This document shows, piece after piece, positions 1 to 64,000 of a stretch of 64,000 nucleotides of DNA. Location: positions 1-64,000 of the forward strand of contig NZ_PGTX01000004.1 in assembly GCF_002797575.1 (NCBI RefSeq), in the 5' to 3' direction. The notes under the pieces are model-generated. The model searched no databases. It saw only the letters and a program-made list of their open reading frames with translations, and was not told where the DNA came from. The DNA is from Polynucleobacter brandtiae (GTDB taxonomy: Bacteria; Pseudomonadota; Gammaproteobacteria; Burkholderiales; Burkholderiaceae). Both the position numbers and the translations under genes were made by a program. Within the stretch, counting starts at the first letter, position 1, and the number at the start of each line of letters is the position of its first letter.

Positions 1-132
1 CAGCATTACTGGGACAGCATTAACGAAGTTCAAGAGTTCGCAACGCAATGGATGTATAAATATAACTATGAACGTCCAAATATGGCATTGGGCGGTATTA
101 CCCCGAAACAGCGACTGGCCATGGTTGCTTAA
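1..132 (+). CDS. IS3-family transposase (OrfB, integrase core), C-terminal 43 residues
   Basis: This is the 3' end of a DDE transposase that continues upstream of the window. The 43 visible residues contain YNYERPNMALGGITPKQRL, the typical C-terminal signature of IS3 OrfB proteins. The catalytic DDE residues lie upstream and cannot be checked, so it is unknown whether the element is intact. The gene reads towards the cbb3 oxidase locus and stops about 40 bp before the apparent cydB remnant. Confidence 0.85.
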   Translation, partial: QHYWDSINEVQEFATQWMYKYNYERPNMALGGITPKQRLAMVA

Positions 133-173
133 CTTACTCTACCTCTGAGAGCAGTTAAAAAGGGGAGGATTAC
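1..173 (+). mobile_element. IS3-family insertion sequence, right end (partial)
   Basis: The window opens inside an IS3-family element whose left part lies outside. Its transposase ends at 132. A G-rich stretch at about 155-173 is the likely right terminal repeat. The exact border is inferred from where cydB-like coding sequence resumes at about 174, because the other end and the target duplication are not visible. Confidence 0.65.
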
Positions 174-305
174 CTTTCCAACAATTACGATTGCGCTTGG
201 ATGATTTTCTGGGGTGCAGTTGTTGTATTGCCTCTGATATTGGCTTGCACAGCATATTCTTATAAGGTTTTCTGGGGTAAGGCAGAGGACCTCAAGTACT
301 ATTAA
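174..305 (+). pseudogene. cydB: Remnant of cytochrome bd oxidase subunit II (cydB), last ~43 codons
   Basis: Directly after the IS end an open frame with no start encodes a hydrophobic segment, GAVVVLPLILACTAYSYKVF, followed by a short polar tail ending in two tyrosines and TAA at 303-305. CydB/CioB proteins typically end with a transmembrane helix of the form LPLILAYTAYSYWVFRGKV, so this is read as the severed 3' end of a cydB gene. The 5' part would lie beyond the IS, outside the window. The call rests on about 40 residues and needs a protein search. If correct, a high-affinity quinol oxidase was inactivated next to the other high-affinity oxidase, cbb3. Confidence 0.6.
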
Positions 306-589
306 ATACAGTTCTATTGATTGGATTAATGATTTAAACCTTGAGGTAGTGCACAAGCCTTACTTTAAGTAACGGTGGGGAATTTTGTCTTTTGAACGCT
401 ATAAGTTTCAATGGCAATTTCTAGATCCTCAATAGAGCTACATCAGGCAGCGAATGATCCAAGAAGGACTTACTAACCAGCTTCGCAAAAGATTGAGATT
501 TAAAACCATAGATTGGTGTTTTACCGGTCCTTGTGCCGTATTCCACTTTGCTTTTGAGTCTACGTTGACTTATAAAAAACATCCGACTT
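306..589. other. Intergenic stretch without recognisable gene
   Basis: No coding region, RNA gene or repeat is recognised between the cydB-like stop and the FNR box. An in-frame extension of ccoI could start at 454, but its 61 extra residues look nothing like a CcoI N-terminus and it would place the FNR promoter inside the gene. Confidence 0.5.
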
Positions 590-630
590 TTGATTTAGAT
601 CAAAAGGATTTGATCTATTCCTTGGACAAT
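590..630 (+). promoter_or_regulatory. FNR-dependent promoter of ccoI (FNR box 590-603, -10 at 625-630)
   Basis: TTGAT-TTAG-ATCAA at 590-603 is a perfect match to the FNR consensus TTGAT-N4-ATCAA. A -10-like GACAAT lies 21 bp after the box, exactly the spacing seen in the ccoN promoter. Class II geometry (box centred near -41.5) puts the transcript start at about 637-638, on the ccoI start codon itself. Confidence 0.8.
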
Positions 631-636
631 GACTTC

Positions 637-3069
637 ATGAGTAAAGAGTTAGCCTCAACTTGCTATCACTGCTTAAGCGCAATAGAGCCAAAGGAGTTAG
701 TTGAGGCAAGTCTAAGCGGTGTAATTCACCAATTTTGCTGCGCTGGTTGTATGGCTATTGCCCAAACAATTCATAGGGATGGCTTGTCGATCTTTTATTC
801 CAAGCGTTCACAAGTGAATATAAAGCCGGAGGCGTACTTAGCCCTCAATGAGATTCCAGAAAAGCTTAAACCTTATGATGACCTTTCTTTACGAAATAGA
901 TTTACTAGGCCCTATGGGGATGCTGGTGTTTTAGAAACAACTTTACGGTTAGAAAAAATCCGTTGCGCTGCCTGTGTTTGGTTATGCGAGCATCATTTAC
1001 GGCGGTTGGTAGGTGTTCTAGATATCCAAATAAACTACGTTACTCAAAAAGTGATGGTGCGTTTTTCCCCAGAGAAAATCAGCTTAGCTAGATTGCTATT
1101 TGAAATTGAGCGTATTGGTTATGAGGCGTGGCCTTTTGAACCCTCTTTATTGATAGAGAGGGCGAAGGAGGAGAGACGGTCACTGCTTGCACGCCTTGGT
1201 GTAGCTCTATTGGGGACGATGCAAGTCATGATGTATGCCTGGCCTACCTATGTAGGTGCAGATATTGCTTCTGAACATGGTTTGCTATTGAATTGGACAA
1301 GCTGGGCACTAACAGTGCCTGTGATTATCTATTCTGCGGGGCCAATATTTCAGACGGCTTGGCGTAGCATGCAGTCTTTTCACAAGACTCATATATTGGG
1401 TATGGATGTGCCAATTGCCCTAGCTTTAGCTTTGGCGTTTACCGTGGGGACTATAAATCTCATGAGCGGTACTGGCCAGATCTATTTCGATTCCATCACC
1501 ATGTTCGTTGCTTTCATCTTAGCCGCTCGTTATGTTGAATTATTGGCTAGACAAGACGCACAAGGGGGGGCGGAGGCATTGGCAAAGCAATTACCTGCAA
1601 TTTGCGATCACCTGACTAATTACCCTGGTTCGACTCAAGTAACAATTGTGCCGGTAGTTAATTGTAGGCCAGGAGATGTATTACGGGTTTCTCCAGGCGA
1701 CATTATTCCTGTAGACGGTATTTTGATTGAAAACGAGAGCGCTTTAGATGAATCATTGCTTAGTGGGGAATCTAAGCCGGTTTATAAGAGGATTGGTGAT
1801 GCTGTTTATGCCGGCACACACAATATTTTGAATCCCCTATTGATGAGAGTAGATGCTGTAGGTCAGTCAACTCGGATCGCTGGTATTGCTGCGCTTCTGG
1901 ATAAGGCCTTACTTACAAAGCCAAGAATGGTTAGTCTTGCTGAAAAGTGGGCTGGTTATTTTGTTCTTTGCCTAATATTGACTGCTTTTATTACTTCTGC
2001 TGTTTGGTTATGGATTGATCCAAGCAAAGCATGGACGGTACTTGTTTCTGTTTTAGTAGTGAGCTGCCCTTGCGCATTATCACTTGCAGTGCCAACCGCA
2101 GTGGCTGCAGCTCAGGGTGCGGTTACTAAGCAAGGCCTTTTAATAATTCGCGGTCACGTTATGGAAGAATTAGCAAATGTAACAGATTTAGTATTGGATA
2201 AGACTGGCACATTGACCATGGGCCTGCCCGAGTTATTGGAGATTGTTTATCACAGGAATACCCACACTCGTCACGATGTGTTGGCTTTGGCAGCAGGATT
2301 GGAATCAGGGCAGCGTCACCCCCTAGCACTTGCCCTACTTCGCGTGGCTGAGAAGGAGCTGAAATGCCCCCTTACACTAGCCAAACCAGTCATGAATCAT
2401 TTGGGACAAGGGCTAAGCTCAGGCCCCTATCGACTGGGGAGTGCAAGCTGGATAGGAGTGAAAAAAATAGCGAAACTTGGGCCGTATGGGGAAGTGCATT
2501 TAAGTGATGCCAGTGGATTGATCGCTAGTTTTATTTTTTTAGACACGCCACGTGCTGGCTTAGAAAGTTTGTTAAAAGCCGCTCGATCTAGGGGCATTCA
2601 CGTTCATTTAGTATCGGGTGACGATCCCAACACGGTTGCATGGTGGGCATCTCATGTAGGTATTAAAAGTTATGTGGGGGGATGCACCCCTCAGGGAAAA
2701 TATGAATATATTGAGGGCCTTCAAAAGCAAGGTGCTCTTGTCTGGGCCATTGGTGATGGCGTAAATGATGCGCCGCTCTTAGCGCGTGCAAGTGTATCGG
2801 TTGCCATAGGTTCTGGAGCGCCATTGGCGGCTGCTGGTGCAGATGCTGTTTTAACGGCAAGCTCTTTGGAGCCGTTGGCACGAGCATTACTACTGGCTGA
2901 TAAAACCCAGATAATTATTAAACAAAATCTATTGTGGGCATTAATTTATAACCTGATTGCCATTCCGTTTGCCATGATGGGCTTAGTTAATCCCTGGATC
3001 GCAGGTGTTGGTATGTCTTTATCTTCTTTGGCGGTGACCTTAAATGCTTGGCGTCTCAGAAAAGCATAA
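637..3069 (+). CDS. ccoI: CcoI/FixI-type copper-translocating P1B ATPase
   Basis: Inner-membrane heavy-metal ATPase needed to provide copper for cbb3 oxidase assembly. The 810-residue protein starts with cysteine-rich metal-binding motifs (CYHC, FCCAGC), then an HMA domain with CAAC. It has the CPC membrane motif near residue 477, the DKTGTLT phosphorylation site near 521 and the hinge motif GDGVNDAP near the C-terminus. All catalytic motifs are present. The ATG at 637 was chosen over a longer frame from 454 because CcoI proteins begin with the cysteine motif and an FNR promoter sits just upstream. No good ribosome-binding site precedes it. ccoS follows 9 bp downstream. Confidence 0.93.
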   Translation: MSKELASTCYHCLSAIEPKELVEASLSGVIHQFCCAGCMAIAQTIHRDGLSIFYSKRSQVNIKPEAYLALNEIPEKLKPYDDLSLRNRFTRPYGDAGVLETTLRLEKIRCAACVWLCEHHLRRLVGVLDIQINYVTQKVMVRFSPEKISLARLLFEIERIGYEAWPFEPSLLIERAKEERRSLLARLGVALLGTMQVMMYAWPTYVGADIASEHGLLLNWTSWALTVPVIIYSAGPIFQTAWRSMQSFHKTHILGMDVPIALALALAFTVGTINLMSGTGQIYFDSITMFVAFILAARYVELLARQDAQGGAEALAKQLPAICDHLTNYPGSTQVTIVPVVNCRPGDVLRVSPGDIIPVDGILIENESALDESLLSGESKPVYKRIGDAVYAGTHNILNPLLMRVDAVGQSTRIAGIAALLDKALLTKPRMVSLAEKWAGYFVLCLILTAFITSAVWLWIDPSKAWTVLVSVLVVSCPCALSLAVPTAVAAAQGAVTKQGLLIIRGHVMEELANVTDLVLDKTGTLTMGLPELLEIVYHRNTHTRHDVLALAAGLESGQRHPLALALLRVAEKELKCPLTLAKPVMNHLGQGLSSGPYRLGSASWIGVKKIAKLGPYGEVHLSDASGLIASFIFLDTPRAGLESLLKAARSRGIHVHLVSGDDPNTVAWWASHVGIKSYVGGCTPQGKYEYIEGLQKQGALVWAIGDGVNDAPLLARASVSVAIGSGAPLAAAGADAVLTASSLEPLARALLLADKTQIIIKQNLLWALIYNLIAIPFAMMGLVNPWIAGVGMSLSSLAVTLNAWRLRKA

Positions 3070-3078
3070 ACTAAAAAG

Positions 3079-3252
3079 ATGGAAAGTCTTTTCGTTCTCA
3101 TTCCCTTGTCGCTAATACTTATCGGCCTCTTGGTTTGGATTTTGCGGTGGGCTATTAAGAGCGGTCAGTTTGATGATTTAGTAGGGCCAGGTGAATCTAT
3201 CTTGATGGATGAAGATGCCCCGACTTCACAAAAGGATGACAAAGCCGCTTAG
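3079..3252 (+). CDS. ccoS: CcoS, small cbb3 oxidase maturation protein
   Basis: A 57-residue protein with one N-terminal transmembrane helix (about residues 4-25) followed by the family signature SGQFDDL and an acidic tail. CcoS proteins are needed to insert cofactors into cbb3 oxidase. The gene lies 9 bp after ccoI and is probably co-transcribed with it. The ccoN FNR promoter begins only 4 bp after its stop codon. Confidence 0.9.
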   Translation: MESLFVLIPLSLILIGLLVWILRWAIKSGQFDDLVGPGESILMDEDAPTSQKDDKAA

Positions 3253-3255
3253 TTT

Positions 3256-3296
3256 TTGATATAGATCAAATTGATCTATATACCTTATTTGATAAT
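3256..3296 (+). promoter_or_regulatory. FNR-dependent promoter of the ccoNOQP operon (box 3256-3269, -10 at 3291-3296)
   Basis: TTGAT-ATAG-ATCAA at 3256-3269 is a perfect FNR box. GATAAT, 21 bp downstream, matches the -10 consensus at five of six positions. The predicted start is about 3303-3304, giving a leader of about 46 bases before ccoN. This is a textbook class II anaerobic activation layout. Confidence 0.85.
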
Positions 3297-3349
3297 CAAA
3301 TCAGTCTATTTAGCTTAGTCGATATTTGGTCATCAATAAGGGAGAAACC

Positions 3350-4798
3350 ATGTGGCTTACTGTTGGGGGTAATCAAGATAACTTTAATTACAAAGTTGTC
3401 AGCCAATTTGCCATTGTTACAGTGCTGTGGGGAATCGTCGGCATGTTGGTGGGGGTTATTCTTGCGGCTCAGCTCGTTTGGCCTGAAATTACCTTCAATA
3501 TTCCGTGGTTAAGTTACGGACGTTTACGCCCATTACATACCAATGCGGTGATCTTTGCCTTTGGCGGCTCTGCGCTTTTCGCTACTTCCTACTACATCGT
3601 TCAGCGCACCTGTCAGGTTCGTTTATTTTGCGATAAGTTAGCAGCATTTACCTTTTGGGGTTGGCAGGCAGTGATTGTTTTAGCGGCTATCACCTTACCC
3701 TTGGGTATTTCTACTTCAAAAGAATATGCCGAATTAGAGTGGCCTATCGACTTACTGATCACAGTTGTCTGGGTGGCTTATGCAATAGTATTCTTTGGAA
3801 CCTTAATCAAGCGTAAGACGAAGCATATTTATGTTTCAAACTGGTTTTTCGGTGCCTATATATTGACCATTGCGGTTTTACATATTGTAAATAATATTGA
3901 AATGCCAGCGAGCTTATTCAAGTCATATTCAGCATATGGTGGGGCCCAAGATGCGATGATTCAGTGGTGGTATGGTCACAATGCAGTGGGCTTTTTCTTG
4001 ACTACAAGCTTCTTAGGGATGATGTATTACTTCATACCCAAGCAAGCAGATCGCCCCATTTATTCTTATCGATTATCTATAGTCCATTTTTGGGCTTTAA
4101 ATTTTACATATATGTGGGCGGGTCCGCACCACTTACTCTATAGTTCTTTGCCAGATTGGACGCAATCCTTAGGCATGGTGTTCTCTCTCATCCTGTTGGC
4201 ACCTTCATGGGGTGGAATGATTAACGGCATCATGACTTTATCTGGTGCTTGGCATAAATTACGGACAGATCCTATTTTGAAATTCTTGGTAGTCGCATTG
4301 TCCTTTTACGGCATGTCTACTTTTGAGGGCTCAATGATGTCAATCAAGACCGTCAATAGCTTGTCGCACTATACCGATTGGACTATTGGGCATGTACATT
4401 CTGGTGCATTAGGCTGGGTGGCAATGATCACTATTGGCTCTTTATATTATTTGATACCGCGCTTAGTCGGTCAAAGAGATATGTATAGCACTAAGCTAAT
4501 TGAGCTGCATTTTTGGATTGCCACTATTGGTGTAGTTATTTATATAGCAGCTATGTGGATAGCAGGGGTGATGCAAGGTTTGATGTGGAGAGCTTTTGAA
4601 GTAGATGGCACGCTTACTTATAGTTTTGTGGAGTCAGTAAAAGCAACATATCCTTTCTATGTAATTCGACTTATCGGTGGCTTGTGTTATCTAGGCGGCA
4701 TGTTACTGATGGCTTACAACGTCTATAAAACAGTCGCGCACAAGAAATTCATTGATGCACCTATTCCGCAAGCATTAAACCTCTCTCACCAAGGATAA
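3350..4798 (+). CDS. ccoN: cbb3-type cytochrome c oxidase subunit I (CcoN)
   Basis: Catalytic subunit of the high-affinity cbb3 terminal oxidase; it binds low-spin heme b and the heme b3-CuB centre and reduces O2 in the inner membrane. The 482 residues form a polytopic heme-copper oxidase core with characteristic histidine segments such as [39 protein letters not shown] and [13 protein letters not shown]. The ATG at 3350 has a good ribosome site (GGAG at 3341-3344); an upstream TTG at 3326 would add only eight residues and is not supported. First gene of ccoNOQP under an FNR box. Confidence 0.96.
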
Positions 4799-4802
4799 AA
4801 AT

Positions 4803-5453
4803 ATGTCAGAACAACGTCGATTTTTTTCCCATGAAACGCTTGAGCGCAATGTAGGTTGGTTAATCATTGCTACCATTGCCGCTATTTCAGTAGCTGGTCT
4901 TGTGCAAATTGTGCCTTTATTTTTTCAGCATACTACTACCGAGCCTAGTCCTGGGGTGACGCCGTACTCGGCTTTGCGTTTAGCCGGACGTGATATCTAT
5001 CAGCGTGAAGGATGTGTAGGTTGCCACTCACAGCAGATTCGTACGCTACGATCCGAAGTTGAGCGTTATGGCCCGTATTCTCTTGCTGGCGAGTCTGTCT
5101 ATGACCACCCATTCTTATGGGGTAGCAAGCGCACCGGCCCTGATTTAGCTCGTGTTGGTGGACGATACTCTGACGCTTGGCATCAGATTCATCTAAATAA
5201 TCCGCGCGATGTAGTGCCCGAGTCAAATATGCCTGCCTATCCATGGTTAGCAAATAATGCAGCCGATGCAAGCTCTATTCAGTCGCACTTACTTGCAATG
5301 CGCCGCCTAGGTATCCTTTATACAGATGAGCAAATTGCGAATGCGCCCCAAGAGTTAGAGGGTAAGACGGAATTAGATGCCTTAGTTGCCTATCTTCAAG
5401 GCCTTGGTATTAATCGCAGATACATCATCGTTAATGAGGTCGAGACGAAGTAA
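4803..5453 (+). CDS. ccoO: cbb3-type cytochrome c oxidase subunit II (CcoO)
   Basis: Membrane-anchored monoheme cytochrome c of the cbb3 complex that passes electrons towards CcoN. The 216-residue protein has one N-terminal membrane helix (about residues 18-40) and a single heme c site, C71-V-G-C74-H75, followed by the conserved SQQIRT. Length is normal for the family. It starts 4 bp after ccoN, with AAGGA just upstream of the ATG. Confidence 0.96.
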
Positions 5454-5473
5454 TCAATCGGAATAGATACACT

Positions 5474-5641
5474 ATGAATAATATTAACTCCTACCTCTCC
5501 GCAATTTCAACTGTACTTGGCCTAGTCTTTTTTTTAGGGATAGTTTGGTGGGCCTGGTCTGCAAAAAGAAAACCTGCAAATCAAGAATCAGCCGAACTTC
5601 CATTTGATCTTCCTGATGAATTTAGCAAGGATGAATCATGA
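5474..5641 (+). CDS. ccoQ: CcoQ, small subunit of cbb3 oxidase
   Basis: A 55-residue protein with a single transmembrane helix (about residues 8-28, rich in F, G and W), a short basic stretch and an acidic C-terminal tail. Sequence similarity within this family is weak, so the call rests on size, topology and position between ccoO and ccoP. CcoQ is known to stabilise the complex. Its stop overlaps the ccoP start (ATGA at 5638-5641), suggesting translational coupling. Confidence 0.85.
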   Translation: MNNINSYLSAISTVLGLVFFLGIVWWAWSAKRKPANQESAELPFDLPDEFSKDES

Positions 5642-6564
5642 GTGACTTTCTGAGCGCGGGTTGGAGCTTGTATATTGCGTTGGTAACGTTGGCCGGTATT
5701 GTTTGGTGTATCTGGTTATTGTTTACTCAACGTAAGGCCAATGTCATTCTTACGGCTGATGGCGCTGTTGCTGATACAGGACATGTATGGGACGAGGATT
5801 TACGAGAACTTAATAATCCATTGCCCCGTTGGTGGATGTGGATGTTCCTGATGGCCTGCATTTTTGCCCTGGTATACCTTGTTCTATATCCGGGTCTTGG
5901 AACATTTCCTGGACTATTGAAGTGGAGTGCTAATGGTGAATTAGTGGAATCAATGACAACTGCAAATGACGATTTGAAGCCGATATATGCAAAATATGTT
6001 GAGATGAATATCGAGCAGGTTGCAGGAGACTCTAAGGCCCGTGACATGGGGCAACGCTTATTTTTAAATTCTTGCGCACAGTGTCATGGTTCTGATGCTG
6101 GTGGCTCCAAGGGCTTTCCCAATTTGACTGATGGGGATTGGCTCTATGGCGGCTCACCAGAGAATATTAAAACTACTTTAACCAATGGCCGCTCTGGAGT
6201 CATGCCACCATTTCCTCAGCTGGATCAAAAGCAGATAGCAGACGTTGCCAACTATGTCCGTAGTCTCTCTGAGTTGTCGAATAATCAGAGCAGATCTGAA
6301 CGGGGTGCCGAGGTATTTAAAGCTAACTGCGTGGCCTGTCATGGCATTGATGGCAAGGGTAATATATTTATCGGTGCGCCTAACTTAACCGATAATATTT
6401 GGCTGTATGGTGGGTCAGAGGTCACCATTATTGAAACGATCACTAAAGGGCGTATGGCGATGATGCCTGCTCAAGATAAGGTATTAAGCCCTGAAAAATT
6501 ACACTTACTAACGGCCTATGTTTGGGGGTTATCAAACAATAGAAAAACTCCTCAATCAAAGTAA
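5638..6564 (+). CDS. ccoP: cbb3-type cytochrome c oxidase diheme subunit III (CcoP)
   Basis: Diheme cytochrome c that receives electrons from soluble cytochromes. The 308-residue protein has two N-terminal membrane helices (about residues 8-30 and 62-85) and two cytochrome c domains with heme sites starting at C146 (CAQCH) and C231 (CVACH). It overlaps ccoQ by 4 bases. ccoG follows 15 bp later, so the structural and maturation genes probably share a transcript. Confidence 0.95.
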   Translation: MSDFLSAGWSLYIALVTLAGIVWCIWLLFTQRKANVILTADGAVADTGHVWDEDLRELNNPLPRWWMWMFLMACIFALVYLVLYPGLGTFPGLLKWSANGELVESMTTANDDLKPIYAKYVEMNIEQVAGDSKARDMGQRLFLNSCAQCHGSDAGGSKGFPNLTDGDWLYGGSPENIKTTLTNGRSGVMPPFPQLDQKQIADVANYVRSLSELSNNQSRSERGAEVFKANCVACHGIDGKGNIFIGAPNLTDNIWLYGGSEVTIIETITKGRMAMMPAQDKVLSPEKLHLLTAYVWGLSNNRKTPQSK

Positions 6565-6579
6565 CCAATCTTTAGTCAA

Positions 6580-8025
6580 ATGCCTAGAGGAAAGCCAATA
6601 CCGATTGAAGTTATTGAACAATCTTTGTATGAAGTCCGACGAAAAATATATCCACGGTCTGTCACTGGGCTCTTTGCACGCTGGCGTATCATACTTGTCT
6701 TGGTTACTCAACTCCTTTTTTATGGTTTGCCTTGGTTAAGCTGGAATGATCGTCAAGCTGTCCTCTTTGACTTAATTCAGCGTAAGTTTTATATCTTTAG
6801 CTTAGTGCTTTGGCCGCAAGATGTCATTTACCTGACACTGTTATTAATTCTTTCAGCTTTGGCCCTCTTTTTATTTACGGCAGTGGCAGGGCGTCTATTC
6901 TGTGGATATGCCTGCCCCCAGACGGTCTATACCGAAATTTTCATGTGGATTGAGCGCAAGGTCGAAGGAGACCGCTTTGCCCGCATTCGATTAGATGGGG
7001 AAGAGTGGCCATGGGGGCTCAGAAAGTGGCGCCTTAAACTCACTAAGCACTTTCTTTGGCTCCTTATCGCATTTTGGACTGGGTTTACTTTTATTGGTTA
7101 CTTCACACCCATTGAAACACTCGCTCAATCTATTTTGCATGGAGCACTAGGACCTTGGCAATTATTTTGGCTTTGCTTTTATAGCTTTGCTACCTGGGGT
7201 AATGCTGGCTTTATGCGGGAGCAAGTCTGCAAGTATATGTGCCCCTATGCGCGCTTTCAAAGTGTCATGGTGGATAAAGATACTTTCTTGGTTACCTACG
7301 ACAAGGTACGAGGTGAACCGCGGGGAAGTCGACATAGGACCGATGATCAGCACGCCTTAGATTTGGGCGACTGTGTCGATTGTAGTATTTGCGTACAAGT
7401 TTGCCCTACTGGGATTGATATTCGAGATGGCTTGCAATATATGTGTATAGGCTGTGGTGCTTGTATTGACGCATGCAATCAGGTGATGGAAAAAATAAAT
7501 TATCCAAAAGGGTTAATTCGCTACACCACTGAACGTGCCATTGAGGGCCAGGAGTTAAACCAAAACGCGTTAAAACATATTTTTCGCCCAAGAGTGCTGT
7601 TTTATATTGCACTCATTACAGTGCTGTCCTCACTATTTTTAATTTCCTTAATGATTCGTAATCCCCTGCGAGTAGATGTAATGCGGGATAGAGGCGCCTT
7701 AGCACGTGAAGTAGATGGCGTGCGTATTGAGAATATTTATCGCATCCAGATTATGAATGCCTCTGAGCATCCCATGCTGGTTGAGTTGAGGGCTTTAGGT
7801 CTAGAGCCCCTTACTATTTTGGATTCAAAAGGAAAAGAAATTACGCAATTCACAGTAGATGCTGCAAGCAATCAATTGATCCCAGTGAAAGTTAGCACTG
7901 ACTTAGATGCGAACAAACCAGGAAATTACCCTATTTATTTCAATATTGCTGCAGAGGAAATCATTAAAAATCAGTCGATTGAAAGAGTTCGAAATGAAAA
8001 ATCAACTTTTATTATTCCCCGTTAA
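6580..8025 (+). CDS. ccoG: CcoG (RdxA/FixG-like) iron-sulfur membrane protein for cbb3 maturation
   Basis: Membrane-bound ferredoxin-like protein of the CcoG family; the family has been linked to cupric reductase activity that feeds copper to cbb3 assembly. The 481 residues include about five membrane helices, two cysteine pairs facing the membrane (CGYACPQ, CKYMCPYARFQS) and a central double 4Fe-4S ferredoxin domain (CVDCSICVQVCP and CIGCGACIDACN). The C-terminal third is a periplasmic immunoglobulin-like domain. Placed just after ccoP, as in other proteobacteria. Confidence 0.94.
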   Translation: MPRGKPIPIEVIEQSLYEVRRKIYPRSVTGLFARWRIILVLVTQLLFYGLPWLSWNDRQAVLFDLIQRKFYIFSLVLWPQDVIYLTLLLILSALALFLFTAVAGRLFCGYACPQTVYTEIFMWIERKVEGDRFARIRLDGEEWPWGLRKWRLKLTKHFLWLLIAFWTGFTFIGYFTPIETLAQSILHGALGPWQLFWLCFYSFATWGNAGFMREQVCKYMCPYARFQSVMVDKDTFLVTYDKVRGEPRGSRHRTDDQHALDLGDCVDCSICVQVCPTGIDIRDGLQYMCIGCGACIDACNQVMEKINYPKGLIRYTTERAIEGQELNQNALKHIFRPRVLFYIALITVLSSLFLISLMIRNPLRVDVMRDRGALAREVDGVRIENIYRIQIMNASEHPMLVELRALGLEPLTILDSKGKEITQFTVDAASNQLIPVKVSTDLDANKPGNYPIYFNIAAEEIIKNQSIERVRNEKSTFIIPR

Positions 8026-8051
8026 TTGAATTTAAGTCAGATAGGATATTC

Positions 8052-8255
8052 ATGACTGAACAGCAAATGATTAAACCCTGGTGGCGGCAGCTATGGCCTT
8101 GGCTATTAATTAGTGGCCCAGCAGTAGCCATGATTGCTTGCGCAATTACTATTTGGCTAGCACTTAACCTATATGTGGATAAGCCATTAAGGCAAGGTGT
8201 GGTTAAGCAAGGTTTTAAGGTGGAGCAAACCAGAGAAGTGCAGGCTAGCAAATGA
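8052..8255 (+). CDS. Short FixH-like membrane protein
   Basis: A 67-residue protein with one strong transmembrane helix (about residues 13-42, starting PWWRQLWPWLLISGP). The PWWRxxWxWLxIxGP opening is shared with FixH-type proteins found after ccoG, but the periplasmic domain of full FixH is missing. It may be a trimmed FixH that only anchors or contacts the maturation machinery. The stop overlaps the next start (ATGA at 8252-8255). Confidence 0.65.
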   Translation: MTEQQMIKPWWRQLWPWLLISGPAVAMIACAITIWLALNLYVDKPLRQGVVKQGFKVEQTREVQASK

Positions 8256-8512
8256 AATATCGTTTACTTATTTGGATTTTATGGCCCTCATTCTTGATTT
8301 CGGGTATTGCAGAGGGGCTGTTATTTACAGTGTTTCATCCACAAGACTTATTATTTTTTGGCTACCATTCACAGATTTCAGACGAGGGAATTTACACCAT
8401 CGGTTTTTTTGTGATCTGGATCTTTTGCGCAACCTCAAGCGCTCTGACGGCTTATATTCTGCCCGGTATTCAATCGACCTCTAGTAAAGAGGTTGACTCC
8501 GAACTGATCTAG
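8252..8512 (+). CDS. Small two-helix membrane protein of the cco locus, function unknown
   Basis: An 86-residue hydrophobic protein with two predicted membrane helices (about residues 5-28 and 47-72) and a short polar tail. I do not recognise a named family. Its translational overlap with the FixH-like gene and its place at the end of the cco operon suggest a role in cbb3 assembly. Its TAG stop shares the palindrome CTAG (8509-8512) with the stop of the convergent fnr gene. Confidence 0.7.
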   Translation: MKYRLLIWILWPSFLISGIAEGLLFTVFHPQDLLFFGYHSQISDEGIYTIGFFVIWIFCATSSALTAYILPGIQSTSSKEVDSELI

Positions 8513-9276
8513 TTTTGTGTTGGAGAAAATACTGGTTTACAGTAATTTCTATCAGAATTTTCAATAGCCGCGAGCACATATAGTGCATCCATATCAATAA
8601 GTTTAATATGGCGTTGCTTAATCTGAATAAGTCCTGCTTCTACGAACCGTGAGAGCATGCGACTGACAGTTTCAATCTTCATACCCAGATAGCTGCCTAT
8701 CTCTTCGCGGCTCATGCGTAAATCGAATTCATTGTTAAGATAACCGCGTACCGTTAAACGGTGGGAAAAGTTGAGTAGGAAGGTGGCCAATCTTTCCTCA
8801 GCACGCATTGTGCCAAGTGAAAGCATGTGGCGCTGATCTTGAGTTAGCTCTCGACTCATGATTCGATGGAATTGATTTTGTAAGTCTGGTATTTCATGGG
8901 CTAGATCCTCGAAGGCTTCATAGCGAATAATGCAAACTTCACTCTCTTCTAGGGCGATGGCGTTGGATTGATAGTATCCGTTCCCAATACCATCTAGACC
9001 CATAATTTCTCCTGGTAAATGAAACCCAATGACTTGCTGGCGGCCGTCTTGCAGACAATGTTCTGTTTTGAGGGTGCCAAAGCGAATGCTATACAAGGAG
9101 TTCAAGGCTTCGCCATGACGGTAAAGGCTTTCCCCTTTTTTGAGGTGAACTCGTTCTTTGATGAGTTCATCAATTTTAGAGACATCGGCGCTTTTAAGCC
9201 CAACCGGAAGGCAAAATTGACCCAGCACACATATTGAGCATTTATTGTTGTGGGTATCGGTTGGCTTGTAATTCAT
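8509..9276 (-). CDS. fnr: FNR-type oxygen-sensing transcriptional regulator
   Basis: Crp/Fnr-family regulator that binds DNA as a dimer when it holds an intact 4Fe-4S cluster. The 255 residues match FNR in length. N-terminal cysteines C13, C16 and C22 have the C-X2-C-X5-C spacing of E. coli FNR, and a further cysteine in VCIIRYEAF is the likely fourth ligand. The recognition helix contains ETVSR, which reads TTGAT half-sites, matching the boxes before ccoI and ccoN. The ATG at 9276 was chosen because a longer frame adds sequence unlike FNR. Convergent with the cco operon. Confidence 0.93.
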   Translation of the reverse strand: MNYKPTDTHNNKCSICVLGQFCLPVGLKSADVSKIDELIKERVHLKKGESLYRHGEALNSLYSIRFGTLKTEHCLQDGRQQVIGFHLPGEIMGLDGIGNGYYQSNAIALEESEVCIIRYEAFEDLAHEIPDLQNQFHRIMSRELTQDQRHMLSLGTMRAEERLATFLLNFSHRLTVRGYLNNEFDLRMSREEIGSYLGMKIETVSRMLSRFVEAGLIQIKQRHIKLIDMDALYVLAAIENSDRNYCKPVFSPTQN

Positions 9277-9285
9277 TTTGTAATC

Positions 9286-9299
9286 ACTGTCTTGACAGT
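9286..9299. promoter_or_regulatory. 14-bp perfect palindrome ACTGTC-TT-GACAGT upstream of fnr
   Basis: Arms ACTGTC and GACAGT separated by two bases lie 10 bp upstream of the fnr start and 56 bp upstream of the divergent TauE/SafE-like gene. This is not an FNR box. It could be an operator acting on fnr, on the divergent gene or on both. No binding protein is known from the sequence. Confidence 0.4.
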
Positions 9300-9354
9300 T
9301 TATTCTTATAAGTATGAAGGATCTCTTTTTCCTGCTTTTTATTTTAAGTAATCC

Positions 9355-10074
9355 ATGCTTACTGTGAGTCTCCTGGCAGCAGTTTTTTTGGGTGCATTGG
9401 TAAGTGGCTGGCATTGCGCCCTCATGTGCGGCGGTATTGCTGCAGGAATTGAGCGCCCCATAGCCCAAGAAGTTCCCTTGAGGGCTAAATCGGATCTTTT
9501 TTATTCCCAACTAGTAATGCATCTTGGGCGCATCACAACATATACCCTTTTGGGCGGCTTGGCGGCTTGGTTGGGCCTCATTGTTTGGCAACAAAATATT
9601 TTGCCTATTCAGAGATTTTTATTTGTCATTACTTCAGCGATATTAATTTTGATGGGTTTACGACTTCTCTGGGTTAAGAAATCAAGAAACCTACCAGGTA
9701 GCCGATGGTTAAGTACTCAAGTTGCCACTTTTTGGACGAGATATTTTGGCCACTTAGCTACAAGGCCATCTCGCTGGTTTAGCGGCATGCTTTGGGGCTT
9801 ACTGCCTTGTGGTTTGGTTTACAGCGTTCTACCAATAGCCTTTTTATCTGGTGACATTCTTACTGGTGCAGCACTGCTATTTGCATTTGGTTTGGGTACT
9901 TTACCCAACTTATTATTAATTTCTAAATTCTCTGCAGTTTTGACTCAAATCGGTCAATATTCTTGGATGCGATATTTTGCTGCTTTATTACTCTTTGCTG
10001 CTGGTGGGTGGGGTTTATATCGCGCATGGGTTCTACCGCTTGAATTACTAAAGGGAGGCTTTTGTATTTCTTGA
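9355..10074 (+). CDS. TauE/SafE-like (DsbD_2-type) integral membrane protein of the cbb3 neighbourhood
   Basis: A 239-residue membrane protein with about six helices. It opens with a hydrophobic stretch containing the conserved GWHCALMCGGIAAG segment (about residues 18-31) and has a second glycine-rich repeat, GMLWGLLPCGLVYSVL. Proteins of this group are usually annotated as sulfite exporters, but those beside cco genes are often linked to metal handling or cytochrome maturation through the paired Cys motifs. It is divergent from fnr. The substrate cannot be told from the sequence. Confidence 0.8.
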   Translation: MLTVSLLAAVFLGALVSGWHCALMCGGIAAGIERPIAQEVPLRAKSDLFYSQLVMHLGRITTYTLLGGLAAWLGLIVWQQNILPIQRFLFVITSAILILMGLRLLWVKKSRNLPGSRWLSTQVATFWTRYFGHLATRPSRWFSGMLWGLLPCGLVYSVLPIAFLSGDILTGAALLFAFGLGTLPNLLLISKFSAVLTQIGQYSWMRYFAALLLFAAGGWGLYRAWVLPLELLKGGFCIS

Positions 10075-10569
10075 GCGAAAAATAGATTAAAAGTAGTTGC
10101 ACCTCTTCAAAAACACAGATAAATCGATGTGGTGTAGCACTCTAAAAAAGTGTTCTATTGACTGTGATTTTTTTATTTTTTTTGGTTAGGTCTGAACTGC
10201 CCTGATTTTTAGTACCACTCCTAAAGAGAGGCTTTTTGATAATCTTCACCTTAAAGGATTGCTAAACATGGCCAAAGGTCAATGTCTTAAATCGAGACTG
10301 GCATTATGTTTTCCAGTAAACCTCAACCGTAACAACTTGTAACTGTGCTAAGGGTAAATTAGGTGCTAGATGGCTGCTGTAAATGATCAGTCGTTTGGTA
10401 AGTTTTGGATTAATTTCATAAATTACACTTAGAACAAATAATCAAAGTGTGCGATTGACATATGGACCGTTGAGCCAGTTTCAATATAGAAATATCTGAG
10501 AGCCCACGGATTAATCTGAAAAGATATTGGTTTGCACGGGGTAAATCACCCGCAAAGCCTGATTCTATA
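10075..10569. other. Gene-poor stretch of ~495 bp
   Basis: No convincing gene is seen. A ribosome site (AAAGGA) precedes an ATG at 10269 that opens only 24 codons starting MAKGQ, a start resembling small basic betaproteobacterial proteins, so a decayed small gene is possible. T-rich runs near 10170-10190 could end transcription from the TauE/SafE-like gene, but no clear stem was found. The stretch ends at the tRNA-Lys-like repeat at 10570. Confidence 0.4.
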
Positions 10570-10603
10570 TGGTGGGTCGGGCGAAATTCGAACTCGCGAC
10601 CAA
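10570..10603 (-). repeat. att-like copy of the tRNA-Lys 3' end (distal border of the insert)
   Basis: Thirty-four bases match the 3' end of the tRNA-Lys gene at 11653-11686 with one A/G difference, in the same orientation. It includes the CCA end, acceptor arm and T arm but no further tRNA sequence, so it is not a functional tRNA. This is the usual footprint of an element integrated into a tRNA 3' end. Confidence 0.85.
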
Positions 10604-10609
10604 GCATGT

Positions 10610-10807
10610 TTAGGGCGTAAGTTGCCGCTGCTTAATGAGTTCTGCAGCGGGGATCCGAACAATCTTGCCGTTAACTGTGGTCACGATTGCGGTATTAGTT
10701 TGAATTGCCAAGTCTACCGCTGCTTGTCTAGCGCGTTTAATAGCAAAGTAGGACCCGGAAATATCAGGGTCTGGTGAATTGCGGATATCTTGAGTTGGAA
10801 TAATCAT
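10610..10807 (-). CDS. Small protein downstream of the zeta-like kinase, function unknown
   Basis: A 65-residue soluble protein I do not recognise. The ATG at 10807 is chosen because AGGG sits just upstream; a TTG at 10822 would add five residues. The central part (about residues 18-50) looks like a helix followed by short strands, ending in a hydrophobic-basic helix. It starts 1 bp after the kinase stop and must be co-transcribed with it. Its position as third gene of a toxin-like module suggests an accessory or neutralising role, but nothing in the sequence proves this. Confidence 0.7.
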   Translation of the reverse strand: MIIPTQDIRNSPDPDISGSYFAIKRARQAAVDLAIQTNTAIVTTVNGKIVRIPAAELIKQRQLTP

Positions 10808-10808
10808 T

Positions 10809-11327
10809 TTAGCCCTGAGCAATTTTTTCTAATTCTGTTAGATCGCCATCAAGTAATACCCATGAGTTTACAGCTTTTTGATATTTTGAGAGGTTTTCTA
10901 ATCCCGCTTTGTAGCGCCTGCGAATGACATCTTCAGGAATATTATGCCCTCCCTGTGCCACGCGTTCCGCCACACGAGAAATAGCTAACTCAGGGGAGCT
11001 TAGTGAGATAAACCAGAGTTTAACGATGTAGCCCAGATCTTTCCACTCCTGAATGCGCTGCAGATAATGCATGCCAGATAAAGTGGTTTCAAAAGCAAAG
11101 CTTTCACCAGCTTTGGTGTACTCATCTAATTCATTTAGCATTAAGCGCGCAGCTTTAAATGAAACGGATTCAGGCTTAAAGGGTGCCAAGCCAGCGGCTA
11201 TAAGATCGGCATTAATAAAACGAAATGTATGCGCTTCTTGCGGTAAAAAGTTTTTGGCAAAGGTTGTTTTGCCGGCTCCATTAGGACCAGCAATAATAAT
11301 AATTTTTTTATTTGTTGCTAACATCAT
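10809..11327 (-). CDS. Zeta-toxin-like P-loop kinase (COG4185 type)
   Basis: A 172-residue P-loop protein with Walker A AGPNGAGKTTFAK near residues 13-25, then INADLIAAGL and FAFETTLSG, the pattern of zeta/PezT-like and COG4185 kinases, and a late RRYKAGLENL helix with conserved arginines. Zeta toxins phosphorylate UDP-activated sugars and block cell-wall synthesis; whether this protein does so is unknown. Its start overlaps the stop of the upstream 65-residue gene (ATGA), the tight coupling typical of toxin-antitoxin pairs. It is short for a zeta toxin but normal for COG4185. Confidence 0.85.
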   Translation of the reverse strand: MMLATNKKIIIIAGPNGAGKTTFAKNFLPQEAHTFRFINADLIAAGLAPFKPESVSFKAARLMLNELDEYTKAGESFAFETTLSGMHYLQRIQEWKDLGYIVKLWFISLSSPELAISRVAERVAQGGHNIPEDVIRRRYKAGLENLSKYQKAVNSWVLLDGDLTELEKIAQG

Positions 11328-11521
11328 TTGGGGCGATATATGTCAAAACGTTCTTTGGTTTCTTCTATCAATTGCGCAATAGTCTTTTTGCCAGCAACGT
11401 AATCAGCGAGGTTTTGCTCTAGCTGCTTGGTTGGAGCAATGCCCTCAATTAGAGCCGAAGCCACAGCGTTAGAAACGTTGTATTGGCGGACCTGAAATTG
11501 GTTGGCAAATTTAGATGGCAT
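11324..11521 (-). CDS. Putative antitoxin partner of the zeta-like kinase (VbhA-like)
   Basis: A 65-residue helical protein. The segment SALIEGIAPTKQLEQNLADY followed by a conserved glycine and a charged helix resembles the antitoxin_VbhA-type small domain. That domain is better known from Fic toxins, so pairing it with a P-loop kinase is notable. It overlaps the kinase start by 4 bases and is the first gene of the three-gene operon, the usual antitoxin position. The assignment is inference from length, position and weak similarity. Confidence 0.65.
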   Translation of the reverse strand: MPSKFANQFQVRQYNVSNAVASALIEGIAPTKQLEQNLADYVAGKKTIAQLIEETKERFDIYRPK

Positions 11522-11527
11522 GTGACC

Positions 11528-11565
11528 ATTTTAGTAGATTTAGGTTTGTTTTCCCTAGTGGAAAA
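11528..11565 (-). promoter_or_regulatory. Possible promoter/operator of the kinase module (-10 at 11528-11533; inverted repeat 11549-11565)
   Basis: On the minus strand TAAAAT at 11533-11528 could be a -10. The inverted repeat TTTTCC-N5-GGAAAA (11549-11565) covers the expected -35 region, as expected for an autoregulated toxin-antitoxin operon. With this -10 the transcript would start on the start codon at 11521. Both elements are unproven. Confidence 0.35.
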
Positions 11566-11617
11566 AATGACCCAAAAACAAGGTTTGAATAGGTATTTGA
11601 GAGGATAGTGCAGGTAA

Positions 11618-11644
11618 TAAAAAAGCCCCGCAAAAGCGAGGCTT
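11618..11644 (-). terminator. Rho-independent terminator after tRNA-Lys
   Basis: On the minus strand a 9-bp stem (11644-11636 with 11631-11623, one G-U pair) with a TTTT loop is followed by a run of six Ts. It lies 8 bp beyond the CCA end of the tRNA-Lys gene and would end its transcript. It also separates the tRNA from the kinase operon. Confidence 0.85.
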
Positions 11645-11652
11645 AGTAAAGC

Positions 11653-11686
11653 TGGTGGGTCGGGCGAGATTCGAACTCGCGACCAA
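11653..11686 (-). repeat. att-like repeat within tRNA-Lys (proximal border of the insert)
   Basis: The 3' 34 bases of tRNA-Lys, repeated at 10570-10603 with one difference. The insert lies on the 3' side of the tRNA, the side on which tRNA-targeting elements integrate while restoring a complete tRNA. Confidence 0.8.
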
Positions 11687-11728
11687 CGGATTAAAAGTCC
11701 GCTGCTCTACCGACTGAGCTACCGACCC
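11653..11728 (-). tRNA. tRNA-Lys (anticodon TTT), CCA encoded
   Basis: The minus strand reads GGGTCGGTAGCTCAG at the 5' end, an anticodon loop CTTTTAA with anticodon TTT, a T arm with GTTCGAATC and GCCCGACCCACCA at the 3' end. The 7-bp acceptor stem pairs fully and CCA is encoded. The 76-base gene has an extended -10 (TGC-TATAAT, hexamer 11742-11747) upstream and a terminator downstream. Its 3' end is duplicated at 10570-10603. Confidence 0.97.
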
Positions 11729-11741
11729 AGTAAAGAGTGAA

Positions 11742-11747
11742 ATTATA
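11742..11747 (-). promoter_or_regulatory. Extended -10 promoter element for tRNA-Lys
   Basis: The minus strand reads TGC-TATAAT, a perfect -10 with the extended TG motif, about 13 bp before the tRNA 5' end. No good -35 is seen at standard spacing, which an extended -10 can tolerate. Confidence 0.6.
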
Positions 11748-11815
11748 GCAAGAAGTTCACTCGCTTCCCCTGAGATTGGGTGGGACTCCTTCTATGCCTT
11801 ATATATACAAGCACA

Positions 11816-13156
11816 TTAAGCATTTGTTCTTCTGGCAACAGGTGGATTTTTTGAGAAATACTCCTTAATTCCCCTCAAAATTGCCTCAGCGATCCGATCT
11901 TGATAGGCATCATCATTCAGCCTTGCTTCTTCTTGTGGGTTGCTGATAAACGCAGTTTCTACCAAAATTGAGGGGATATCCGGCGCCTTCAGAACCGCAA
12001 AGCTCGCCTGCTCTACATTGCCCTTATGGAGGGATGCAAATCCTCCGATTTGCTTGAGGATCGATCGACCGACTTGCAGTGAATCCTTGATTTGTGCGGT
12101 AGTAGACATATCTAATAGAAGATTGGCTACTTGCTTATCTTGGGTTTTAATATTGATACCGCCGATTAAGTCTGAAGAATTTTCTTTATTAGCCATCCAT
12201 CGTGCCATCGTACTACTGGCACCCATTTGAGACAGTGCAAATACTGAGGCCCCTTTTGCTCTAGGCTCAATGAATGCATCGGCATGAATAGACACAAACA
12301 GATCAGCCTCAACGCGCCGTGCTTTTTGCACCCGGGCATGGAGCGGCACAAAGTAGTCACCATCTCTTGTTAGGAAAGGGCGCATATAGGCTTCACCCTC
12401 AATTTTCTCGCGTAAGCGTTTTGCGATAGAGAGGACGATATGTTTTTCTTTAGAGCCCATGGTTCCGATGGCACCGGGATCTTCTCCGCCATGACCCGGA
12501 TCTATTGCAATGGTAATTAGCCGCTGATACGGCTTACTTTGAGTAGTACGTTCTTTTAGATCTGGTATCGCTTGCGCTACAGGGCCTCTTGGTGCTTCTT
12601 TTTCTTTTTTAGCTGCAAATTGTGCAATCAGATCAATTTCTTCATTGGCCTTTTCTAGGGCACTTTCTTTGCGGGCGCTACTTTTAACTAACTCCATCAA
12701 TGGATCTGGAGGTATTGCTGGATATAGGTCAAGGACCATCCGATATTGGTATTCTGCAACTGGGTCTAGGGTGAAGAGCTGGGGCTTGACGGGCTCTTTC
12801 AAGTCAAAAACCAAGCGAACCACACCAGGCTGAAACTGACCAACCCGAATTTGAGAAACGTAAGGATCATTTGGCTTTACCTTAGCCACCAAATCTTTGA
12901 GTGTGGAATTGAACTCCATGCCCTGAACATCAACCACTAGGCGATCGGGGTTGCTAAGCAATTGCTGTGTAATAGGCAGCGCTTTATCTGACTCTAGCGT
13001 AATACGGGTGTAGTCTTCGGCAGGCCAGATACGCACCCCTAAAATCTTAGCGCCCCAAGCAATATCGATTTCACTAAAAAGAAAAATAAAGCCCATCAGC
13101 TTCGCCGAGGTGCTGAGATATTTTCTTCTAGAGGTGTTGACTGAAGCCTTTTGCAT
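11816..13156 (-). CDS. amiC: N-acetylmuramoyl-L-alanine amidase AmiC
   Basis: Periplasmic zinc amidase that cleaves septal peptidoglycan for daughter-cell separation. The N-terminus carries SRRKYLS, a Tat-type signal, followed by a hydrophobic stretch; AmiC is a known Tat substrate. An AMIN domain (about residues 35-140) is followed by an Amidase_3 domain (about 215-435) with zinc ligands in DPGHGGEDPG, SIHADAF and the late LVETAFISNP motif. The ATG at 13156 overlaps the tsaE stop by one base (TGATG). tsaE-amiC is the usual betaproteobacterial order. Confidence 0.93.
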   Translation of the reverse strand: MQKASVNTSRRKYLSTSAKLMGFIFLFSEIDIAWGAKILGVRIWPAEDYTRITLESDKALPITQQLLSNPDRLVVDVQGMEFNSTLKDLVAKVKPNDPYVSQIRVGQFQPGVVRLVFDLKEPVKPQLFTLDPVAEYQYRMVLDLYPAIPPDPLMELVKSSARKESALEKANEEIDLIAQFAAKKEKEAPRGPVAQAIPDLKERTTQSKPYQRLITIAIDPGHGGEDPGAIGTMGSKEKHIVLSIAKRLREKIEGEAYMRPFLTRDGDYFVPLHARVQKARRVEADLFVSIHADAFIEPRAKGASVFALSQMGASSTMARWMANKENSSDLIGGINIKTQDKQVANLLLDMSTTAQIKDSLQVGRSILKQIGGFASLHKGNVEQASFAVLKAPDIPSILVETAFISNPQEEARLNDDAYQDRIAEAILRGIKEYFSKNPPVARRTNA

Positions 13157-13680
13157 CAATTATTTTGATGAAGAGAATGCAGCATGTTGAATATGCACAC
13201 TCCGCCAGGAGATTGAGCCTGTATTTTGATGGTTCTTTCATGCTCCTCACCATCGGCAATAAGCTGAATCTGAATATCAAATGCCGGTAGCGTACCCTCT
13301 GCTTTTTCTGGCCACTCCACTAGGCAAAACCCAGGCTCATCAAACTGCTCGGCAAAACCCGCTTCTTGCCACTCCAGGGGACTTCGCATCCGATACAGGT
13401 CAAAATGATTGGCTATCAGGCTGCTGGTATGACAGATAAAAGGGTAGGGCTCACATAAGGTGTAAGTGGGACTTTTTACACGACCTACATATCCCAGTCC
13501 TTGAATTAGATAACGGGCAAAAGTAGTCTTGCCAGCCCCTAAATCTCCCTCTAGGGCAATATTGAGGTGGCTGTGCGGTTCGAGATGAAAAAATCGATGA
13601 AGACTGAGGGCAAGCTGCTCAGATAAAGCGGCTGTTTCTGCTTCTTGCCTACAATGTTGTGTGAAAGTATCTTGAGCCAT
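13156..13680 (-). CDS. tsaE: tRNA threonylcarbamoyladenosine biosynthesis ATPase TsaE
   Basis: ATPase that works with TsaB-TsaD to form t6A37 on ANN-decoding tRNAs. The 174 residues include the Walker A motif GDLGAGKTTFAR (about residues 45-56), the family segment VKSPTYTL, and the FDLYR and LVEWPEKA motifs. It is the first gene of a tsaE-amiC pair. Its start codon lies only 7-43 bp from the start of divergent queG, so both promoters must be very compact or lie inside the opposite gene. Confidence 0.94.
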   Translation of the reverse strand: MAQDTFTQHCRQEAETAALSEQLALSLHRFFHLEPHSHLNIALEGDLGAGKTTFARYLIQGLGYVGRVKSPTYTLCEPYPFICHTSSLIANHFDLYRMRSPLEWQEAGFAEQFDEPGFCLVEWPEKAEGTLPAFDIQIQLIADGEEHERTIKIQAQSPGGVCIFNMLHSLHQNN

Positions 13681-13723
13681 TTCCTTAGTGTATTCAATTA
13701 TTAGGCCCGATTCCGTAATCTTG

Positions 13724-14821
13724 ATGTCTTCTAACCCAATAGCCCCTATTACAGAACAAGCCGGTCTAAGAGAATGGCTTAATGAGCAGTCTCGAAAACT
13801 GGGTTTTGACGGCTTGCGTATTACTGATACTCAACTGGGATCCGCTACCGAGCGCTTACAAGAATGGCTAGAGCAGGGGCGCCATGGCAAGATGGAATAC
13901 ATGGCACGTCAGGCGCATCTGCGGGCTGACCCAGAAGTATTGGTTCCTGGCACTGTACGGGTTATCTGCGTCACTATGAATTACCTTGCTCCGACAGTCG
14001 ATTTTGATCAAGAGTGGAAGCGACTTACCGATCCAGCCCAGGCGGTGGTTTCCTTATATGCCCGTGGGCGGGATTATCACAAGGTGATGCGTAATCGTTT
14101 GCAAGAGTTTGCCGCGCTGATTGAGCAGCGTATTGGTGCTTTTGGCTATCGTGTTTTTACCGATTCAGCACCATTAATGGAGGTGGAATTGGCTCGTAAG
14201 GCAGGCTTAGGTTGGCGTGGAAAGCACACCCTATTACTCAATCGTGAATCTGGCTCTACCTTTTTTTTGGGAGAAATCTTAGTAGATATCCCCTTGCCGA
14301 TTGATCAAGAAGAGCAATCCCATTGCGGCTCTTGTCAGGCATGTATTGAGGTTTGCCCAACGCAGGCAATTACGGCACCCTATCAATTAGATGCACGGCG
14401 CTGTATTTCTTATTTGACGATTGAAAACCCAGATGCTATTCCGATAGAGTTTCGTCGTGCCATGGGTAATCGCATCTACGGATGCGATGATTGCCAATTG
14501 ATTTGCCCTTGGAATAAATTTGCGCAACGTAGCGCATTGCCCGACTTTGCTGAGCGTCATGGCCTTGGTCAGTCTAGTCTCTTACATTTATGGTCGTGGA
14601 CCGAGCAAGAATTTAATCAGCGTCATGAGGGTAGTGCGATTCGTCGGATTGGTTATTCTCGGTGGCGTAGAAATTTAGCTATAGCCTTAGGCAACGCGCT
14701 GTTGGATATAAAGGCGGACGCTACTGAGCAGATCAACATTCGGGAAGCCTTAACCCTAGCCTTACCATCCGCTGACATCTTGGTGGCTGAGCATATTCAA
14801 TGGGCGCTGGGCTTACAATAA
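13724..14821 (+). CDS. queG: Epoxyqueuosine reductase QueG
   Basis: Cobalamin- and iron-sulfur-dependent enzyme that reduces epoxyqueuosine to queuosine in tRNA, the last step of queuosine synthesis. From the ATG at 13724 it has 365 residues; a GTG at 13688 would add 12 and cannot be excluded. It shows ferredoxin-type clusters CGSCQACIEVCP and YGCDDCQLICPWN and the DUF1730 N-terminal region. Its need for cobalamin fits with the B12-uptake gene btuB later in the window. azlC follows 3 bp downstream. Confidence 0.93.
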   Translation: MSSNPIAPITEQAGLREWLNEQSRKLGFDGLRITDTQLGSATERLQEWLEQGRHGKMEYMARQAHLRADPEVLVPGTVRVICVTMNYLAPTVDFDQEWKRLTDPAQAVVSLYARGRDYHKVMRNRLQEFAALIEQRIGAFGYRVFTDSAPLMEVELARKAGLGWRGKHTLLLNRESGSTFFLGEILVDIPLPIDQEEQSHCGSCQACIEVCPTQAITAPYQLDARRCISYLTIENPDAIPIEFRRAMGNRIYGCDDCQLICPWNKFAQRSALPDFAERHGLGQSSLLHLWSWTEQEFNQRHEGSAIRRIGYSRWRRNLAIALGNALLDIKADATEQINIREALTLALPSADILVAEHIQWALGLQ

Positions 14822-14824
14822 GTT

Positions 14825-15610
14825 ATGAGTAAAACTGATCAGCCCTCCAGTGATCCTAGCGAAATAGCGTTAGGGGCCTCAGTTCTACAACGCTTCAAAA
14901 GTGGCCATGATGCTTTTTGGTCGGGCATCCGTGATGCCGCAGGCGCCCCAGCAATGGTGCTCTTTGCTGGCATGGTGGGTTTTGGGGCCATGGGCAAAAC
15001 CAACGGCCTAGATGTCTGGTTTACCAGCGCTACCAGTTTCTTCATGTTTGCCTTACCTGGCCAGGTGGTGTTGTTAGAGATGGCAACGACGGGCTCCTCT
15101 GTTTTAGCTATTGCGCTAGCGGTGACATTAACCTCCACTCGATTTATCACGATGACGGTGACGCTCTTTCCACAGTTTGACCAAAAAGATCGTAACCATA
15201 GCCTGTATGCCTCAGTCCACCTATTAGCAATGACCGCATGGGCGATTTCGATGCGTGAATTTCATACGATTGAAGTCAAGCATCGCCTCAGTTATTTCGT
15301 TGGTCTGGGCTTGCTATGCTGGATCATCTCTATTCCAGGAACGATTCTGGGATTCTTTTTAGCAGGTATGGTTCCTGTAGCCATCACACTAGGCCTCGTC
15401 TTCATTAACCCCTTATTCTTTATGCTTACCTTTACTGAGGTTAAGCCTTGGATTAATCGAATCGCAATTTTTCTTGGGTGTGCACTAGGCCCCGTATTCT
15501 TTTTGTTAGACCGAGACACTAGCTTGCTCTCTACAGGCTTGGTAGCTGGAACAATTGCCTATTTTATTGATCGAAAGTGCTTACGCAAAAGAGTGGGGAT
15601 GTTAGGTTGA
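14825..15610 (+). CDS. azlC: AzlC-family branched-chain amino acid exporter, large subunit
   Basis: Integral membrane protein of 261 residues with seven or so hydrophobic helices and the family segment GAMGKTNGLDVWFTSA near residues 54-69. AzlC and AzlD together form a LIV-E type exporter of branched-chain amino acids. The stop overlaps the azlD start (TGATG at 15608-15612). It may share a transcript with queG, whose stop is 3 bp upstream, although the functions are unrelated. Confidence 0.9.
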   Translation: MSKTDQPSSDPSEIALGASVLQRFKSGHDAFWSGIRDAAGAPAMVLFAGMVGFGAMGKTNGLDVWFTSATSFFMFALPGQVVLLEMATTGSSVLAIALAVTLTSTRFITMTVTLFPQFDQKDRNHSLYASVHLLAMTAWAISMREFHTIEVKHRLSYFVGLGLLCWIISIPGTILGFFLAGMVPVAITLGLVFINPLFFMLTFTEVKPWINRIAIFLGCALGPVFFLLDRDTSLLSTGLVAGTIAYFIDRKCLRKRVGMLG

Positions 15611-15951
15611 TGAATACCGTGCTGCAAGGCTGGGGTTTATGGATTGCTCTAGCAGGGGCGACCATTGGAACTTATGTTTGTCGAGCCATTGGCGTCTTTC
15701 TCTCAAAGAGCATCAATCAAGATAGTGAAATCTTTCGCTGGCTCGCTGCAGTCACTTATGCCATGGTGGCAGCCTTAACGATCCGATTAATATTGATGCC
15801 CTTGGGTTTACTGGCAACCGTACCGGTATGGATTCGGTTATTAATTTGCGCTTTGAGTATTGGTGTGATGGTATCTAAACCAACACGGCGGCTCGTTCCA
15901 GCCTTATTGACTGGAACGATTTTGATGGTGTCCTACGGAGTGATGCGCTAA
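15610..15951 (+). CDS. azlD: AzlD-family branched-chain amino acid exporter, small subunit
   Basis: A 113-residue membrane protein with four hydrophobic helices, including YVCRAIGVFLSK near residue 21, typical of AzlD. The ATG at 15610 is used because it overlaps the azlC stop; an earlier frame start at 15577 lies inside azlC. It ends 18 bp from the convergent stop of the large FAD/Fe-S dehydrogenase gene, with no clear terminator between. Confidence 0.9.
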   Translation: MNTVLQGWGLWIALAGATIGTYVCRAIGVFLSKSINQDSEIFRWLAAVTYAMVAALTIRLILMPLGLLATVPVWIRLLICALSIGVMVSKPTRRLVPALLTGTILMVSYGVMR

Positions 15952-15969
15952 GTATGTACTGGCTTAGTT

Positions 15970-18900
15970 TTAAAGGTGGGCTGCTAGTATTTTGGCAATA
16001 TGTACAGCATCCCTTTGCGCCCCATCAGCAATCTGATGACGACAACTTGTTCCATCAGCCACCACCCAACTATCAGGCGCTTTGCGAATAGCAGGTAAGA
16101 GACTCAGTTCTGCCATTTGCTTAGATACTTCGATATGCTCTGCCTCATAACCAAAACTGCCGGCCATACCACAGCAAGAAGATTCAATCAGTTTGGGATC
16201 GGCATTGGGAATTAATCTCAGTAGTTCTAGAGCCGGAGTCAGGGCTGCAAATGCTTTTTGATGACAGTGCCCATGGAGTAAAACAGGGCGCGTTGCCGAC
16301 TTTAAAGTCAATTTAAGTTGGCCTGCTGTTGCTTTACGCGCTAAAAATTCTTCTAAAAGCTGCGCTTGTTTACTAACAGTAATAGCGCTATCACCAAATC
16401 CCATGACTAGGGCTTCATCCTTCAAGGTAAATAAGCAAGAGGGCTCTAGACCAATAATCGGAATGCCTTTTTCAGCAAAAGGGGCCAAGTGATTCACTAG
16501 TTCGCCTAATGCCTCTTTTGCTTTATCAATCATGCCAGTAGCTAAGTAGGTGCGACCACAGCAAAATTCCTTAGAGCAAGTACTGGTACTGGTGCTGGTA
16601 CTTGTTTTTGAACGCTGCTCTAGAGTTTTTTGTGGAATGTGGACTCGATAGCCTGCTGCCTTGAGGACCGTTAATGCTGCTTGCAAATTATCATCTTCAA
16701 AGTAGGCATTAAAGGTGTCTGCCAATAAGACCACGCCTTGATTACCATTGCCATCCTCTCGAGCCAACTCTTCCGGCGTGAAATGGTAAGTGGAATTGAT
16801 TTTTTGATTGCTCCAAAAAGTTTTTGCTTTCCAGATAGGCAAACTTCTTTGGGCAGAAATACCCATCAGTCGCTCTTGAAGCTTAGCAATGATTGAAATT
16901 CGGTTGCGCAGATTGAGTAGCGTAGCCAACCCTGGCACGGCGCTAATCATGGAAGCATATTGAGGTAAATATGCAACGGCTAGGTCACGCAAAGAATGAC
17001 CAGCCCGTTTTTTGTAGGCAGACAAGAACTCAATTTTCATCTTTGCCATATCAACACCCGTTGGACATTCACGGCGACAGGCTTTACAGCTAACGCATAG
17101 ATCCATGACTTCTTTAATGGCATCGCTGCCTATTGGGGATGCAGAGGCATCTTTCGATGGGTCTAATTGATCAGATAGGGCAAGCCTTAGGGTATTAGCG
17201 CGGCCTCGAGTCAGGTGCTTTTCATCTCTGGTTACACGATAGCTAGGGCACATGACTTCTGCGTCAAACTTACGACAATGACCATTGTTGTTACACATCT
17301 CCACCGCTTTGGCTAGGCCCATGGCCGGATCACCGCCGGTCCCAGGCGCAGTCGTTGCCTCTGTTACGGGATCATTTTGAACATTCCAAGCAGACCAATC
17401 GAGTGCGGGCTGTAAAGGAATGACTCTATAACTTGGTGGATAGCGGAAATAGCGGGCGTCATCCATCTTGGGTGGATCCACAATCTTTCCAGGGTTAAAT
17501 AATCCCTTGGGATCAAATGCCTGCTTGATTTCTGAAAGGGCTTCGGTGATCTTGGGGCCAAATTGCCAAGAAATCCATTCCCCACGACACAGACCATCTC
17601 CATGTTCACCGCTATACGCGCCCTTATATTTACGAACCAATGCAGAAGCTTCTTGGGCAACAGCGCGCATCTTTTGGGCGCCATCGCGACGCATATCCAA
17701 AATGGGGCGGACATGCAATGTGCCCACTGAGGCATGTGCATACCAAGTGCCTCTCGACCCATATTTTGAAAACACCTCTGTAAGTGCTTGGGTGTACTCA
17801 GCAAGGCTTTCTAGTGGTACAGCACAGTCTTCAATAAAGCTTACTGGCTTGCCGTCACCTTTGAGGCTCATCATGATGTTGAGGCCAGCTTTGCGAACTT
17901 CCCATAAATTCTTTTGCATGCTTACATCGGACATCAGTACCACCGAATCCGGAATGCCTAAATCGCCCATGAGCGTTTCTAAGGACCGGAGTTTATCTAA
18001 TAACGGTGCATGTGACTCACCCGAAAACTCGACCAATAAAATGGCTTCAGGTGTTTGACTGTTCGCATCAATCAATGCTGTTTCAATTGTCTTTTTAAAA
18101 CTTGGGTTGTGACGTGCCAGATCAATCATGGTTCGATCCACCAGCTCTACTGCCGTCGGTCCCAGCTTGACAATATGCTGCGCACCGTCCATTGCTTTAA
18201 AGAAGCTCGCGAAGTTCACAACGCCTAATACTTTATGTTGCGGCAGTGGTGCTAATTTCAACTCAAGTGATTTAAAGTAGGCTAAGGTACCTTCACTGCC
18301 CACTAATAAATGGGCCAGATTGACACTGCCATCACCCGTGTAAGGAAGCTCGCTCTGTGGATGAAAGATATCAAGGTTATAGCCAGCAACCCGTCGCAAT
18401 ACTTTCGGAAAGCGAGCCTCTATTTCTGGTTGAAGTTGATTAGCAAGCTGTTGAACAAAGTGCCCTAATTTTTTAGCTTCACCCGTACTTTGACCATAAT
18501 TTCCGAAATTAGCTACCTGTCCGTTAGAGAGCCATGCATCGATGCCCAGCACGTTGTGCACCATATTGCCGTAGGCAATCGAGCGACTGCCACAGGAGTT
18601 ATTGCCTGCCATGCCACCAATTGTGGCTTGTCCACCCGTAGAAACATCTACGGGGTACCAGAGGCCATGCGGTTTTAAAGCTGCATTTAGATGGTCCAGC
18701 ACGATGCCTGGCTCAACAGTAGCAGTGGCCTTCACTGGGTCAGTGTGTATTAACTTACGGAAGTATTTACTGTTATCAACGACTAGGGCAGTGCCCGTAG
18801 TTTGACCACATTGGCTTGTACCTCCACCTCGAGGCAGAACGGGCACACCAAGCTCAGCTGATATTTGGATGGCGCTGGCAATGTCTTCTGCAGTCTTGGG

Positions 18901-19065
18901 AACAAAGACGGCCACTGGCACTGCTTGGTAGATAGAGGCGTCAGTCGCATAGCGCCCACGACTGGCTATATCCGTCATGACTTCACCCGACGTTTCTTTG
19001 TTAAGGCGCTTTGCTAGCTGCGATTGATCAACCAGTAATGATTTGATATCAAGGGGCTTATTCAT
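15970..19065 (-). CDS. FAD-linked 2-hydroxyacid dehydrogenase, GlcD-GlcF fusion (YdiJ-like)
   Basis: A 1031-residue two-part oxidoreductase. The first half is a FAD_binding_4 plus FAD-oxidase C-terminal module, with VLPRGGGTSQCGQ near residue 77. The second half has a ferredoxin motif (CVSCKACRRECPTGVD) and two CCG domains (motifs CCG, HGHCHQKA, SSCCGMAGSFGYE). This is the layout of a fused glycolate/D-2-hydroxyacid dehydrogenase. Neighbouring serine-glyoxylate aminotransferase and GlcG-like genes make glycolate the favoured substrate; D-lactate or D-2-hydroxyglutarate remain possible. A Thr-Ser repeat marks a linker before the first CCG. Its start overlaps the GntR stop (ATGA). Confidence 0.87.
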   Translation of the reverse strand: MNKPLDIKSLLVDQSQLAKRLNKETSGEVMTDIASRGRYATDASIYQAVPVAVFVPKTAEDIASAIQISAELGVPVLPRGGGTSQCGQTTGTALVVDNSKYFRKLIHTDPVKATATVEPGIVLDHLNAALKPHGLWYPVDVSTGGQATIGGMAGNNSCGSRSIAYGNMVHNVLGIDAWLSNGQVANFGNYGQSTGEAKKLGHFVQQLANQLQPEIEARFPKVLRRVAGYNLDIFHPQSELPYTGDGSVNLAHLLVGSEGTLAYFKSLELKLAPLPQHKVLGVVNFASFFKAMDGAQHIVKLGPTAVELVDRTMIDLARHNPSFKKTIETALIDANSQTPEAILLVEFSGESHAPLLDKLRSLETLMGDLGIPDSVVLMSDVSMQKNLWEVRKAGLNIMMSLKGDGKPVSFIEDCAVPLESLAEYTQALTEVFSKYGSRGTWYAHASVGTLHVRPILDMRRDGAQKMRAVAQEASALVRKYKGAYSGEHGDGLCRGEWISWQFGPKITEALSEIKQAFDPKGLFNPGKIVDPPKMDDARYFRYPPSYRVIPLQPALDWSAWNVQNDPVTEATTAPGTGGDPAMGLAKAVEMCNNNGHCRKFDAEVMCPSYRVTRDEKHLTRGRANTLRLALSDQLDPSKDASASPIGSDAIKEVMDLCVSCKACRRECPTGVDMAKMKIEFLSAYKKRAGHSLRDLAVAYLPQYASMISAVPGLATLLNLRNRISIIAKLQERLMGISAQRSLPIWKAKTFWSNQKINSTYHFTPEELAREDGNGNQGVVLLADTFNAYFEDDNLQAALTVLKAAGYRVHIPQKTLEQRSKTSTSTSTSTCSKEFCCGRTYLATGMIDKAKEALGELVNHLAPFAEKGIPIIGLEPSCLFTLKDEALVMGFGDSAITVSKQAQLLEEFLARKATAGQLKLTLKSATRPVLLHGHCHQKAFAALTPALELLRLIPNADPKLIESSCCGMAGSFGYEAEHIEVSKQMAELSLLPAIRKAPDSWVVADGTSCRHQIADGAQRDAVHIAKILAAHL

Positions 19066-19745
19066 GCGGGTAGTTTTTCTGTAGTTTCAGAGTCGATGAG
19101 TTGGATGACGACATCCCGTTTATTCATGACATGTTGCATCATGACTTTGCGCATGCGGCTACTATCATGTGCTTTTAATGCATTGAGCATTTCTTGATGC
19201 TCTTCAACCGCCTTTTCCCATTTCACGCCGTCTTGGTTGGAGCGAAAGCGTAATGCTTCGATGCGGGCATTTACTTGGGTAAATAGCTGGCTTAATACAG
19301 GATTGTTCGCGGCGTAATTAATGGCATTGTGGATCTGTAAATTCAAGCGGTAGTAGCTCGACAGATCTCGGCGTGCATAAGAGGCCATCATTTCGTATTG
19401 CAGAGCCTCTAGTTCGGTCAGGGCTTTACTGCTAATGTTTTGCGCCGCCAATTCTCCCGAATAGCCCTCTAAATTGGCAATGACATCAAAGGTATGAATA
19501 ATGTCATCCCTGGTGAGTTGGACGGCAATAGCCCCCCGATTGGTAATGAGCTCCACCAAACCATCAGCTGCTAAACGACGAATGGCCTCCCGAATAGGGG
19601 TACGTGACACATGGAGTTGCTCTGCCAACTCGCGCTCATTGAGTTTGCTGCCAGGAGTAATGACGCCTTCGACCAACAAGGCTTTCAATTTCTGAAAGGT
19701 GACCTCGGGTAAATTTTGGGTGCTAGGTGGAGTGATAACCATCAT
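19062..19745 (-). CDS. GntR-family (FadR/FCD) transcriptional regulator
   Basis: Regulator with an N-terminal winged helix (ELAEQLHVSRTPIREAIRRL, about residues 38-57) and a C-terminal FCD ligand domain that usually binds an organic acid through a metal. The ATG at 19745 is preferred because AAAGAGA lies at good spacing upstream; the longest frame, from 19790, would put an operator inside the gene. It is co-transcribed with the dehydrogenase and divergent from the aminotransferase. Twin TGTATACA sites between them are its likely operators, and glycolate or glyoxylate its likely effector (inference). Confidence 0.9.
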   Translation of the reverse strand: MMVITPPSTQNLPEVTFQKLKALLVEGVITPGSKLNERELAEQLHVSRTPIREAIRRLAADGLVELITNRGAIAVQLTRDDIIHTFDVIANLEGYSGELAAQNISSKALTELEALQYEMMASYARRDLSSYYRLNLQIHNAINYAANNPVLSQLFTQVNARIEALRFRSNQDGVKWEKAVEEHQEMLNALKAHDSSRMRKVMMQHVMNKRDVVIQLIDSETTEKLPA

Positions 19746-19762
19746 ATTCAACATCTCTTTTT

Positions 19763-19770
19763 TGTATACA
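19763..19770. promoter_or_regulatory. GntR-type operator 1 (core TGTATACA)
   Basis: TTGTATACAC surrounds the palindromic core TGTATACA. It fits the FadR-subfamily pattern yGTM-N0-1-KACr. It lies just before the regulator's start codon, where binding would repress the gntR-dehydrogenase operon. Confidence 0.65.
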
Positions 19771-19830
19771 CAATTACTATAACTGAGCATTCATTCAAAT
19801 TTTAGCTAAATTTGATCAAAAAATGAGAAT

Positions 19831-19846
19831 ATTTTGTATACAAAAT
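19831..19846. promoter_or_regulatory. GntR-type operator 2 (16-bp palindrome ATTTTGTATACAAAAT)
   Basis: A perfect 16-bp palindrome with the same core as operator 1, 72 bp away (about seven helical turns). It lies 68 bp before the aminotransferase start. Two like sites on nearly the same DNA face suggest cooperative binding or looping. Confidence 0.7.
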
Positions 19847-19913
19847 TGTAAATTCAGAAAAATTGTCATACACTGACTATTAAGATTAACTATAAAAACA
19901 AGCGAGACTCCCC

Positions 19914-21098
19914 ATGCTAAAACTTGATAATCACCTCTCTGGACGCCATTTTCTTCATATTCCCGGTCCAAGCCCTGTGCCTTCGCGCGTATTGCGCTCC
20001 ATTAGCTATCAAACCATTGACCACCGTGGGCCTGAGTTTGGGGTGTTTGGTCTGCAGGTACTTGAGGGTATCAAGAAGATTTTTCAGACTAAGCAGCCAG
20101 TCATCATTTACTCAGCATCTGGAACAGGCTCATGGGAAGGCGCCTTAGTAAACGTTCTGAATCCGGGTGATCATGTTCTTTTTTATGAAACAGGTCAGTT
20201 TGCTAACTTATGGCGCACACTTGCGGTACGTCTTGGTTTAAGTGTTGAGGTTGTAGGTAAGCCTGATCAAGATACTTGGCGCTGGGGTGTGGATGCAGAT
20301 GTCATTGAGGCGCGGTTACGTAAAGATACGCAGCACCAAATTAAAGCAGTTTGTGTTGTGCATAACGAAACATCCACTGGAGTCACTTCCAACATAGCGG
20401 CAGTGCGCAAAGCAATTGATGCGGCTAAGCATCCCGCTTTATTGATTGTGGATAGCGTATCTGGCTTAGGTTCGGCGGAGTATCGCCATGACGACTGGGG
20501 TGTGGACGTGACAGTATCTGGCTCTCAAAAGGGCTTGATGTTGCCACCGGGTATCGGTTTTAATGCCTTGTCACCACGTGCGATTGAGGTTAGTAAAGTA
20601 AATAAAACGCCTAAATCCTATTGGGCTTGGGATGAAATTTTAGAGTCCAATAAAACGGGCTACTGGCCTACAACGCCGAGTACCAACTTAATGTACGGCT
20701 TGCATGAAGCGATGGACATGATGATGACCGAGGGCTTAGAGGCCATCTTTGCTCGTCACCAACGTTTAGCAGCTGCGTGTCGACATGCTGTCGATGCTTG
20801 GGGCTTAGAGAATCAGAGCTTAGATCAAGATTGTTATTCACCAGTACTGACTTGCATCGCTGTACCCGAGGGAATGGATGCCGATCTCTTACGTAAGCAT
20901 GCCTTGGAAAAGTTCAATTTATCTCTGGGAACGGGCTTGGGTAAGATCAAAGGGAAAGCTTTCCGTATTGGCCATTTAGGCGATTGCAACGAGCTGAGCT
21001 TAATGGCAGCCTTAAGTGGCGTAGAGATGAGTTTGGGCGCAATGGGCTATAAACCCAAGGCCAGTGGTGTTGTAGCTGCTCAAGAGTTCCTAAAATAG
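19914..21098 (+). CDS. Serine-glyoxylate aminotransferase
   Basis: PLP-dependent class V aminotransferase that converts serine plus glyoxylate to hydroxypyruvate plus glycine. The 394 residues include HIPGPSPVP and the TIDHRGPEF motif near the N-terminus, the SASGTGSWE cofactor segment, DSVSGLGSAE, and the Schiff-base lysine K206 in SGSQKGLMLPPG. It is divergent from the GntR-dehydrogenase operon, so glyoxylate made by the dehydrogenase could be used here. Alanine-glyoxylate aminotransferase is the close alternative. Confidence 0.9.
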   Translation: MLKLDNHLSGRHFLHIPGPSPVPSRVLRSISYQTIDHRGPEFGVFGLQVLEGIKKIFQTKQPVIIYSASGTGSWEGALVNVLNPGDHVLFYETGQFANLWRTLAVRLGLSVEVVGKPDQDTWRWGVDADVIEARLRKDTQHQIKAVCVVHNETSTGVTSNIAAVRKAIDAAKHPALLIVDSVSGLGSAEYRHDDWGVDVTVSGSQKGLMLPPGIGFNALSPRAIEVSKVNKTPKSYWAWDEILESNKTGYWPTTPSTNLMYGLHEAMDMMMTEGLEAIFARHQRLAAACRHAVDAWGLENQSLDQDCYSPVLTCIAVPEGMDADLLRKHALEKFNLSLGTGLGKIKGKAFRIGHLGDCNELSLMAALSGVEMSLGAMGYKPKASGVVAAQEFLK

Positions 21099-21168
21099 GG
21101 CCTAGTGAGCAGATTCCACCTATAATTCACTACATATATCAATAGCATTAGAGATCGAAAGAATAATC

Positions 21169-21576
21169 ATGTTGGCTACTAAACCTTACTTAACTCAAGC
21201 AGACGTCCAAAAGATTTTGGATGCAGCGGATAAACATGCTGCAGCCAATAACTGGGCAGTAACGATCGCCGTTTGTGATGATGGCGGCCATGTATTGGGT
21301 TTAATTCGTCGCGATGGTTGCGCGCCAGTTTCTTCTTATATTGCTCAAGAAAAAGCGCGCACCGCTGCAATGGGTAAACGCGAAAGCCGCGTTTACGAAG
21401 AGATTATTAATAACGGACGTATTTCCTTTTTATCTGCCCCACATATTTCGGGCATGTTAGAAGGTGGCGTCAATATCGATGTGAATGGTTTTACCATCGG
21501 CGCAGTCGGCGTTTCCGGCGTTAAATCGACTGAGGATGCCGAAACTGCAAAAGCCGGCATTGCAGCCATTCTGTAA
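21169..21576 (+). CDS. GlcG/HbpS-family protein
   Basis: A 135-residue soluble protein of the GlcG/HbpS (DUF336) family, with the pattern AVCDDGGHVLGLIRRDGCAP in the middle and a glycine-rich C-terminal half (GAVGVSG). The family's biochemical role is uncertain: members bind heme or are coded within glycolate oxidase operons. The gene lies 70 bp after the aminotransferase, which supports the glycolate reading of the locus. Confidence 0.88.
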   Translation: MLATKPYLTQADVQKILDAADKHAAANNWAVTIAVCDDGGHVLGLIRRDGCAPVSSYIAQEKARTAAMGKRESRVYEEIINNGRISFLSAPHISGMLEGGVNIDVNGFTIGAVGVSGVKSTEDAETAKAGIAAIL

Positions 21577-21582
21577 GTTACT

Positions 21583-23088
21583 TTGATAAATACTGTTCCT
21601 GAAATAAATACCCCAACGGAAGATGCGCAGTCCGCAACTCCCGAAGTAACAATTACTTTTGCTGACTTTGGCCTAGACCCGCAGATTCAAAAAGCGGTGT
21701 CTGAGCAGGGTTACACCATCCCGACTCCAATTCAAGCGCAAGCCATTCCTCACGTGCTGGCTGGGCGTGATCTGATGGGTGCAGCCCAGACGGGTACCGG
21801 TAAAACAGCCGCTTTTGTTTTGCCCATCATTCAGCAAATTTTGCGTCACGCCAGTAGTAGTTCCTCTCCTGCGCGCCACCCTATTCGCGCCTTAGTGCTC
21901 ACGCCTACGCGCGAGTTAGCAGTTCAGGTTGCAGAAAATGCTGCCAGCTATTCACGGCACACCCATCTTCGCTCCGCTGTTGTTTATGGTGGTGTGGATA
22001 TGAAAGAACAAGTCACTACGCTGCGTGGTGGTGTTGAGATTTTGATCGCTACACCAGGCCGCTTGCTTGATCATCTAGGGTCAAAGGTAGCCAATCTTTC
22101 GCAGGTAGAAATTTTAGTTTTAGATGAAGCAGATCGAATGCTAGATATGGGATTTTTACCCGATCTACAACGCATTATTGATCTCATTCCAGCGCAACGC
22201 CAAACCCTGTTGTTCTCAGCCACATTCTCTCCAGAGATTAAGAAGCTAGCGCAAAGTTATCTACGTACCCCGGTAACTGTTGAAGTGGCTCGTCAAAATG
22301 CGGCAGCGGATACGGTTAAGCAAGTAGTCCATATGGTGGCTAGCGCAGATAAGCAACAGGCGATTGTTAGGGTCCTAGAGGCCAGAACGCTGCAGGGTTT
22401 ATCGCGTCAATGCATCATTTTTACCAATAGTCGCTTAGGTTGCGCCCGCTTAGCACGATCTTTAGAGCGAGATGGCATTAAGGCCGGCGCGATTCATGGG
22501 GATAAGAGCCAGGGTGAACGTACTCTGACTTTAGATGCATTTAAATCCGGTGCCATTGAAGCCTTGGTAGCGACAGATGTTGCTGCACGTGGCTTGGATA
22601 TTCCATCGATGCCTTGCGTGATTAACCATGAGTTACCGTTTAATGCCGAAGACTTCATCCATCGTATTGGCCGCACAGGGCGCGCAGGTAGTAAGGGCGA
22701 CGCAATCGCTTTAGTGGATGCCAGTGAAAAACGCTTATTAGACGATATTGAAAAGCTCATGAAGCGTAAGCTTGATGTCGCAGCTTTACCGGGAAGTAAT
22801 ACTTCAGGTCATTCATCTTCAACAGAATCAAGATCAACTTCAACTTCAGCATCTAGATCTAGATCTAGATCGACAGGGTCATCATCTGGCGCTTCAACTT
22901 ATGCTTCCAAGTCGCCCAGTCAAGTAGTAGACCCCTTCTTTTATCAGCCCTATGAAGCTTCAGCACCGAAAGTGACTGTCGCAGATACTGCTGATGGTAT
23001 CAATGCTAAGCCTGCAGAAATCAAAGTAGGAATTACTCCTGCCAAGCCCTCCGTTGGGGCGTTACTTGGTGGTTTTAAGAAGAAGTAA
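21583..23088 (+). CDS. rhlE: DEAD-box RNA helicase, RhlE-like
   Basis: ATP-dependent RNA helicase of 501 residues with all core motifs: Q motif FADFGLDPQIQKAV, AQTGTGKT, PTRELA, GGVD, TPGRLLD, DEAD, SAT and HRIGRTGR. The C-terminal tail is a Ser/Arg/Thr-rich low-complexity region (about residues 405-445). No ATG precedes the Q motif, so the TTG at 21583 is taken as start; it lies 6 bp after the glcG-like stop. The 3' end overlaps convergent gluQ by 14 bp. Confidence 0.9.
   Translation: MINTVPEINTPTEDAQSATPEVTITFADFGLDPQIQKAVSEQGYTIPTPIQAQAIPHVLAGRDLMGAAQTGTGKTAAFVLPIIQQILRHASSSSSPARHPIRALVLTPTRELAVQVAENAASYSRHTHLRSAVVYGGVDMKEQVTTLRGGVEILIATPGRLLDHLGSKVANLSQVEILVLDEADRMLDMGFLPDLQRIIDLIPAQRQTLLFSATFSPEIKKLAQSYLRTPVTVEVARQNAAADTVKQVVHMVASADKQQAIVRVLEARTLQGLSRQCIIFTNSRLGCARLARSLERDGIKAGAIHGDKSQGERTLTLDAFKSGAIEALVATDVAARGLDIPSMPCVINHELPFNAEDFIHRIGRTGRAGSKGDAIALVDASEKRLLDDIEKLMKRKLDVAALPGSNTSGHSSSTESRSTSTSASRSRSRSTGSSSGASTYASKSPSQVVDPFFYQPYEASAPKVTVADTADGINAKPAEIKVGITPAKPSVGALLGGFKKK
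22852..22871. repeat. Hexamer tandem repeat (TCTAGA)3 plus partial copy inside rhlE
   Basis: Three tandem TCTAGA units and a partial fourth encode the Arg-Ser repeat in the RhlE tail. Copy-number change would keep the reading frame and only lengthen or shorten the linker. Confidence 0.8.
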
Positions 23089-24052
23089 GCTTGCCATGCC
23101 GGTTCCAGGCGCGAGTGGCTGCTAATAGCCACTCTGCAATGGATATATCTTTTTGATCGGGAAGATTTCTTAAGCCAAAGTGAGTTAAGTGGTTTGCTGC
23201 TTTGCGTAACTCAGTTAGCACCTGTTTTTTATCTTGTGTATCAATAGCCGTTGCTAAAGTTTGTTTGCTTAACTTCTCACCGTTGGCATCTAGTACTAAC
23301 GGCAAATGTAAGTATTGAGGTGTCTTAAAGCCCAATAAATTTTGTAGGTGTATCTGACGCCCTGTGTTGCTCAGCAAATCGTGACCGCGCACGACATGAC
23401 TGATGCTTTGTTGTGCATCATCAACAACAACAGCCAGTTGGTAGGTGAACAAGCCATCTCGTCGGCGTAATACAAAATCCCCTACTTCCGAACTTAAGCA
23501 TTGTGCTTGATTACCAAGGGCTACATCTTCAAATTCAATCAATAGATCTTGTGGCAGCGCTAATCTCCAAGCCGCATTAGACAGAGCATCACTCATGGGC
23601 CGATGCACCTTCTCACCTCGAGGTCTGCAGGTTCCGGGATAAATAACATCCTGGTTTCGGGGGGTAGTGACATCCCGAGCTTTCGGGGTCCTCAAGACGT
23701 TAGCGATCATCTGCCTAGAGCAGGTACAAGCGTAGATCAAATGGAGGTCATTTAAGCGCTCTAGAGCCGTTTGATAGCGCTCCAAGTGGCTAGACTGCCA
23801 AGTAGGCTCTTCGTCCCAGTAGAGGCCACAGGCAAGCAATTGGCGCTTGATTTCATCATCTGCCCCGAAAACGCAGCGGGGAGCATCAACATCCTCTATT
23901 CGGAGGAGCCATTTACCCTGATTTTTTCGGGCATCTAGCCAACTTCCTAGGGCGGCTACTAGCGATCCAGCATGCAACGGGCCGGTTGGGGAGGGAGCAA
24001 AGCGGCCCCGATAGCCGTTAAATAAGGGTGAGGGGTTTTGGGATCTGTTCAC
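23075..24052 (-). CDS. gluQ: Glutamyl-Q tRNA(Asp) synthetase
   Basis: Truncated glutamyl-tRNA synthetase paralog that attaches glutamate to queuosine in tRNA-Asp. The 325 residues include the HIGH-like segment FAPSPTGPLHAGSL, a zinc-binding cysteine set (CTCSRQ and YPGTCR) and the KLSKQ motif. It lacks the anticodon-binding domain, as expected for this family. Together with queG the window carries two queuosine-related genes. It runs head-to-head with dnaE, with 15 bp between start codons. Confidence 0.93.
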   Translation of the reverse strand: MNRSQNPSPLFNGYRGRFAPSPTGPLHAGSLVAALGSWLDARKNQGKWLLRIEDVDAPRCVFGADDEIKRQLLACGLYWDEEPTWQSSHLERYQTALERLNDLHLIYACTCSRQMIANVLRTPKARDVTTPRNQDVIYPGTCRPRGEKVHRPMSDALSNAAWRLALPQDLLIEFEDVALGNQAQCLSSEVGDFVLRRRDGLFTYQLAVVVDDAQQSISHVVRGHDLLSNTGRQIHLQNLLGFKTPQYLHLPLVLDANGEKLSKQTLATAIDTQDKKQVLTELRKAANHLTHFGLRNLPDQKDISIAEWLLAATRAWNRHGKLTSS

Positions 24053-24067
24053 AGCTAAAATGATCTC

Positions 24068-27000
24068 ATGGCTTCACCCCATTTTGTTCATCTACGCGTT
24101 CATTCCGAATTTTCGATTACGGATGGCATCGTTCGCATTGACGATGCTGTTGCCGCTGCTGAAAAAGATCAAATGGGGGCGTTGGCCCTCACAGACTTAA
24201 GTAATTTATTTGGTTTGATTCGTTTTTATACTGCTGCTCGCAACGGTGGTGTTAAGCCTATAGCAGGGGCAGATGTCTGGATTAGCAACCCTCAGGATCC
24301 TGATCAACCTTTTCGTTTACTGCTTTTAGTTCAAAATCATTCTGGCTACTTAAATCTTTGCCAATTACTCAGTAAGGCTTCCTTAGAAAATCAATCGCGC
24401 GGCCGCGCCGAGATTGATGCTGAGTGGTTCAATGAGCCCGCTTCCAAAGCCGAAGATAAAGCGGCCAAACGAACCCTGGCTTACGGACTGATTGCCCTGT
24501 CTAGTGGCCGCTGGGGTGATGTTGGTGTGGCACTCTTGGCGGGGCAAGACGCTCAGGCAATAGCGGCAGCCAAACGCTGGAGCACCTTATTTCCAGATGC
24601 TTTTTATATTGAAGTGCAGCGCGGAGGTCACCCCCAAGATGAGCAGCAGCTTCAGCTGGCATGCCATCTCGCTAGTGAGCTAGATCTTCCTATTGTTGCC
24701 ACACATCCCGTTCAGTTTATGCAGCAGAGTGATTTCATTGCGCATGAGGCGCGGGTGTGTATTGCTGAAGGCGAGCTCTTAGGTAATCCACGTCGTCCAA
24801 AGAAATTTAATGATGAGCAATACTTTCTATCGCAAGCGCAGATGGCGCAGCGGTTCGTTGATTTACCAATAGCCCTAGCCAATTCAGTAGAAATTGCCAA
24901 GCGTTGCAATTTATCTCTAGTGCTAGGGCAGCCACGCCTGCCAGACTTTCCGACCCCGCCGGGCATTACGCTTGACGACTATCTATTGCAGCAGTCTGAA
25001 GTTGGCTTACAGCGTCATATGGTGCGCAACTTCCCGGATGTAGAAGAGCGCACTCAAGAGCAGCAGCGATATCAAGAGCGCCTAGTTTTTGAGGTGAAGA
25101 CCATTGCCCAGATGGGTTTTCCAGGCTACTTTTTGATTGTTGCGGACTTTATTAACTGGGCTAAAAATAATGGGGTGCCAGTTGGCCCAGGCCGTGGATC
25201 TGGGGCGGGCTCTTTAGTCGCGTACTCGCTAGGCATTACCGATCTGGATCCACTGCGTTACAACTTACTGTTTGAGCGCTTCCTCAATCCAGAGCGGGTA
25301 TCGATGCCCGACTTTGATATTGACTTTTGCCAGCATGGGCGCGATCGCGTTATTCAGTATGTAAAAGACAAGTATGGCAAGGACGCAGTCAGCCAGATTG
25401 CTACTTTTGGCACGATGGCGGCTCGAGCGGCAATTCGAGACGTGGGTCGTGTGCTAGAGCAGGGATATAACTTCGTCGATGGTATAGCGAAATTGATTCC
25501 GAATAAGCCAGGTCAATACATGACCATTGAAATAGCCAAGAAAGAGGAGAAGCAATTAGCTGAGCGGGAGAAAAATGAAGATGAGGTGCGTCAGCTCTTG
25601 TCCTTGGCGCAACAACTAGAGGGCATGACCCGTAACGTTGGCATGCATGCCGGTGGTGTTCTGATTGCCCCTGGACGCCTAACGGATTTTTGCCCGCTTT
25701 ATACACAAGAAGCAAAAGATTCAAAAGATCAAAGTAGTAACTCCGTTATTAGCCAGTTTGATAAAGATGATGTGGAGTCGATTGGTTTAGTCAAGTTCGA
25801 CTTTTTGGGCTTAACGACCCTAACTATTTTGGCGGCTGCTGAGAAGTGGATTCAAACGCTTCACTCGGAGCGCCAGGACTGGAATATTGGTGAGATTGCC
25901 TTAAATGATCAAAAAGCATTTGAAGTATTAAAAAATGCCAATACGGTTGCGGTCTTTCAGCTGGAAAGCCGAGGTATGCAAGGCATGCTTCGTGAGGCCA
26001 AGCCAGACCGATTTGAAGATATCATCGCGCTCGTTGCCTTGTATCGTCCAGGCCCAATGGATTTGATACCCGATTTTATTGAGCGAAAGCATGGTCGTCA
26101 GAAGGTGGAGTATCCCGATCCCCGTATTGAGTCTGTGCTGGAAGAGACCTACGGCATCATGGTGTATCAAGAGCAGGTGATGCAGATGGCTCAGATGATT
26201 GGTGGGTATTCATTGGGTGGTGCGGACATGCTGCGCCGAGCGATGGGTAAGAAAAAACCGGAAGAGATGGCGCAGCACCGCAAGATTTTTAGTGATGGTG
26301 CAAAAGCAGGCGGTGTTGCTGAAGGTAAGGCGAACGAAATTTATGATTTGATGGAGCGCTTTGCGGGTTATGGATTTAACAAATCGCATGCCGCTGCTTA
26401 TGCGCTTTTAGCCTATCAAACTGCTTGGTTAAAAGCCTATTACCCTGCCGAATTTATGGCGGCTAACTTATCGCTTGCAATGGATGACACTGACAAGATC
26501 AAAATTTTGTATGACGATTGTTTGGTAAATCAGATCCGAGTGTTCTCACCAGATATCAATACTGGGGTCTATGTGTTTACCCCATTACGCGCACCTAATG
26601 CTGCCTCAGGTGAACCGCTAAGTCATATTCGATATGGACTTGGCGCCGTTCGGGGCACTGGTGAAGCAGCGATTGAAGTGATTGTGAAGGCGCGCGAGAA
26701 GGGTGGTCCATTTAAGGATCTATTTGATTTTTGTGCCCGAGTGGATCGTCGCCAAGTCAATCGTCGTGCTATCGAAGCACTGATGCGCGCTGGAGCCTTT
26801 GACAGCTTATATAAAGACTCGATACCTGCAGGGGGTAATCTCTACGATATCCGCTCAACTTTGCTGGCCTCTTTGGCCCGAGCGATCGAAGCGGCTGAGC
26901 AAGCAGAAGCCTCAATTAATCAAGTTAGTTTATTTGAAGTGGCGGGCGAAGCAGACAGTCATTTACCGGAGTTAGTTCGCGAACCTATTTGGTCGGAAAA

Positions 27001-27694
27001 AAAGCGCCTACAAGAAGAAAAGACTGCGCTTGGGCTTTGTCTTACGGGGCATATGTTTGATGCCTATCGCGATGAGACAACCCATTTCATACGTCAGTCA
27101 CTTGCAAAAGTAACTGAAGGCAAGGATCAATTGATCGCCGGAATCATTACCTCGGCACGAATGCTCACGGGGCAGCGGGGTCGTATGATGATTGCCACCA
27201 TCGATGATGGTTCAGCTGCTCTTGAGGTAACGCTCTACAGTGAAGTGTACGAGCCAAATCGTTCTTGGCTCAAAGAGGACGAGCTCTTGGTGGCCAAAGT
27301 CAACGTCAGTCCAGATAAATTTTCTGGCGGAGTACGAATTGTCTCAGAGGCTGTGATGAATATTACGGGTGCCCGTATGCGGTTTGCTCGCAATGTGCAT
27401 CTGAAGATTGATACAGGCATTGACTTGAGATCGCTGCGGAGTCAGCTTGGCCCTTACCTGATGAGTGCGCGAGTGCGTGATCCTAAATTAGGCCCTGCAG
27501 TTCCAGCGATATCGGCTGGAAACGAGGGCATCAAAGGTCTCATATTGACTGCTGCCGTGACAACTAGTGGCGGCGCTTGCTTAATGCAGTTTCCTGAAGA
27601 GCTTCGTATTTATCCAGATGATGCTTGCCTGCATAGCCTCAATCAAATACTGTCTGCCAAACAGCCAAATTCAGCACAAGTTCAATATTTATAG
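24068..27694 (+). CDS. dnaE: DNA polymerase III alpha subunit
   Basis: Replicative polymerase of 1208 residues. The PHP domain opens with HLRVHSEFSITDG. The polymerase core shows GPGRGSGAGSLVAYSLG and the catalytic aspartates in PDFDIDFC near residue 415, followed by helix-hairpin-helix and OB-fold regions near the C-terminus (about 1020-1110). It is slightly longer than the E. coli protein. The ATG at 24068 gives the normal N-terminus. Its 3' end overlaps a convergent heptosyltransferase gene by 6 bp. Confidence 0.97.
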   Translation: MASPHFVHLRVHSEFSITDGIVRIDDAVAAAEKDQMGALALTDLSNLFGLIRFYTAARNGGVKPIAGADVWISNPQDPDQPFRLLLLVQNHSGYLNLCQLLSKASLENQSRGRAEIDAEWFNEPASKAEDKAAKRTLAYGLIALSSGRWGDVGVALLAGQDAQAIAAAKRWSTLFPDAFYIEVQRGGHPQDEQQLQLACHLASELDLPIVATHPVQFMQQSDFIAHEARVCIAEGELLGNPRRPKKFNDEQYFLSQAQMAQRFVDLPIALANSVEIAKRCNLSLVLGQPRLPDFPTPPGITLDDYLLQQSEVGLQRHMVRNFPDVEERTQEQQRYQERLVFEVKTIAQMGFPGYFLIVADFINWAKNNGVPVGPGRGSGAGSLVAYSLGITDLDPLRYNLLFERFLNPERVSMPDFDIDFCQHGRDRVIQYVKDKYGKDAVSQIATFGTMAARAAIRDVGRVLEQGYNFVDGIAKLIPNKPGQYMTIEIAKKEEKQLAEREKNEDEVRQLLSLAQQLEGMTRNVGMHAGGVLIAPGRLTDFCPLYTQEAKDSKDQSSNSVISQFDKDDVESIGLVKFDFLGLTTLTILAAAEKWIQTLHSERQDWNIGEIALNDQKAFEVLKNANTVAVFQLESRGMQGMLREAKPDRFEDIIALVALYRPGPMDLIPDFIERKHGRQKVEYPDPRIESVLEETYGIMVYQEQVMQMAQMIGGYSLGGADMLRRAMGKKKPEEMAQHRKIFSDGAKAGGVAEGKANEIYDLMERFAGYGFNKSHAAAYALLAYQTAWLKAYYPAEFMAANLSLAMDDTDKIKILYDDCLVNQIRVFSPDINTGVYVFTPLRAPNAASGEPLSHIRYGLGAVRGTGEAAIEVIVKAREKGGPFKDLFDFCARVDRRQVNRRAIEALMRAGAFDSLYKDSIPAGGNLYDIRSTLLASLARAIEAAEQAEASINQVSLFEVAGEADSHLPELVREPIWSEKKRLQEEKTALGLCLTGHMFDAYRDETTHFIRQSLAKVTEGKDQLIAGIITSARMLTGQRGRMMIATIDDGSAALEVTLYSEVYEPNRSWLKEDELLVAKVNVSPDKFSGGVRIVSEAVMNITGARMRFARNVHLKIDTGIDLRSLRSQLGPYLMSARVRDPKLGPAVPAISAGNEGIKGLILTAAVTTSGGACLMQFPEELRIYPDDACLHSLNQILSAKQPNSAQVQYL

Positions 27695-28846
27695 CTGAGT
27701 AGCATTTTTTAGCGCTTCAATCACTTGAGTAGGCTCTAGTTGATTGAGGCATTCACTTTTGCTGTTGACGTGGTCGTCACAACCTGCTTTTCTACAGGGC
27801 ACACAAGTTCCAGGACCTTGCAAAATGGTGACATTGCCGACCGTCTGAGTGCGCGCTCTTAATTGATAAGGCTGCTTGCCAATAAAGCCATTTGGCCATG
27901 GTCCAAAATTTGTAGGTGGTGTTGGGCCGAATAAGGCAATGGTGGGTGTGTTGCAGGCTGCAGCCAAATGTGTAATGGAAGTATCTACCCCCACATAAGC
28001 TATTGCTCCACGAATCAGTGAGCCAGCTTGAGAGAGGGATAGCTGCCCGGCGGTATCAACCACCTGTTGACTAGTTTCTAAATCCAATAAAGAGAGGATA
28101 TCGCGATTGAGATCAAGATCTTGTTTTGCTGGAGATGCACTTAATATCACTTGCCAACCTTGTTTTACAGCCCAGGTAATGAGAGTTTGCCAATAAGCTA
28201 AAGGCCAACGCTTATAGGCTGTCAGAGGCCCAGGATGCATCACGATATAAGGTGGATTAAGTTGGTTGACGATCCTGGCAGTGATTGCTTCTCCAATAGG
28301 CGGGCGAACTGAAATCGGCTGACTAAATAGGGATTCTGTATCTTGAAAGAATATGTCTAAAAGACGAAGTTTTTCAATAATGACATGTTGATGAAAGTAA
28401 TCTACATTGATCGTGTGTAGGCTGATTGCTTTCTTCCAGAGATTTTGTTGATCACTTTTGTTTTTCTTAAGCTTGTCATGCTCGGTCAGGCCTTGGGGAT
28501 GTCCACCTAATATGCCGACTCTAGTTCGAGCTGCCACTAGTCCATAGGCATATGCACGATCACTGGGTTGTGTCACAAAAGCTAAATCATAGCGTTGAAA
28601 AAGACGGAAGAATAAGGTGAGGTACTCTAAAATCCCAGGGCGATCTGAGGTTTCAATCGTTTGAGCGATATCTGGATTGCCCTTCAGCATCTCTAGCTTA
28701 CCGCGGTATCCTAAAAAATGAAACTCAGCATCAGGCCATAGTGCGCGTGCTTTAGAAATTAATGGGGTAGTCACCAGGACATCACCAATCTGGCGAGTCG
28801 CAATAAATAATACTTTTTTAGGCTGTAGATTTGAAAATAGACTCAT
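27689..28846 (-). CDS. Glycosyltransferase family 9 (LPS heptosyltransferase-like)
   Basis: A 385-residue GT9 enzyme with the N-terminal Rossmann start VLFIATRQIGDVLVTTPL and the C-terminal ADP-heptose-binding region (YVGVDTSITHLAAACNTPT, then ALFGPTPPTNFGPW). Family members add heptose to the LPS inner core; this one resembles heptosyltransferase III/WaaQ more than WaaC or WaaF, but the acceptor is not certain. A late cysteine cluster (CVPCRKAGCDD) is common in this subgroup. It is last of three glycosyltransferase genes on the minus strand. Confidence 0.88.
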   Translation of the reverse strand: MSLFSNLQPKKVLFIATRQIGDVLVTTPLISKARALWPDAEFHFLGYRGKLEMLKGNPDIAQTIETSDRPGILEYLTLFFRLFQRYDLAFVTQPSDRAYAYGLVAARTRVGILGGHPQGLTEHDKLKKNKSDQQNLWKKAISLHTINVDYFHQHVIIEKLRLLDIFFQDTESLFSQPISVRPPIGEAITARIVNQLNPPYIVMHPGPLTAYKRWPLAYWQTLITWAVKQGWQVILSASPAKQDLDLNRDILSLLDLETSQQVVDTAGQLSLSQAGSLIRGAIAYVGVDTSITHLAAACNTPTIALFGPTPPTNFGPWPNGFIGKQPYQLRARTQTVGNVTILQGPGTCVPCRKAGCDDHVNSKSECLNQLEPTQVIEALKNATQL

Positions 28847-28854
28847 GCTAATGG

Positions 28855-29652
28855 CTAAACTTTGCTGCTTTGTGTTGTTTTGGCAAGAATCTTTTCTCGT
28901 ACGCGACGGGCATTCTCTGCCGCATTAGACTGATCGCTGATTTGGTGATGCAGGTGTAAAACCTCCGTAGACCAAGATCCTGATTTACGTATCAAACCAT
29001 TATTTTGAAGCCTAAAAACAAAATCAGCATCTTCATGACCCCAGCCAGTCATGCCCTCGTCGAACCCATCAATAGTCAGAGCATCTTTCCTCCAGCAGGC
29101 CATATTGCACCCCTTAATACGCCGCCAAACAAATTTTTTGTAGTGTCGCCAATGCCCATCACCTAATTTGATCTTAAGGGGCCAGTATTTATTGATTCCA
29201 CTTGACAGGCGATAGATCAGGAGGTGACTCAAGAAACGATCAAAGTCCCAGTGAGCCCAAGAAAGTATTTGTTGGGTTAAATCTGCACTCAGCAATGCTC
29301 TGCTGCCAGTGACGAAATAGCCTTCTTCGGCAAGACTACGATGTTGGCTGACAAAATCAGGTTGTACGATACAGTCCCCGTCTAAAAAAACGAGATACTC
29401 ACCTTTAGCTTGTGCGCTTGCAAGGTTTCGTATTTTGGATAAGCGGAATCCTAAATCCTCTTGCCATACATGACGTATTGCTTGTTTGGAGGATTTTTTA
29501 AATTGATTAATAAAATCGCGAGTCTCTTCTTTAGACCCATCATCAGCGATGATGATTTCAAAATCGGCATCTGTTTGCTGCTCTAATGATTGCAGTACAA
29601 AATTGAGCGCATCCATTCGGTTGTAGGTTGCAACAATCACACTGATTTTCAT
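28855..29652 (-). CDS. Glycosyltransferase family 2 with galactosyltransferase-like C-terminus
   Basis: A 265-residue GT-A enzyme. It has ISVIVATYNRMDAL at the N-terminus, the DDGS motif, the metal-binding DGDC at about residues 99-102, and a late GWGHEDADFVFRL segment typical of the Glyco_transf_7C domain. It probably adds a sugar to the LPS core or O-unit on the cytoplasmic face. The ATG at 29652 overlaps the stop of the upstream glycosyltransferase (ATGA), so the 9-residue longer start is rejected. The heptosyltransferase follows 8 bp later. Confidence 0.87.
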   Translation of the reverse strand: MKISVIVATYNRMDALNFVLQSLEQQTDADFEIIIADDGSKEETRDFINQFKKSSKQAIRHVWQEDLGFRLSKIRNLASAQAKGEYLVFLDGDCIVQPDFVSQHRSLAEEGYFVTGSRALLSADLTQQILSWAHWDFDRFLSHLLIYRLSSGINKYWPLKIKLGDGHWRHYKKFVWRRIKGCNMACWRKDALTIDGFDEGMTGWGHEDADFVFRLQNNGLIRKSGSWSTEVLHLHHQISDQSNAAENARRVREKILAKTTQSSKV

Positions 29653-30410
29653 TTTTTTTCTTGGTTTTGCATGTGCCAAATTTTAATGTAGCGGTAGTAG
29701 CTGCCTTCTGCATTTGAGAGCGCTAAAGCCAGACCTTGGTAGCCATCTAGAAAGCCTGCCCTGATAAGGTAAGTTCGAATAAAGGCCCAAAATCCATGCA
29801 GTATTGCCTTTAGTGGGTTACTTCTAGTGCCTTTGTTGTAGGCTTGCTCTGCAGAAGCTGTTGAATAGCGGTCAATTTTTTCCAGCACTTGCGAGAAGTT
29901 CATAAAGCTAAAGTGCAGCATTGGGCTCTGTAATTTGGCGACCTCACCATTGGGTATTAGACGCTCGTGCACTAGATCATTGGAGAAGCGCGCTGTGCCC
30001 CGTTTAAATAGCCTATCGACAAAGTCAGGATTCCAACCAGAATGACGGATAAATCGCCCGCAATACCAAGACAGCCGAGGGATCGCAAAGCAATCTACCG
30101 GGGCCGGGTGATGCATAGCCATCAAAATTTCGCTTCTCAGGGCTGGGCTGAGTCTTTCATCGGCATCAAGGGATAGAACCCAATCGCCGGTTGCTAAGTC
30201 TAGGGCACGATTCTTTTGTGGCCCAAAACCAGGCCAATCTGCTGGTGTAGAGATCAATGCGCCGTATTTTTGAGCAATTTCTAGGGTTTTATCAGTGCTA
30301 CTGGTATCAACCACTACGATTTGCTGAGCAATACCCTCTAGAGAGGCTAAACAATCGGCCAAATTGGCTTCTTCGTTGCGGGTGATGAGGATGACGGATA
30401 AGGTGGGCAT
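29649..30410 (-). CDS. Glycosyltransferase family 2, WaaE/KdtX-like
   Basis: A 253-residue GT2 enzyme with LSVILITRNEEANL, VVVDTSSTDKT and LDADERLSP, the arrangement of WaaE-type beta-glucosyltransferases acting on the LPS inner core. A C-terminal hydrophobic stretch (about residues 208-232) may contact the membrane. It is the first gene of the three-gene LPS operon and begins 10 bp from the divergent msbA start codon. Confidence 0.87.
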   Translation of the reverse strand: MPTLSVILITRNEEANLADCLASLEGIAQQIVVVDTSSTDKTLEIAQKYGALISTPADWPGFGPQKNRALDLATGDWVLSLDADERLSPALRSEILMAMHHPAPVDCFAIPRLSWYCGRFIRHSGWNPDFVDRLFKRGTARFSNDLVHERLIPNGEVAKLQSPMLHFSFMNFSQVLEKIDRYSTASAEQAYNKGTRSNPLKAILHGFWAFIRTYLIRAGFLDGYQGLALALSNAEGSYYRYIKIWHMQNQEKK

Positions 30411-30420
30411 AATTCATTAT

Positions 30421-32184
30421 ATGAATGCTCAAGACCGTACCGCCCTAAATCGCTTAATTCAATATCTCAAACCCCATTTGGGCATGATTATTGGGTCTTT
30501 ATTAGCTATGGCTTTTGTGGCCGCCGCTGAAACATCAATTCCTGCGCTGATGAAGCCCTTGCTTGATCGAGGTTTCACTGGTGAGATGGATGGCAAATTA
30601 TGGCAAGTGCCCGTATTTTTGGTGGGACTTGCTTTGGTACGAAGTCTGGCTCAATTTTTATCTAACTATTTATTAACTCGGGTCATTAATGCGGTGCTCT
30701 TGAAATTACGAGAGCAAATGTTTCAAACGCTGTTACGTGCTAGTACTACTTTCTTTCAAAAGAACTCAGCTTCCAGCCTCATTAACGCTGTGGTGTTCGA
30801 AGTCAACAACGTACTGAGTATTTTAGGCAGTATGTTAATTAGTCTGGTGAGGGATTCCCTCACGGTAGTAGGCCTCATTGGTTATTTGATTTATTTAAAT
30901 TGGCAGTTAACCTTAGTGGTGCTGGTCATTTTTCCAATCATTGCGTTTGTCATGAGTAAGATCAACAAACGTTTACGTTCGCTCAATCGCCAGCAGCAAA
31001 ATCTGACCAGTGAACTGGCTTATATCGTAGAAGAATCTGCTGCTGGTTACAAGATTGTGAAGGTACACGGGGCAGAGCAATATGAGATGCATCGTTTTAT
31101 GGAAAAAGCAGAGCGCTTACGCCAATTCTCCTTGAAGGCTGCGGTAGCTGGAGGACTGAATCAACCGATTACGCAGTTGATTGCTTCGATGGCACTTTCT
31201 GTGGTGCTGGTGATTGCCCTGATGCAATCAGCCTCGGAGGGTACTACGGTTGGCGGTTTTGCCGCGTTTGTTACTGCCATGATGTTAGTTATTTCACCAA
31301 TTAAACACTTAGCAGATATTAACCAACCCTTGCAACGTGGCTTGACTGCGGCCGAAATGATTTTTGATTTAATGGATCAACCCATTGAGGAAGATGAGTC
31401 TCGTAAGCTCAATATGAAATCCCTCATAAAAGCAAAGGGCGCCATTCGATTTGAAGAAGTAGGATTTTCTTATCAACAAGAGTCAGGTCGTCAAGATGCG
31501 CTGCGTAATGTCAATTTAGATATTAAGGCTGGTGAAGTGGTGGCATTTGTGGGCCCTTCTGGCGGCGGAAAATCGACCTTAGTAAATCTATTGCCTCGCT
31601 TTTTCAGCCCGACTAGTGGCCATATCTATCTGGACGATATTTCCCTGGAGGAGATCGTGCTCTCAGATGTCCGCAAGCAAATGGCATTTGTTAGTCAAGA
31701 TGTTATTTTATTTAATGACAGTATTGCGGCGAATGTAGCCTATGGTGCATTAGGCCCAGAGGGAATTGATCGTGGACGCGTGATTGACGCATTAGAGGCT
31801 GCTAATTTATCAGCGCTGATGAAAGAAATGCCTCAAGGTATCGATACGCAGATCGGCGATAACGGAAATCGATTGTCTGGTGGACAGCGTCAACGCTTAG
31901 CGATTGCCAGGGCAATTTATAAGGATGCACCTATCTTGATTCTAGATGAGGCAACCTCCGCCTTGGACTCTGAATCAGAGCGTCAGGTGCAGGATGCGCT
32001 AGAGCGATTAATGGCCGGCAGGACCACGTTAGTCATTGCACATCGACTCTCTACCATTGAGCATGCTGATCGCATTGTGGTGCTCGAGCATGGACGGGTG
32101 ATTGAGAATGGCTCACATCAAGAATTGATAGCAAAGGATGGCTTGTATGCCAATCTACACCGTATTCAGTTCTCGAATGCCTAG
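30421..32184 (+). CDS. msbA: Lipid A/LPS flippase MsbA
   Basis: Homodimeric ABC exporter that flips lipid A-core across the inner membrane. From the ATG at 30421 it has 587 residues: six N-terminal helices and a C-terminal ATPase with Walker A GPSGGGKST near residue 378, signature LSGGQRQRLAIARA and Walker B ILILDEATSALD. A longer frame from 30364 would run into the divergent glycosyltransferase gene. The TAG stop shares the palindrome CTAG with the convergent galE stop (32181-32184). Confidence 0.95.
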   Translation: MNAQDRTALNRLIQYLKPHLGMIIGSLLAMAFVAAAETSIPALMKPLLDRGFTGEMDGKLWQVPVFLVGLALVRSLAQFLSNYLLTRVINAVLLKLREQMFQTLLRASTTFFQKNSASSLINAVVFEVNNVLSILGSMLISLVRDSLTVVGLIGYLIYLNWQLTLVVLVIFPIIAFVMSKINKRLRSLNRQQQNLTSELAYIVEESAAGYKIVKVHGAEQYEMHRFMEKAERLRQFSLKAAVAGGLNQPITQLIASMALSVVLVIALMQSASEGTTVGGFAAFVTAMMLVISPIKHLADINQPLQRGLTAAEMIFDLMDQPIEEDESRKLNMKSLIKAKGAIRFEEVGFSYQQESGRQDALRNVNLDIKAGEVVAFVGPSGGGKSTLVNLLPRFFSPTSGHIYLDDISLEEIVLSDVRKQMAFVSQDVILFNDSIAANVAYGALGPEGIDRGRVIDALEAANLSALMKEMPQGIDTQIGDNGNRLSGGQRQRLAIARAIYKDAPILILDEATSALDSESERQVQDALERLMAGRTTLVIAHRLSTIEHADRIVVLEHGRVIENGSHQELIAKDGLYANLHRIQFSNA

Positions 32185-33191
32185 GATGCTCTATTGTTTT
32201 TAATCCAAAGCCAAGTGTTATTGCAAATCTCGGGTAAGTCTCTTTTTGTCTCCCAGCCAAGAAGGTCTCGAGCTTTATTGGCTTTAGCGTAGTACTCCGC
32301 AAGATCTCCAGGCCGACGTCCCACCACCTGATAAGGAATCTTTTGGCCTGATGCATTTTCAAAGTGGTGGAGTAGCTCCATAACGCTACGACTATTTCCA
32401 CTGCCTAGATTGAATGCATGACAACCAGGACTGTCCTTTAGCCATGTCAGCGCGGCTAAATGACCTTCTGCCAAGTCGACCACATGAATGTAGTCCCGCT
32501 TTCCAGTGCCATCTTCAGTTTCGTAATCATTCCCAAAGATATTTAAGCTCGGCAATTTTCCATTAACAACCTGTGCAATTACCGGCATCAGATTATTGGG
32601 GATGCCGTTAGGATCTTCACCGATAAGCCCTGATTCGTGCGCGCCAACAGGATTGAAATATCTGAGGCAAGCAATTTTCCAGGTTTTGTCACTCCCAGCA
32701 AGATCTCTCAGAATTTCTTCTATCTGGAGCTTATTGCGACCATAAGGATTGGTTGGCGAGGTTGGGTGTGCCTCGTCATAAGGCAAGTAAATGGGGTCTC
32801 CATAGACGGTAGCGCTACTACTGAACACTAAAGTACTAATACCGACGGACTGCATTGCTTGTATTAAGCTAATGCTGCCTTGTACATTATTGGCATAGTA
32901 TTCGATTGGCTTTTGAGATGATTCCCCAACAGCCTTCAAGCCAGCCAGATGAATCACAGCATCAATTTTTTGATCCCGTAAAACTTGACTAAGCTTTTTT
33001 GTGTCGCGTATGTCACCCTCAGTAAACCCTACGGTTTTCGCAGATAGCTCTTGAATACGAGTTAGGGTTTGGGCTTTGCTATTGCACAGGTTATCGTAAA
33101 TGTGAACGTAATAGCCAGCAGAAGCTAAAAGCACCGCAGTGTGACTGCCAATATAGCCCATTCCCCCAGTTAGTAGAATATTCAAGTGCAC
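32181..33191 (-). CDS. galE: UDP-glucose 4-epimerase
   Basis: NAD-dependent SDR-type epimerase that interconverts UDP-glucose and UDP-galactose for surface polysaccharides. The 336 residues have the Rossmann motif GGMGYIGSHTAV at the N-terminus, the Ser in FSSSATVYG and the catalytic pair Y-x3-K in YGRNKLQIEE. The length is normal. It sits beside msbA and LPS glycosyltransferases, in line with supply of galactose for the core. Confidence 0.95.
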   Translation of the reverse strand: MHLNILLTGGMGYIGSHTAVLLASAGYYVHIYDNLCNSKAQTLTRIQELSAKTVGFTEGDIRDTKKLSQVLRDQKIDAVIHLAGLKAVGESSQKPIEYYANNVQGSISLIQAMQSVGISTLVFSSSATVYGDPIYLPYDEAHPTSPTNPYGRNKLQIEEILRDLAGSDKTWKIACLRYFNPVGAHESGLIGEDPNGIPNNLMPVIAQVVNGKLPSLNIFGNDYETEDGTGKRDYIHVVDLAEGHLAALTWLKDSPGCHAFNLGSGNSRSVMELLHHFENASGQKIPYQVVGRRPGDLAEYYAKANKARDLLGWETKRDLPEICNNTWLWIKNNRAS

Positions 33192-33201
33192 CTCTTAATA
33201 G

Positions 33202-34665
33202 TTAGCTTAAGACAATATCGTATTGCTCTTGGCGGAAGCTGCCCTCTGCCTGCAGTGTGATGGGCTTATTAATAAAGTCACCTAATTGAGCTAGAAATTG
33301 ATTTTCTTCCTCCAAAAATAGATCAATCACATCTGGAGCGGCCACAATTCGGAATTCACGGGGATTAAATTGGCGATGCTCACGCACAATTTCTCGAAGG
33401 ATTTCATAGCAAATCGTTTGGGCTGTTTTCATTTCACCTTTACCCTGGCAGGTAGCGCAGGGTTCGCAGGTGATATGGGCAAGGGATTCTCGAGTCCGTT
33501 TACGTGTCATTTCTACTAGGCCTAGTGTTGAAAAGTCATTCACTGACGTTCGCGCATGATCTCGCTCTAAATTGCGATTGAGCTCATATAAAACAGATGC
33601 CTGGTGATCTTTACTTAGCATGTCGATGAAATCAATAATGATGATTCCACCAAGATTACGTAAACGTAATTGACGTGCAATAGCTTGGGCCGCCTCTAGA
33701 TTGGTTTTAAATACAGTGTCATCTAAGTTTCGCGCGCCAACATAGCTGCCGGTGTTGACGTCGATCGTCGTCATGGACTCGGTTTGATCAATCATTAAGT
33801 AGCCACCAGACTTCAGGTCTACTCTGCGGCCAAGTGCTTTATTAATCTCGGTATCTACATCAAATAAATCAAATAGGGCGCGTTCTCCACGATGAAGAGT
33901 CAACTTATTCAATAAGTTGGGCATATACAGCGTGGCAAATGCCTTCAGTTTCTCAAAGTTTTCAGCGGAATCTACCCGAATCTGCGTAGTTTGTTCGCCA
34001 GCAACATCGCGTAGCACTCGTTCTGCAAGACTGAGATCTTGGTACAGTAAGCTTGGTGCGGCATGATGATTTACCGCCTCCCGAATTTTTTCCCAGGTGG
34101 TGCGAAGATAATGCATGTCATGTTGAAGTTCGGTATCACTGGCATCTTGTGCACTTGTGCGCACAATGATCCCCCCCTTTTCATCTGCGGGCATCAGGCC
34201 AGCTAAACGGATCTTTATTGCTTCGCGCTCGTCGGGCTGATCAATTCTTTGGGATACGCCAATATATTTTTCGGCCGCAGCATCCGTGCCTGCGGGTGGC
34301 AGGTACACCAAGTTGCGTCCAGCAATACTGAGTTGTGTAGTGAGTCGAGCCCCCTTAGTTCCCAGTGGATCCTTGAGAACTTGAACTAAAACATTTTGCC
34401 CTTCAAATAACAACTTTTCAATCTGGGCTTGTGGGTTATTTTGCGTGATGTCGGCAACATGCATAAAGGCAGTGCGCTCTAATCCGACCTCAATAAAGGC
34501 AGACTGCATTCCCGGAAGTACGCGAACTACTTTCGCCAAATAGATATTGCCAACAATACCTCGCTGACGGGTTCGCTCAATTTGAAGCTCTTGCACTGCG
34601 CCCTGTTGTATCAAGGCTACCCGAGTTTCTTGGGGGGTAATATTGATCAGAATTTCTTCATTCAT
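33202..34665 (-). CDS. rng: Ribonuclease G
   Basis: Endoribonuclease of the RNase E/G family that matures 16S rRNA 5' ends and takes part in mRNA decay. The 487 residues include an N-terminal S1 domain (about 38-120), the catalytic DNase I-like region with TIDVNTGSYVG and IIIDFIDML, and the zinc-link cysteines in CEPCATC. It lacks the long RNase E tail. Its start overlaps the maf stop (ATGA), the end of a nadD-rsfS-rlmH-maf-rng run. Confidence 0.95.
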   Translation of the reverse strand: MNEEILINITPQETRVALIQQGAVQELQIERTRQRGIVGNIYLAKVVRVLPGMQSAFIEVGLERTAFMHVADITQNNPQAQIEKLLFEGQNVLVQVLKDPLGTKGARLTTQLSIAGRNLVYLPPAGTDAAAEKYIGVSQRIDQPDEREAIKIRLAGLMPADEKGGIIVRTSAQDASDTELQHDMHYLRTTWEKIREAVNHHAAPSLLYQDLSLAERVLRDVAGEQTTQIRVDSAENFEKLKAFATLYMPNLLNKLTLHRGERALFDLFDVDTEINKALGRRVDLKSGGYLMIDQTESMTTIDVNTGSYVGARNLDDTVFKTNLEAAQAIARQLRLRNLGGIIIIDFIDMLSKDHQASVLYELNRNLERDHARTSVNDFSTLGLVEMTRKRTRESLAHITCEPCATCQGKGEMKTAQTICYEILREIVREHRQFNPREFRIVAAPDVIDLFLEEENQFLAQLGDFINKPITLQAEGSFRQEQYDIVLS

Positions 34666-35285
34666 ATGCGGGCGACTTTGGCTAAATCTAATAATTGATG
34701 AACTTCAAATATAGGTAAACCCATGATACCGCTATAGCTTCCTTGAATAGAGGAGATAAATGCCCCTCCAAAACCTTGAATGCCATAAGCACCCGCTTTT
34801 CCAAAGGGCTCACCACTGGCGATATAGCGACTAATTTGCTCCTCTGTTAGAGGGCAAAACTGTACTTTTGATACCTGCACTAGGTGCAATGGCTCGCTTA
34901 CTGGATCTGTTATCAGAACAACCGCGGTCAACACCTCATGAGTCTTGGCGCTGAGCATCCGTAAAATTCTGACGGCATCTTTTGCATCTATTGGTTTTCC
35001 GAGAATTGCTCCATCAGGGCAGTTTGGTAGGCTAACGGTAGTATCGGCACATAAGATCGGTGCCCAAGGCTTCCCGCTTGATTTCCAACGTTCTAACGCA
35101 ATAGCACTTTTAGCAAGTGCGACGCGTTGAACATAGTCATCTGCTTTTTCATTGGAGAGGGAAATCTCGAGGCTCTCAGTATCTTCCTCTGCTGATGCAA
35201 TGAGCATCTCAAATTGAACCCCAATCTGCTTGAGTAATTCTTGGCGCCGAGGGCTTTGTGATGCTAGATAAATATAAGAAAACAT
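34662..35285 (-). CDS. maf: Maf-like nucleoside triphosphate pyrophosphatase
   Basis: House-cleaning pyrophosphatase that removes non-canonical or modified dTTP/UTP-type nucleotides. The 207-residue protein begins IYLASQSPRRQELL, the Maf signature, and keeps CADTTVSL and the conserved GKPIDAKDA segment. The ATG at 35285 is chosen because the longer frame prefixes unrelated residues and overlaps rlmH. It lies 5 bp after rlmH and overlaps rng. Confidence 0.93.
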   Translation of the reverse strand: MFSYIYLASQSPRRQELLKQIGVQFEMLIASAEEDTESLEISLSNEKADDYVQRVALAKSAIALERWKSSGKPWAPILCADTTVSLPNCPDGAILGKPIDAKDAVRILRMLSAKTHEVLTAVVLITDPVSEPLHLVQVSKVQFCPLTEEQISRYIASGEPFGKAGAYGIQGFGGAFISSIQGSYSGIMGLPIFEVHQLLDLAKVARI

Positions 35286-35290
35286 GGGAT

Positions 35291-35734
35291 TTACTCGCGG
35301 TGGTAGGGGTGACCTTGCAAAATAGTCCAAGCCCGATAAAGTTGCTCTACCAGGATGACTCTAGCCATTGCATGCGGTAGTGTCAGACTTGATAAACGCC
35401 ACATTTCCTGGGCGCCCTCTTTTAGGCTGGCATCGAGGCCATCAGCCCCACCAATCAAAAAAGTAATATCAAAGCCCTCTTGACGCCAATTAGCTAAATG
35501 AGTAGCAAGGTGTTGCGTACTTTGATCTTTACCGCGCTCATCCAGTGCAATGACTCGAGATCCCTTGGGAATAGCGACCGCAATTTTGAGCGCTTCTTTT
35601 GCCGGCGTGAGGTCTGGCTTAATCTCTTTTATTTCAATACTGCAATCCGATGGCATCCGTTTGATGTAGTCCTGAGTTGCCATGGCAACCCAGTCCGGCA
35701 TTTTGTGACCAACAGAAACAATAGTTAAGCGCAT
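35291..35734 (-). CDS. rlmH: 23S rRNA pseudouridine-1915 N3-methyltransferase RlmH
   Basis: SPOUT-family methyltransferase that modifies pseudouridine 1915 of 23S rRNA in the assembled 70S ribosome. The 147 residues show LDERGKDQST, the SAM-binding FLIGGADGL knot segment and the terminal EQLYRAWTILQGHPYH motif. Length and order after rsfS are typical. Confidence 0.96.
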   Translation of the reverse strand: MRLTIVSVGHKMPDWVAMATQDYIKRMPSDCSIEIKEIKPDLTPAKEALKIAVAIPKGSRVIALDERGKDQSTQHLATHLANWRQEGFDITFLIGGADGLDASLKEGAQEMWRLSSLTLPHAMARVILVEQLYRAWTILQGHPYHRE

Positions 35735-35744
35735 CAGGCAATGA

Positions 35745-36137
35745 CTACTCTTCGTCGTCCTCTGGCTCGCTAGCTTTCACAAGTCCTTTATCAGCAGCAA
35801 GCTTGACGCGGACAGGTTTAGCACCCCACATACCTTCCAGCTGGTAATAAGCCCGTAATGCAGGCTGCAGGATATGCACAACAATATCGCCGCAATCTAC
35901 TAATACCCACTCCCCAGTTTCAAGACCCTCGACGGAAATGACTTCACCGCCCTTGGCGTTGACATCCTCTTTGACTGACATGGCTAATGAGCGGGTTTGG
36001 CGATTGCTTGAGCCGGTAGCAATAATGACGCGATCAAATAGGTCGGTTAACGCGGTGGTGTCATACACCCGAATATCCTGCGCTTTGACGTCTTCTAGGG
36101 CATCGATCACGACACGTTGTAATTTTGTTAAGTCCAT
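35745..36137 (-). CDS. rsfS: Ribosomal silencing factor RsfS
   Basis: Binds ribosomal protein L14 and blocks subunit joining when nutrients are low. The 130 residues include the family stretch DRVIIATGSSNRQTRSLA and the GEWVLVDCGDIVVHIL motif near residues 76-91. A short acidic tail ends the protein. It lies between nadD (45 bp upstream) and rlmH (10 bp downstream). Confidence 0.95.
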   Translation of the reverse strand: MDLTKLQRVVIDALEDVKAQDIRVYDTTALTDLFDRVIIATGSSNRQTRSLAMSVKEDVNAKGGEVISVEGLETGEWVLVDCGDIVVHILQPALRAYYQLEGMWGAKPVRVKLAADKGLVKASEPEDDEE

Positions 36138-36182
36138 ATTTTCTTTGCTATTTTTCTTTAATTTTCTATGTATAGGGTGATC

Positions 36183-36896
36183 TTAGCTTGATTGCTTGTA
36201 TAAGCCCAGATTCATGATGCGGTCTAGCGTGTGAGATGGAATAGATTTAGCAGCCGTAGCGCTAGTAAGGACGCTTTTTAAGTGCGCACGAAGTTCGGTT
36301 GAAGAAATATCTACTAAAAGACTATTGTCTATGTAAATGAGGCCAAAAGGATTATTTTCAAGAGCTTGAGGGTCGTTAGTTTGGTGTTTAGTAAGTAATT
36401 GCTGGATTTTAGGGCTCATTTCATCAGAAAGCGCATGCTGTGGCCTGCTGGCTACACCTAAATTCACATAATTTAAGATTTGATCCCAGGAGTTCCAAGT
36501 ATCGAGCTGCATTAATGAATCTGCGCCCATGATCCAGCATAAGCTCGCATTGCCGCCAAAGCGTTCACGCAGCGCTTTGACCGTATCAATCGCATAACTT
36601 GGACCGGGACGATCTATTTCGATACGGTCAATTCCAATCAGCGTGGGGATCTTTGCATAAAGGAATGTTTTCGCTAAATCAATGCCCGCTGCCTCGGTTA
36701 ACTGCAAACGAATTTCTGCGGGCGTGACATCCAATCCTTTTTGCCACGGCTGCCCACTAGGAATGAGTAGTAACTCATCCAAATGGAGTGCCCTGGAAAA
36801 ATGGGCTGCAAGCTGGAGATGGCCAAGATGGGGTGGATCAAAAGTGCCGCCTAAAATGCCAATTTTTTTTACGATATCTGAGGTAGGTAATACCAT
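36183..36896 (-). CDS. nadD: Nicotinate-nucleotide adenylyltransferase
   Basis: Adenylates nicotinate mononucleotide in NAD synthesis. The 237 residues open with GILGGTFDPPHLGHL, the nucleotidyltransferase signature with the catalytic histidines, and end with a DISSTELRAHL segment that corresponds to the ISST-R motif. The start codon lies directly after the hemF stop with no gap, so the two genes are co-transcribed. Confidence 0.94.
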   Translation of the reverse strand: MVLPTSDIVKKIGILGGTFDPPHLGHLQLAAHFSRALHLDELLLIPSGQPWQKGLDVTPAEIRLQLTEAAGIDLAKTFLYAKIPTLIGIDRIEIDRPGPSYAIDTVKALRERFGGNASLCWIMGADSLMQLDTWNSWDQILNYVNLGVASRPQHALSDEMSPKIQQLLTKHQTNDPQALENNPFGLIYIDNSLLVDISSTELRAHLKSVLTSATAAKSIPSHTLDRIMNLGLYKQSS

Positions 36897-37832
36897 TTAG
36901 GCTAACCAGTCGCGTGGCTTTAAGTAGTGGTCGTAGAGCTTAGCTTCCGGCGTTCCTGCTTGTGGTTGCCAGTTGTACCACCATTGCACTACTGGGGGCA
37001 TCGACATCAAGATCGACTCTGTCCTGCCGCCAGAGTGGAGACCAAAAATAGTTCCACGATCAAAAAGTAGGTTGTATTCCACATAGCGACCGCGACGATA
37101 TTCTTGAAACGATTTTTCTTCGGGCGTAAAGCTGTCTTGGTAGCGACGTTTTACGATCGGCAAATAAGCATCAATAAAAGCATCACCAACGGCGCGCGTC
37201 ATTGCAAAGCTATCTTCAAATCCCAACTGATTAAAATCATCAAAGAAAACGCCGCCGATACCGCGGGGCTCATCACGATGCTTCAGGTAAAAGTATTCAT
37301 CACACCATTTTTTAAACTGGGGATAGAGGGTTTCACCAAAGGGATCTAAAGCATCCTTAGCCGTTTGATGAAAATGTCTGCAGTCTTCATCAATGCCGTA
37401 ATAGGGTGTGAGATCAAAACCGCCACCAAACCACCAGACTGGCTCTTTATCAGGTGCTTGCGCTATAAAACAGCGCACATTCATATGGGTGGTGGGTATC
37501 TTCGGATTATATGGATGAAATACTAATGAAACCCCCATTGCTTCAAAGCTACGGCCCGCAACCTCAGGACGGTGATGCGTGGCTGAGGGTGGCATTTGAT
37601 CACCGCGGACATGAGAAAACCCTACGCCACCTTTCTCCAAAATATTACCACCATCCAGGGTACAGGTACGGCCATAACCTTGAAGTTTGCTATCTGCTGG
37701 CTTTTCCCAGGCATCCACCACAAACGCTTTGCCATCAAGGCCGCTCATTGCGCTGGTGATGCGATCTTGCAGGCCTAAGAAGTAGGCTTTGAGGACTGCA
37801 ATATCAATCGGGTTTTGAGTGCTTGATGACAA
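36897..37832 (-). CDS. hemF: Oxygen-dependent coproporphyrinogen III oxidase
   Basis: Converts coproporphyrinogen III to protoporphyrinogen IX with O2 during heme synthesis. The 311 residues contain the conserved [13 protein letters not shown] region, [26 protein letters not shown] and [12 protein letters not shown]. The frame appears to start with TTG at 37832; no ATG lies at a suitable position before the conserved region and no good ribosome site is visible. It probably leads an operon with nadD. Confidence 0.94.
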
Positions 37833-37897
37833 GGGCGAATACTTTTTTATAGGAGGTGAATAGGGGCGATGTAACTAGGTAAGCAACTAATCAGAAT

Positions 37898-39175
37898 TTA
37901 TTTAACCGCACGATAGCCAATATCGTTACGGTATTGCATCCCATCAAAATGAATCTTAGCAATCGCCTCGTAAGCTTTTTGTTGTGCGCCGCGAACAGTA
38001 TCGGATAAGCCAACGACACACATAACTCGTCCACCAGAGGTCACTAGCTGACCATCTTGCAGCTTAGTACCCGCGTGAAAGGTTAATTGATCTTCGGTAT
38101 CTTGCGTAATGCCCGTAATGACATCACCATTACGCGGTGTTTCTGGATAGTTGTGGGCTGCAAGGACAACCCCCAAGGCAGTTCGACGATCCCACTCTAG
38201 CTCTACCTCATTGAGTGTTCCATCCACAGCGTGATCCAGTGCATTAACTAAATCACTACGCAAGCGAGCCATGATAGGTTGCGTCTCTGGATCGCCCATA
38301 CGGCAATTAAACTCTAGAGTCTTGATTTTTCCATCGAGTGCAATCATGAGCCCTGCATATAAAAATCCTGTGTAGGGAATACCGTCAGCTTGCATCCCTT
38401 TTACGGTTGGCATGATGACTTCACGCAATGCACGCGCATGAATTTCTGGAGTGACAACTGGGGCAGGAGAGTAAGCCCCCATGCCGCCTGTATTAGGACC
38501 CTGATCTGCATCGAGTAAGCGCTTGTGATCTTGGCTAGTTGCTAAGGCTAGAATATTTTTACCATCGACTAAAACAATAAAGCTAGCCTCCTCACCAGTA
38601 AGGAATTCTTCTATAACAACCCGTGCGCCAGCATTACCTAATTTATTGTCAGCTAGCATCATATCGACCGCTGCATGCGCTTCCTCTGAGTGCATCGCTA
38701 CTACTACTCCTTTGCCTGCGGCTAACCCATCGGCCTTAATAACGATAGGCGCTCCTTTGGCTTCAATATAGGCATGCGCTTCTAAGGCGTTAGAAAAGGT
38801 TTGATATTCCGCAGTAGGAATGCCATGGCGCTTCATAAAGGCTTTAGAAAAATCTTTAGAGGACTCTAGTTGTGCGGCTAGTTGAGTGGGTCCAAAAATA
38901 CGCAAACCATTAGCGCGAAATAAATCTACGATACCGGCAGCCAGTGGGGCTTCAGGACCCACAACAGTGAGGTGAATATTTTCACGTTTAGCAAAGTCTA
39001 CGAGATCTTGCAAATCAGAGATCGGCAGATTTTCGATCCCTGCTGTTGTTTGTTTCGCTGTAGCTGTACCGCCGTTACCAGGCGCAACAAATACCTTTTG
39101 CACTTGTGATGACTGAGCTAACTTCCAGGCAAGCGCATGTTCACGCCCGCCAGATCCAATTAAAAGAATTTTCAT
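37898..39175 (-). CDS. purD: Phosphoribosylamine-glycine ligase
   Basis: Second step of purine synthesis: ATP-dependent joining of glycine to phosphoribosylamine. The 425-residue ATP-grasp enzyme starts KILLIGSGGREHALAWKL and shows ADGLAAGKGVVV, the family motif NTGGMGAYSP and LEFNCRMGDPETQ with metal ligands. It lies 57 bp after the yebC-like gene on the same strand. Confidence 0.96.
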   Translation of the reverse strand: MKILLIGSGGREHALAWKLAQSSQVQKVFVAPGNGGTATAKQTTAGIENLPISDLQDLVDFAKRENIHLTVVGPEAPLAAGIVDLFRANGLRIFGPTQLAAQLESSKDFSKAFMKRHGIPTAEYQTFSNALEAHAYIEAKGAPIVIKADGLAAGKGVVVAMHSEEAHAAVDMMLADNKLGNAGARVVIEEFLTGEEASFIVLVDGKNILALATSQDHKRLLDADQGPNTGGMGAYSPAPVVTPEIHARALREVIMPTVKGMQADGIPYTGFLYAGLMIALDGKIKTLEFNCRMGDPETQPIMARLRSDLVNALDHAVDGTLNEVELEWDRRTALGVVLAAHNYPETPRNGDVITGITQDTEDQLTFHAGTKLQDGQLVTSGGRVMCVVGLSDTVRGAQQKAYEAIAKIHFDGMQYRNDIGYRAVK

Positions 39176-39232
39176 AAAGAGTTAATTAAAAAAGATTGTA
39201 AATAGCTTCAATTTGGTCGCAATAGGTAATGA

Positions 39233-39952
39233 CTAGAAAGAGGCATTCGTAAATACTTCTTGTACATCGTCTAAGTTTTCAAGAGCATCTAGTAGTTTCT
39301 GCATACTGTCGGCTTGATCACCCTCTAGGGCAATTTCATTTTCAGGACGCATGGCTACCGTCGCCAATTCTGGCTTTAAGCCTGCATTCATGAGGACATC
39401 CTGAATCTTGGAAAAATCCGGTACCGGCGTCAATACTTCAACCGAGCCATCATCATGTGTAAGTACATCATCTGCGCCAGCATCTAGTGCAATTTCTAGT
39501 ATTTGATCTTCATTCGAGCCAGGTGCAAAAAGCATTTGCCCACAATGCTTGAACATAAAAGCAACCGAACCTTCAGCGCCCATATTGCCACCATTTTTAT
39601 TAAATGCATGACGAACTTCAGCAACTGTGCGGGTGCGGTTATCTGTCAGGCAGTCAACAATAATGGCAGCTCCATTAATGCCATAACCTTCATAACGAAT
39701 CTCTTCGTAGTTCACTCCCTCTAACGAACCTGTGCCACGTGAAATAGCACGTTGTACATTGTCATTGGGCATGTTGGCATCTTTAGCCTTATCAATGGCT
39801 AGGCGCAAGCGGGGATTAGTGCCAATATCGCCACCACCTAATTTAGCTGCAACAGTAATTTCTTTGATGAGTTTGGTCCAAATCTTCCCGCGCTTTTCGT
39901 CTTGACGTCCTTTGCGGTGCTGAATATTGGCCCATTTCGAATGGCCGGCCAT
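39233..39952 (-). CDS. YebC/PmpR-family transcriptional or translational regulator
   Basis: A 239-residue protein of the YebC/TACO1 family, starting [17 protein letters not shown]. Members have been reported as DNA-binding regulators, and others as factors that relieve ribosome stalling at proline runs; the sequence does not decide between these. All three domains appear intact and the length is normal. It is upstream of purD. Confidence 0.93.
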
Positions 39953-40094
39953 ACGGGTAAATCCTTCTGAGTAATTTGGCTTGAAGACCGTATTTTAAGT
40001 GCTTCTCAGGTGAATAACGGCTCTGCGCATACTTTTTTTGTTACACTCTTTCCTCGATGTTCGTTTCAGTGCAGTTTTTCCTCTGCAAACACCT

Positions 40095-40179
40095 GCCCCG
40101 GTGATGGAATTGGTAGACGTGCCGGACTCAAAATCCGGTGCCGCAAGGCGTGGCGGTTCAAGTCCGCCCCGGGGCACCA
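40095..40179 (+). tRNA. tRNA-Leu (anticodon CAA), CCA encoded
   Basis: The 85-base gene has acceptor stem GCCCCGG/CCGGGGC, the class II long variable arm (GTGCCGCAAGGCGT region), anticodon loop CTCAAAA with anticodon CAA, the T loop GGTTCAAGTCC and an encoded CCA. A possible -10 (TGT-TACACT) lies about 50 bp upstream. No T-run terminator follows. Confidence 0.96.
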
Positions 40180-40219
40180 GTCTTGGTAGACTGATTATGG
40201 GCTCCAAGCACCCCAATTC

Positions 40220-41161
40220 CTAAATTTCATAGGTTTCTGACTCGTTGGTCATAGCTTGCTCGACGATCTTTTTGGTGAGTGTCGGTGAAAAAAGCTCAAT
40301 AAAGGTATACACAAACGAGCGCAGATAAGCGCCTTGCTTGACGCCTAGATGGGTCACATTGTTTCCAAAAAGATGTCCCACAGGAATGACCCGTAGATTA
40401 CGATCTCGGTCGGCATCATAGGCTAATCCAGCAACAATACCTACACCCATGCCAGTTTCAACATAGGTCTTAATCACATCTGCATCAATGGCTTCCAAAA
40501 TAATGTCAGGGCTTAAATTGCGTTGTGCAAATGCGGCGTCGATCTTACTTCGACCTGCAAAGGCCTTGTCATAGGTGATCAGGGGATACTTTGCAATTTC
40601 CTCAAGGGTGATGGTTGCTTGGTTAAGGAGGGGGTGACTGAGTGGCACCATGACGACGTGATGCCACTGGTAACCAGGTAAGGCGAGCACGCCTGGCGTA
40701 TTGGCGATGCCTTCAGTAGCAATGGCGATATCTGCACGGTCATGAATCAGTAGCTCTGCAATCTGCCCTGGGTTTCCTTGTTGAATGCTGACACGCACTT
40801 TTGGAAAGCGTTTCGTGAATTCGGTAAGTACTTTGGGGAGCGCATAGCGGGCTTGCGTATGCGTGGTCGCAATAACAAAGCTCCCCTGGTCTTGGCTCGC
40901 AAAATCTTTCCCTACCCGCTTTAAGGTCTCTACCTCATCCAGAATGCGTTCAATAGACAAAAGAATGCGTTTTCCAGGCTCAGTAAGGGAGCGGACGCGC
41001 TTGCCATGGCGCCTGAAGATTTCCACGCCCAGTTCATCTTCAAGTTCAATAATGGCCTTAGAAACCCCTGGTTGTGAGGTGAAGAGTGCTTTGGCAGCGC
41101 TGGTGAGATTGAAGTTCTGCCTTACAGCTTCGCGCACAAAGCGAAATTGATGCAAGTTCAT
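40220..41161 (-). CDS. CysB-like LysR-family transcriptional regulator
   Basis: A 313-residue LysR regulator with an N-terminal winged helix (NLTSAAKALFTSQPGVSKAI, about residues 17-36) and a C-terminal substrate-binding domain. The N-terminus MNLHQFRFVREAVRQNFNLT and length match the CysB/Cbl group, which controls sulfur assimilation with O-acetylserine or sulfate-related effectors. No sulfur genes adjoin it. A 9-bp inverted repeat just upstream (41174-41199) may be its own operator. Confidence 0.9.
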   Translation of the reverse strand: MNLHQFRFVREAVRQNFNLTSAAKALFTSQPGVSKAIIELEDELGVEIFRRHGKRVRSLTEPGKRILLSIERILDEVETLKRVGKDFASQDQGSFVIATTHTQARYALPKVLTEFTKRFPKVRVSIQQGNPGQIAELLIHDRADIAIATEGIANTPGVLALPGYQWHHVVMVPLSHPLLNQATITLEEIAKYPLITYDKAFAGRSKIDAAFAQRNLSPDIILEAIDADVIKTYVETGMGVGIVAGLAYDADRDRNLRVIPVGHLFGNNVTHLGVKQGAYLRSFVYTFIELFSPTLTKKIVEQAMTNESETYEI

Positions 41162-41173
41162 CTAAATTCCATC

Positions 41174-41199
41174 CTTTATATATTTATTGGTATATAAAG
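41174..41199. promoter_or_regulatory. Inverted repeat CTTTATATA-N8-TATATAAAG upstream of the CysB-like gene
   Basis: Perfect 9-bp arms separated by 8 bases, centred about 25 bp upstream of the regulator's start codon. The AT-rich dyad is typical of LysR autoregulatory sites and also contains -10-like sequence. Confidence 0.5.
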
Positions 41200-41223
41200 T
41201 GAATTCTATATGATTTTCACGTC

Positions 41224-42378
41224 TTAAGTTTTGGAGACCCAGCGCAAGCCTATTAAGGCCAGAATAAAGTAGGCCAAAGGAGGAATAAGGGCGGTGAGTA
41301 AGGTTGGCCAGGAGCCCAGTAGCCCCACATTTGAAAAGAGGGAATTAAATAACTGAAAACTCATGCCAAGCATGATGCCGCCAAACACCTTGAGACCAAC
41401 GCCGCCTGCCCGGGCTTTTAAATAGGCGAATGGAAGGGCTAAGGTCAGCATTACAAAAATAGTGAAGGGATAAATCACTTTTTTCCAAAAGGCAATGGAA
41501 TGGCGTTGGGTATCCTGTTTATTCTCTGTTAAGTGAGAAATAAAACGCCCTAGGCTAAAAATCGACATTTTTTCGGGACTCACCAGCAACACACTTAAAA
41601 TTTGGGGCGTTACTTCGGAGCTCAAGCTCACGATAGGGTGAGTAATCGTTTGTGCTGAATATACGGGATTAAGTGGATCTGATTGCTTGGTTTCTTTGAA
41701 GCGGGTTTCGGTAACGTCATCCAGAACCCAAGTGCCACTTTGATCAAAGCGGCCCGACGCGGCGCTTCGAATGGAGAGTAGTCGATAGGCGTCATCAAAT
41801 TCATATATTCGAATATCTTTGATTTCATTATCTTGTGCTATTTTTCCGACATTCACATAGCGCACTCCAGGTCTGATGGGACCGCTTCCATCTTCGTCTC
41901 GCAGGCGATCTTTTACCCAGATCCCCGTTTTAAATTGTGAGCTATAGGTTGAGCCTAGAGCCTTCATGCGAATTTGATCGGATAAATTTTCGGTGTAAGG
42001 GCCAAGCCATTCACTCATGATCAAAGTCAATACGATTAACGGTAATGAAATTTTAGCTAGTGTTGTTAAGCCCCTTTTGATGTCTAGGCCCGCAATGCGT
42101 AAAATCGTGAATTCGGATTGGCTAGCGAGCATCGCGAAAACATAAATGCTGCCAATTAAGCCAGCAATCGGAATAATTTCAGATATCCGGCTAGGCGCCT
42201 TCAGTAGTACGTGTAACAGTGCTAGGGGGAGGGTGTATTGACCTTTTACAGAGCCAAGCTCACTCAGGATGTCAAAGAATAAAAATAGCGCAACCAAAGC
42301 AAATAAAATAAATCCAAATGTAGCGTAGATTTGCTTAGCTAAATAACGCTCATAGATGTAAGGGAAAAGATATTTCAT
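41224..42378 (-). CDS. lptG: LPS export permease LptG
   Basis: Inner-membrane subunit of the LptB2FG transporter that extracts LPS for transport to the outer membrane. The 384 residues have about three helices at each end (about 15-110 and 295-380) around a periplasmic beta-jellyroll domain. The start segment RYLAKQIYATFGFILFALV is typical of LptG. Its start overlaps the lptF stop (ATGA). Confidence 0.93.
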   Translation of the reverse strand: MKYLFPYIYERYLAKQIYATFGFILFALVALFLFFDILSELGSVKGQYTLPLALLHVLLKAPSRISEIIPIAGLIGSIYVFAMLASQSEFTILRIAGLDIKRGLTTLAKISLPLIVLTLIMSEWLGPYTENLSDQIRMKALGSTYSSQFKTGIWVKDRLRDEDGSGPIRPGVRYVNVGKIAQDNEIKDIRIYEFDDAYRLLSIRSAASGRFDQSGTWVLDDVTETRFKETKQSDPLNPVYSAQTITHPIVSLSSEVTPQILSVLLVSPEKMSIFSLGRFISHLTENKQDTQRHSIAFWKKVIYPFTIFVMLTLALPFAYLKARAGGVGLKVFGGIMLGMSFQLFNSLFSNVGLLGSWPTLLTALIPPLAYFILALIGLRWVSKT

Positions 42379-43490
42379 TTGCTAGTCAAAAAGGCGGGCA
42401 GTTGACGGCGCCACCATTTCAATGAAGGGTTGATTCGATTTCGAATCAGTAAATAAGCGATGCAAAAAGCGAGCACATGAATTGGCCATACACCCACCGA
42501 TGCATTCACTTTCCCTTGGGCTACAAAATTTTGCGTTAAGTTCAATAAATTACTATAGATGAGATAAATCAATACCGCATAGAACATCGCTGTATAGCTT
42601 CCAAGTCTGGGGTTGACATAGGCTAGTGGAATGGCAATTAACACCAAGCCAAGCGCCATTAAGGGTAGCCCAATGCGCCACAACAGTTCCGCTCTATTTG
42701 CATTAATAACACTGGGATTCTGATCGCCAATTAATTCAGAAATCATTTTCTCTCTATCCCGAGGTGGCGGGTCTAAGACCTCTTTGTTATAAATATTAGT
42801 GGTGTACTCTGAAAACTCTAAAATTCTAAAGTCAGGTTGAGTTGGCATGCCCTCATAGCGCCTACCATGATTGAGTACGATCGACTTATCACCATTACCC
42901 ACATTCTGTATAAAGCCGGTAGAGGCAACCGCAATGCTCAGCCGTCCATTTTTTGTTTCGGCTGCAAAAATGTTTTTTACCTCACTTTTATCAATATCCA
43001 ACGCTTCGATAAAAAACACCCGTCCTGCCTTAGCTGATTCTCTAAATTGCCCCGCAGCAACCATGGACACATCACTACGTTGCTGAAAGCGCTGGCTAAT
43101 TAGAGTGGATTCACGGTTAGCCCAAGGCCAAACAAATAATGCGAGTAAGGCGATGATGATGATTAGAGGGGCTGCAAACTGAAGAATAGGTCGGATGAGG
43201 TTGGCAACACTTAGTCCGCTTGCAAACCACACAATCATTTCTGAATCTTTATACCAGCGTACCAGCACAATCAAAACGGCGACAAATAGGGAGACAGTGA
43301 GTAGTACCGCCATATACCCCAGGGTAGCTAGGGCAATCAGCACAAGCGCATCCTCTGGGTTTACCGCACCGTTAGCAGCAAAACCTAGAATTCGGATTAC
43401 TAACGTCGTAATCATGATGGTGACCAAGACCAAAAAGACGCCACCAGTGGTAAAACTGAGCTCGCGGCGAAGGGACTGGTGAAAAATCAT
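42375..43490 (-). CDS. lptF: LPS export permease LptF
   Basis: Partner permease of LptG in the LPS transport complex. The 371 residues show the same plan of three N-terminal helices, a periplasmic domain and three C-terminal helices. It begins SLRRELSFTTGGVFLVLV and contains RVFFIEALD in the periplasmic part. It is first gene of lptF-lptG and is divergent from pepA, the usual arrangement in proteobacteria. Confidence 0.93.
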   Translation of the reverse strand: MIFHQSLRRELSFTTGGVFLVLVTIMITTLVIRILGFAANGAVNPEDALVLIALATLGYMAVLLTVSLFVAVLIVLVRWYKDSEMIVWFASGLSVANLIRPILQFAAPLIIIIALLALFVWPWANRESTLISQRFQQRSDVSMVAAGQFRESAKAGRVFFIEALDIDKSEVKNIFAAETKNGRLSIAVASTGFIQNVGNGDKSIVLNHGRRYEGMPTQPDFRILEFSEYTTNIYNKEVLDPPPRDREKMISELIGDQNPSVINANRAELLWRIGLPLMALGLVLIAIPLAYVNPRLGSYTAMFYAVLIYLIYSNLLNLTQNFVAQGKVNASVGVWPIHVLAFCIAYLLIRNRINPSLKWWRRQLPAFLTSK

Positions 43491-43624
43491 ATTGGAGTGT
43501 GGGTGGTGGCTGTAGTAATTTGGGTGTTTATTGGCTCAGTCAGGAAGTGAAACCTCATGTCGGAGGATAATGGATAAATACAAATTTTCCTCTTTGAATT
43601 GACTTAAAAATACTGCCTGAGACC

Positions 43625-45223
43625 ATGACTATTCAATTTAGTAGCAAGATTTTCTCCAAAGCCGACATCAGTCACCCTAAACAACTGAAGGCTGGGCTAT
43701 CAACCCTATTGGCCCAGTCCACGGATTGTTTGGTTTTGGCGTACTCAAAACTGGACCTGGAGGCTTTTGGTGCGCCTAAGGCTAAATCGGGTCTTCTTTC
43801 TGAGTTAGACCTGTTGTTAGGGGGGTCAGTGACCCATGCCAATCTTGTGGGAGATTTGGATGGCCAATCAGCCTCCGTCTGTAACTTGCGTGCAGATAAA
43901 TCATGGGCTTTAAGCGGCACTAAGGCAAAACGCATTCTCTTGATTTGCCTTGGAGATACAGCCAAAGCACCTGAGCGCAATCTTAATGCCTATTCAAAGA
44001 TTGCCCGCGCAGCACTCAAGCAGCTCAGCGGCGGCTCTATTCAAAATGCTTTGTGGTTTGTTCCTAGCTTTGCGATGGGGCACCGTGTGGATTTTATTGC
44101 CGAGGAAGTGCGTTTGACGATTCAATATGCGGGGGACCAAGCATATCGTTTTGGGGTCCGACAGCCGGCCTTGAAATTTAAAGCTAAAGATAAGGCTGAT
44201 ACCTTTAATTATTTGACCTTTGCCGGTAATGATGCCTGCGCCAAAGAGATGAGAGCGGCCGTGTTAGAGGGCGCTGCGATCGTTGAGGGGATGCACTTAG
44301 CTAAAGATTTAGGAAACTTACCGCCTAATATTTGCACTCCTACCTATCTAGGTAAGACTGCACAAGGCTTAAGCAAGAAAACGGGACTAAAAGTAGAGGT
44401 TCTAGGCCGCAAGCAAATCGAAGCGCTAGGAATGGGTTCTTTTTTATCGGTTGCCCAGGGTTCTGATATGCCGCCACAATTTATTGTGATGCGTCATCAG
44501 GGCGGTAAAGTGGGTGAAGCCCCGATCGTATTGGTGGGCAAGGGCATTACCTTTGATACGGGTGGCATCTCTTTGAAGCCTGGCGAAGCCATGGATGAGA
44601 TGAAGTACGACATGTGTGGGGCTGCATCTGTGATTGGTACGATGTACACCGCTGCATTATTGAAGTTAAAAAAGAATGTCATCGGCGTTATTCCAACTTG
44701 TGAAAATATGCCCTCTGGTCAAGCTACGCGTCCGGGCGATATTGTGAAAAGTATGTCGGGTCAAACAATTGAGATTCTCAATACGGATGCAGAGGGTCGT
44801 TTAATTTTGTGTGATGCACTCACGTATGTCGAGCGCTTTAAGCCTAAAGCCGTCATCGACGTGGCAACCTTAACGGGCGCGTGCATTATTGCGTTGGGGC
44901 ATGTACATAGTGGCGTATTTTCAGATGATGAGGGTTTAGTGAGTGCGCTTACTAAGGCTGGGTGTGCCTCTTTAGACACCGTGTGGCGCCTTCCTTTGGA
45001 TGCTGCTTATCATGAGCAACTGAAATCGAATTTTGCAGATGTAGCAAACATCGGCGGTCGTCCTGCGGGAAGCGTGACTGCAGCATGCTTCCTTTCTCGT
45101 TTTACCGAGAAATACAAGTGGGCGCATTTAGACATTGCGGGTACTGCATGGAAAAGTGGCGCCGCAAAAGGGGCTACCGGTCGCCCAGTTCCGCTGCTAG
45201 TCAATTATTTACTCGGCCAGTAA
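43625..45223 (+). CDS. pepA: Leucyl aminopeptidase PepA (M17 family)
   Basis: Cytosolic dizinc/manganese aminopeptidase; PepA can also bind DNA in some bacteria. The 532 residues end with the catalytic M17 domain, containing VGKGITFDTGGISLKPGEAM, the signature NTDAEGRL and VATLTGACIIALG. Its N-terminal domain is slightly longer than the E. coli protein. It is divergent from lptF and followed by holC 6 bp later, a common betaproteobacterial pairing. Confidence 0.95.
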   Translation: MTIQFSSKIFSKADISHPKQLKAGLSTLLAQSTDCLVLAYSKLDLEAFGAPKAKSGLLSELDLLLGGSVTHANLVGDLDGQSASVCNLRADKSWALSGTKAKRILLICLGDTAKAPERNLNAYSKIARAALKQLSGGSIQNALWFVPSFAMGHRVDFIAEEVRLTIQYAGDQAYRFGVRQPALKFKAKDKADTFNYLTFAGNDACAKEMRAAVLEGAAIVEGMHLAKDLGNLPPNICTPTYLGKTAQGLSKKTGLKVEVLGRKQIEALGMGSFLSVAQGSDMPPQFIVMRHQGGKVGEAPIVLVGKGITFDTGGISLKPGEAMDEMKYDMCGAASVIGTMYTAALLKLKKNVIGVIPTCENMPSGQATRPGDIVKSMSGQTIEILNTDAEGRLILCDALTYVERFKPKAVIDVATLTGACIIALGHVHSGVFSDDEGLVSALTKAGCASLDTVWRLPLDAAYHEQLKSNFADVANIGGRPAGSVTAACFLSRFTEKYKWAHLDIAGTAWKSGAAKGATGRPVPLLVNYLLGQ

Positions 45224-45229
45224 ATACTG

Positions 45230-45694
45230 ATGGCACGCATAGACTTTCATAGCAATGTGAGCAACAAGCTGGAATATGCTTGCCGCTTAACTCGTAAGAT
45301 TTGGAGTGCCACCCCTACTGGGCAGCCCGTTAGAAATATCGTGTTGGTGGGCGAGAAGGCCGATCTGATGCAGTTGGATGAACTGCTCTGGACATTCGGG
45401 GCCAGTGAATTTTTGCCACATTGTTTTATTGAAGATGATGCTGCTGCTGAAACACCTATTGTGCTGACGCACGATTTTTCTTCACCTGCTTTAGCAAATG
45501 TGCCCCATGCGGATGTCTTGATTCATCTCGGCATGCGTATGCCAAAAGACGTGGCTGCATTAGCTACGCGCTTTCCTAGAATTGTGGAAGTCGTCACTGT
45601 TCATGACGCAGAGCGTTTGGCTGGGCGCGAGCGCTATAAAGCCTATCGTGACTTGGGCCATGAATTGCATAATTTCGACCAATCCAAGGTTTGA
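45230..45694 (+). CDS. holC: DNA polymerase III chi subunit
   Basis: Clamp-loader accessory subunit that links the replisome to single-strand binding protein. The 154 residues have the family pattern ARIDFHSNVSNKLEYACRLTRK near the start and the VLVGEKADLMQLDELLWTF segment. Position right after pepA supports the call. The alpha subunit gene dnaE is elsewhere in this window. Confidence 0.9.
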   Translation: MARIDFHSNVSNKLEYACRLTRKIWSATPTGQPVRNIVLVGEKADLMQLDELLWTFGASEFLPHCFIEDDAAAETPIVLTHDFSSPALANVPHADVLIHLGMRMPKDVAALATRFPRIVEVVTVHDAERLAGRERYKAYRDLGHELHNFDQSKV

Positions 45695-45716
45695 TAGTCT
45701 CTAGCTAGGCCTTTCT

Positions 45717-46517
45717 ATGTTGATACATCCCCAGTTTGATCCCGCCGCATTGCGTATTGGCTCATTTGCTATTCATTGGTATGGTCTGATGTATCTCTTG
45801 GCTTTTATGCAATTCTTATTATTAGGGCGATTGCGTATTCGCGCCTCTCAATATCAAGTGCTAGGCTGGACCTACAAAGACTTAGAGGATCTTTTATTTG
45901 CAGGCGTACTCGGGGTAGTCCTTGGAGGGCGTTTGGGTTACACCTTGTTTTATATGCCTGGCTACTATTTTGAAAACCCACTCAGCATTCTTAAAATATG
46001 GGAAGGCGGCATGTCTTTTCATGGTGGCCTATTAGGTGTGTTGGCAGCATTACTTTGGTTTGCTCGCCGCCGAAAGGTCCCCTTCTTTTTTGTTAGCGAT
46101 CTCGTAGCTCCACTGGTCCCATTTGGATTAGCATTTGGCCGCCTTGGAAACTTCATCAACGGCGAGCTATGGGGTCGGCCAACAGATTTACCTTGGGCTA
46201 TGGTGTTTCCCATGGTGGATTCAGTTGCACGCCATCCTTCGCAGCTCTATCAACTCTTTGGGGAGGGTCTTTGTCTGGGTGTCTTGCTTTGGATGTATTC
46301 AAGTAAACCGCGCAGAGTGGGGCAGGTGTCGGGTTTTTTCCTACTGGGTTATGGTGTCTGCCGATTCTTGGCTGAATTTGCGAGAGAGCCCGATGCTTTT
46401 TTAGGTCTCTTGGGCTTCGGTCTCTCGATGGGTCAATGGCTTTCTCTCCCAATGATTGTTCTGGGTGTTTACCTGATTGCGGGCAATAGTACGAAAAAAG
46501 CGCTTATCAGAAGTTAA
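45717..46517 (+). CDS. lgt: Prolipoprotein diacylglyceryl transferase
   Basis: Membrane enzyme that transfers diacylglycerol to the lipobox cysteine of prolipoproteins, the first step of lipoprotein maturation. The 266 residues have about seven helices, the FHGGLLGVL segment and the signature [14 protein letters not shown], which hold catalytic residues. It starts 22 bp after holC. Confidence 0.95.
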
Positions 46518-46632
46518 ATAGTGAGATTTTTAGATCTTTTGTAGTTAAAATCCATGAAATCAGTGAATTCCCACAGAGAATCCTCTATTTGCACTTGTAT
46601 CGCTTTAATTCACCCTCAATTGAGAGAATGAC

Positions 46633-47937
46633 ATGCTGGAAAAGTTAACCAAAGCCCGCAATCTATCGAAAGCAAACAATGCAATCAAGCGCCTAATATC
46701 TGAGCGCGGAGAATCAAATGCGCTGAGCATGGCTGATGATGTTGTGAATAACTATCGAAAATTAACAAAAGATCAACACGGATCCTTTTTTGCGTTTTTA
46801 TTTGAGAAGCTCAATCCTCAGGCAGATGCAGTTTTAAAGGCTGCTCAAAATTTTTCTGCGGACTCGAGCGCACGCAACTATATCCAATTACAAAAGGTTT
46901 CTGAATCACCACGACAGGAATTTTTTCGTCGCTTAAACCGAGCTAGTCACGGTACTGCTTCAGTAGTGCAGATGCGACGCGACTTATTGCAGCTGCTCGA
47001 TAAGAGACCGGAGTTAGCCGCAGTAGATTTTGATATACGACATTTGCTCTCGTCTTGGTTTAACCCAGGCTTTCTGAAGATGCATCGGGTGGACTGGAAG
47101 TCACCAGCTGATGTGCTGGAGAAACTAATTAAGCATGAGGCAGTGCATGCCATTGATGGCTGGGATGACTTACGCCGTCGCCTACAGCCCGACCGTCGTT
47201 GCTTTGCGTTCTTTCATCCCCAATTACCGAGTGAACCTCTTATCTTTGTGGAGGTGGCACTACTACCGGATATTCCTACGGTGATCACACCTTTGGTGGA
47301 TAAAAGAGCGGAAACGGTAGACCAAGTTTCTCAATATAAAGTGGCCGTTTTTTATTCTATTAGTAACTGTGAGCCTGGCTTACGTGGCGTGTCGATGGGT
47401 AACTTTTTAATCAAACGGGTGGCAGAGCAGTTGCATGCCGAATTTCCGGCAATCAAAACCTTTGTCACGCTTTCCCCAATCCCTGGGTTTATTGATTGGA
47501 TTGCTGCAGGTGCAAATCTAGGCGATGGTGTTCCTGCTGAGCGTTTGAAGCCAAATCTCAAGACAGCACGTGATGCCGCTTTAGCTGTGCTTCAGTTAGA
47601 AAGCAAGTCCTGGAGTGAGCGCCTGTCTGCCGGCTGGCATCCTGATTTGGCTACTGAAAAAGAGAAAGAGGCGCTAATGTGTTTGGCAAGCATTTATTTA
47701 GGGCTTGCGTCGACCGGGCGAAATGGCAATCCGGTTGCCAAATTCCACTTGGGCAATGGCGCTAAATTGCACCTCATTAACTGGGCAGGAGATCTGTCGC
47801 GTAAGGGCCTGCGTCAATCTGCCGGGCTCATGGTGAACTATCTTTATGACTTAGGTAGTGTCGAGGATAATCACGAGCGTTTCGCTGATGGTGAAATCGT
47901 GTTTTCAAGGGCGGTAGGGCGTCTTATGGCTCCTTAG
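46633..47937 (+). CDS. Malonyl-CoA decarboxylase
   Basis: Decarboxylates malonyl-CoA to acetyl-CoA. The 434-residue protein has an N-terminal helical domain (to about residue 165) and a GNAT-fold catalytic domain with FHPQLPSEPLIFVEVAL, the acyl-CoA site SNCEPGLRGVSMGNFLIK and TLSPIPGFIDW. It is the MatA-type soluble enzyme, not the multi-subunit biotin or mdc systems. A malonyl-CoA synthetase gene lies two genes downstream, giving a malonate-to-acetyl-CoA path. Confidence 0.92.
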   Translation: MLEKLTKARNLSKANNAIKRLISERGESNALSMADDVVNNYRKLTKDQHGSFFAFLFEKLNPQADAVLKAAQNFSADSSARNYIQLQKVSESPRQEFFRRLNRASHGTASVVQMRRDLLQLLDKRPELAAVDFDIRHLLSSWFNPGFLKMHRVDWKSPADVLEKLIKHEAVHAIDGWDDLRRRLQPDRRCFAFFHPQLPSEPLIFVEVALLPDIPTVITPLVDKRAETVDQVSQYKVAVFYSISNCEPGLRGVSMGNFLIKRVAEQLHAEFPAIKTFVTLSPIPGFIDWIAAGANLGDGVPAERLKPNLKTARDAALAVLQLESKSWSERLSAGWHPDLATEKEKEALMCLASIYLGLASTGRNGNPVAKFHLGNGAKLHLINWAGDLSRKGLRQSAGLMVNYLYDLGSVEDNHERFADGEIVFSRAVGRLMAP

Positions 47938-48087
47938 AGGCCTCTAATGAAATAAGTGTTTTTGTTTGTGTTAACCCTTAGCGATGCTATTCCTATTTAG
48001 GATAAGTCCCGATTAGAATGTGGGGTACAGAAGTTTTTTGTTTAAAGAAAATCAACAACTTAGTTGATAAAAAGATAGGAGATAGAC

Positions 48088-49086
48088 ATGTTTAATCAAG
48101 TCAGTAAGCTTTCCATATTTTCATTTGGTAAATTAAAAAAGGCTTTATTTTTAATCTGCGCAATCCCATTGACCGTCATGGCTCAAGAGTGGCCCAATAA
48201 GCCAATTACTTTTGTTGTCCCATTTCCAGCTGGTGGCGGTACCGACGCTTTTGCTCGACCATTAGCCAATCAGCTTACCAAGCAGTTAGGCAAGCAAATC
48301 ATTATTGATAACCGTGGCGGTGCAGGTGGTACCTTAGGCGCTTCCATTGCAGCCAAGGCGGCCCCTGATGGCTACAGTTTTTTTGTTGGCGCAGCGCATC
48401 ATGCAATTGCACCATCTATGTATCCCAATCTTGACTACGACATTGAGAAGAGTTTTATTCCGGTTGCAATGATTGCAAACCCACCCCAAGTCATTGTGGT
48501 GAATCCCAAAAATGTACAGGCTAAAAACTTAAAAGAATTTATCGAGCTGCTGAAAAAGAATCCTGGTAAGTTTAATTATGCGAGTGCCGGTAATGGGTCA
48601 TCACACCACTTGGCTGGCGAGCAATTTAAAATGCTAACCAAGACATTCATTACCCATATTCCTTACCGTGGTGCAGGCCCCGCAATGCAAGACCTGATTG
48701 CTGGTCAAGTGGATGTTGAGTTTGATGGCCTGGGCTCTTCTGCTCCACAAATTAAAAACGGTGCCATTGTTGCTTTGGCTGTAGCCTCACAAAAGCGCGC
48801 ACCTGGTTTTCCAAACGTGCCAACTGCAGCGGAAGCTGGGTTGGTTGGGTATGAGGTTTCTACTTGGTACGGTATATTTGCACCTAAAGGTACACCACAA
48901 CCTATCGTCGACAAAATGATTGCTGAGATTCAGAAAGCAATCAATACCCCTGAACTGAAGACTATCTGGACTAATAATGGCTCTGACACTCCGAATTTAA
49001 CAGGGGAAGCATTTGGTAAATTTGTTTCTGCGGATATTAAGCGTTGGGCTTCCGTTGCTAAGGCCTCTGGCGCTAAGCTTGATTAA
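48088..49086 (+). CDS. Bug/TctC-type periplasmic solute-binding protein
   Basis: A 332-residue Bug-family protein of the tripartite tricarboxylate transporter class. A signal peptide ends near residue 33 (VMAQ). The mature part begins EWPNKPITFVVPFPAGGGTDAFARP, the family hallmark, with only its central portion quoted here as PFPAGGGTDAFARP. It probably binds a carboxylate; its place between malonyl-CoA decarboxylase and synthetase suggests malonate. No TctA or TctB membrane subunits are coded nearby, so it must use partners from elsewhere or act only as a sensor. Confidence 0.9.
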   Translation: MFNQVSKLSIFSFGKLKKALFLICAIPLTVMAQEWPNKPITFVVPFPAGGGTDAFARPLANQLTKQLGKQIIIDNRGGAGGTLGASIAAKAAPDGYSFFVGAAHHAIAPSMYPNLDYDIEKSFIPVAMIANPPQVIVVNPKNVQAKNLKEFIELLKKNPGKFNYASAGNGSSHHLAGEQFKMLTKTFITHIPYRGAGPAMQDLIAGQVDVEFDGLGSSAPQIKNGAIVALAVASQKRAPGFPNVPTAAEAGLVGYEVSTWYGIFAPKGTPQPIVDKMIAEIQKAINTPELKTIWTNNGSDTPNLTGEAFGKFVSADIKRWASVAKASGAKLD

Positions 49087-49120
49087 TGATTTGATTTAAC
49101 TGACTGGTTTTGAGGCTCTT

Positions 49121-50644
49121 ATGAATTTATATTCTCTCTTGGAAAAAGGTTTTCCAAAAGACAAGCAAGCATGTGCACTAGAAACGCATGATGGACTGTA
49201 TTACTCCTGGAGCGATCTAGAGCGTGCTACTGCCAAGATGGCGAATTTTTTAAAGAGCCTCAAACTGCCAGCTGGTTCACGTATTGCAGCGCAAGTTGAA
49301 AAGTCCCCTGAGGCACTGTTTCTTTATCTGGCTACTGTTAAAGCGGGCTATGTTTATTTGCCTCTGAATACGGCATATCAAGCCGCAGAGATTCAATACT
49401 TTATCGAAAATGCTGAGCCTGCCGTGATGGTTTGCAGTAGTAAGAATTTCTCCTGGGTTTCTAAAGTCGCTTTTAAAGCGGGTACTATGCGGGTCTTTAC
49501 GTTGGATGAGGATCGTACGGGAACCTTGTTAGAGCGTTGTACTAATCAAAGTGACCAGTTCAAAACAGTACCCGTTAAGGATGATGATTTAGCTGCCATC
49601 TTGTATACCTCCGGTACCACTGGCCGCAGTAAAGGCGCGATGCTGACCCATCGGAATCTAGGCAGTAATGCACAGGTTTTGCAAAAATTCTGGGGCTGGA
49701 AAAAGGGCGATGTTTTATTGCATGCGCTCCCTATTTTCCATGTGCACGGTTTGTTTGTTGCTGCTCATGGCGCATTAATCAACGGTAGCAAAATGATTTG
49801 GTTGCCACGTTTAGACACAGCGCAACTCATTCATCACATGCCAAATTCTACTGTCATGATGGGTGTGCCTACCTTTTATGTGCGCTTGTTAGCGGATAAA
49901 GGGTTTACTAAGCAGGTTACAAGCAATATGCGGTTATTTGTTTCTGGATCTGCGCCGCTACTGACAGAAACTTTTAATACCTTTAAAGAAGTAATTGGCC
50001 AGCCCATACTTGAGCGTTACGGCATGAGTGAGACTGTGATGTTGGTCTCTAATCCTTATAAGGGAAGTCGTATAGGCGGTTCAGTTGGCTTGCCTTTACC
50101 AGGAGTGAAGGTTCGGGTGGTGAATGAAAATAACAAGCCTTGTGGTCCAAATGAAATTGGCAGTATTCAGGTAAAGGGTCCGAATATATTTAAGGGTTAC
50201 TGGCGCATGCCTGAAAAGACAGCTGAAGAATTTACTAAGGATGGCTGGTTTAAGACGGGTGATGTCGGTCGCTGGGGTGGCGCTGCTAATGGTGGTACTG
50301 CACCCAAGGATTATTTATGTATTGTTGGGCGCAGTAAAGATCTGATTATTTCTGGTGGCTATAACGTCTACCCAAAAGAAATTGAGAGCTTTATTGACGA
50401 TATGGATGGTGTTGATGAGAGCGCAGTAATTGGCATTCCGCATCCTGATTTTGGTGAGGCAGTGATGGCGGTGGTCGTTCCAAAGAAGGGTGCTAAGTTA
50501 GATCCTCAGGCGATGATTGCTACCCTGAAAACGCAGATTGCTAACTTTAAGATCCCTAAGCGCTTAGAAGTAGTTTCTGACTTGCCTCGCAACGCTATGG
50601 GTAAAGTTCAAAAGAACATTCTGCGCGAGCAATACACTAGCTAG
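49121..50644 (+). CDS. matB: Malonyl-CoA synthetase (MatB-like acyl-CoA synthetase)
   Basis: ANL-family ligase that activates malonate with ATP and CoA. The 507 residues have the P-loop LYTSGTTGRSKGAML near residue 162, the motif LERYGMSE, the hinge GRSKDLIISGGYNVYP and the C-terminal catalytic lysine in NAMGKVQK. MatB identity is supported by the malonyl-CoA decarboxylase gene just upstream; another short-chain acid is the alternative. It ends 13 bp from the convergent permease gene. Confidence 0.88.
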   Translation: MNLYSLLEKGFPKDKQACALETHDGLYYSWSDLERATAKMANFLKSLKLPAGSRIAAQVEKSPEALFLYLATVKAGYVYLPLNTAYQAAEIQYFIENAEPAVMVCSSKNFSWVSKVAFKAGTMRVFTLDEDRTGTLLERCTNQSDQFKTVPVKDDDLAAILYTSGTTGRSKGAMLTHRNLGSNAQVLQKFWGWKKGDVLLHALPIFHVHGLFVAAHGALINGSKMIWLPRLDTAQLIHHMPNSTVMMGVPTFYVRLLADKGFTKQVTSNMRLFVSGSAPLLTETFNTFKEVIGQPILERYGMSETVMLVSNPYKGSRIGGSVGLPLPGVKVRVVNENNKPCGPNEIGSIQVKGPNIFKGYWRMPEKTAEEFTKDGWFKTGDVGRWGGAANGGTAPKDYLCIVGRSKDLIISGGYNVYPKEIESFIDDMDGVDESAVIGIPHPDFGEAVMAVVVPKKGAKLDPQAMIATLKTQIANFKIPKRLEVVSDLPRNAMGKVQKNILREQYTS

Positions 50645-50657
50645 TAGTCGGCACTAC

Positions 50658-51476
50658 TCAGAACCCAAATGCCTTGCGGCTTTCGTTAAACATGAAGGCC
50701 GCAAGCAAAAATAACATCACTCCAAAAATGCGTTTAAGCTGAGCAACATTGAGTTTTCGGGCCATTTTTGCACCTAATGGGGCGGTAAAAATACTCACTG
50801 CCACAATGCAGATGACTGCGGGTAAATAGACAAATCCGAGCGATCCTTCGGGTAGGTTTGGGTTACCCCAACTACCGTACATATACCCAATAGTGGCTGC
50901 CGCTGCAATTGGGAACCCAAGTCCTGAGGAGCTGGCCATTGCAGTGTGGGGTTTAACGTTACACCACAGCATAAATGGCACAGTTATAAATGCGCCACCC
51001 GCACCAACAAGACTTGCAATCACGCCTGTAAAAGCCCCAAAGGAAAAAAGCCCCAACCTTCCCGGCAACTCACGGCCAGCCGTAGGTTTTTTATTGATGA
51101 TCATTTGAACCGAGGTGTACACAATAAATAGGGCAAAGCAAAGGGATAACCAAGAGGTATTGATTGCCTCAAAAATTTCGCTACCACCCACTAGGCTACC
51201 AATAACTAAGCCCGGACTTAATGAGGCAACTAACTTCCAGTTTATTGATTGATGTTTGTGATGCGCCCATATGGCCGAAGTAGTGGTGAATAGAATGGTT
51301 GCCATACCTGTAGCAATAGCCATATGTACGATGATGTTTTGGCTGAATCCGAGGTGATTAAAAACCAAAATCATGAATGGCACCAATATCATGCCGCCGC
51401 CAATACCAAGCAGCCCAGCAAGAAAGCCAGAAATACTGCCACACAGCATTAGCATTGCAATGTCGCTTATTGACAT
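50658..51476 (-). CDS. TSUP-family (TauE/SafE) membrane permease
   Basis: A 272-residue membrane protein with two halves each starting with a glycine-rich helix pair (GLLGIGGGMILVPFM and SLVGAGGAFITVPFML), the hallmark of the TauE/SafE family of organic-sulfonate, sulfite or carboxylate permeases. The substrate cannot be read from the sequence. It lies directly downstream of 6S RNA on the same strand with almost no gap, so it may be expressed by read-through from the RNA gene. Unlike the TauE/SafE-like gene at 9355, it is a full-length TSUP protein. Confidence 0.88.
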   Translation of the reverse strand: MSISDIAMLMLCGSISGFLAGLLGIGGGMILVPFMILVFNHLGFSQNIIVHMAIATGMATILFTTTSAIWAHHKHQSINWKLVASLSPGLVIGSLVGGSEIFEAINTSWLSLCFALFIVYTSVQMIINKKPTAGRELPGRLGLFSFGAFTGVIASLVGAGGAFITVPFMLWCNVKPHTAMASSSGLGFPIAAAATIGYMYGSWGNPNLPEGSLGFVYLPAVICIVAVSIFTAPLGAKMARKLNVAQLKRIFGVMLFLLAAFMFNESRKAFGF

Positions 51477-51483
51477 GATGAAT

Positions 51484-51659
51484 TCCCCGCCTTGGCCGCT
51501 AGGCCGTCATCCCGAACCCTAAGGTTCAAGGTGGAGCGGCTACTCTGTTTTGGGTGCATTAAGAAATCCAGGGAGTGAACAACGCAAGGTTGCCACTGTG
51601 TAAGTTCAAAACGCTCACGCCCACAAGGTAAAAACCGTTCCTGATGCTTGCGCATCGGT
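51484..51659 (-). ncRNA. ssrS: 6S RNA
   Basis: The gap between zapA and the permease carries, on the minus strand, CACCTTGAACCTTAGGGTTC followed by a GC-rich closing arm, close to the E. coli 6S segment that holds CCUUGAACC-AAGGGUUC. 6S RNA binds sigma70 RNA polymerase and is released by pRNA synthesis. A central region with few internal pairs is seen between about 51540 and 51600. Location after zapA is the usual one. Both ends are approximate. Confidence 0.85.
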
Positions 51660-52028
51660 TCAAGGAACTATTGGCCTTGGCGAACCAGGCAGGGAAAGGG
51701 TTTGCATCAAAGCATCTACTTGATCTTCTAGGGAATGAATTTCATTTTGAAGACGCACCATCTCTTCTGGATTGGTATGCGATGAGGTGCTTTGAGCGGG
51801 TAGGGGTTGGGGACTACGTTGCAAGGCAATGAGGTCTCCAGCTATTTTGATTGCGGCCATCATACTGGCACGCTCTATGCTGCGGTTACCACCGTTGATT
51901 GCCAGCTGAATTTGTTCGTCTACCAACGTACAGGCAGCGCGCAACAAAGGCTCATGCTCCGTACTGGTAGCGAGTGTAATTTTTTGCCCTGCGAGGCTTA
52001 CTTCAATGCGTTGTTGGCTCATTGTCAT
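51660..52028 (-). CDS. zapA: Cell division protein ZapA
   Basis: Small FtsZ-bundling protein. The 122 residues start with RIEVSLAGQKITLATS, the globular ZapA head, then a long helix with KIAGDLIALQ and a coiled-coil (about residues 85-110). The start could be the ATG at 52028 or the one at 52022. It overlaps the upstream ZapB-like gene by 26 bp and its stop codon sits at the 5' edge of the 6S RNA gene. Confidence 0.92.
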   Translation of the reverse strand: MTMSQQRIEVSLAGQKITLATSTEHEPLLRAACTLVDEQIQLAINGGNRSIERASMMAAIKIAGDLIALQRSPQPLPAQSTSSHTNPEEMVRLQNEIHSLEDQVDALMQTLSLPGSPRPIVP

Positions 52029-52284
52029 CCTCTGGGGTGGTAGGTGTTAGGGCGTCACCAAGTAAATTCATTTGACGCGTATCACTTTGATCTGGTAACC
52101 GGCTTAGGATATGCTGAATGCGCTTCTGAGCATCCTCAATTTTAGCTTCCAGCTGCGCGCGCTCTTGATGCAAAGCCTTTACTGCTTGAGTAATCAGTTT
52201 TACCTTATTTGCTACGCGCTCAATAGACGTTGCAACATCAGTATCAACCTGATGGGGGGCGGTGAAGGGGATTTGCTCTTCCAT
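52003..52284 (-). CDS. ZapB-like/TIGR02449-type coiled-coil protein
   Basis: A 93-residue protein whose middle part (about residues 18-60) is one long amphipathic helix with heptads (VANKVKLITQAVKALHQERA), followed by an acidic tail. Such small coiled-coil genes sit before zapA in betaproteobacteria and are taken as ZapB-like Z-ring factors. The 26-bp overlap with zapA indicates translational coupling. The exact family assignment is tentative. Confidence 0.8.
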   Translation of the reverse strand: MEEQIPFTAPHQVDTDVATSIERVANKVKLITQAVKALHQERAQLEAKIEDAQKRIQHILSRLPDQSDTRQMNLLGDALTPTTPEDDNEPTTH

Positions 52285-52329
52285 ATAGGCATTGTAGCCT
52301 TGACTGGAAACCCTGCAAGCCCCCCTTAC

Positions 52330-54312
52330 TTATTTGATAGCGTAGCGAATACCAGCAAAGATATTTGATCCGGCGTTGTTAAAGCCATAGTTTGTCTGAT
52401 ATTGAGAGTTAAAAACGTTATTCCAACGTATGAACGTAGAAAGATTTTTCTCAATTTGATAACTTCCATATAGTCCAACAAGTGCATAACTTGGCATAGC
52501 ATTTGTAATTGCTGTTTGGGTATCGTTTACGCCCCCCCATCTTGGACCATTGATGGTCACGTTTGTTCCAAAATTTAATTTACCAATTTTGTAGTCTGCA
52601 AGTAGGTTACCAACCCAATTTGCACGATATGGAACATCTAAACCAGTAGTTTGGTCAACAGTGCTCATTGCGTCTGCAGATGCCTTAAGTGTTAAGTCAT
52701 TTATACGTGCATCCATACCAAGTGATGCGCCTCTAATTTGCACCAAACTGAAATTAGTAGGTTGATAATAAGAATAGTAGGTAGCTGTGTCAGAGGCGCC
52801 AATTGGTAAGATAAAATTTTCAATTCTATTTTGATACGCAGTTAAATGGATGCCGTAGCTTCTTGTTTCGTAATGAATGCCCGTTTCAAAATTACGACTT
52901 GTTTCCGGTTTTAGATTCAGATTTCCGTAACCAGGGTAGTAGAGGTCATTAAACGAAGGCGCCCTAAATCCAGTTCCATAGTTTGCATTTACTCTTAACT
53001 CTTTTGTAAAAAAATATCCATATGCTGCGCTATATGTAACTTGTGAACCATATTGAGAAATTTGATCATTCCTCACTGCTAAAGTTGCAAGATTATTACC
53101 CCGCTTTAGTTCATAAGAACCTGCAATTGAATTTGTAGTTCTTGATTGATTCACTGTGCAATCATTTGAGCAGCCACCAGTTAAATAACCCGAGTTATTC
53201 AATTTGGCATATTGAATATTATTTTCTAGAAGTAATTGCAGTTTATCTTGGCCGATTTTAAAGTCGTTCTGCCATAAAAAGTCATATGAAGGAGTACTTA
53301 ACTTATCACTAAATTGTGAACTCAGATACTGCGAGGAGTTTGATGTGCTTGAAATTTGAAAGAAGCTACTCCAATTTTCCATTATTTGATTTTTTGAATA
53401 TGCAGAAAATATTGCCAGTTGGTTAACACCCATAGTAGTCTCGGGATGAGATTCACCATAAGGGCCAACAGTAGCGTCGAACACTGTATTAGGGTATTGA
53501 TAATTATTTTTACTAGAAAATACTTTTAAACCCAGTTCTTGACCTGCACTCCATGACGTTGAGAGCGATCCTGTAATGCCCAATCGTGTGTATCCCGTGG
53601 GCGTCGTTGGGAATGGGTAACTACTTGTTGTTGGGCTGTATTTATTGTTGCTGGCAACAGTATTAAATCCAGCAGAATTTTCTTGACTTACTCCGATTGA
53701 ATAATTTAAGTCTTTATCTTTTCCAGCAGATCCAGAGAGTGATGCATTTGTTATGCTTGTGTTGTATGTTCCATACCCAGCAGATGCTTCAAATTGTGTT
53801 GGTCCGCCACCTTTTTTTGTGAATATTTGAATAACCCCACCCATTGCATCAGAGCCGTAAAAGGTGCTTTGAGGCCCATAAATTATTTCAATATGGTCAA
53901 TTAACGATAGAGGTATTGCGTTCCATACTGCTCCTCCCGTTGCGGAATCTACCTTCACCCCATCAATTAAAACTAAACTCTGTCCGTTACTTGTTCCTCT
54001 GACGTAGACGCTTGAAATATTTCCCGCCCCACCAGTGCTTGAAATTTGTATGCCTCGTTGTTGCTGCAGTAAATCCGGAAGACTGGACTGGCCAGAATTT
54101 TCAATTTCTTCTCTGCTGATATACGTGTAGTCTGCTAGAACGTCATTTCCTGATTTTGGAGTTCTAGTTGCTGTAACGATTACTGGATTTGAGGGGGCTA
54201 ACGAATTTGTGACGGATACCGTGCTGGTATTTTGAGCAAACACTACCGTACTTATCGAAAATAATGCGCCGCATACCAGGGCACGCGAGCTGCTGCTGAA
54301 CTGCTGTTTCAT
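52330..54312 (-). CDS. btuB: TonB-dependent vitamin B12 receptor BtuB
   Basis: Outer-membrane receptor for cobalamin uptake. The 660 residues start with a signal peptide (cleavage near residue 26, VVFAQ), then the TonB box PVIVTATRTP (about 43-52), a plug domain with VYVRGTSNGQSLVLIDGVK-type motifs, and a beta-barrel of many alternating strands. The last residues, RYAIK, lack the usual terminal aromatic residue. A cobalamin riboswitch lies upstream, which fixes the substrate better than the protein alone. Base composition looks more AT-rich than neighbours. Confidence 0.92.
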   Translation of the reverse strand: MKQQFSSSSRALVCGALFSISTVVFAQNTSTVSVTNSLAPSNPVIVTATRTPKSGNDVLADYTYISREEIENSGQSSLPDLLQQQRGIQISSTGGAGNISSVYVRGTSNGQSLVLIDGVKVDSATGGAVWNAIPLSLIDHIEIIYGPQSTFYGSDAMGGVIQIFTKKGGGPTQFEASAGYGTYNTSITNASLSGSAGKDKDLNYSIGVSQENSAGFNTVASNNKYSPTTSSYPFPTTPTGYTRLGITGSLSTSWSAGQELGLKVFSSKNNYQYPNTVFDATVGPYGESHPETTMGVNQLAIFSAYSKNQIMENWSSFFQISSTSNSSQYLSSQFSDKLSTPSYDFLWQNDFKIGQDKLQLLLENNIQYAKLNNSGYLTGGCSNDCTVNQSRTTNSIAGSYELKRGNNLATLAVRNDQISQYGSQVTYSAAYGYFFTKELRVNANYGTGFRAPSFNDLYYPGYGNLNLKPETSRNFETGIHYETRSYGIHLTAYQNRIENFILPIGASDTATYYSYYQPTNFSLVQIRGASLGMDARINDLTLKASADAMSTVDQTTGLDVPYRANWVGNLLADYKIGKLNFGTNVTINGPRWGGVNDTQTAITNAMPSYALVGLYGSYQIEKNLSTFIRWNNVFNSQYQTNYGFNNAGSNIFAGIRYAIK

Positions 54313-54469
54313 GATGAACCTTCTGCCTTCGAATTACCAAGCTCACTTCCCCGCGAGCTGGGTCGAACAGAATTTCACTTTTAGAGTTCGAGCGTCAATT
54401 AGACATCTCCATCGCACGATAGAGGGGAGTCTTACTGGCGCGCGAAGGATCCCCGTCCGCAAAATTCCA

Positions 54470-54668
54470 CCTGTCTTGGCCGGTATCCGGGCTTGTAAAT
54501 TTCAGAGGCTGGCCTTCCCATGCAATTGACGCGCACAGTGGCTAAATCAGACTCCTGACTATCTAGCTAAAAGTTAGAAAGTATTTACTTACCGTTGCGG
54601 GGGCAGCACACGTTTAGTGTTTCCCGTTTAACTTTATTGCATTGCAATAAAGCACCACGACTCGCTGA
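54470..54668 (-). promoter_or_regulatory. Cobalamin riboswitch controlling btuB
   Basis: On the minus strand the B12 box GCTGCCCCCGCAACGGTAAG (54607-54588) is preceded by GGGAA and followed by GTCAGGAGTC, CACTG, GGGAAGGC and AAGCCCGGATACCGGCC (near 54494-54478), the ordered conserved elements of the adenosylcobalamin riboswitch. About 160 bases separate it from the btuB start. No clear T-run terminator was seen, so control of translation initiation is more likely. Ends are approximate. Confidence 0.95.
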
Positions 54669-54743
54669 CTATAGCTTAGTTTTAGAAATGAGGATGTTTT
54701 ATTACTTAATCAGCCTACAATATAGGGCTAGGAGTAATGATTT

Positions 54744-55361
54744 ATGACAGCGTTAGACAAGCACCCCGAAAAAAACCTGATTCGCCTACAGCTGAGCCAA
54801 AATTCTGTGCTCAAAAGCCTGGATTCAGAGACATTGGCAGAGTTGGAGCGTCATTTGGAGGTTTCAGATCTCAAAAAATCTGAAATCCTGCTCCATCAAG
54901 GCGATCATCAAATGGAGCAGTATTTCGTTTTAGATGGAATTTTGAAGCGGATCGTATCAAGCGCTGACGCTAAAGAGATGATTTTGCGCTTTGCTATTGA
55001 GAAAGACATTGAGACTAGCTATGCTGCTTGGCGCCTGAAAACCTCAGCCCCATACAGTATTGCCTGCGTTACTAAGGCTCGTGTAGCGCGCATGCCCCTG
55101 AAGAAGTGGGCTGAATTTTTGGATGCGCATCAGCCATTAAAGGAGAGTTTTGAGTTTGAGGTGATGCGCTTAATGAGTGAAATCATGGCCCACACCATCA
55201 CTCTGCATATGCTGGATGCCCCTGGGCGAGTGGAGCGTTTCTTGCGCAAATATGAGGCATTGTTTGAGCTTCTCCCCAAAAAAGAGCTGGCCGCCTACTT
55301 AAATCTCTCCCCAGAGACTTTAAGCCGTATGAAAACGAAGCATAAAGAGCTCTTTACGTAG
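54744..55361 (+). CDS. Crp/Fnr-family regulator of the oxalate locus
   Basis: A 205-residue regulator with a cyclic-nucleotide-binding-like domain (about residues 20-125), a dimer helix and a C-terminal helix-turn-helix (ELAAYLNLSPETLSRMK). The recognition helix holds E-x2-SR, as in FNR, predicting TTGA-type half-sites. There is no N-terminal cysteine cluster, so it is not an oxygen-sensing FNR. It precedes oxc on the same strand; a TTGAC-N4-GTCAA site lies between. Its effector may be an oxalate-derived metabolite or a redox cue (inference). Confidence 0.9.
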   Translation: MTALDKHPEKNLIRLQLSQNSVLKSLDSETLAELERHLEVSDLKKSEILLHQGDHQMEQYFVLDGILKRIVSSADAKEMILRFAIEKDIETSYAAWRLKTSAPYSIACVTKARVARMPLKKWAEFLDAHQPLKESFEFEVMRLMSEIMAHTITLHMLDAPGRVERFLRKYEALFELLPKKELAAYLNLSPETLSRMKTKHKELFT

Positions 55362-55397
55362 CCATAAAGCGAGTTGTTTCTAGATTTCAGGGGGAAA

Positions 55398-55439
55398 TTG
55401 ACCGAAGTCAATGATGAACTAGACCCCCAAGTCTAAGAT
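55398..55439 (+). promoter_or_regulatory. Probable activator site and promoter of oxc (box 55398-55411, -10 at 55434-55439)
   Basis: TTGAC-CGAA-GTCAA is a perfect FNR/CRP-like dyad. TAAGAT follows 22 bp later. Taking this as -10 gives a start at 55446 and centres the box at exactly -41.5, class II activator geometry. The leader to oxc is then about 126 bases. Confidence 0.65.
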
Positions 55440-55506
55440 TCAACTCAGCCTTATCGGGGTGTTTGCCCTTACCGTTGCATCCCTAACAACACTTTATTGG
55501 AGACAG

Positions 55507-55520
55507 TTAGCGCAAGCTAA
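55507..55520 (+). promoter_or_regulatory. Small hairpin in the oxc leader (TTAGC-GCAA-GCTAA)
   Basis: A 5-bp stem closed by a GCAA (GNRA-type) loop, 52 bp before the oxc start codon. It may stabilise the leader or affect translation. It is too short to be a terminator. Confidence 0.3.
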
Positions 55521-55571
55521 ATCGTATTGAACTTACTGATCGTTCAGTCGATGTAATTAACTAAATATTTT

Positions 55572-57281
55572 ATGACAACAGATAATCAAAACACCCCAGT
55601 AACCGACGGTTTTCACCTCGTGATTGATGCTTTAAAAGCAAACGATCTCGATACTATTTTTGGACTTGTTGGTATTCCTATTACTGACTTATGCCGCTTG
55701 GCTCAGGCTGAAGGCATTCGTTTTATTGGCTTTCGCCACGAACAACATGCAGGTAATGCTGCAGCAATTGCAGGCTACATGACCCAAAAGCCCGGTATCT
55801 GCATGACTGTTTCGGCTCCTGGTTTTTTAAATGGTTTAACAGCACTTGCCAATGCGACCGTGAACTGCTTTCCTATGATTTTAATCAGTGGCTCAAGTGA
55901 GCGCGAGATTGTGGACTTGCAACAAGGCGACTACGAAGAAATGGATCAGCTCAATGCTGCTAAGCCGTATTGCAAAGCAGCTTATCGCATCAATCACATT
56001 GAAGATATTGGCATTGGCTTTGCACGTGCAATCCGTGCAGCGGTATCAGGTCGTCCAGGTGGCGTGTATCTAGATTTGCCAGCGCAATTGCTGAGTCAAA
56101 CTATGCCGGTTGAAGAAGCTAAAAAGTCGATCTTTAAAGTAATCGATCCAGTTCCACGTCAAATCCCAGCAGCTGATGCTGTTGAGCGCGCCTTGAATAT
56201 ATTGAAGGGCGCCAAGCGTCCATTGATTTTGTTGGGCAAAGGCGCAGCTTATGCACAAGCCGATGCTGATATTCGTGCTTTGATCGAAAAATCAGGTATT
56301 CCTTACTTGCCAATGTCGATGGCTAAAGGTTTGTTGCCAGACAACCACCCACAATCGGCTTCTGCAGCCCGTTCATTTGTGTTGGCTGAGGCTGATGCGG
56401 TGATGCTGGTTGGCGCACGTTTAAATTGGTTGCTTGCGCACGGCAAAGGCAAGACTTGGGGCAAAGAGCCTAAGAAATTTATTCAGATCGATATTCAGTC
56501 AAATGAAATTGATAGCAACGTGCAAATTGATGCCCCATTGATTGGTGATGTCGGTTCTTGCGTTGGTGAGCTCTTGAAAGGTATTGCAGTAGTTCCCAAG
56601 CCAAGTGCTGAATGGATTAATGCCATCAATGAGAAAAAAGACAAGAACATGGCGAAGATGGCAGAAACACTTGCTAAAGAAGCCTCTCCAATGAACTTCC
56701 ATGGCGCATTGCGTGCTATTCGTGATGTTGTTAAGAAAAACCCAGATCTCAATTTGGTAAACGAAGGCGCAAACACCCTCGACTATTGCCGCGCCATTGT
56801 AGATATGTACAAGCCACGTAAGCGGTTTGACTCGGGTACTTGGGGCATCATGGGTATTGGTATGGGTTACGCAATCGGTGCTGCAGTAACTAGTGGTTTA
56901 CCAACGATTGCAGTTGAGGGCGATAGCGCCTTTGGATTTAGCGGTATGGAATTAGAAACCATTTGCCGCTATAACCTACCTATTACAACCATTGTGTTCA
57001 ACAACAACGGTGTATACCGTGGTACTGATGTCAACCCAACTGGTGGGGCTGATGTCGCACCAACTGTATTCGTTAAGAATGCACGTTACGACAAAATGAT
57101 AGAGGCGTTTGGTGGTGTGGGTTACTACGTTACTACGCCAGAAGAGCTGGAGACAGCCCTGACTAAGGCTATTGCGGAAGGCAAGCCCGCATTGATTAAT
57201 GCTGTGATTGACGAAACTGCCGGAACAGAAAGTGGACGTTTAACTAATCTGAACCCATCAACCGCAGCCGCAAAGCATTAA
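55572..57281 (+). CDS. oxc: Oxalyl-CoA decarboxylase
   Basis: Thiamine-diphosphate enzyme that converts oxalyl-CoA to formyl-CoA and CO2. The 569 residues match the 568-residue Oxalobacter enzyme. The N-terminal domain has [16 protein letters not shown] with the cofactor-activating glutamate, and the C-terminal domain has the diphosphate motif [11 protein letters not shown] followed by [10 protein letters not shown]. It is first gene of the catabolic run and is followed by frc after 79 bp. No oxalate transporter such as OxlT is coded nearby. Confidence 0.96.
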
Positions 57282-57360
57282 GTATTTTAGAGTAATGAAT
57301 CAGTAATATTTTTGAGCTAAATTAGGCAATAAATAAGTAGCAACTTAAGGAGAATTAAAA

Positions 57361-58611
57361 ATGACAAAACCATTAGACGGCATTCGCATCATCGATTTCA
57401 CACACGTACAAGCAGGTCCTGCGTGTACCCAGTTGTTGGCTTGGTACGGTGCTGATGTGATCAAGGTAGAGCGTCCAGGTTCTGGTGACGTAACACGTAG
57501 TCAGTTACGCGATATTCCAGATGTGGATGCGTTGTATTTCACGATGTTGAACGGTAATAAGCGTTCTTTGACTTTGGACACCAAGACTCAAGAGGGTAAA
57601 GAAGTTTTAGAGAAGATGATCAAGACTTCCGATGTAATGGTGGAGAACTTTGGCCCAGGCGCCTTAGATCGCATGGGTTTTAGTTGGGCGCGCATTCAAG
57701 AATTGAACCCAAAAATGATCATGGCTTCCGTAAAAGGCTTTAGTGATGGTCACTCATATGAAGATTTAAAAGTGTATGAGAACGTGGCTCAGTGTGCTGG
57801 CGGCGCTGCCTCTACCACTGGTTTCTGGGATGGTCCTCCTACTGTTTCTGCTGCTGCTCTGGGCGACAGTAATACAGGTATGCACTTAGCTATTGGTATT
57901 TTGACTGCATTAATGCAGCGTCAAAAAACAGGCAAGGGTCAAAAAGTATCTTGCTCAATGCAAGATGCTGTATTGAACTTGTGCCGCGTGAAGTTGCGCG
58001 ATCAACAGCGCTTAGACAAAATTGGTTACCTCGAAGAGTATCCACAGTACCCACACGGTACCTTTAGTGATGTAGTTCCACGCGGCGGTAATGCGGGTGG
58101 TGGCGGTCAGCCAGGTTGGGTATTAAAGTGTAAGGGTTGGGAAACGGATCCTAATGCTTATATCTACTTTACGATTCAAGGCCATGCTTGGCAGCCAATT
58201 ACAGAAGCTCTCGGTCGTCCAGAGTGGGCAACTGATCCTGCTTATATGACTGCAGAAGCACGTCAAGATAAGATTTTTGATATCTTTGCAGTAATTGAAG
58301 AGTGGCTCAAAGACAAGACCAAGTACGAGGCAGTAGATATTCTCCGTAAGTTCGATATTCCTTGTGCACCAGTACTCTCAATGAAAGAATTGGCTGCATC
58401 ACCAGACTTACGTAAGAGTGGTTCCATTGTTGAAGTCGACCACAAAGCCCGTGGTAAGTATTTAACTATTGGTAGCCCAATTAAGTTCTCTGACTTGGAA
58501 GTCGAAGTAAAGCCATCTCCTTTATTAGGTGAGCATACTGATGAAGTATTGACTGATCTTGGTTATAGCGCAGACGACATTTCAAAGCTGCACGCAGCTA
58601 AAGCAGTTTAA
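57361..58611 (+). CDS. frc: Formyl-CoA:oxalate CoA-transferase
   Basis: Class III CoA-transferase that moves CoA from formyl-CoA to oxalate, closing the cycle with Oxc. The 416 residues keep the catalytic aspartate D169 in LGDSNTGMH, at the same position as in Oxalobacter Frc, and the mobile glycine loop GGGG-Q at 246-250. AAGGAG at 7-8 bp spacing precedes the ATG. A strong terminator follows at 58640-58668. Confidence 0.95.
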
Positions 58612-58639
58612 TAACGACTCTTTAGTAATTGCATTATGC

Positions 58640-58668
58640 AAAAAGGCGCTCTTCATGAGCGCCTTTTT
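58640..58668. terminator. Bidirectional rho-independent terminator after frc
   Basis: GGCGCTC (58645-58651) and GAGCGCC (58657-58663) form a 7-bp GC-rich stem with a TTCAT loop, flanked by A-runs before and T-runs after. It would end the oxc-frc transcript and insulates the downstream genes. Confidence 0.9.
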
Positions 58669-58706
58669 CTTGTCTGCGATTTCGTAAAGATGAGTAGACT
58701 AGTGCA

Positions 58707-59135
58707 ATGAACACAAACATTGATGTACTTAAGTTATTGGATTGCATAGGCGATGCCATGATCGTGGCTGATGCCCATGAAAAGATCGTACTGTGGAATG
58801 CGGCCGCCACACGAATATTTGGATACACAGAAGCAGAAGTGCTTGGCAAGACATTGGATTTAATTGTTCCTGAGCGTCAACGCCAAAGACATAGTGAGGG
58901 CTATCGGCATTCCATGCACACTGGCACCACTCGTTATGGATCCGCACTGTTGAAGGTGCCTGCCAAACACAAAGATGGTCGCACTCTATCGATCGCTTTT
59001 ACTGTCGGGATGTTGCTTAATGAGCAGCATGAAGCCTATGGAGTAGTTGCCGTTATCCGAGATGAGACTGAGCGTTTTGCTCAGGAAAGGGCGCTACAAA
59101 AGCGTCTAGCCGATCTAGAAAATTCTGCACCCTGA
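58707..59135 (+). CDS. Stand-alone PAS-domain protein
   Basis: A 142-residue protein made almost entirely of one PAS domain (about residues 8-125), with DAMIVADAHEKIVLWNAAATRIFGYTEAEVLG-type core motifs (for example WNAAATRIFGYTE) and a PAC segment ending VVAVIRDETERF. A short coiled-coil tail follows. It has no kinase, HTH or GGDEF output domain, so it may be a sensor that acts on a partner. It lies between the two frc genes, after the terminator. A flavin or heme ligand cannot be predicted. Confidence 0.88.
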   Translation: MNTNIDVLKLLDCIGDAMIVADAHEKIVLWNAAATRIFGYTEAEVLGKTLDLIVPERQRQRHSEGYRHSMHTGTTRYGSALLKVPAKHKDGRTLSIAFTVGMLLNEQHEAYGVVAVIRDETERFAQERALQKRLADLENSAP

Positions 59136-59159
59136 GTCTCAAAGTACTTTCAGGGCATT

Positions 59160-59230
59160 GGCATAGGATATGCCTAAAAAATAGGCATTAATTATTGAGA
59201 TTGAAGGGCGCACTGGTAAAATATGCCTAA
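59160..59230. repeat. TGCCTA repeat cluster upstream of the second frc paralog
   Basis: GGCATA-GGA-TATGCC (59160-59174) overlaps ATGCCTA-N5-TAGGCAT (59170-59188). ATATGCCTAA occurs at 59168-59177 and again at 59221-59230. Four copies of the same half-site in 71 bp point to a regulator-binding region different from the TTGAC site before oxc. Confidence 0.6.
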
Positions 59231-59263
59231 TTTAAAAATTCATACATTATTAGAAAGTTCATC

Positions 59264-60511
59264 ATGGCAAAAGCGTTAGAGGGAGTTAAAGTCCTCGACT
59301 TTACCCACGTGCAATCCGGCCCAACCTGCACTCAGTTGCTTGCTTGGTTTGGTGCTGATGTTATCAAGGTTGAAAAATCGGGGGAGGGGGACGCAACGCG
59401 TGGTCAGTTACGCGACATCCCCGATGCGGATAGTTTGTATTTCACGATGTTAAACCATAACAAACGCTCCATTACGGTGAATACAAAAACTCCCCGTGGT
59501 AAAGAAATTTTAGAGCGACTCATTAAGGAGTGTGATGTCCTGGTAGAAAACTTTGCTCCAGGCGCTTTAGATCGTATGGGTTTTTCTTGGGAGCGTATTC
59601 AGGAGCTCAACCCGATGATGATTATGGCCTCTGTTAAAGGTTTCGGTCCTGGCCCTTATGAAGATTGCAAGGTGTATGAGAACGTTGCACAGTGTGCGGG
59701 CGGCTCAGCATCAACAACTGGTTTTGATGATGGCCCCCCAATGGTGACTGGTGCTCAAATTGGAGATAGCGGCACCGGCTTGCATTTGGCTCTAGGAATT
59801 GTTACGGCGCTTTACCAGCGCACGCATTCTGGCCGAGGTCAAAAGGTGCTAGCTGCAATGCAAGATGCCGTACTCAATTTGTGCCGCGTCAAATTGCGTG
59901 ACCAACAGCGTTTAGAGCGCAACGGTACTATGCAAGAGTATCCACAGTATCCTAACGGCACCTTTGGGGATGCTGTACCCCGCGCTGGCAATGCTTCTGG
60001 TGGCGGTCAGCCTGGTTGGATTTTGAAATGTAAGGGCTGGGAAACAGATCCTAATTCTTATATTTATGTCGTAGTTCAGGCTCCAGTATGGGAGGCTATT
60101 TGTAAAGTAATTGGTCGCGAAGACTGGATCACTGATCCAAACTATGCCTCTGCCATGGCACGGTTGCCACGTTTGATGGAGATTTTTGCTGAGATTGAGA
60201 AGTGGACTTCTACCCTAACAAAATTTGAAGTGATGGATACCTTAAATAAGTATGACATTCCTTGCGGACCTATTTTGTCGATGAAAGAAATTGCTGAAGA
60301 ACCTTCACTCAGGGCGACGGGAACGGTGGTTGAAGTGGATCATCCTATTCGTGGAAAGTATCTGACTGTGGGTAATCCAATTAAGTTATCAGATAGCCCA
60401 ACTGAAGTAGAGCGTTCACCACTGTTGGGTGAGCACACCGATGAAATCTTGAGTGAACTTGGGTTTACAACAGATGAACTGATCTCTTTACGTCGCGATA
60501 AGGTTATTTAA
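59264..60511 (+). CDS. Formyl-CoA transferase paralog (class III CoA-transferase)
   Basis: A 415-residue paralog of Frc, clearly similar along its whole length. The catalytic aspartate is kept (D168 in IGDSGTGLH). The glycine loop reads SGGG-Q (245-249), with the first glycine replaced by serine. This could change loop motion or acceptor choice. It has its own upstream repeats and is followed 1 bp later by a formyltransferase-fold gene, unlike frc. It may use formyl-CoA with a different acid or be an isoenzyme. Confidence 0.92.
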
Positions 60512-60512
60512 T

Positions 60513-61445
60513 ATGCGGGTTGCTTTGATTGGTAGTGCTGATTTTGGTAAGGCAGCGTTAGAGGCCTTTTTGGACCGAGGTGATGAAGTGGTCGCTGTGT
60601 TTTGCCCGCCCGACAACCCTAAATCTACTAAGCCAGAAGCATTGAAGGAAGCTGCCATTGCAAGCGGTTTAGTTCCCCTGCAGTTTGCATCCTTGAAGGG
60701 GCCTGAAGCGGCTCAAGCGATGATTGATAGCCAGGCTGATATTTGTGTAATGGCTTATGTACTTCAGTTTGTTCCTCAAGAGTTAGCTAAATTGCCCAAG
60801 CATGGCACTATTCAGTATCACCCCTCCTTACTCCCTAAATATCGTGGACCCAGCGCTATTAATTGGGCAATTGCTCTGGGTGAAGAAAAGACGGGATTGA
60901 CTATTTTTCGACCATCGGACGGATTGGATGAGGGCGAAATTATTTTGCAAAAAGAGGTTGCTATTGGACCCGACGATACTTTAGGGCATATCTACTTTGA
61001 TGCCTTATTCCCTATGGGCGTTAAAGCATTGCTGGAGGCTGCAGATCTGGTGGCTGCTCATCAGCATCAAGAGATTATCCAGGATGAATCCTTGGCAAAT
61101 TACGAGGGTTGGTTTGAAATAAATGCCGCGCAGATTCATTGGGCAAGCCATATCACTCAAACGTACAATCTTATTCGTGCTTGCAACCCAGCGCCTGGAG
61201 CCTGGACAAAAATGGGCGAGCAAAAGGTACAAATTTTTGATGCCCGTAAACATGTTTCCGCTACCTACGGGGCTGTAAAAGGAAAGCCAGGGGAGATCAC
61301 TCAGATTTCTGCGGACTCATTTTTTGTGGGCTGTCATGGAGGACAGATTGAGGTCCTTAAGGCAAAGGGTAGCGCAGGAAAAATGAGTGGCGCCCAGTTA
61401 GCCCAGGAGTTAAATCTACAGGTAGGCCAATTTTTTCTACTGTAG
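60513..61445 (+). CDS. Formyltransferase-fold protein like the hydrolase domain of 10-formyl-THF dehydrogenase
   Basis: A 310-residue protein with a formyl_trans_N domain (about 1-180) and a C-terminal OB-like domain (about 205-305). It resembles the N-terminal domain of 10-formyltetrahydrofolate dehydrogenase more than Fmt: HPSLLPKYRGPSAINWAI holds H103 and DGLDEGE holds D139, the same 36-residue spacing as the catalytic H106 and D142 of that enzyme. It starts 1 bp after the Frc paralog and must be co-translated. It could release formate from, or load formyl onto, tetrahydrofolate. Fmt itself is a less likely reading. Confidence 0.85.
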   Translation: MRVALIGSADFGKAALEAFLDRGDEVVAVFCPPDNPKSTKPEALKEAAIASGLVPLQFASLKGPEAAQAMIDSQADICVMAYVLQFVPQELAKLPKHGTIQYHPSLLPKYRGPSAINWAIALGEEKTGLTIFRPSDGLDEGEIILQKEVAIGPDDTLGHIYFDALFPMGVKALLEAADLVAAHQHQEIIQDESLANYEGWFEINAAQIHWASHITQTYNLIRACNPAPGAWTKMGEQKVQIFDARKHVSATYGAVKGKPGEITQISADSFFVGCHGGQIEVLKAKGSAGKMSGAQLAQELNLQVGQFFLL

Positions 61446-61463
61446 TGACAGCGCGCTTATTGC

Positions 61464-63179
<1,716 letters not shown>

Positions 63180-63187
<8 letters not shown>

Positions 63188-63371
63188 TGGAATAGACGTA
63201 AGCGCGTTGCTTTAACTTGGCTACTTTTGCACGGCGTTGATCTTCTGTAGTCAGTGGTACCTGGTCCCAAAGGAGGGCGCGACCCGCTTGCTGTCCTGCC
63301 TCAATATCAGGTTGCTCGGTTTTAAGCTCATTTAAGAACTGGGTAAATTCAGACTGGTACCTTGCCATCAT
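63180..63371 (-). CDS. DUF3460 small protein
   Basis: A 63-residue protein with ARYQSEFTQFLNELK at the start and ALLWDQ in the middle, typical of the betaproteobacterial DUF3460 family of unknown function. Start is the ATG at 63371 or 63368; a longer frame adds residues not seen in the family. It overlaps scpA by 8 bp and lies downstream of metG, its usual neighbour. Confidence 0.85.
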
Positions 63372-63538
63372 ATTTCCTAAAATGACCAAACTAATTGAGT
63401 AGCTTGCAAAAGTTATTGGGTGGCAACTAAGTGCCAAGCCCATCATTATTAACGATTTTTCCTACAAACCCATCGACTTTTTGCTTGATTACCTCAAATC
63501 TTCGTTTTTTATGGGGCCAGAGAGTTTTCAGGCTTTCT

Positions 63539-64000
63539 TTAGGTATTGGCCGCCAGTAATGCCTCAATTTGGGGGGCTTCCACCCTTGTCATGAGGTGCC
63601 GATAGGCTTTGATCGGATGCTGGCTGGAGAGCGGGGTATTTACATCATCCCAAGTCATGGATGGCACAGATAAGAACTCCTCAACTCCGGCGGTGACCTG
63701 GGGTAGGACCGGCTTGAGATAAAGGCTTAATAGGCGAAATGCCTCCAAAGTCACACTGCAAACCCTTTGTAAGTCCGCTTCACGCTCTGGATTCTTGGCG
63801 ATTTCCCAAGGTTTATTTTCATCAACAAAGGCATTGACCTTATCTGCCAACTCCATGACGGTCCTGAGTGCCTTGGCATATTCGCGTCCTTCGTAGAGCT
63901 CCGCAATTTTTTCACTTACGCCGGCAATATCTGAAAGCAGAGGGTGATGCATTGCATCATCAGAAACAATACCGCCGAAACGCTTCACCAAAAAGCCAGC
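63539..64000 (-). CDS. metG: Methionyl-tRNA synthetase, C-terminal part (gene continues outside the window)
   Basis: The last 153 codons of metG run off the right edge. FLVKRFGG and the helical anticodon-binding domain with KPWEIAK, and [14 protein letters not shown] are visible. The protein ends about 17 residues after [14 protein letters not shown]. Many proteobacterial MetG proteins continue there with a tRNA-binding/dimerisation domain, and no such sequence follows here. Confidence 0.92.

Follow-up and report, generated by a model that had tools for sequence, protein, structure and literature searches.

A locus for oxalate breakdown in the freshwater bacterium Polynucleobacter brandtiae ends in a gene whose product probably takes the one-carbon remnant of oxalate and loads it directly onto folate. 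We call this product FmtX, the 310-amino-acid formyltransferase-like protein encoded after frc2 in the window, by which we mean the whole stretch of 64,000 nucleotides that we analyzed. The reaction that we favor on balance is a formyl exchange between the thiol of CoA and N10 of tetrahydrofolate (formyl-CoA + THF <-> 10-formyl-THF + CoA), mostly towards folate, that would divert formyl-CoA derived from oxalate. We infer this reaction, its direction, and its role from what the sequences hold: the genes, their family, their residues, their linkage, their fusions, and the lack of a formate-THF ligase match in the host genome.

In the proposed scheme, oxalyl-CoA decarboxylase (Oxc) would convert oxalyl-CoA into formyl-CoA, and formyl-CoA:oxalate CoA-transferase (Frc) would consume most of it in activating the next oxalate, yielding formate. 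A share of the formyl-CoA would instead pass through FmtX to the folate pool, bypassing formate release, and the folate-bound formyl group could then reach purines, serine, and methionine. In serine-cycle bacteria, FmtX together with formate-THF ligase (Fhs or FTHFS, family PF01268) would serve bulk carbon assimilation. In the window organism, where a search of the host genome returned no match to Fhs, FmtX would be the only route that we found by which carbon from oxalate reaches folate.

We give about even chances to a broader claim. By this claim, FmtX would be an undescribed formyl-CoA:tetrahydrofolate formyltransferase, concealed under the database name methionyl-tRNA formyltransferase, that directly bridges the one-carbon units bound to CoA and to folate. 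Its users would be producers of formyl-CoA among the Pseudomonadota, Acidobacteriota, and Chloroflexota, many of which have it fused to the ligase, and a single eukaryote-derived transcript joins it to an Oxc-like domain. To our knowledge, formyl-CoA has few fates, namely use by Frc, hydrolysis, and condensation by HACL. If the claim is true, a folate-loading enzyme would lead carbon from oxalate directly to serine and purines, and a widespread gene misannotated as methionyl-tRNA formyltransferase (Fmt) would be accounted for. Synthetic one-carbon pathways could also gain a formyl-CoA-to-folate step from it; the CORE cycle, for example, now covers the corresponding step with formate and formate-THF ligase, according to an excerpt of its description (PMC11961710).

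The oxalate locus of the window

The genes of the locus, all on the forward strand, lie where the preliminary description had placed them. A gene for a Crp/Fnr-like regulator with a cNMP_binding Pfam match (54744..55361, +) stands 5′ of oxc; relatives of this regulator lie near oxc in Polynucleobacter and in the betaproteobacterial loci L036, L047, and L158. A complete Oxc-Frc cycle had been proposed, and the genes of both enzymes are there: oxc (55572..57281, +) scores 984 bits against TIGR03254 (cut-off 739.4), and frc1 (57361..58611, +) scores 735 bits against TIGR03253 (cut-off 504.2), with YfdW as its top PDB match.

A terminator-like hairpin with a U-rich 3′ arm (58640..58668, +; −19.2 kcal/mol, z −6.6) follows frc1; it is absent from the list given by the consensus scan. 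Next come the gene of a single PAS-domain protein (PF00989; 58707..59135, +), a relative of which is found close to frc in 7 of the 20 oxc loci that lack fmtX, and a promoter-like site 5′ of frc2 (59195..59222, +; TTGAGA-16-TAAAAT, with TG ahead of the second hexamer). We rate this site as weak because the region has 8 such sites when 10.3 are expected, a number not above chance. The hairpin and the site are consistent with a second transcript starting before frc2, and in that sense they fit the second operon proposed earlier, without demonstrating it.

The second transferase gene, frc2 (59264..60511, +), had been called divergent; its product is 66% identical to that of frc1 and passes the ordinary Frc model (742 bits against TIGR03253, cut-off 504.2). 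We also rejected Frc2 as a special partner of FmtX, since it is an ordinary Frc and a similar Frc, 73–79% identical to the FmtX-linked one of locus L049, occurs in 14 of the 20 oxc loci without fmtX. Paired transferases have precedent: the available passages of PMC3720670 describe, for E. coli (yfdXWUVE) and Acetobacter aceti (uctB/uctC), two class III CoA-transferases in the vicinity of Oxc, and report both as Frc-type in some bacteria. What the window adds to such systems is an FDH-like formyltransferase, where FDH is 10-formyl-THF dehydrogenase. The stop codon of frc2 ends at 60511 and the ATG of fmtX (60513..61445, +) begins at 60513, so that the reported gap of 1 bp is correct. The product of fmtX carries the Pfam domains PF00551 and PF02911 and has an AF2 model with pLDDT 95.5; we annotate it as a putative formyl-CoA/tetrahydrofolate formyl exchange enzyme on the basis of FDH-type residues, context, and fusions.

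Family and active site of FmtX

Public records label FmtX relatives as methionyl-tRNA formyltransferase, but FmtX reaches only 150.3 bits against the Fmt model TIGR00460, under the curated cut-off of 201.5. Against the PurU formyl-THF deformylase model it scores 19.8 bits (cut-off 285.95). In a sequence comparison with the PDB, FDH hydrolase domains rank highest, at 166 bits versus 130 for Fmt. In a tree, 66 FmtX rows, 2 FDH rows, and the doubtful row L091 separate from 11 Fmt rows with support 100/100; with just two FDH rows and a long FDH branch (1.39), the tree does not settle the branching order of FmtX and FDH. Row L091 is ambiguous (Cys at 101, W118, F132, a long branch), and it was excluded from family counts as Fmt-like together with L023, L024, and the remainder of L091–L107. 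The short rows L042, L069, L080, and L087 are absent from the tree and enter the residue counts where their letters are present. Fold comparison was uninformative as a discriminator.

In the active site, H103, S105, and D139 are found in 70/70 aligned family members, as are the FDH-like W118 and F132; Y197 is found in 69/70 and E198 in 68/70. FmtX shares with the hydrolase domain of FDH (ALDH1L1) the His-Ser-Asp triad, the HPSLLP..RG..NW, F132, and Y-E signatures, and the separation from Fmt. The Asn of the N-x-H motif is replaced in all 70 members (Gln 52, Cys 18, Asn 0). The search motif behind most loci requires H and S and allows Q, C, or N, which may bias these counts, and we therefore checked 52 FmtX-ligase fusions found without the motif: the Asn position holds Q in 51 and C in 1, and H, S, and D are present in 52/52. 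According to the consulted part of PMC4388273, this Asn is important in true formyltransferases, where it is kept beside the catalytic His, whereas zebrafish FDH has Ile there and the change I104N is reported to lower hydrolase activity to <10%. FmtX differs from FDH at this position as well, since the Ile two residues before the catalytic His (FDH 104) gives way to Gln or Cys.

The preliminary description had pointed to the spacing of H103 and D139, which is indeed 36 as in FDH. It is not diagnostic of FDH, because every row has it, including 12/12 rows of the outgroup (11 of Fmt plus the doubtful L091), and we do not use it as evidence. By sequence, FmtX appears to be related to the FDH hydrolase domain and to exist as a separate protein, lacking the carrier and aldehyde dehydrogenase domains of FDH/ALDH1L (PF00551 and PF02911 only).

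The company that fmtX keeps

Many other bacteria have FmtX relatives among their oxalate genes. Among 72 fmtX loci, frc lies directly 5′ of fmtX in 55, a linkage that occurs in both Pseudomonadota and Acidobacteriota. How often the pair occurs away from oxalate genes had been named as a point on which the proposal could fail, and here the loci are divided: oxc lies upstream in 38/72, a different thiamine enzyme with about 25% identity to Oxc lies upstream of frc in 9/72, a same-strand partner upstream of frc was not found in 8/72, and 17/72 have no adjacent frc. By a scripted rule, 14/72 loci are without frc, upstream oxc, the Oxc-like thiamine enzyme, or fhs, a count that includes L045, where oxc is about 6 kb downstream. 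A related thiamine enzyme stands beside fmtX in two Dehalococcoidia loci; for the thiamine enzyme of L090, a HACL-like model is second best, below its cut-off.

The gene fhs is adjacent to fmtX in 18/72 loci, and was found in 0/20 loci that have Oxc and no FmtX (15–16 kb fetched for each). We had considered folD as the gene of 285–300 amino acids downstream of fhs in alphaproteobacteria; it is a universal stress protein in L049, the one case scanned, and the corresponding gene 3′ of fhs on plasmid pLA6_002 is likewise annotated so.

As an example of the wider context, pLA6_002 carries oxc-frc-fmtX-fhs near glyA, hprA, folD, and ppc, together with sucCD-like ligases, a class V aminotransferase, and formate dehydrogenases, and its FmtX has the family residues. 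By gene content, this island looks serine-cycle-like. A plasmid search with the window FmtX ranks pLA6_002 first, the others mostly being annotated Fmt/ArnA (best 30 of 327); with the L049 FmtX and a stricter limit, it tops 3 records.

Fusions add to this picture. FmtX is joined to FTHFS in 52 of 120 long proteins among the matches listed. A single protein (P0167, from a eukaryote-derived transcript) joins it to a domain resembling oxalyl-CoA decarboxylase, and a second search gave no additional Oxc fusion among its 39 hits. Four Frc-FmtX fusions (P0161, P0165, P0231, P0241) were not used because each carries only a part of Frc and looks broken or misassembled.

Across 398 genomes, FmtX is present in 9/29 with Oxc versus 1/369 without (p 1.5e-10), so that Oxc is found in 9/10 FmtX-bearing genomes. 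Counted by genus, with the absences for 4 and 5 genomes inferred by elimination, the figures are 5/13 versus 1/199 (p 2e-6). We dropped G102 and G226 as ordinary Fmt. In G366 and G312, oxc and fmtX are unlinked, and yet each genome has retained the two genes. The earlier idea that FmtX moves formyl groups from formyl-CoA to folate thus gains comparative support from the adjacent frc, the adjacent or fused fhs, the Oxc-like fusion, and the plasmid island; its reliance on a special Frc2 and on the spacing falls away.

Direction of the reaction and competing readings

A precedent for the proposed exchange is HypX (HoxX), for which the accessible text of PMC6802093 proposes folate-CoA formyl exchange by the N-terminal domain, with formyl-CoA as an intermediate; FDH transfers formyl to a 4′-phosphopantetheine thiol, and on that ground the authors propose CoA as acceptor. 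The fold is the same, at 18–23% identity to the window FmtX in structure alignments, but HypX makes CO and has a C-terminal enoyl-CoA hydratase/isomerase-like domain that FmtX lacks. HypX is proposed to run from folate to CoA, and FmtX could likewise make formyl-CoA from 10-formyl-THF and CoA, priming or refilling the Oxc-Frc cycle; in combination with Fhs, it would synthesize formyl-CoA at the expense of ATP, folate serving as the carrier. The adjacent or fused Fhs would provide the 10-formyl-THF, and oxalate cycles require a primer, a role proposed for YfdE in the sections seen of PMC3720670. We consider this direction unlikely, given the host genome without an Fhs match, other CoA transferases that could do the priming, the single Oxc-like fusion, which places FmtX beside formyl-CoA formation, and the serine-cycle-like island, which suits flow into folate. 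For flow towards folate, FmtX would give the same product as formate-THF ligase, which starts from formate, depends on ATP, and belongs to another Pfam family.

The preliminary description had also allowed that FmtX releases formate from 10-formyl-THF. It would then act like PurU or the isolated FDH hydrolase domain; the latter is indeed its nearest solved relative, and formate is a product of Frc too. We think this improbable because the genome already encodes a separate PurU (326 bits, cut-off 286) and pairing a hydrolase with an adjacent or fused formate-THF ligase would burn ATP in a futile cycle; moreover, a thiol is proposed as the first attacker in FDH (PMC4388273, in part). The genome also encodes a formate dehydrogenase, and a search of it for AcetylCoA_hydro found nothing.

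Formylation of an amine, be it Met-tRNA or another metabolite, with purely regulatory placement beside frc, would agree with the Pfam domains, the fold common to Fmt and ArnA, and the public annotation. It is more doubtful still: the genome encodes a true Fmt (268 bits, cut-off 201.5) and a PRK06988-type ArnA-like formyltransferase (443 bits, cut-off 316), the amine-acceptor Asn is missing in 70/70 family members and 52/52 fusions, and the frc linkage spans two phyla. Least probable, by a little, is that FmtX serves formyl-CoA of several origins and that oxalate is merely its commonest setting, as the loci with other thiamine enzymes and those empty by the scripted rule would allow and the presence of Oxc in nearly all FmtX genomes sampled speaks against; for the window itself, that reading agrees with the transfer of oxalate-derived formyl groups to folate that we favor.

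The oxalate locus and its formyltransferase-like gene

The 2.0-Mb genome behind the window belongs to the genus Polynucleobacter. At 54744-61445, all on the forward strand, the window carries a Crp/Fnr-like regulator gene, oxc, frc1, a single PAS-domain gene, frc2 and fmtX, and Oxc and both Frc proteins exceed the cut-offs of their curated models. As the preliminary description stated, frc2 and fmtX (60513-61445, 310 aa) are 1 bp apart, with the fmtX start 1 bp past the frc2 stop. Because a U-rich-ended hairpin lies 3′ of frc1 and a weak promoter-like match lies 5′ of frc2, frc2-fmtX may have its own transcript. The lone PAS-domain gene between frc1 and frc2 (58707-59135) is a conserved frc companion; among 20 oxc loci without fmtX, 7 have a relative of it close to frc. 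Upstream, positions 48088-51476 encode a TctC-type receptor, a malonyl-CoA synthase-like ligase and a TauE-type transporter, possibly a malonate cluster.

Public records label FmtX relatives methionyl-tRNA formyltransferase (Fmt). FmtX is not Fmt. Its TIGR00460 score of 150 is below the cut-off of 201.5, and in an NCBIfam model search with FmtX no model passed. The window genome also encodes a true Fmt, PurU and a PRK06988-type formyltransferase, each over its cut-off, and its fifth PF00551 gene is probably PurN. The proposed likeness to the hydrolase domain of 10-formyl-THF dehydrogenase (FDH) holds, FDH hydrolase domains being the best solved relatives by sequence. The H103/D139 spacing, on the other hand, had been taken as an FDH mark, and it is identical in all aligned rows, those of Fmt included. 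The predicted FmtX structure (pLDDT 95.5) is matched about equally by Fmt, ArnA and FDH, and thus the fold does not discriminate.

In an alignment of 70 family members (69 loci and the window), H103, S105 and D139, counterparts of the FDH triad His106/Ser108/Asp142 (available text of PMC6802093), are invariant in 70/70, which for H and S is partly built in because the search motif behind most loci fixed both. Two residues before the catalytic His, Fmt, ArnA and GART have an Asn (11 of 12 outgroup rows), where FmtX has Gln (52 of 70) or Cys (18); the motif allowed Q, C or N there, so the absence of Asn is not built in. A motif-free check on 52 FmtX-ligase fusions gives Q in 51 and C in 1, and all 52 have the H, S and D. 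FDH has Ile at this position, and zebrafish I104N keeps <10% hydrolase activity, according to the accessible part of PMC4388273. FmtX shares further residues with FDH: W118 and F132 (both 70/70), Y197 (69/70) and E198 (68/70). The tree splits 66 FmtX rows, 2 FDH and the doubtful L091 from 11 Fmt rows (100/100), and leaves the branching of FmtX versus FDH without resolution.

Gene neighbourhood and co-occurrence with Oxc

We compared 72 loci picked by FmtX similarity (the window, eight stretches, L018-L022 and L025-L027, and L028-L090 from a genome collection); they are not independent, since 10 of the 72 are from Polynucleobacter or near it. An frc gene lies immediately 5′ of fmtX in 55. Upstream of frc, 38 of those 55 have oxc, and in 9 a thiamine enzyme ~25% identical to Oxc replaces it. 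For the other 8, the search of the upstream same-strand sequence found neither; 5 of these have <2.4 kb of upstream sequence, and one, L087, has oxc on the opposite strand. The formate-THF ligase gene, fhs, adjoins fmtX in 18/72. The 17 loci with no adjacent frc include three with an aldehyde dehydrogenase partner (L044, L048, L069), two from Dehalococcoidia with related thiamine enzymes (L067, L090), and L021, with an fhs-fmtX pair and no oxc.

Among 398 genomes sampled from the phylum (FmtX search at E <= 1e-40, up to 5 candidates scored per genome), Oxc is over cut-off in 29 and FmtX is found in 10, 9 of them with Oxc. FmtX is thus present in 9/29 genomes with Oxc vs. 1/369 without (p 1.5e-10) and, by genus, in 5/13 vs. 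1/199 (p 2e-6). Matches in genomes G102 and G226 were dropped from the FmtX count as ordinary Fmt. Both genes are kept in G366 and G312, although they are not neighbours there (165 kb between them, or separate contigs). The 20 loci with Oxc and without FmtX (a 15-16 kb stretch each) all have an frc-like gene, and none has fhs. Within the genus Polynucleobacter, fmtX is found in 97/121 genomes and oxc (E <= 1e-150) in 96/121; counted per genome, both genes occur in 92, neither in 20, oxc alone in 4 and fmtX alone in 5 (p 1e-14), where joint loss is expected because the two genes are neighbours. The fmtX match is partial or stop-containing in genus members G509, G419, G498, G500 and G478, and fmtX is broken into pieces in a Polynucleobacter necessarius genome (L080).

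A candidate reaction and its direction

In FDH, the hydrolase domain transfers the formyl group of 10-formyl-THF onto the thiol of its 4′-phosphopantetheine arm (PMC6802093; PMC8748788 describes this FDH arm as well), and for HypX the authors of PMC6802093 proposed the use of CoA because CoA bears the same arm. FmtX, as an FDH-like protein encoded beside makers and users of formyl-CoA, would be a natural candidate enzyme for moving formyl groups back and forth between CoA and folate (formyl-CoA + THF <-> 10-formyl-THF + CoA).

The direction from formyl-CoA to folate is favoured by three observations. One is a fusion: in P0167 (920 aa, eukaryote transcript collection), residues 8-306 are FmtX and residues 361-919 form an oxalyl-CoA decarboxylase-like domain that scores above the PRK09259 cut-off and below that of TIGR03254. 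This single record may be contamination, and another search, with 39 matches, gave no other fusion of this kind. The second is pLA6_002, a plasmid from a marine member of the Paracoccaceae, with oxc-frc-fmt_2-fhs_2, a universal stress gene and genes for a tripartite transporter (TctB, TctA and, where TctC would be expected, a gene annotated argininosuccinate lyase). Its fmt_2 has the FmtX residues, with Cys at 101. Within ~20 kb on each side lie ppc, two sucCD-like ligase pairs, pyruvate phosphate dikinase, putative formate dehydrogenases, glyA2, a class V aminotransferase, hprA_2, folD_2 and an MTHFR-like gene, enzymes that would be expected where 10-formyl-THF feeds a serine cycle. The third is that the window genome gave no formate-THF ligase match; FmtX, if it acts as proposed, would be the sole route found here by which oxalate carbon reaches folate. 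Formate released by Frc would be oxidised, and the genome encodes a formate dehydrogenase alpha (722 > 666) as well as PurU. The accessible text of PMC5018217 reports four Polynucleobacter type strains without oxalate assimilation, and that of PMC3308952 the same for P. asymbioticus, which counts against an assimilatory role; the purpose of the locus may be to provide energy and C1 units, not to allow growth with oxalate alone.

The reverse direction, from 10-formyl-THF to formyl-CoA, would prime the oxalate cycle. It has the HypX precedent, and it can also explain the fusion to Fhs, found in 52 of the 120 matches listed (226 in total) in a search with a length filter for long proteins; 37 of these 52 have 870-900 aa, and locus L057 has a like single frame of 883 aa. 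Hydrolysis of 10-formyl-THF is disfavoured, being redundant with PurU and at odds with the Fhs partnership. That oxc can lie near paired CoA-transferases was known before (PMC3720670); in searches of open-access full text, we recognised no paper that describes an oxalate locus with an FDH-like formyltransferase, nor one on a formyl-CoA:THF formyltransferase.

Other settings of fmtX

The thiamine enzyme replaces Oxc before frc-fmtX in L034, L040, L041, L042, L060, L064, L066, L068 and L078; in the two scanned, L041 and L060, the best model is one named for acetolactate synthase and the second an HACL model, both under cut-off. In L044 (scanned) and L048 and L069 (by similarity), fmtX comes after the aldehyde dehydrogenase gene, and a molybdate-regulator-like gene lies opposite; the arrangement may be a split counterpart of ALDH1L1 in which CoA would replace the carrier domain. 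An oxalate/formate antiporter, over cut-off, is encoded near the locus in L061. In L036 (9043-16268, scanned), 3′ of fmtX, are a CHASE2 Ser/Thr kinase, a PP2C phosphatase, one more gene and a CHASE2 nucleotide cyclase; by similarity, the betaproteobacterial or unclassified loci L033, L035, L038, L043 (kinase not seen) and L047 have a similar signalling block. Two long proteins, P0173 and P0177 (664 and 684 aa), carry cation-diffusion transporter domains together with FmtX.
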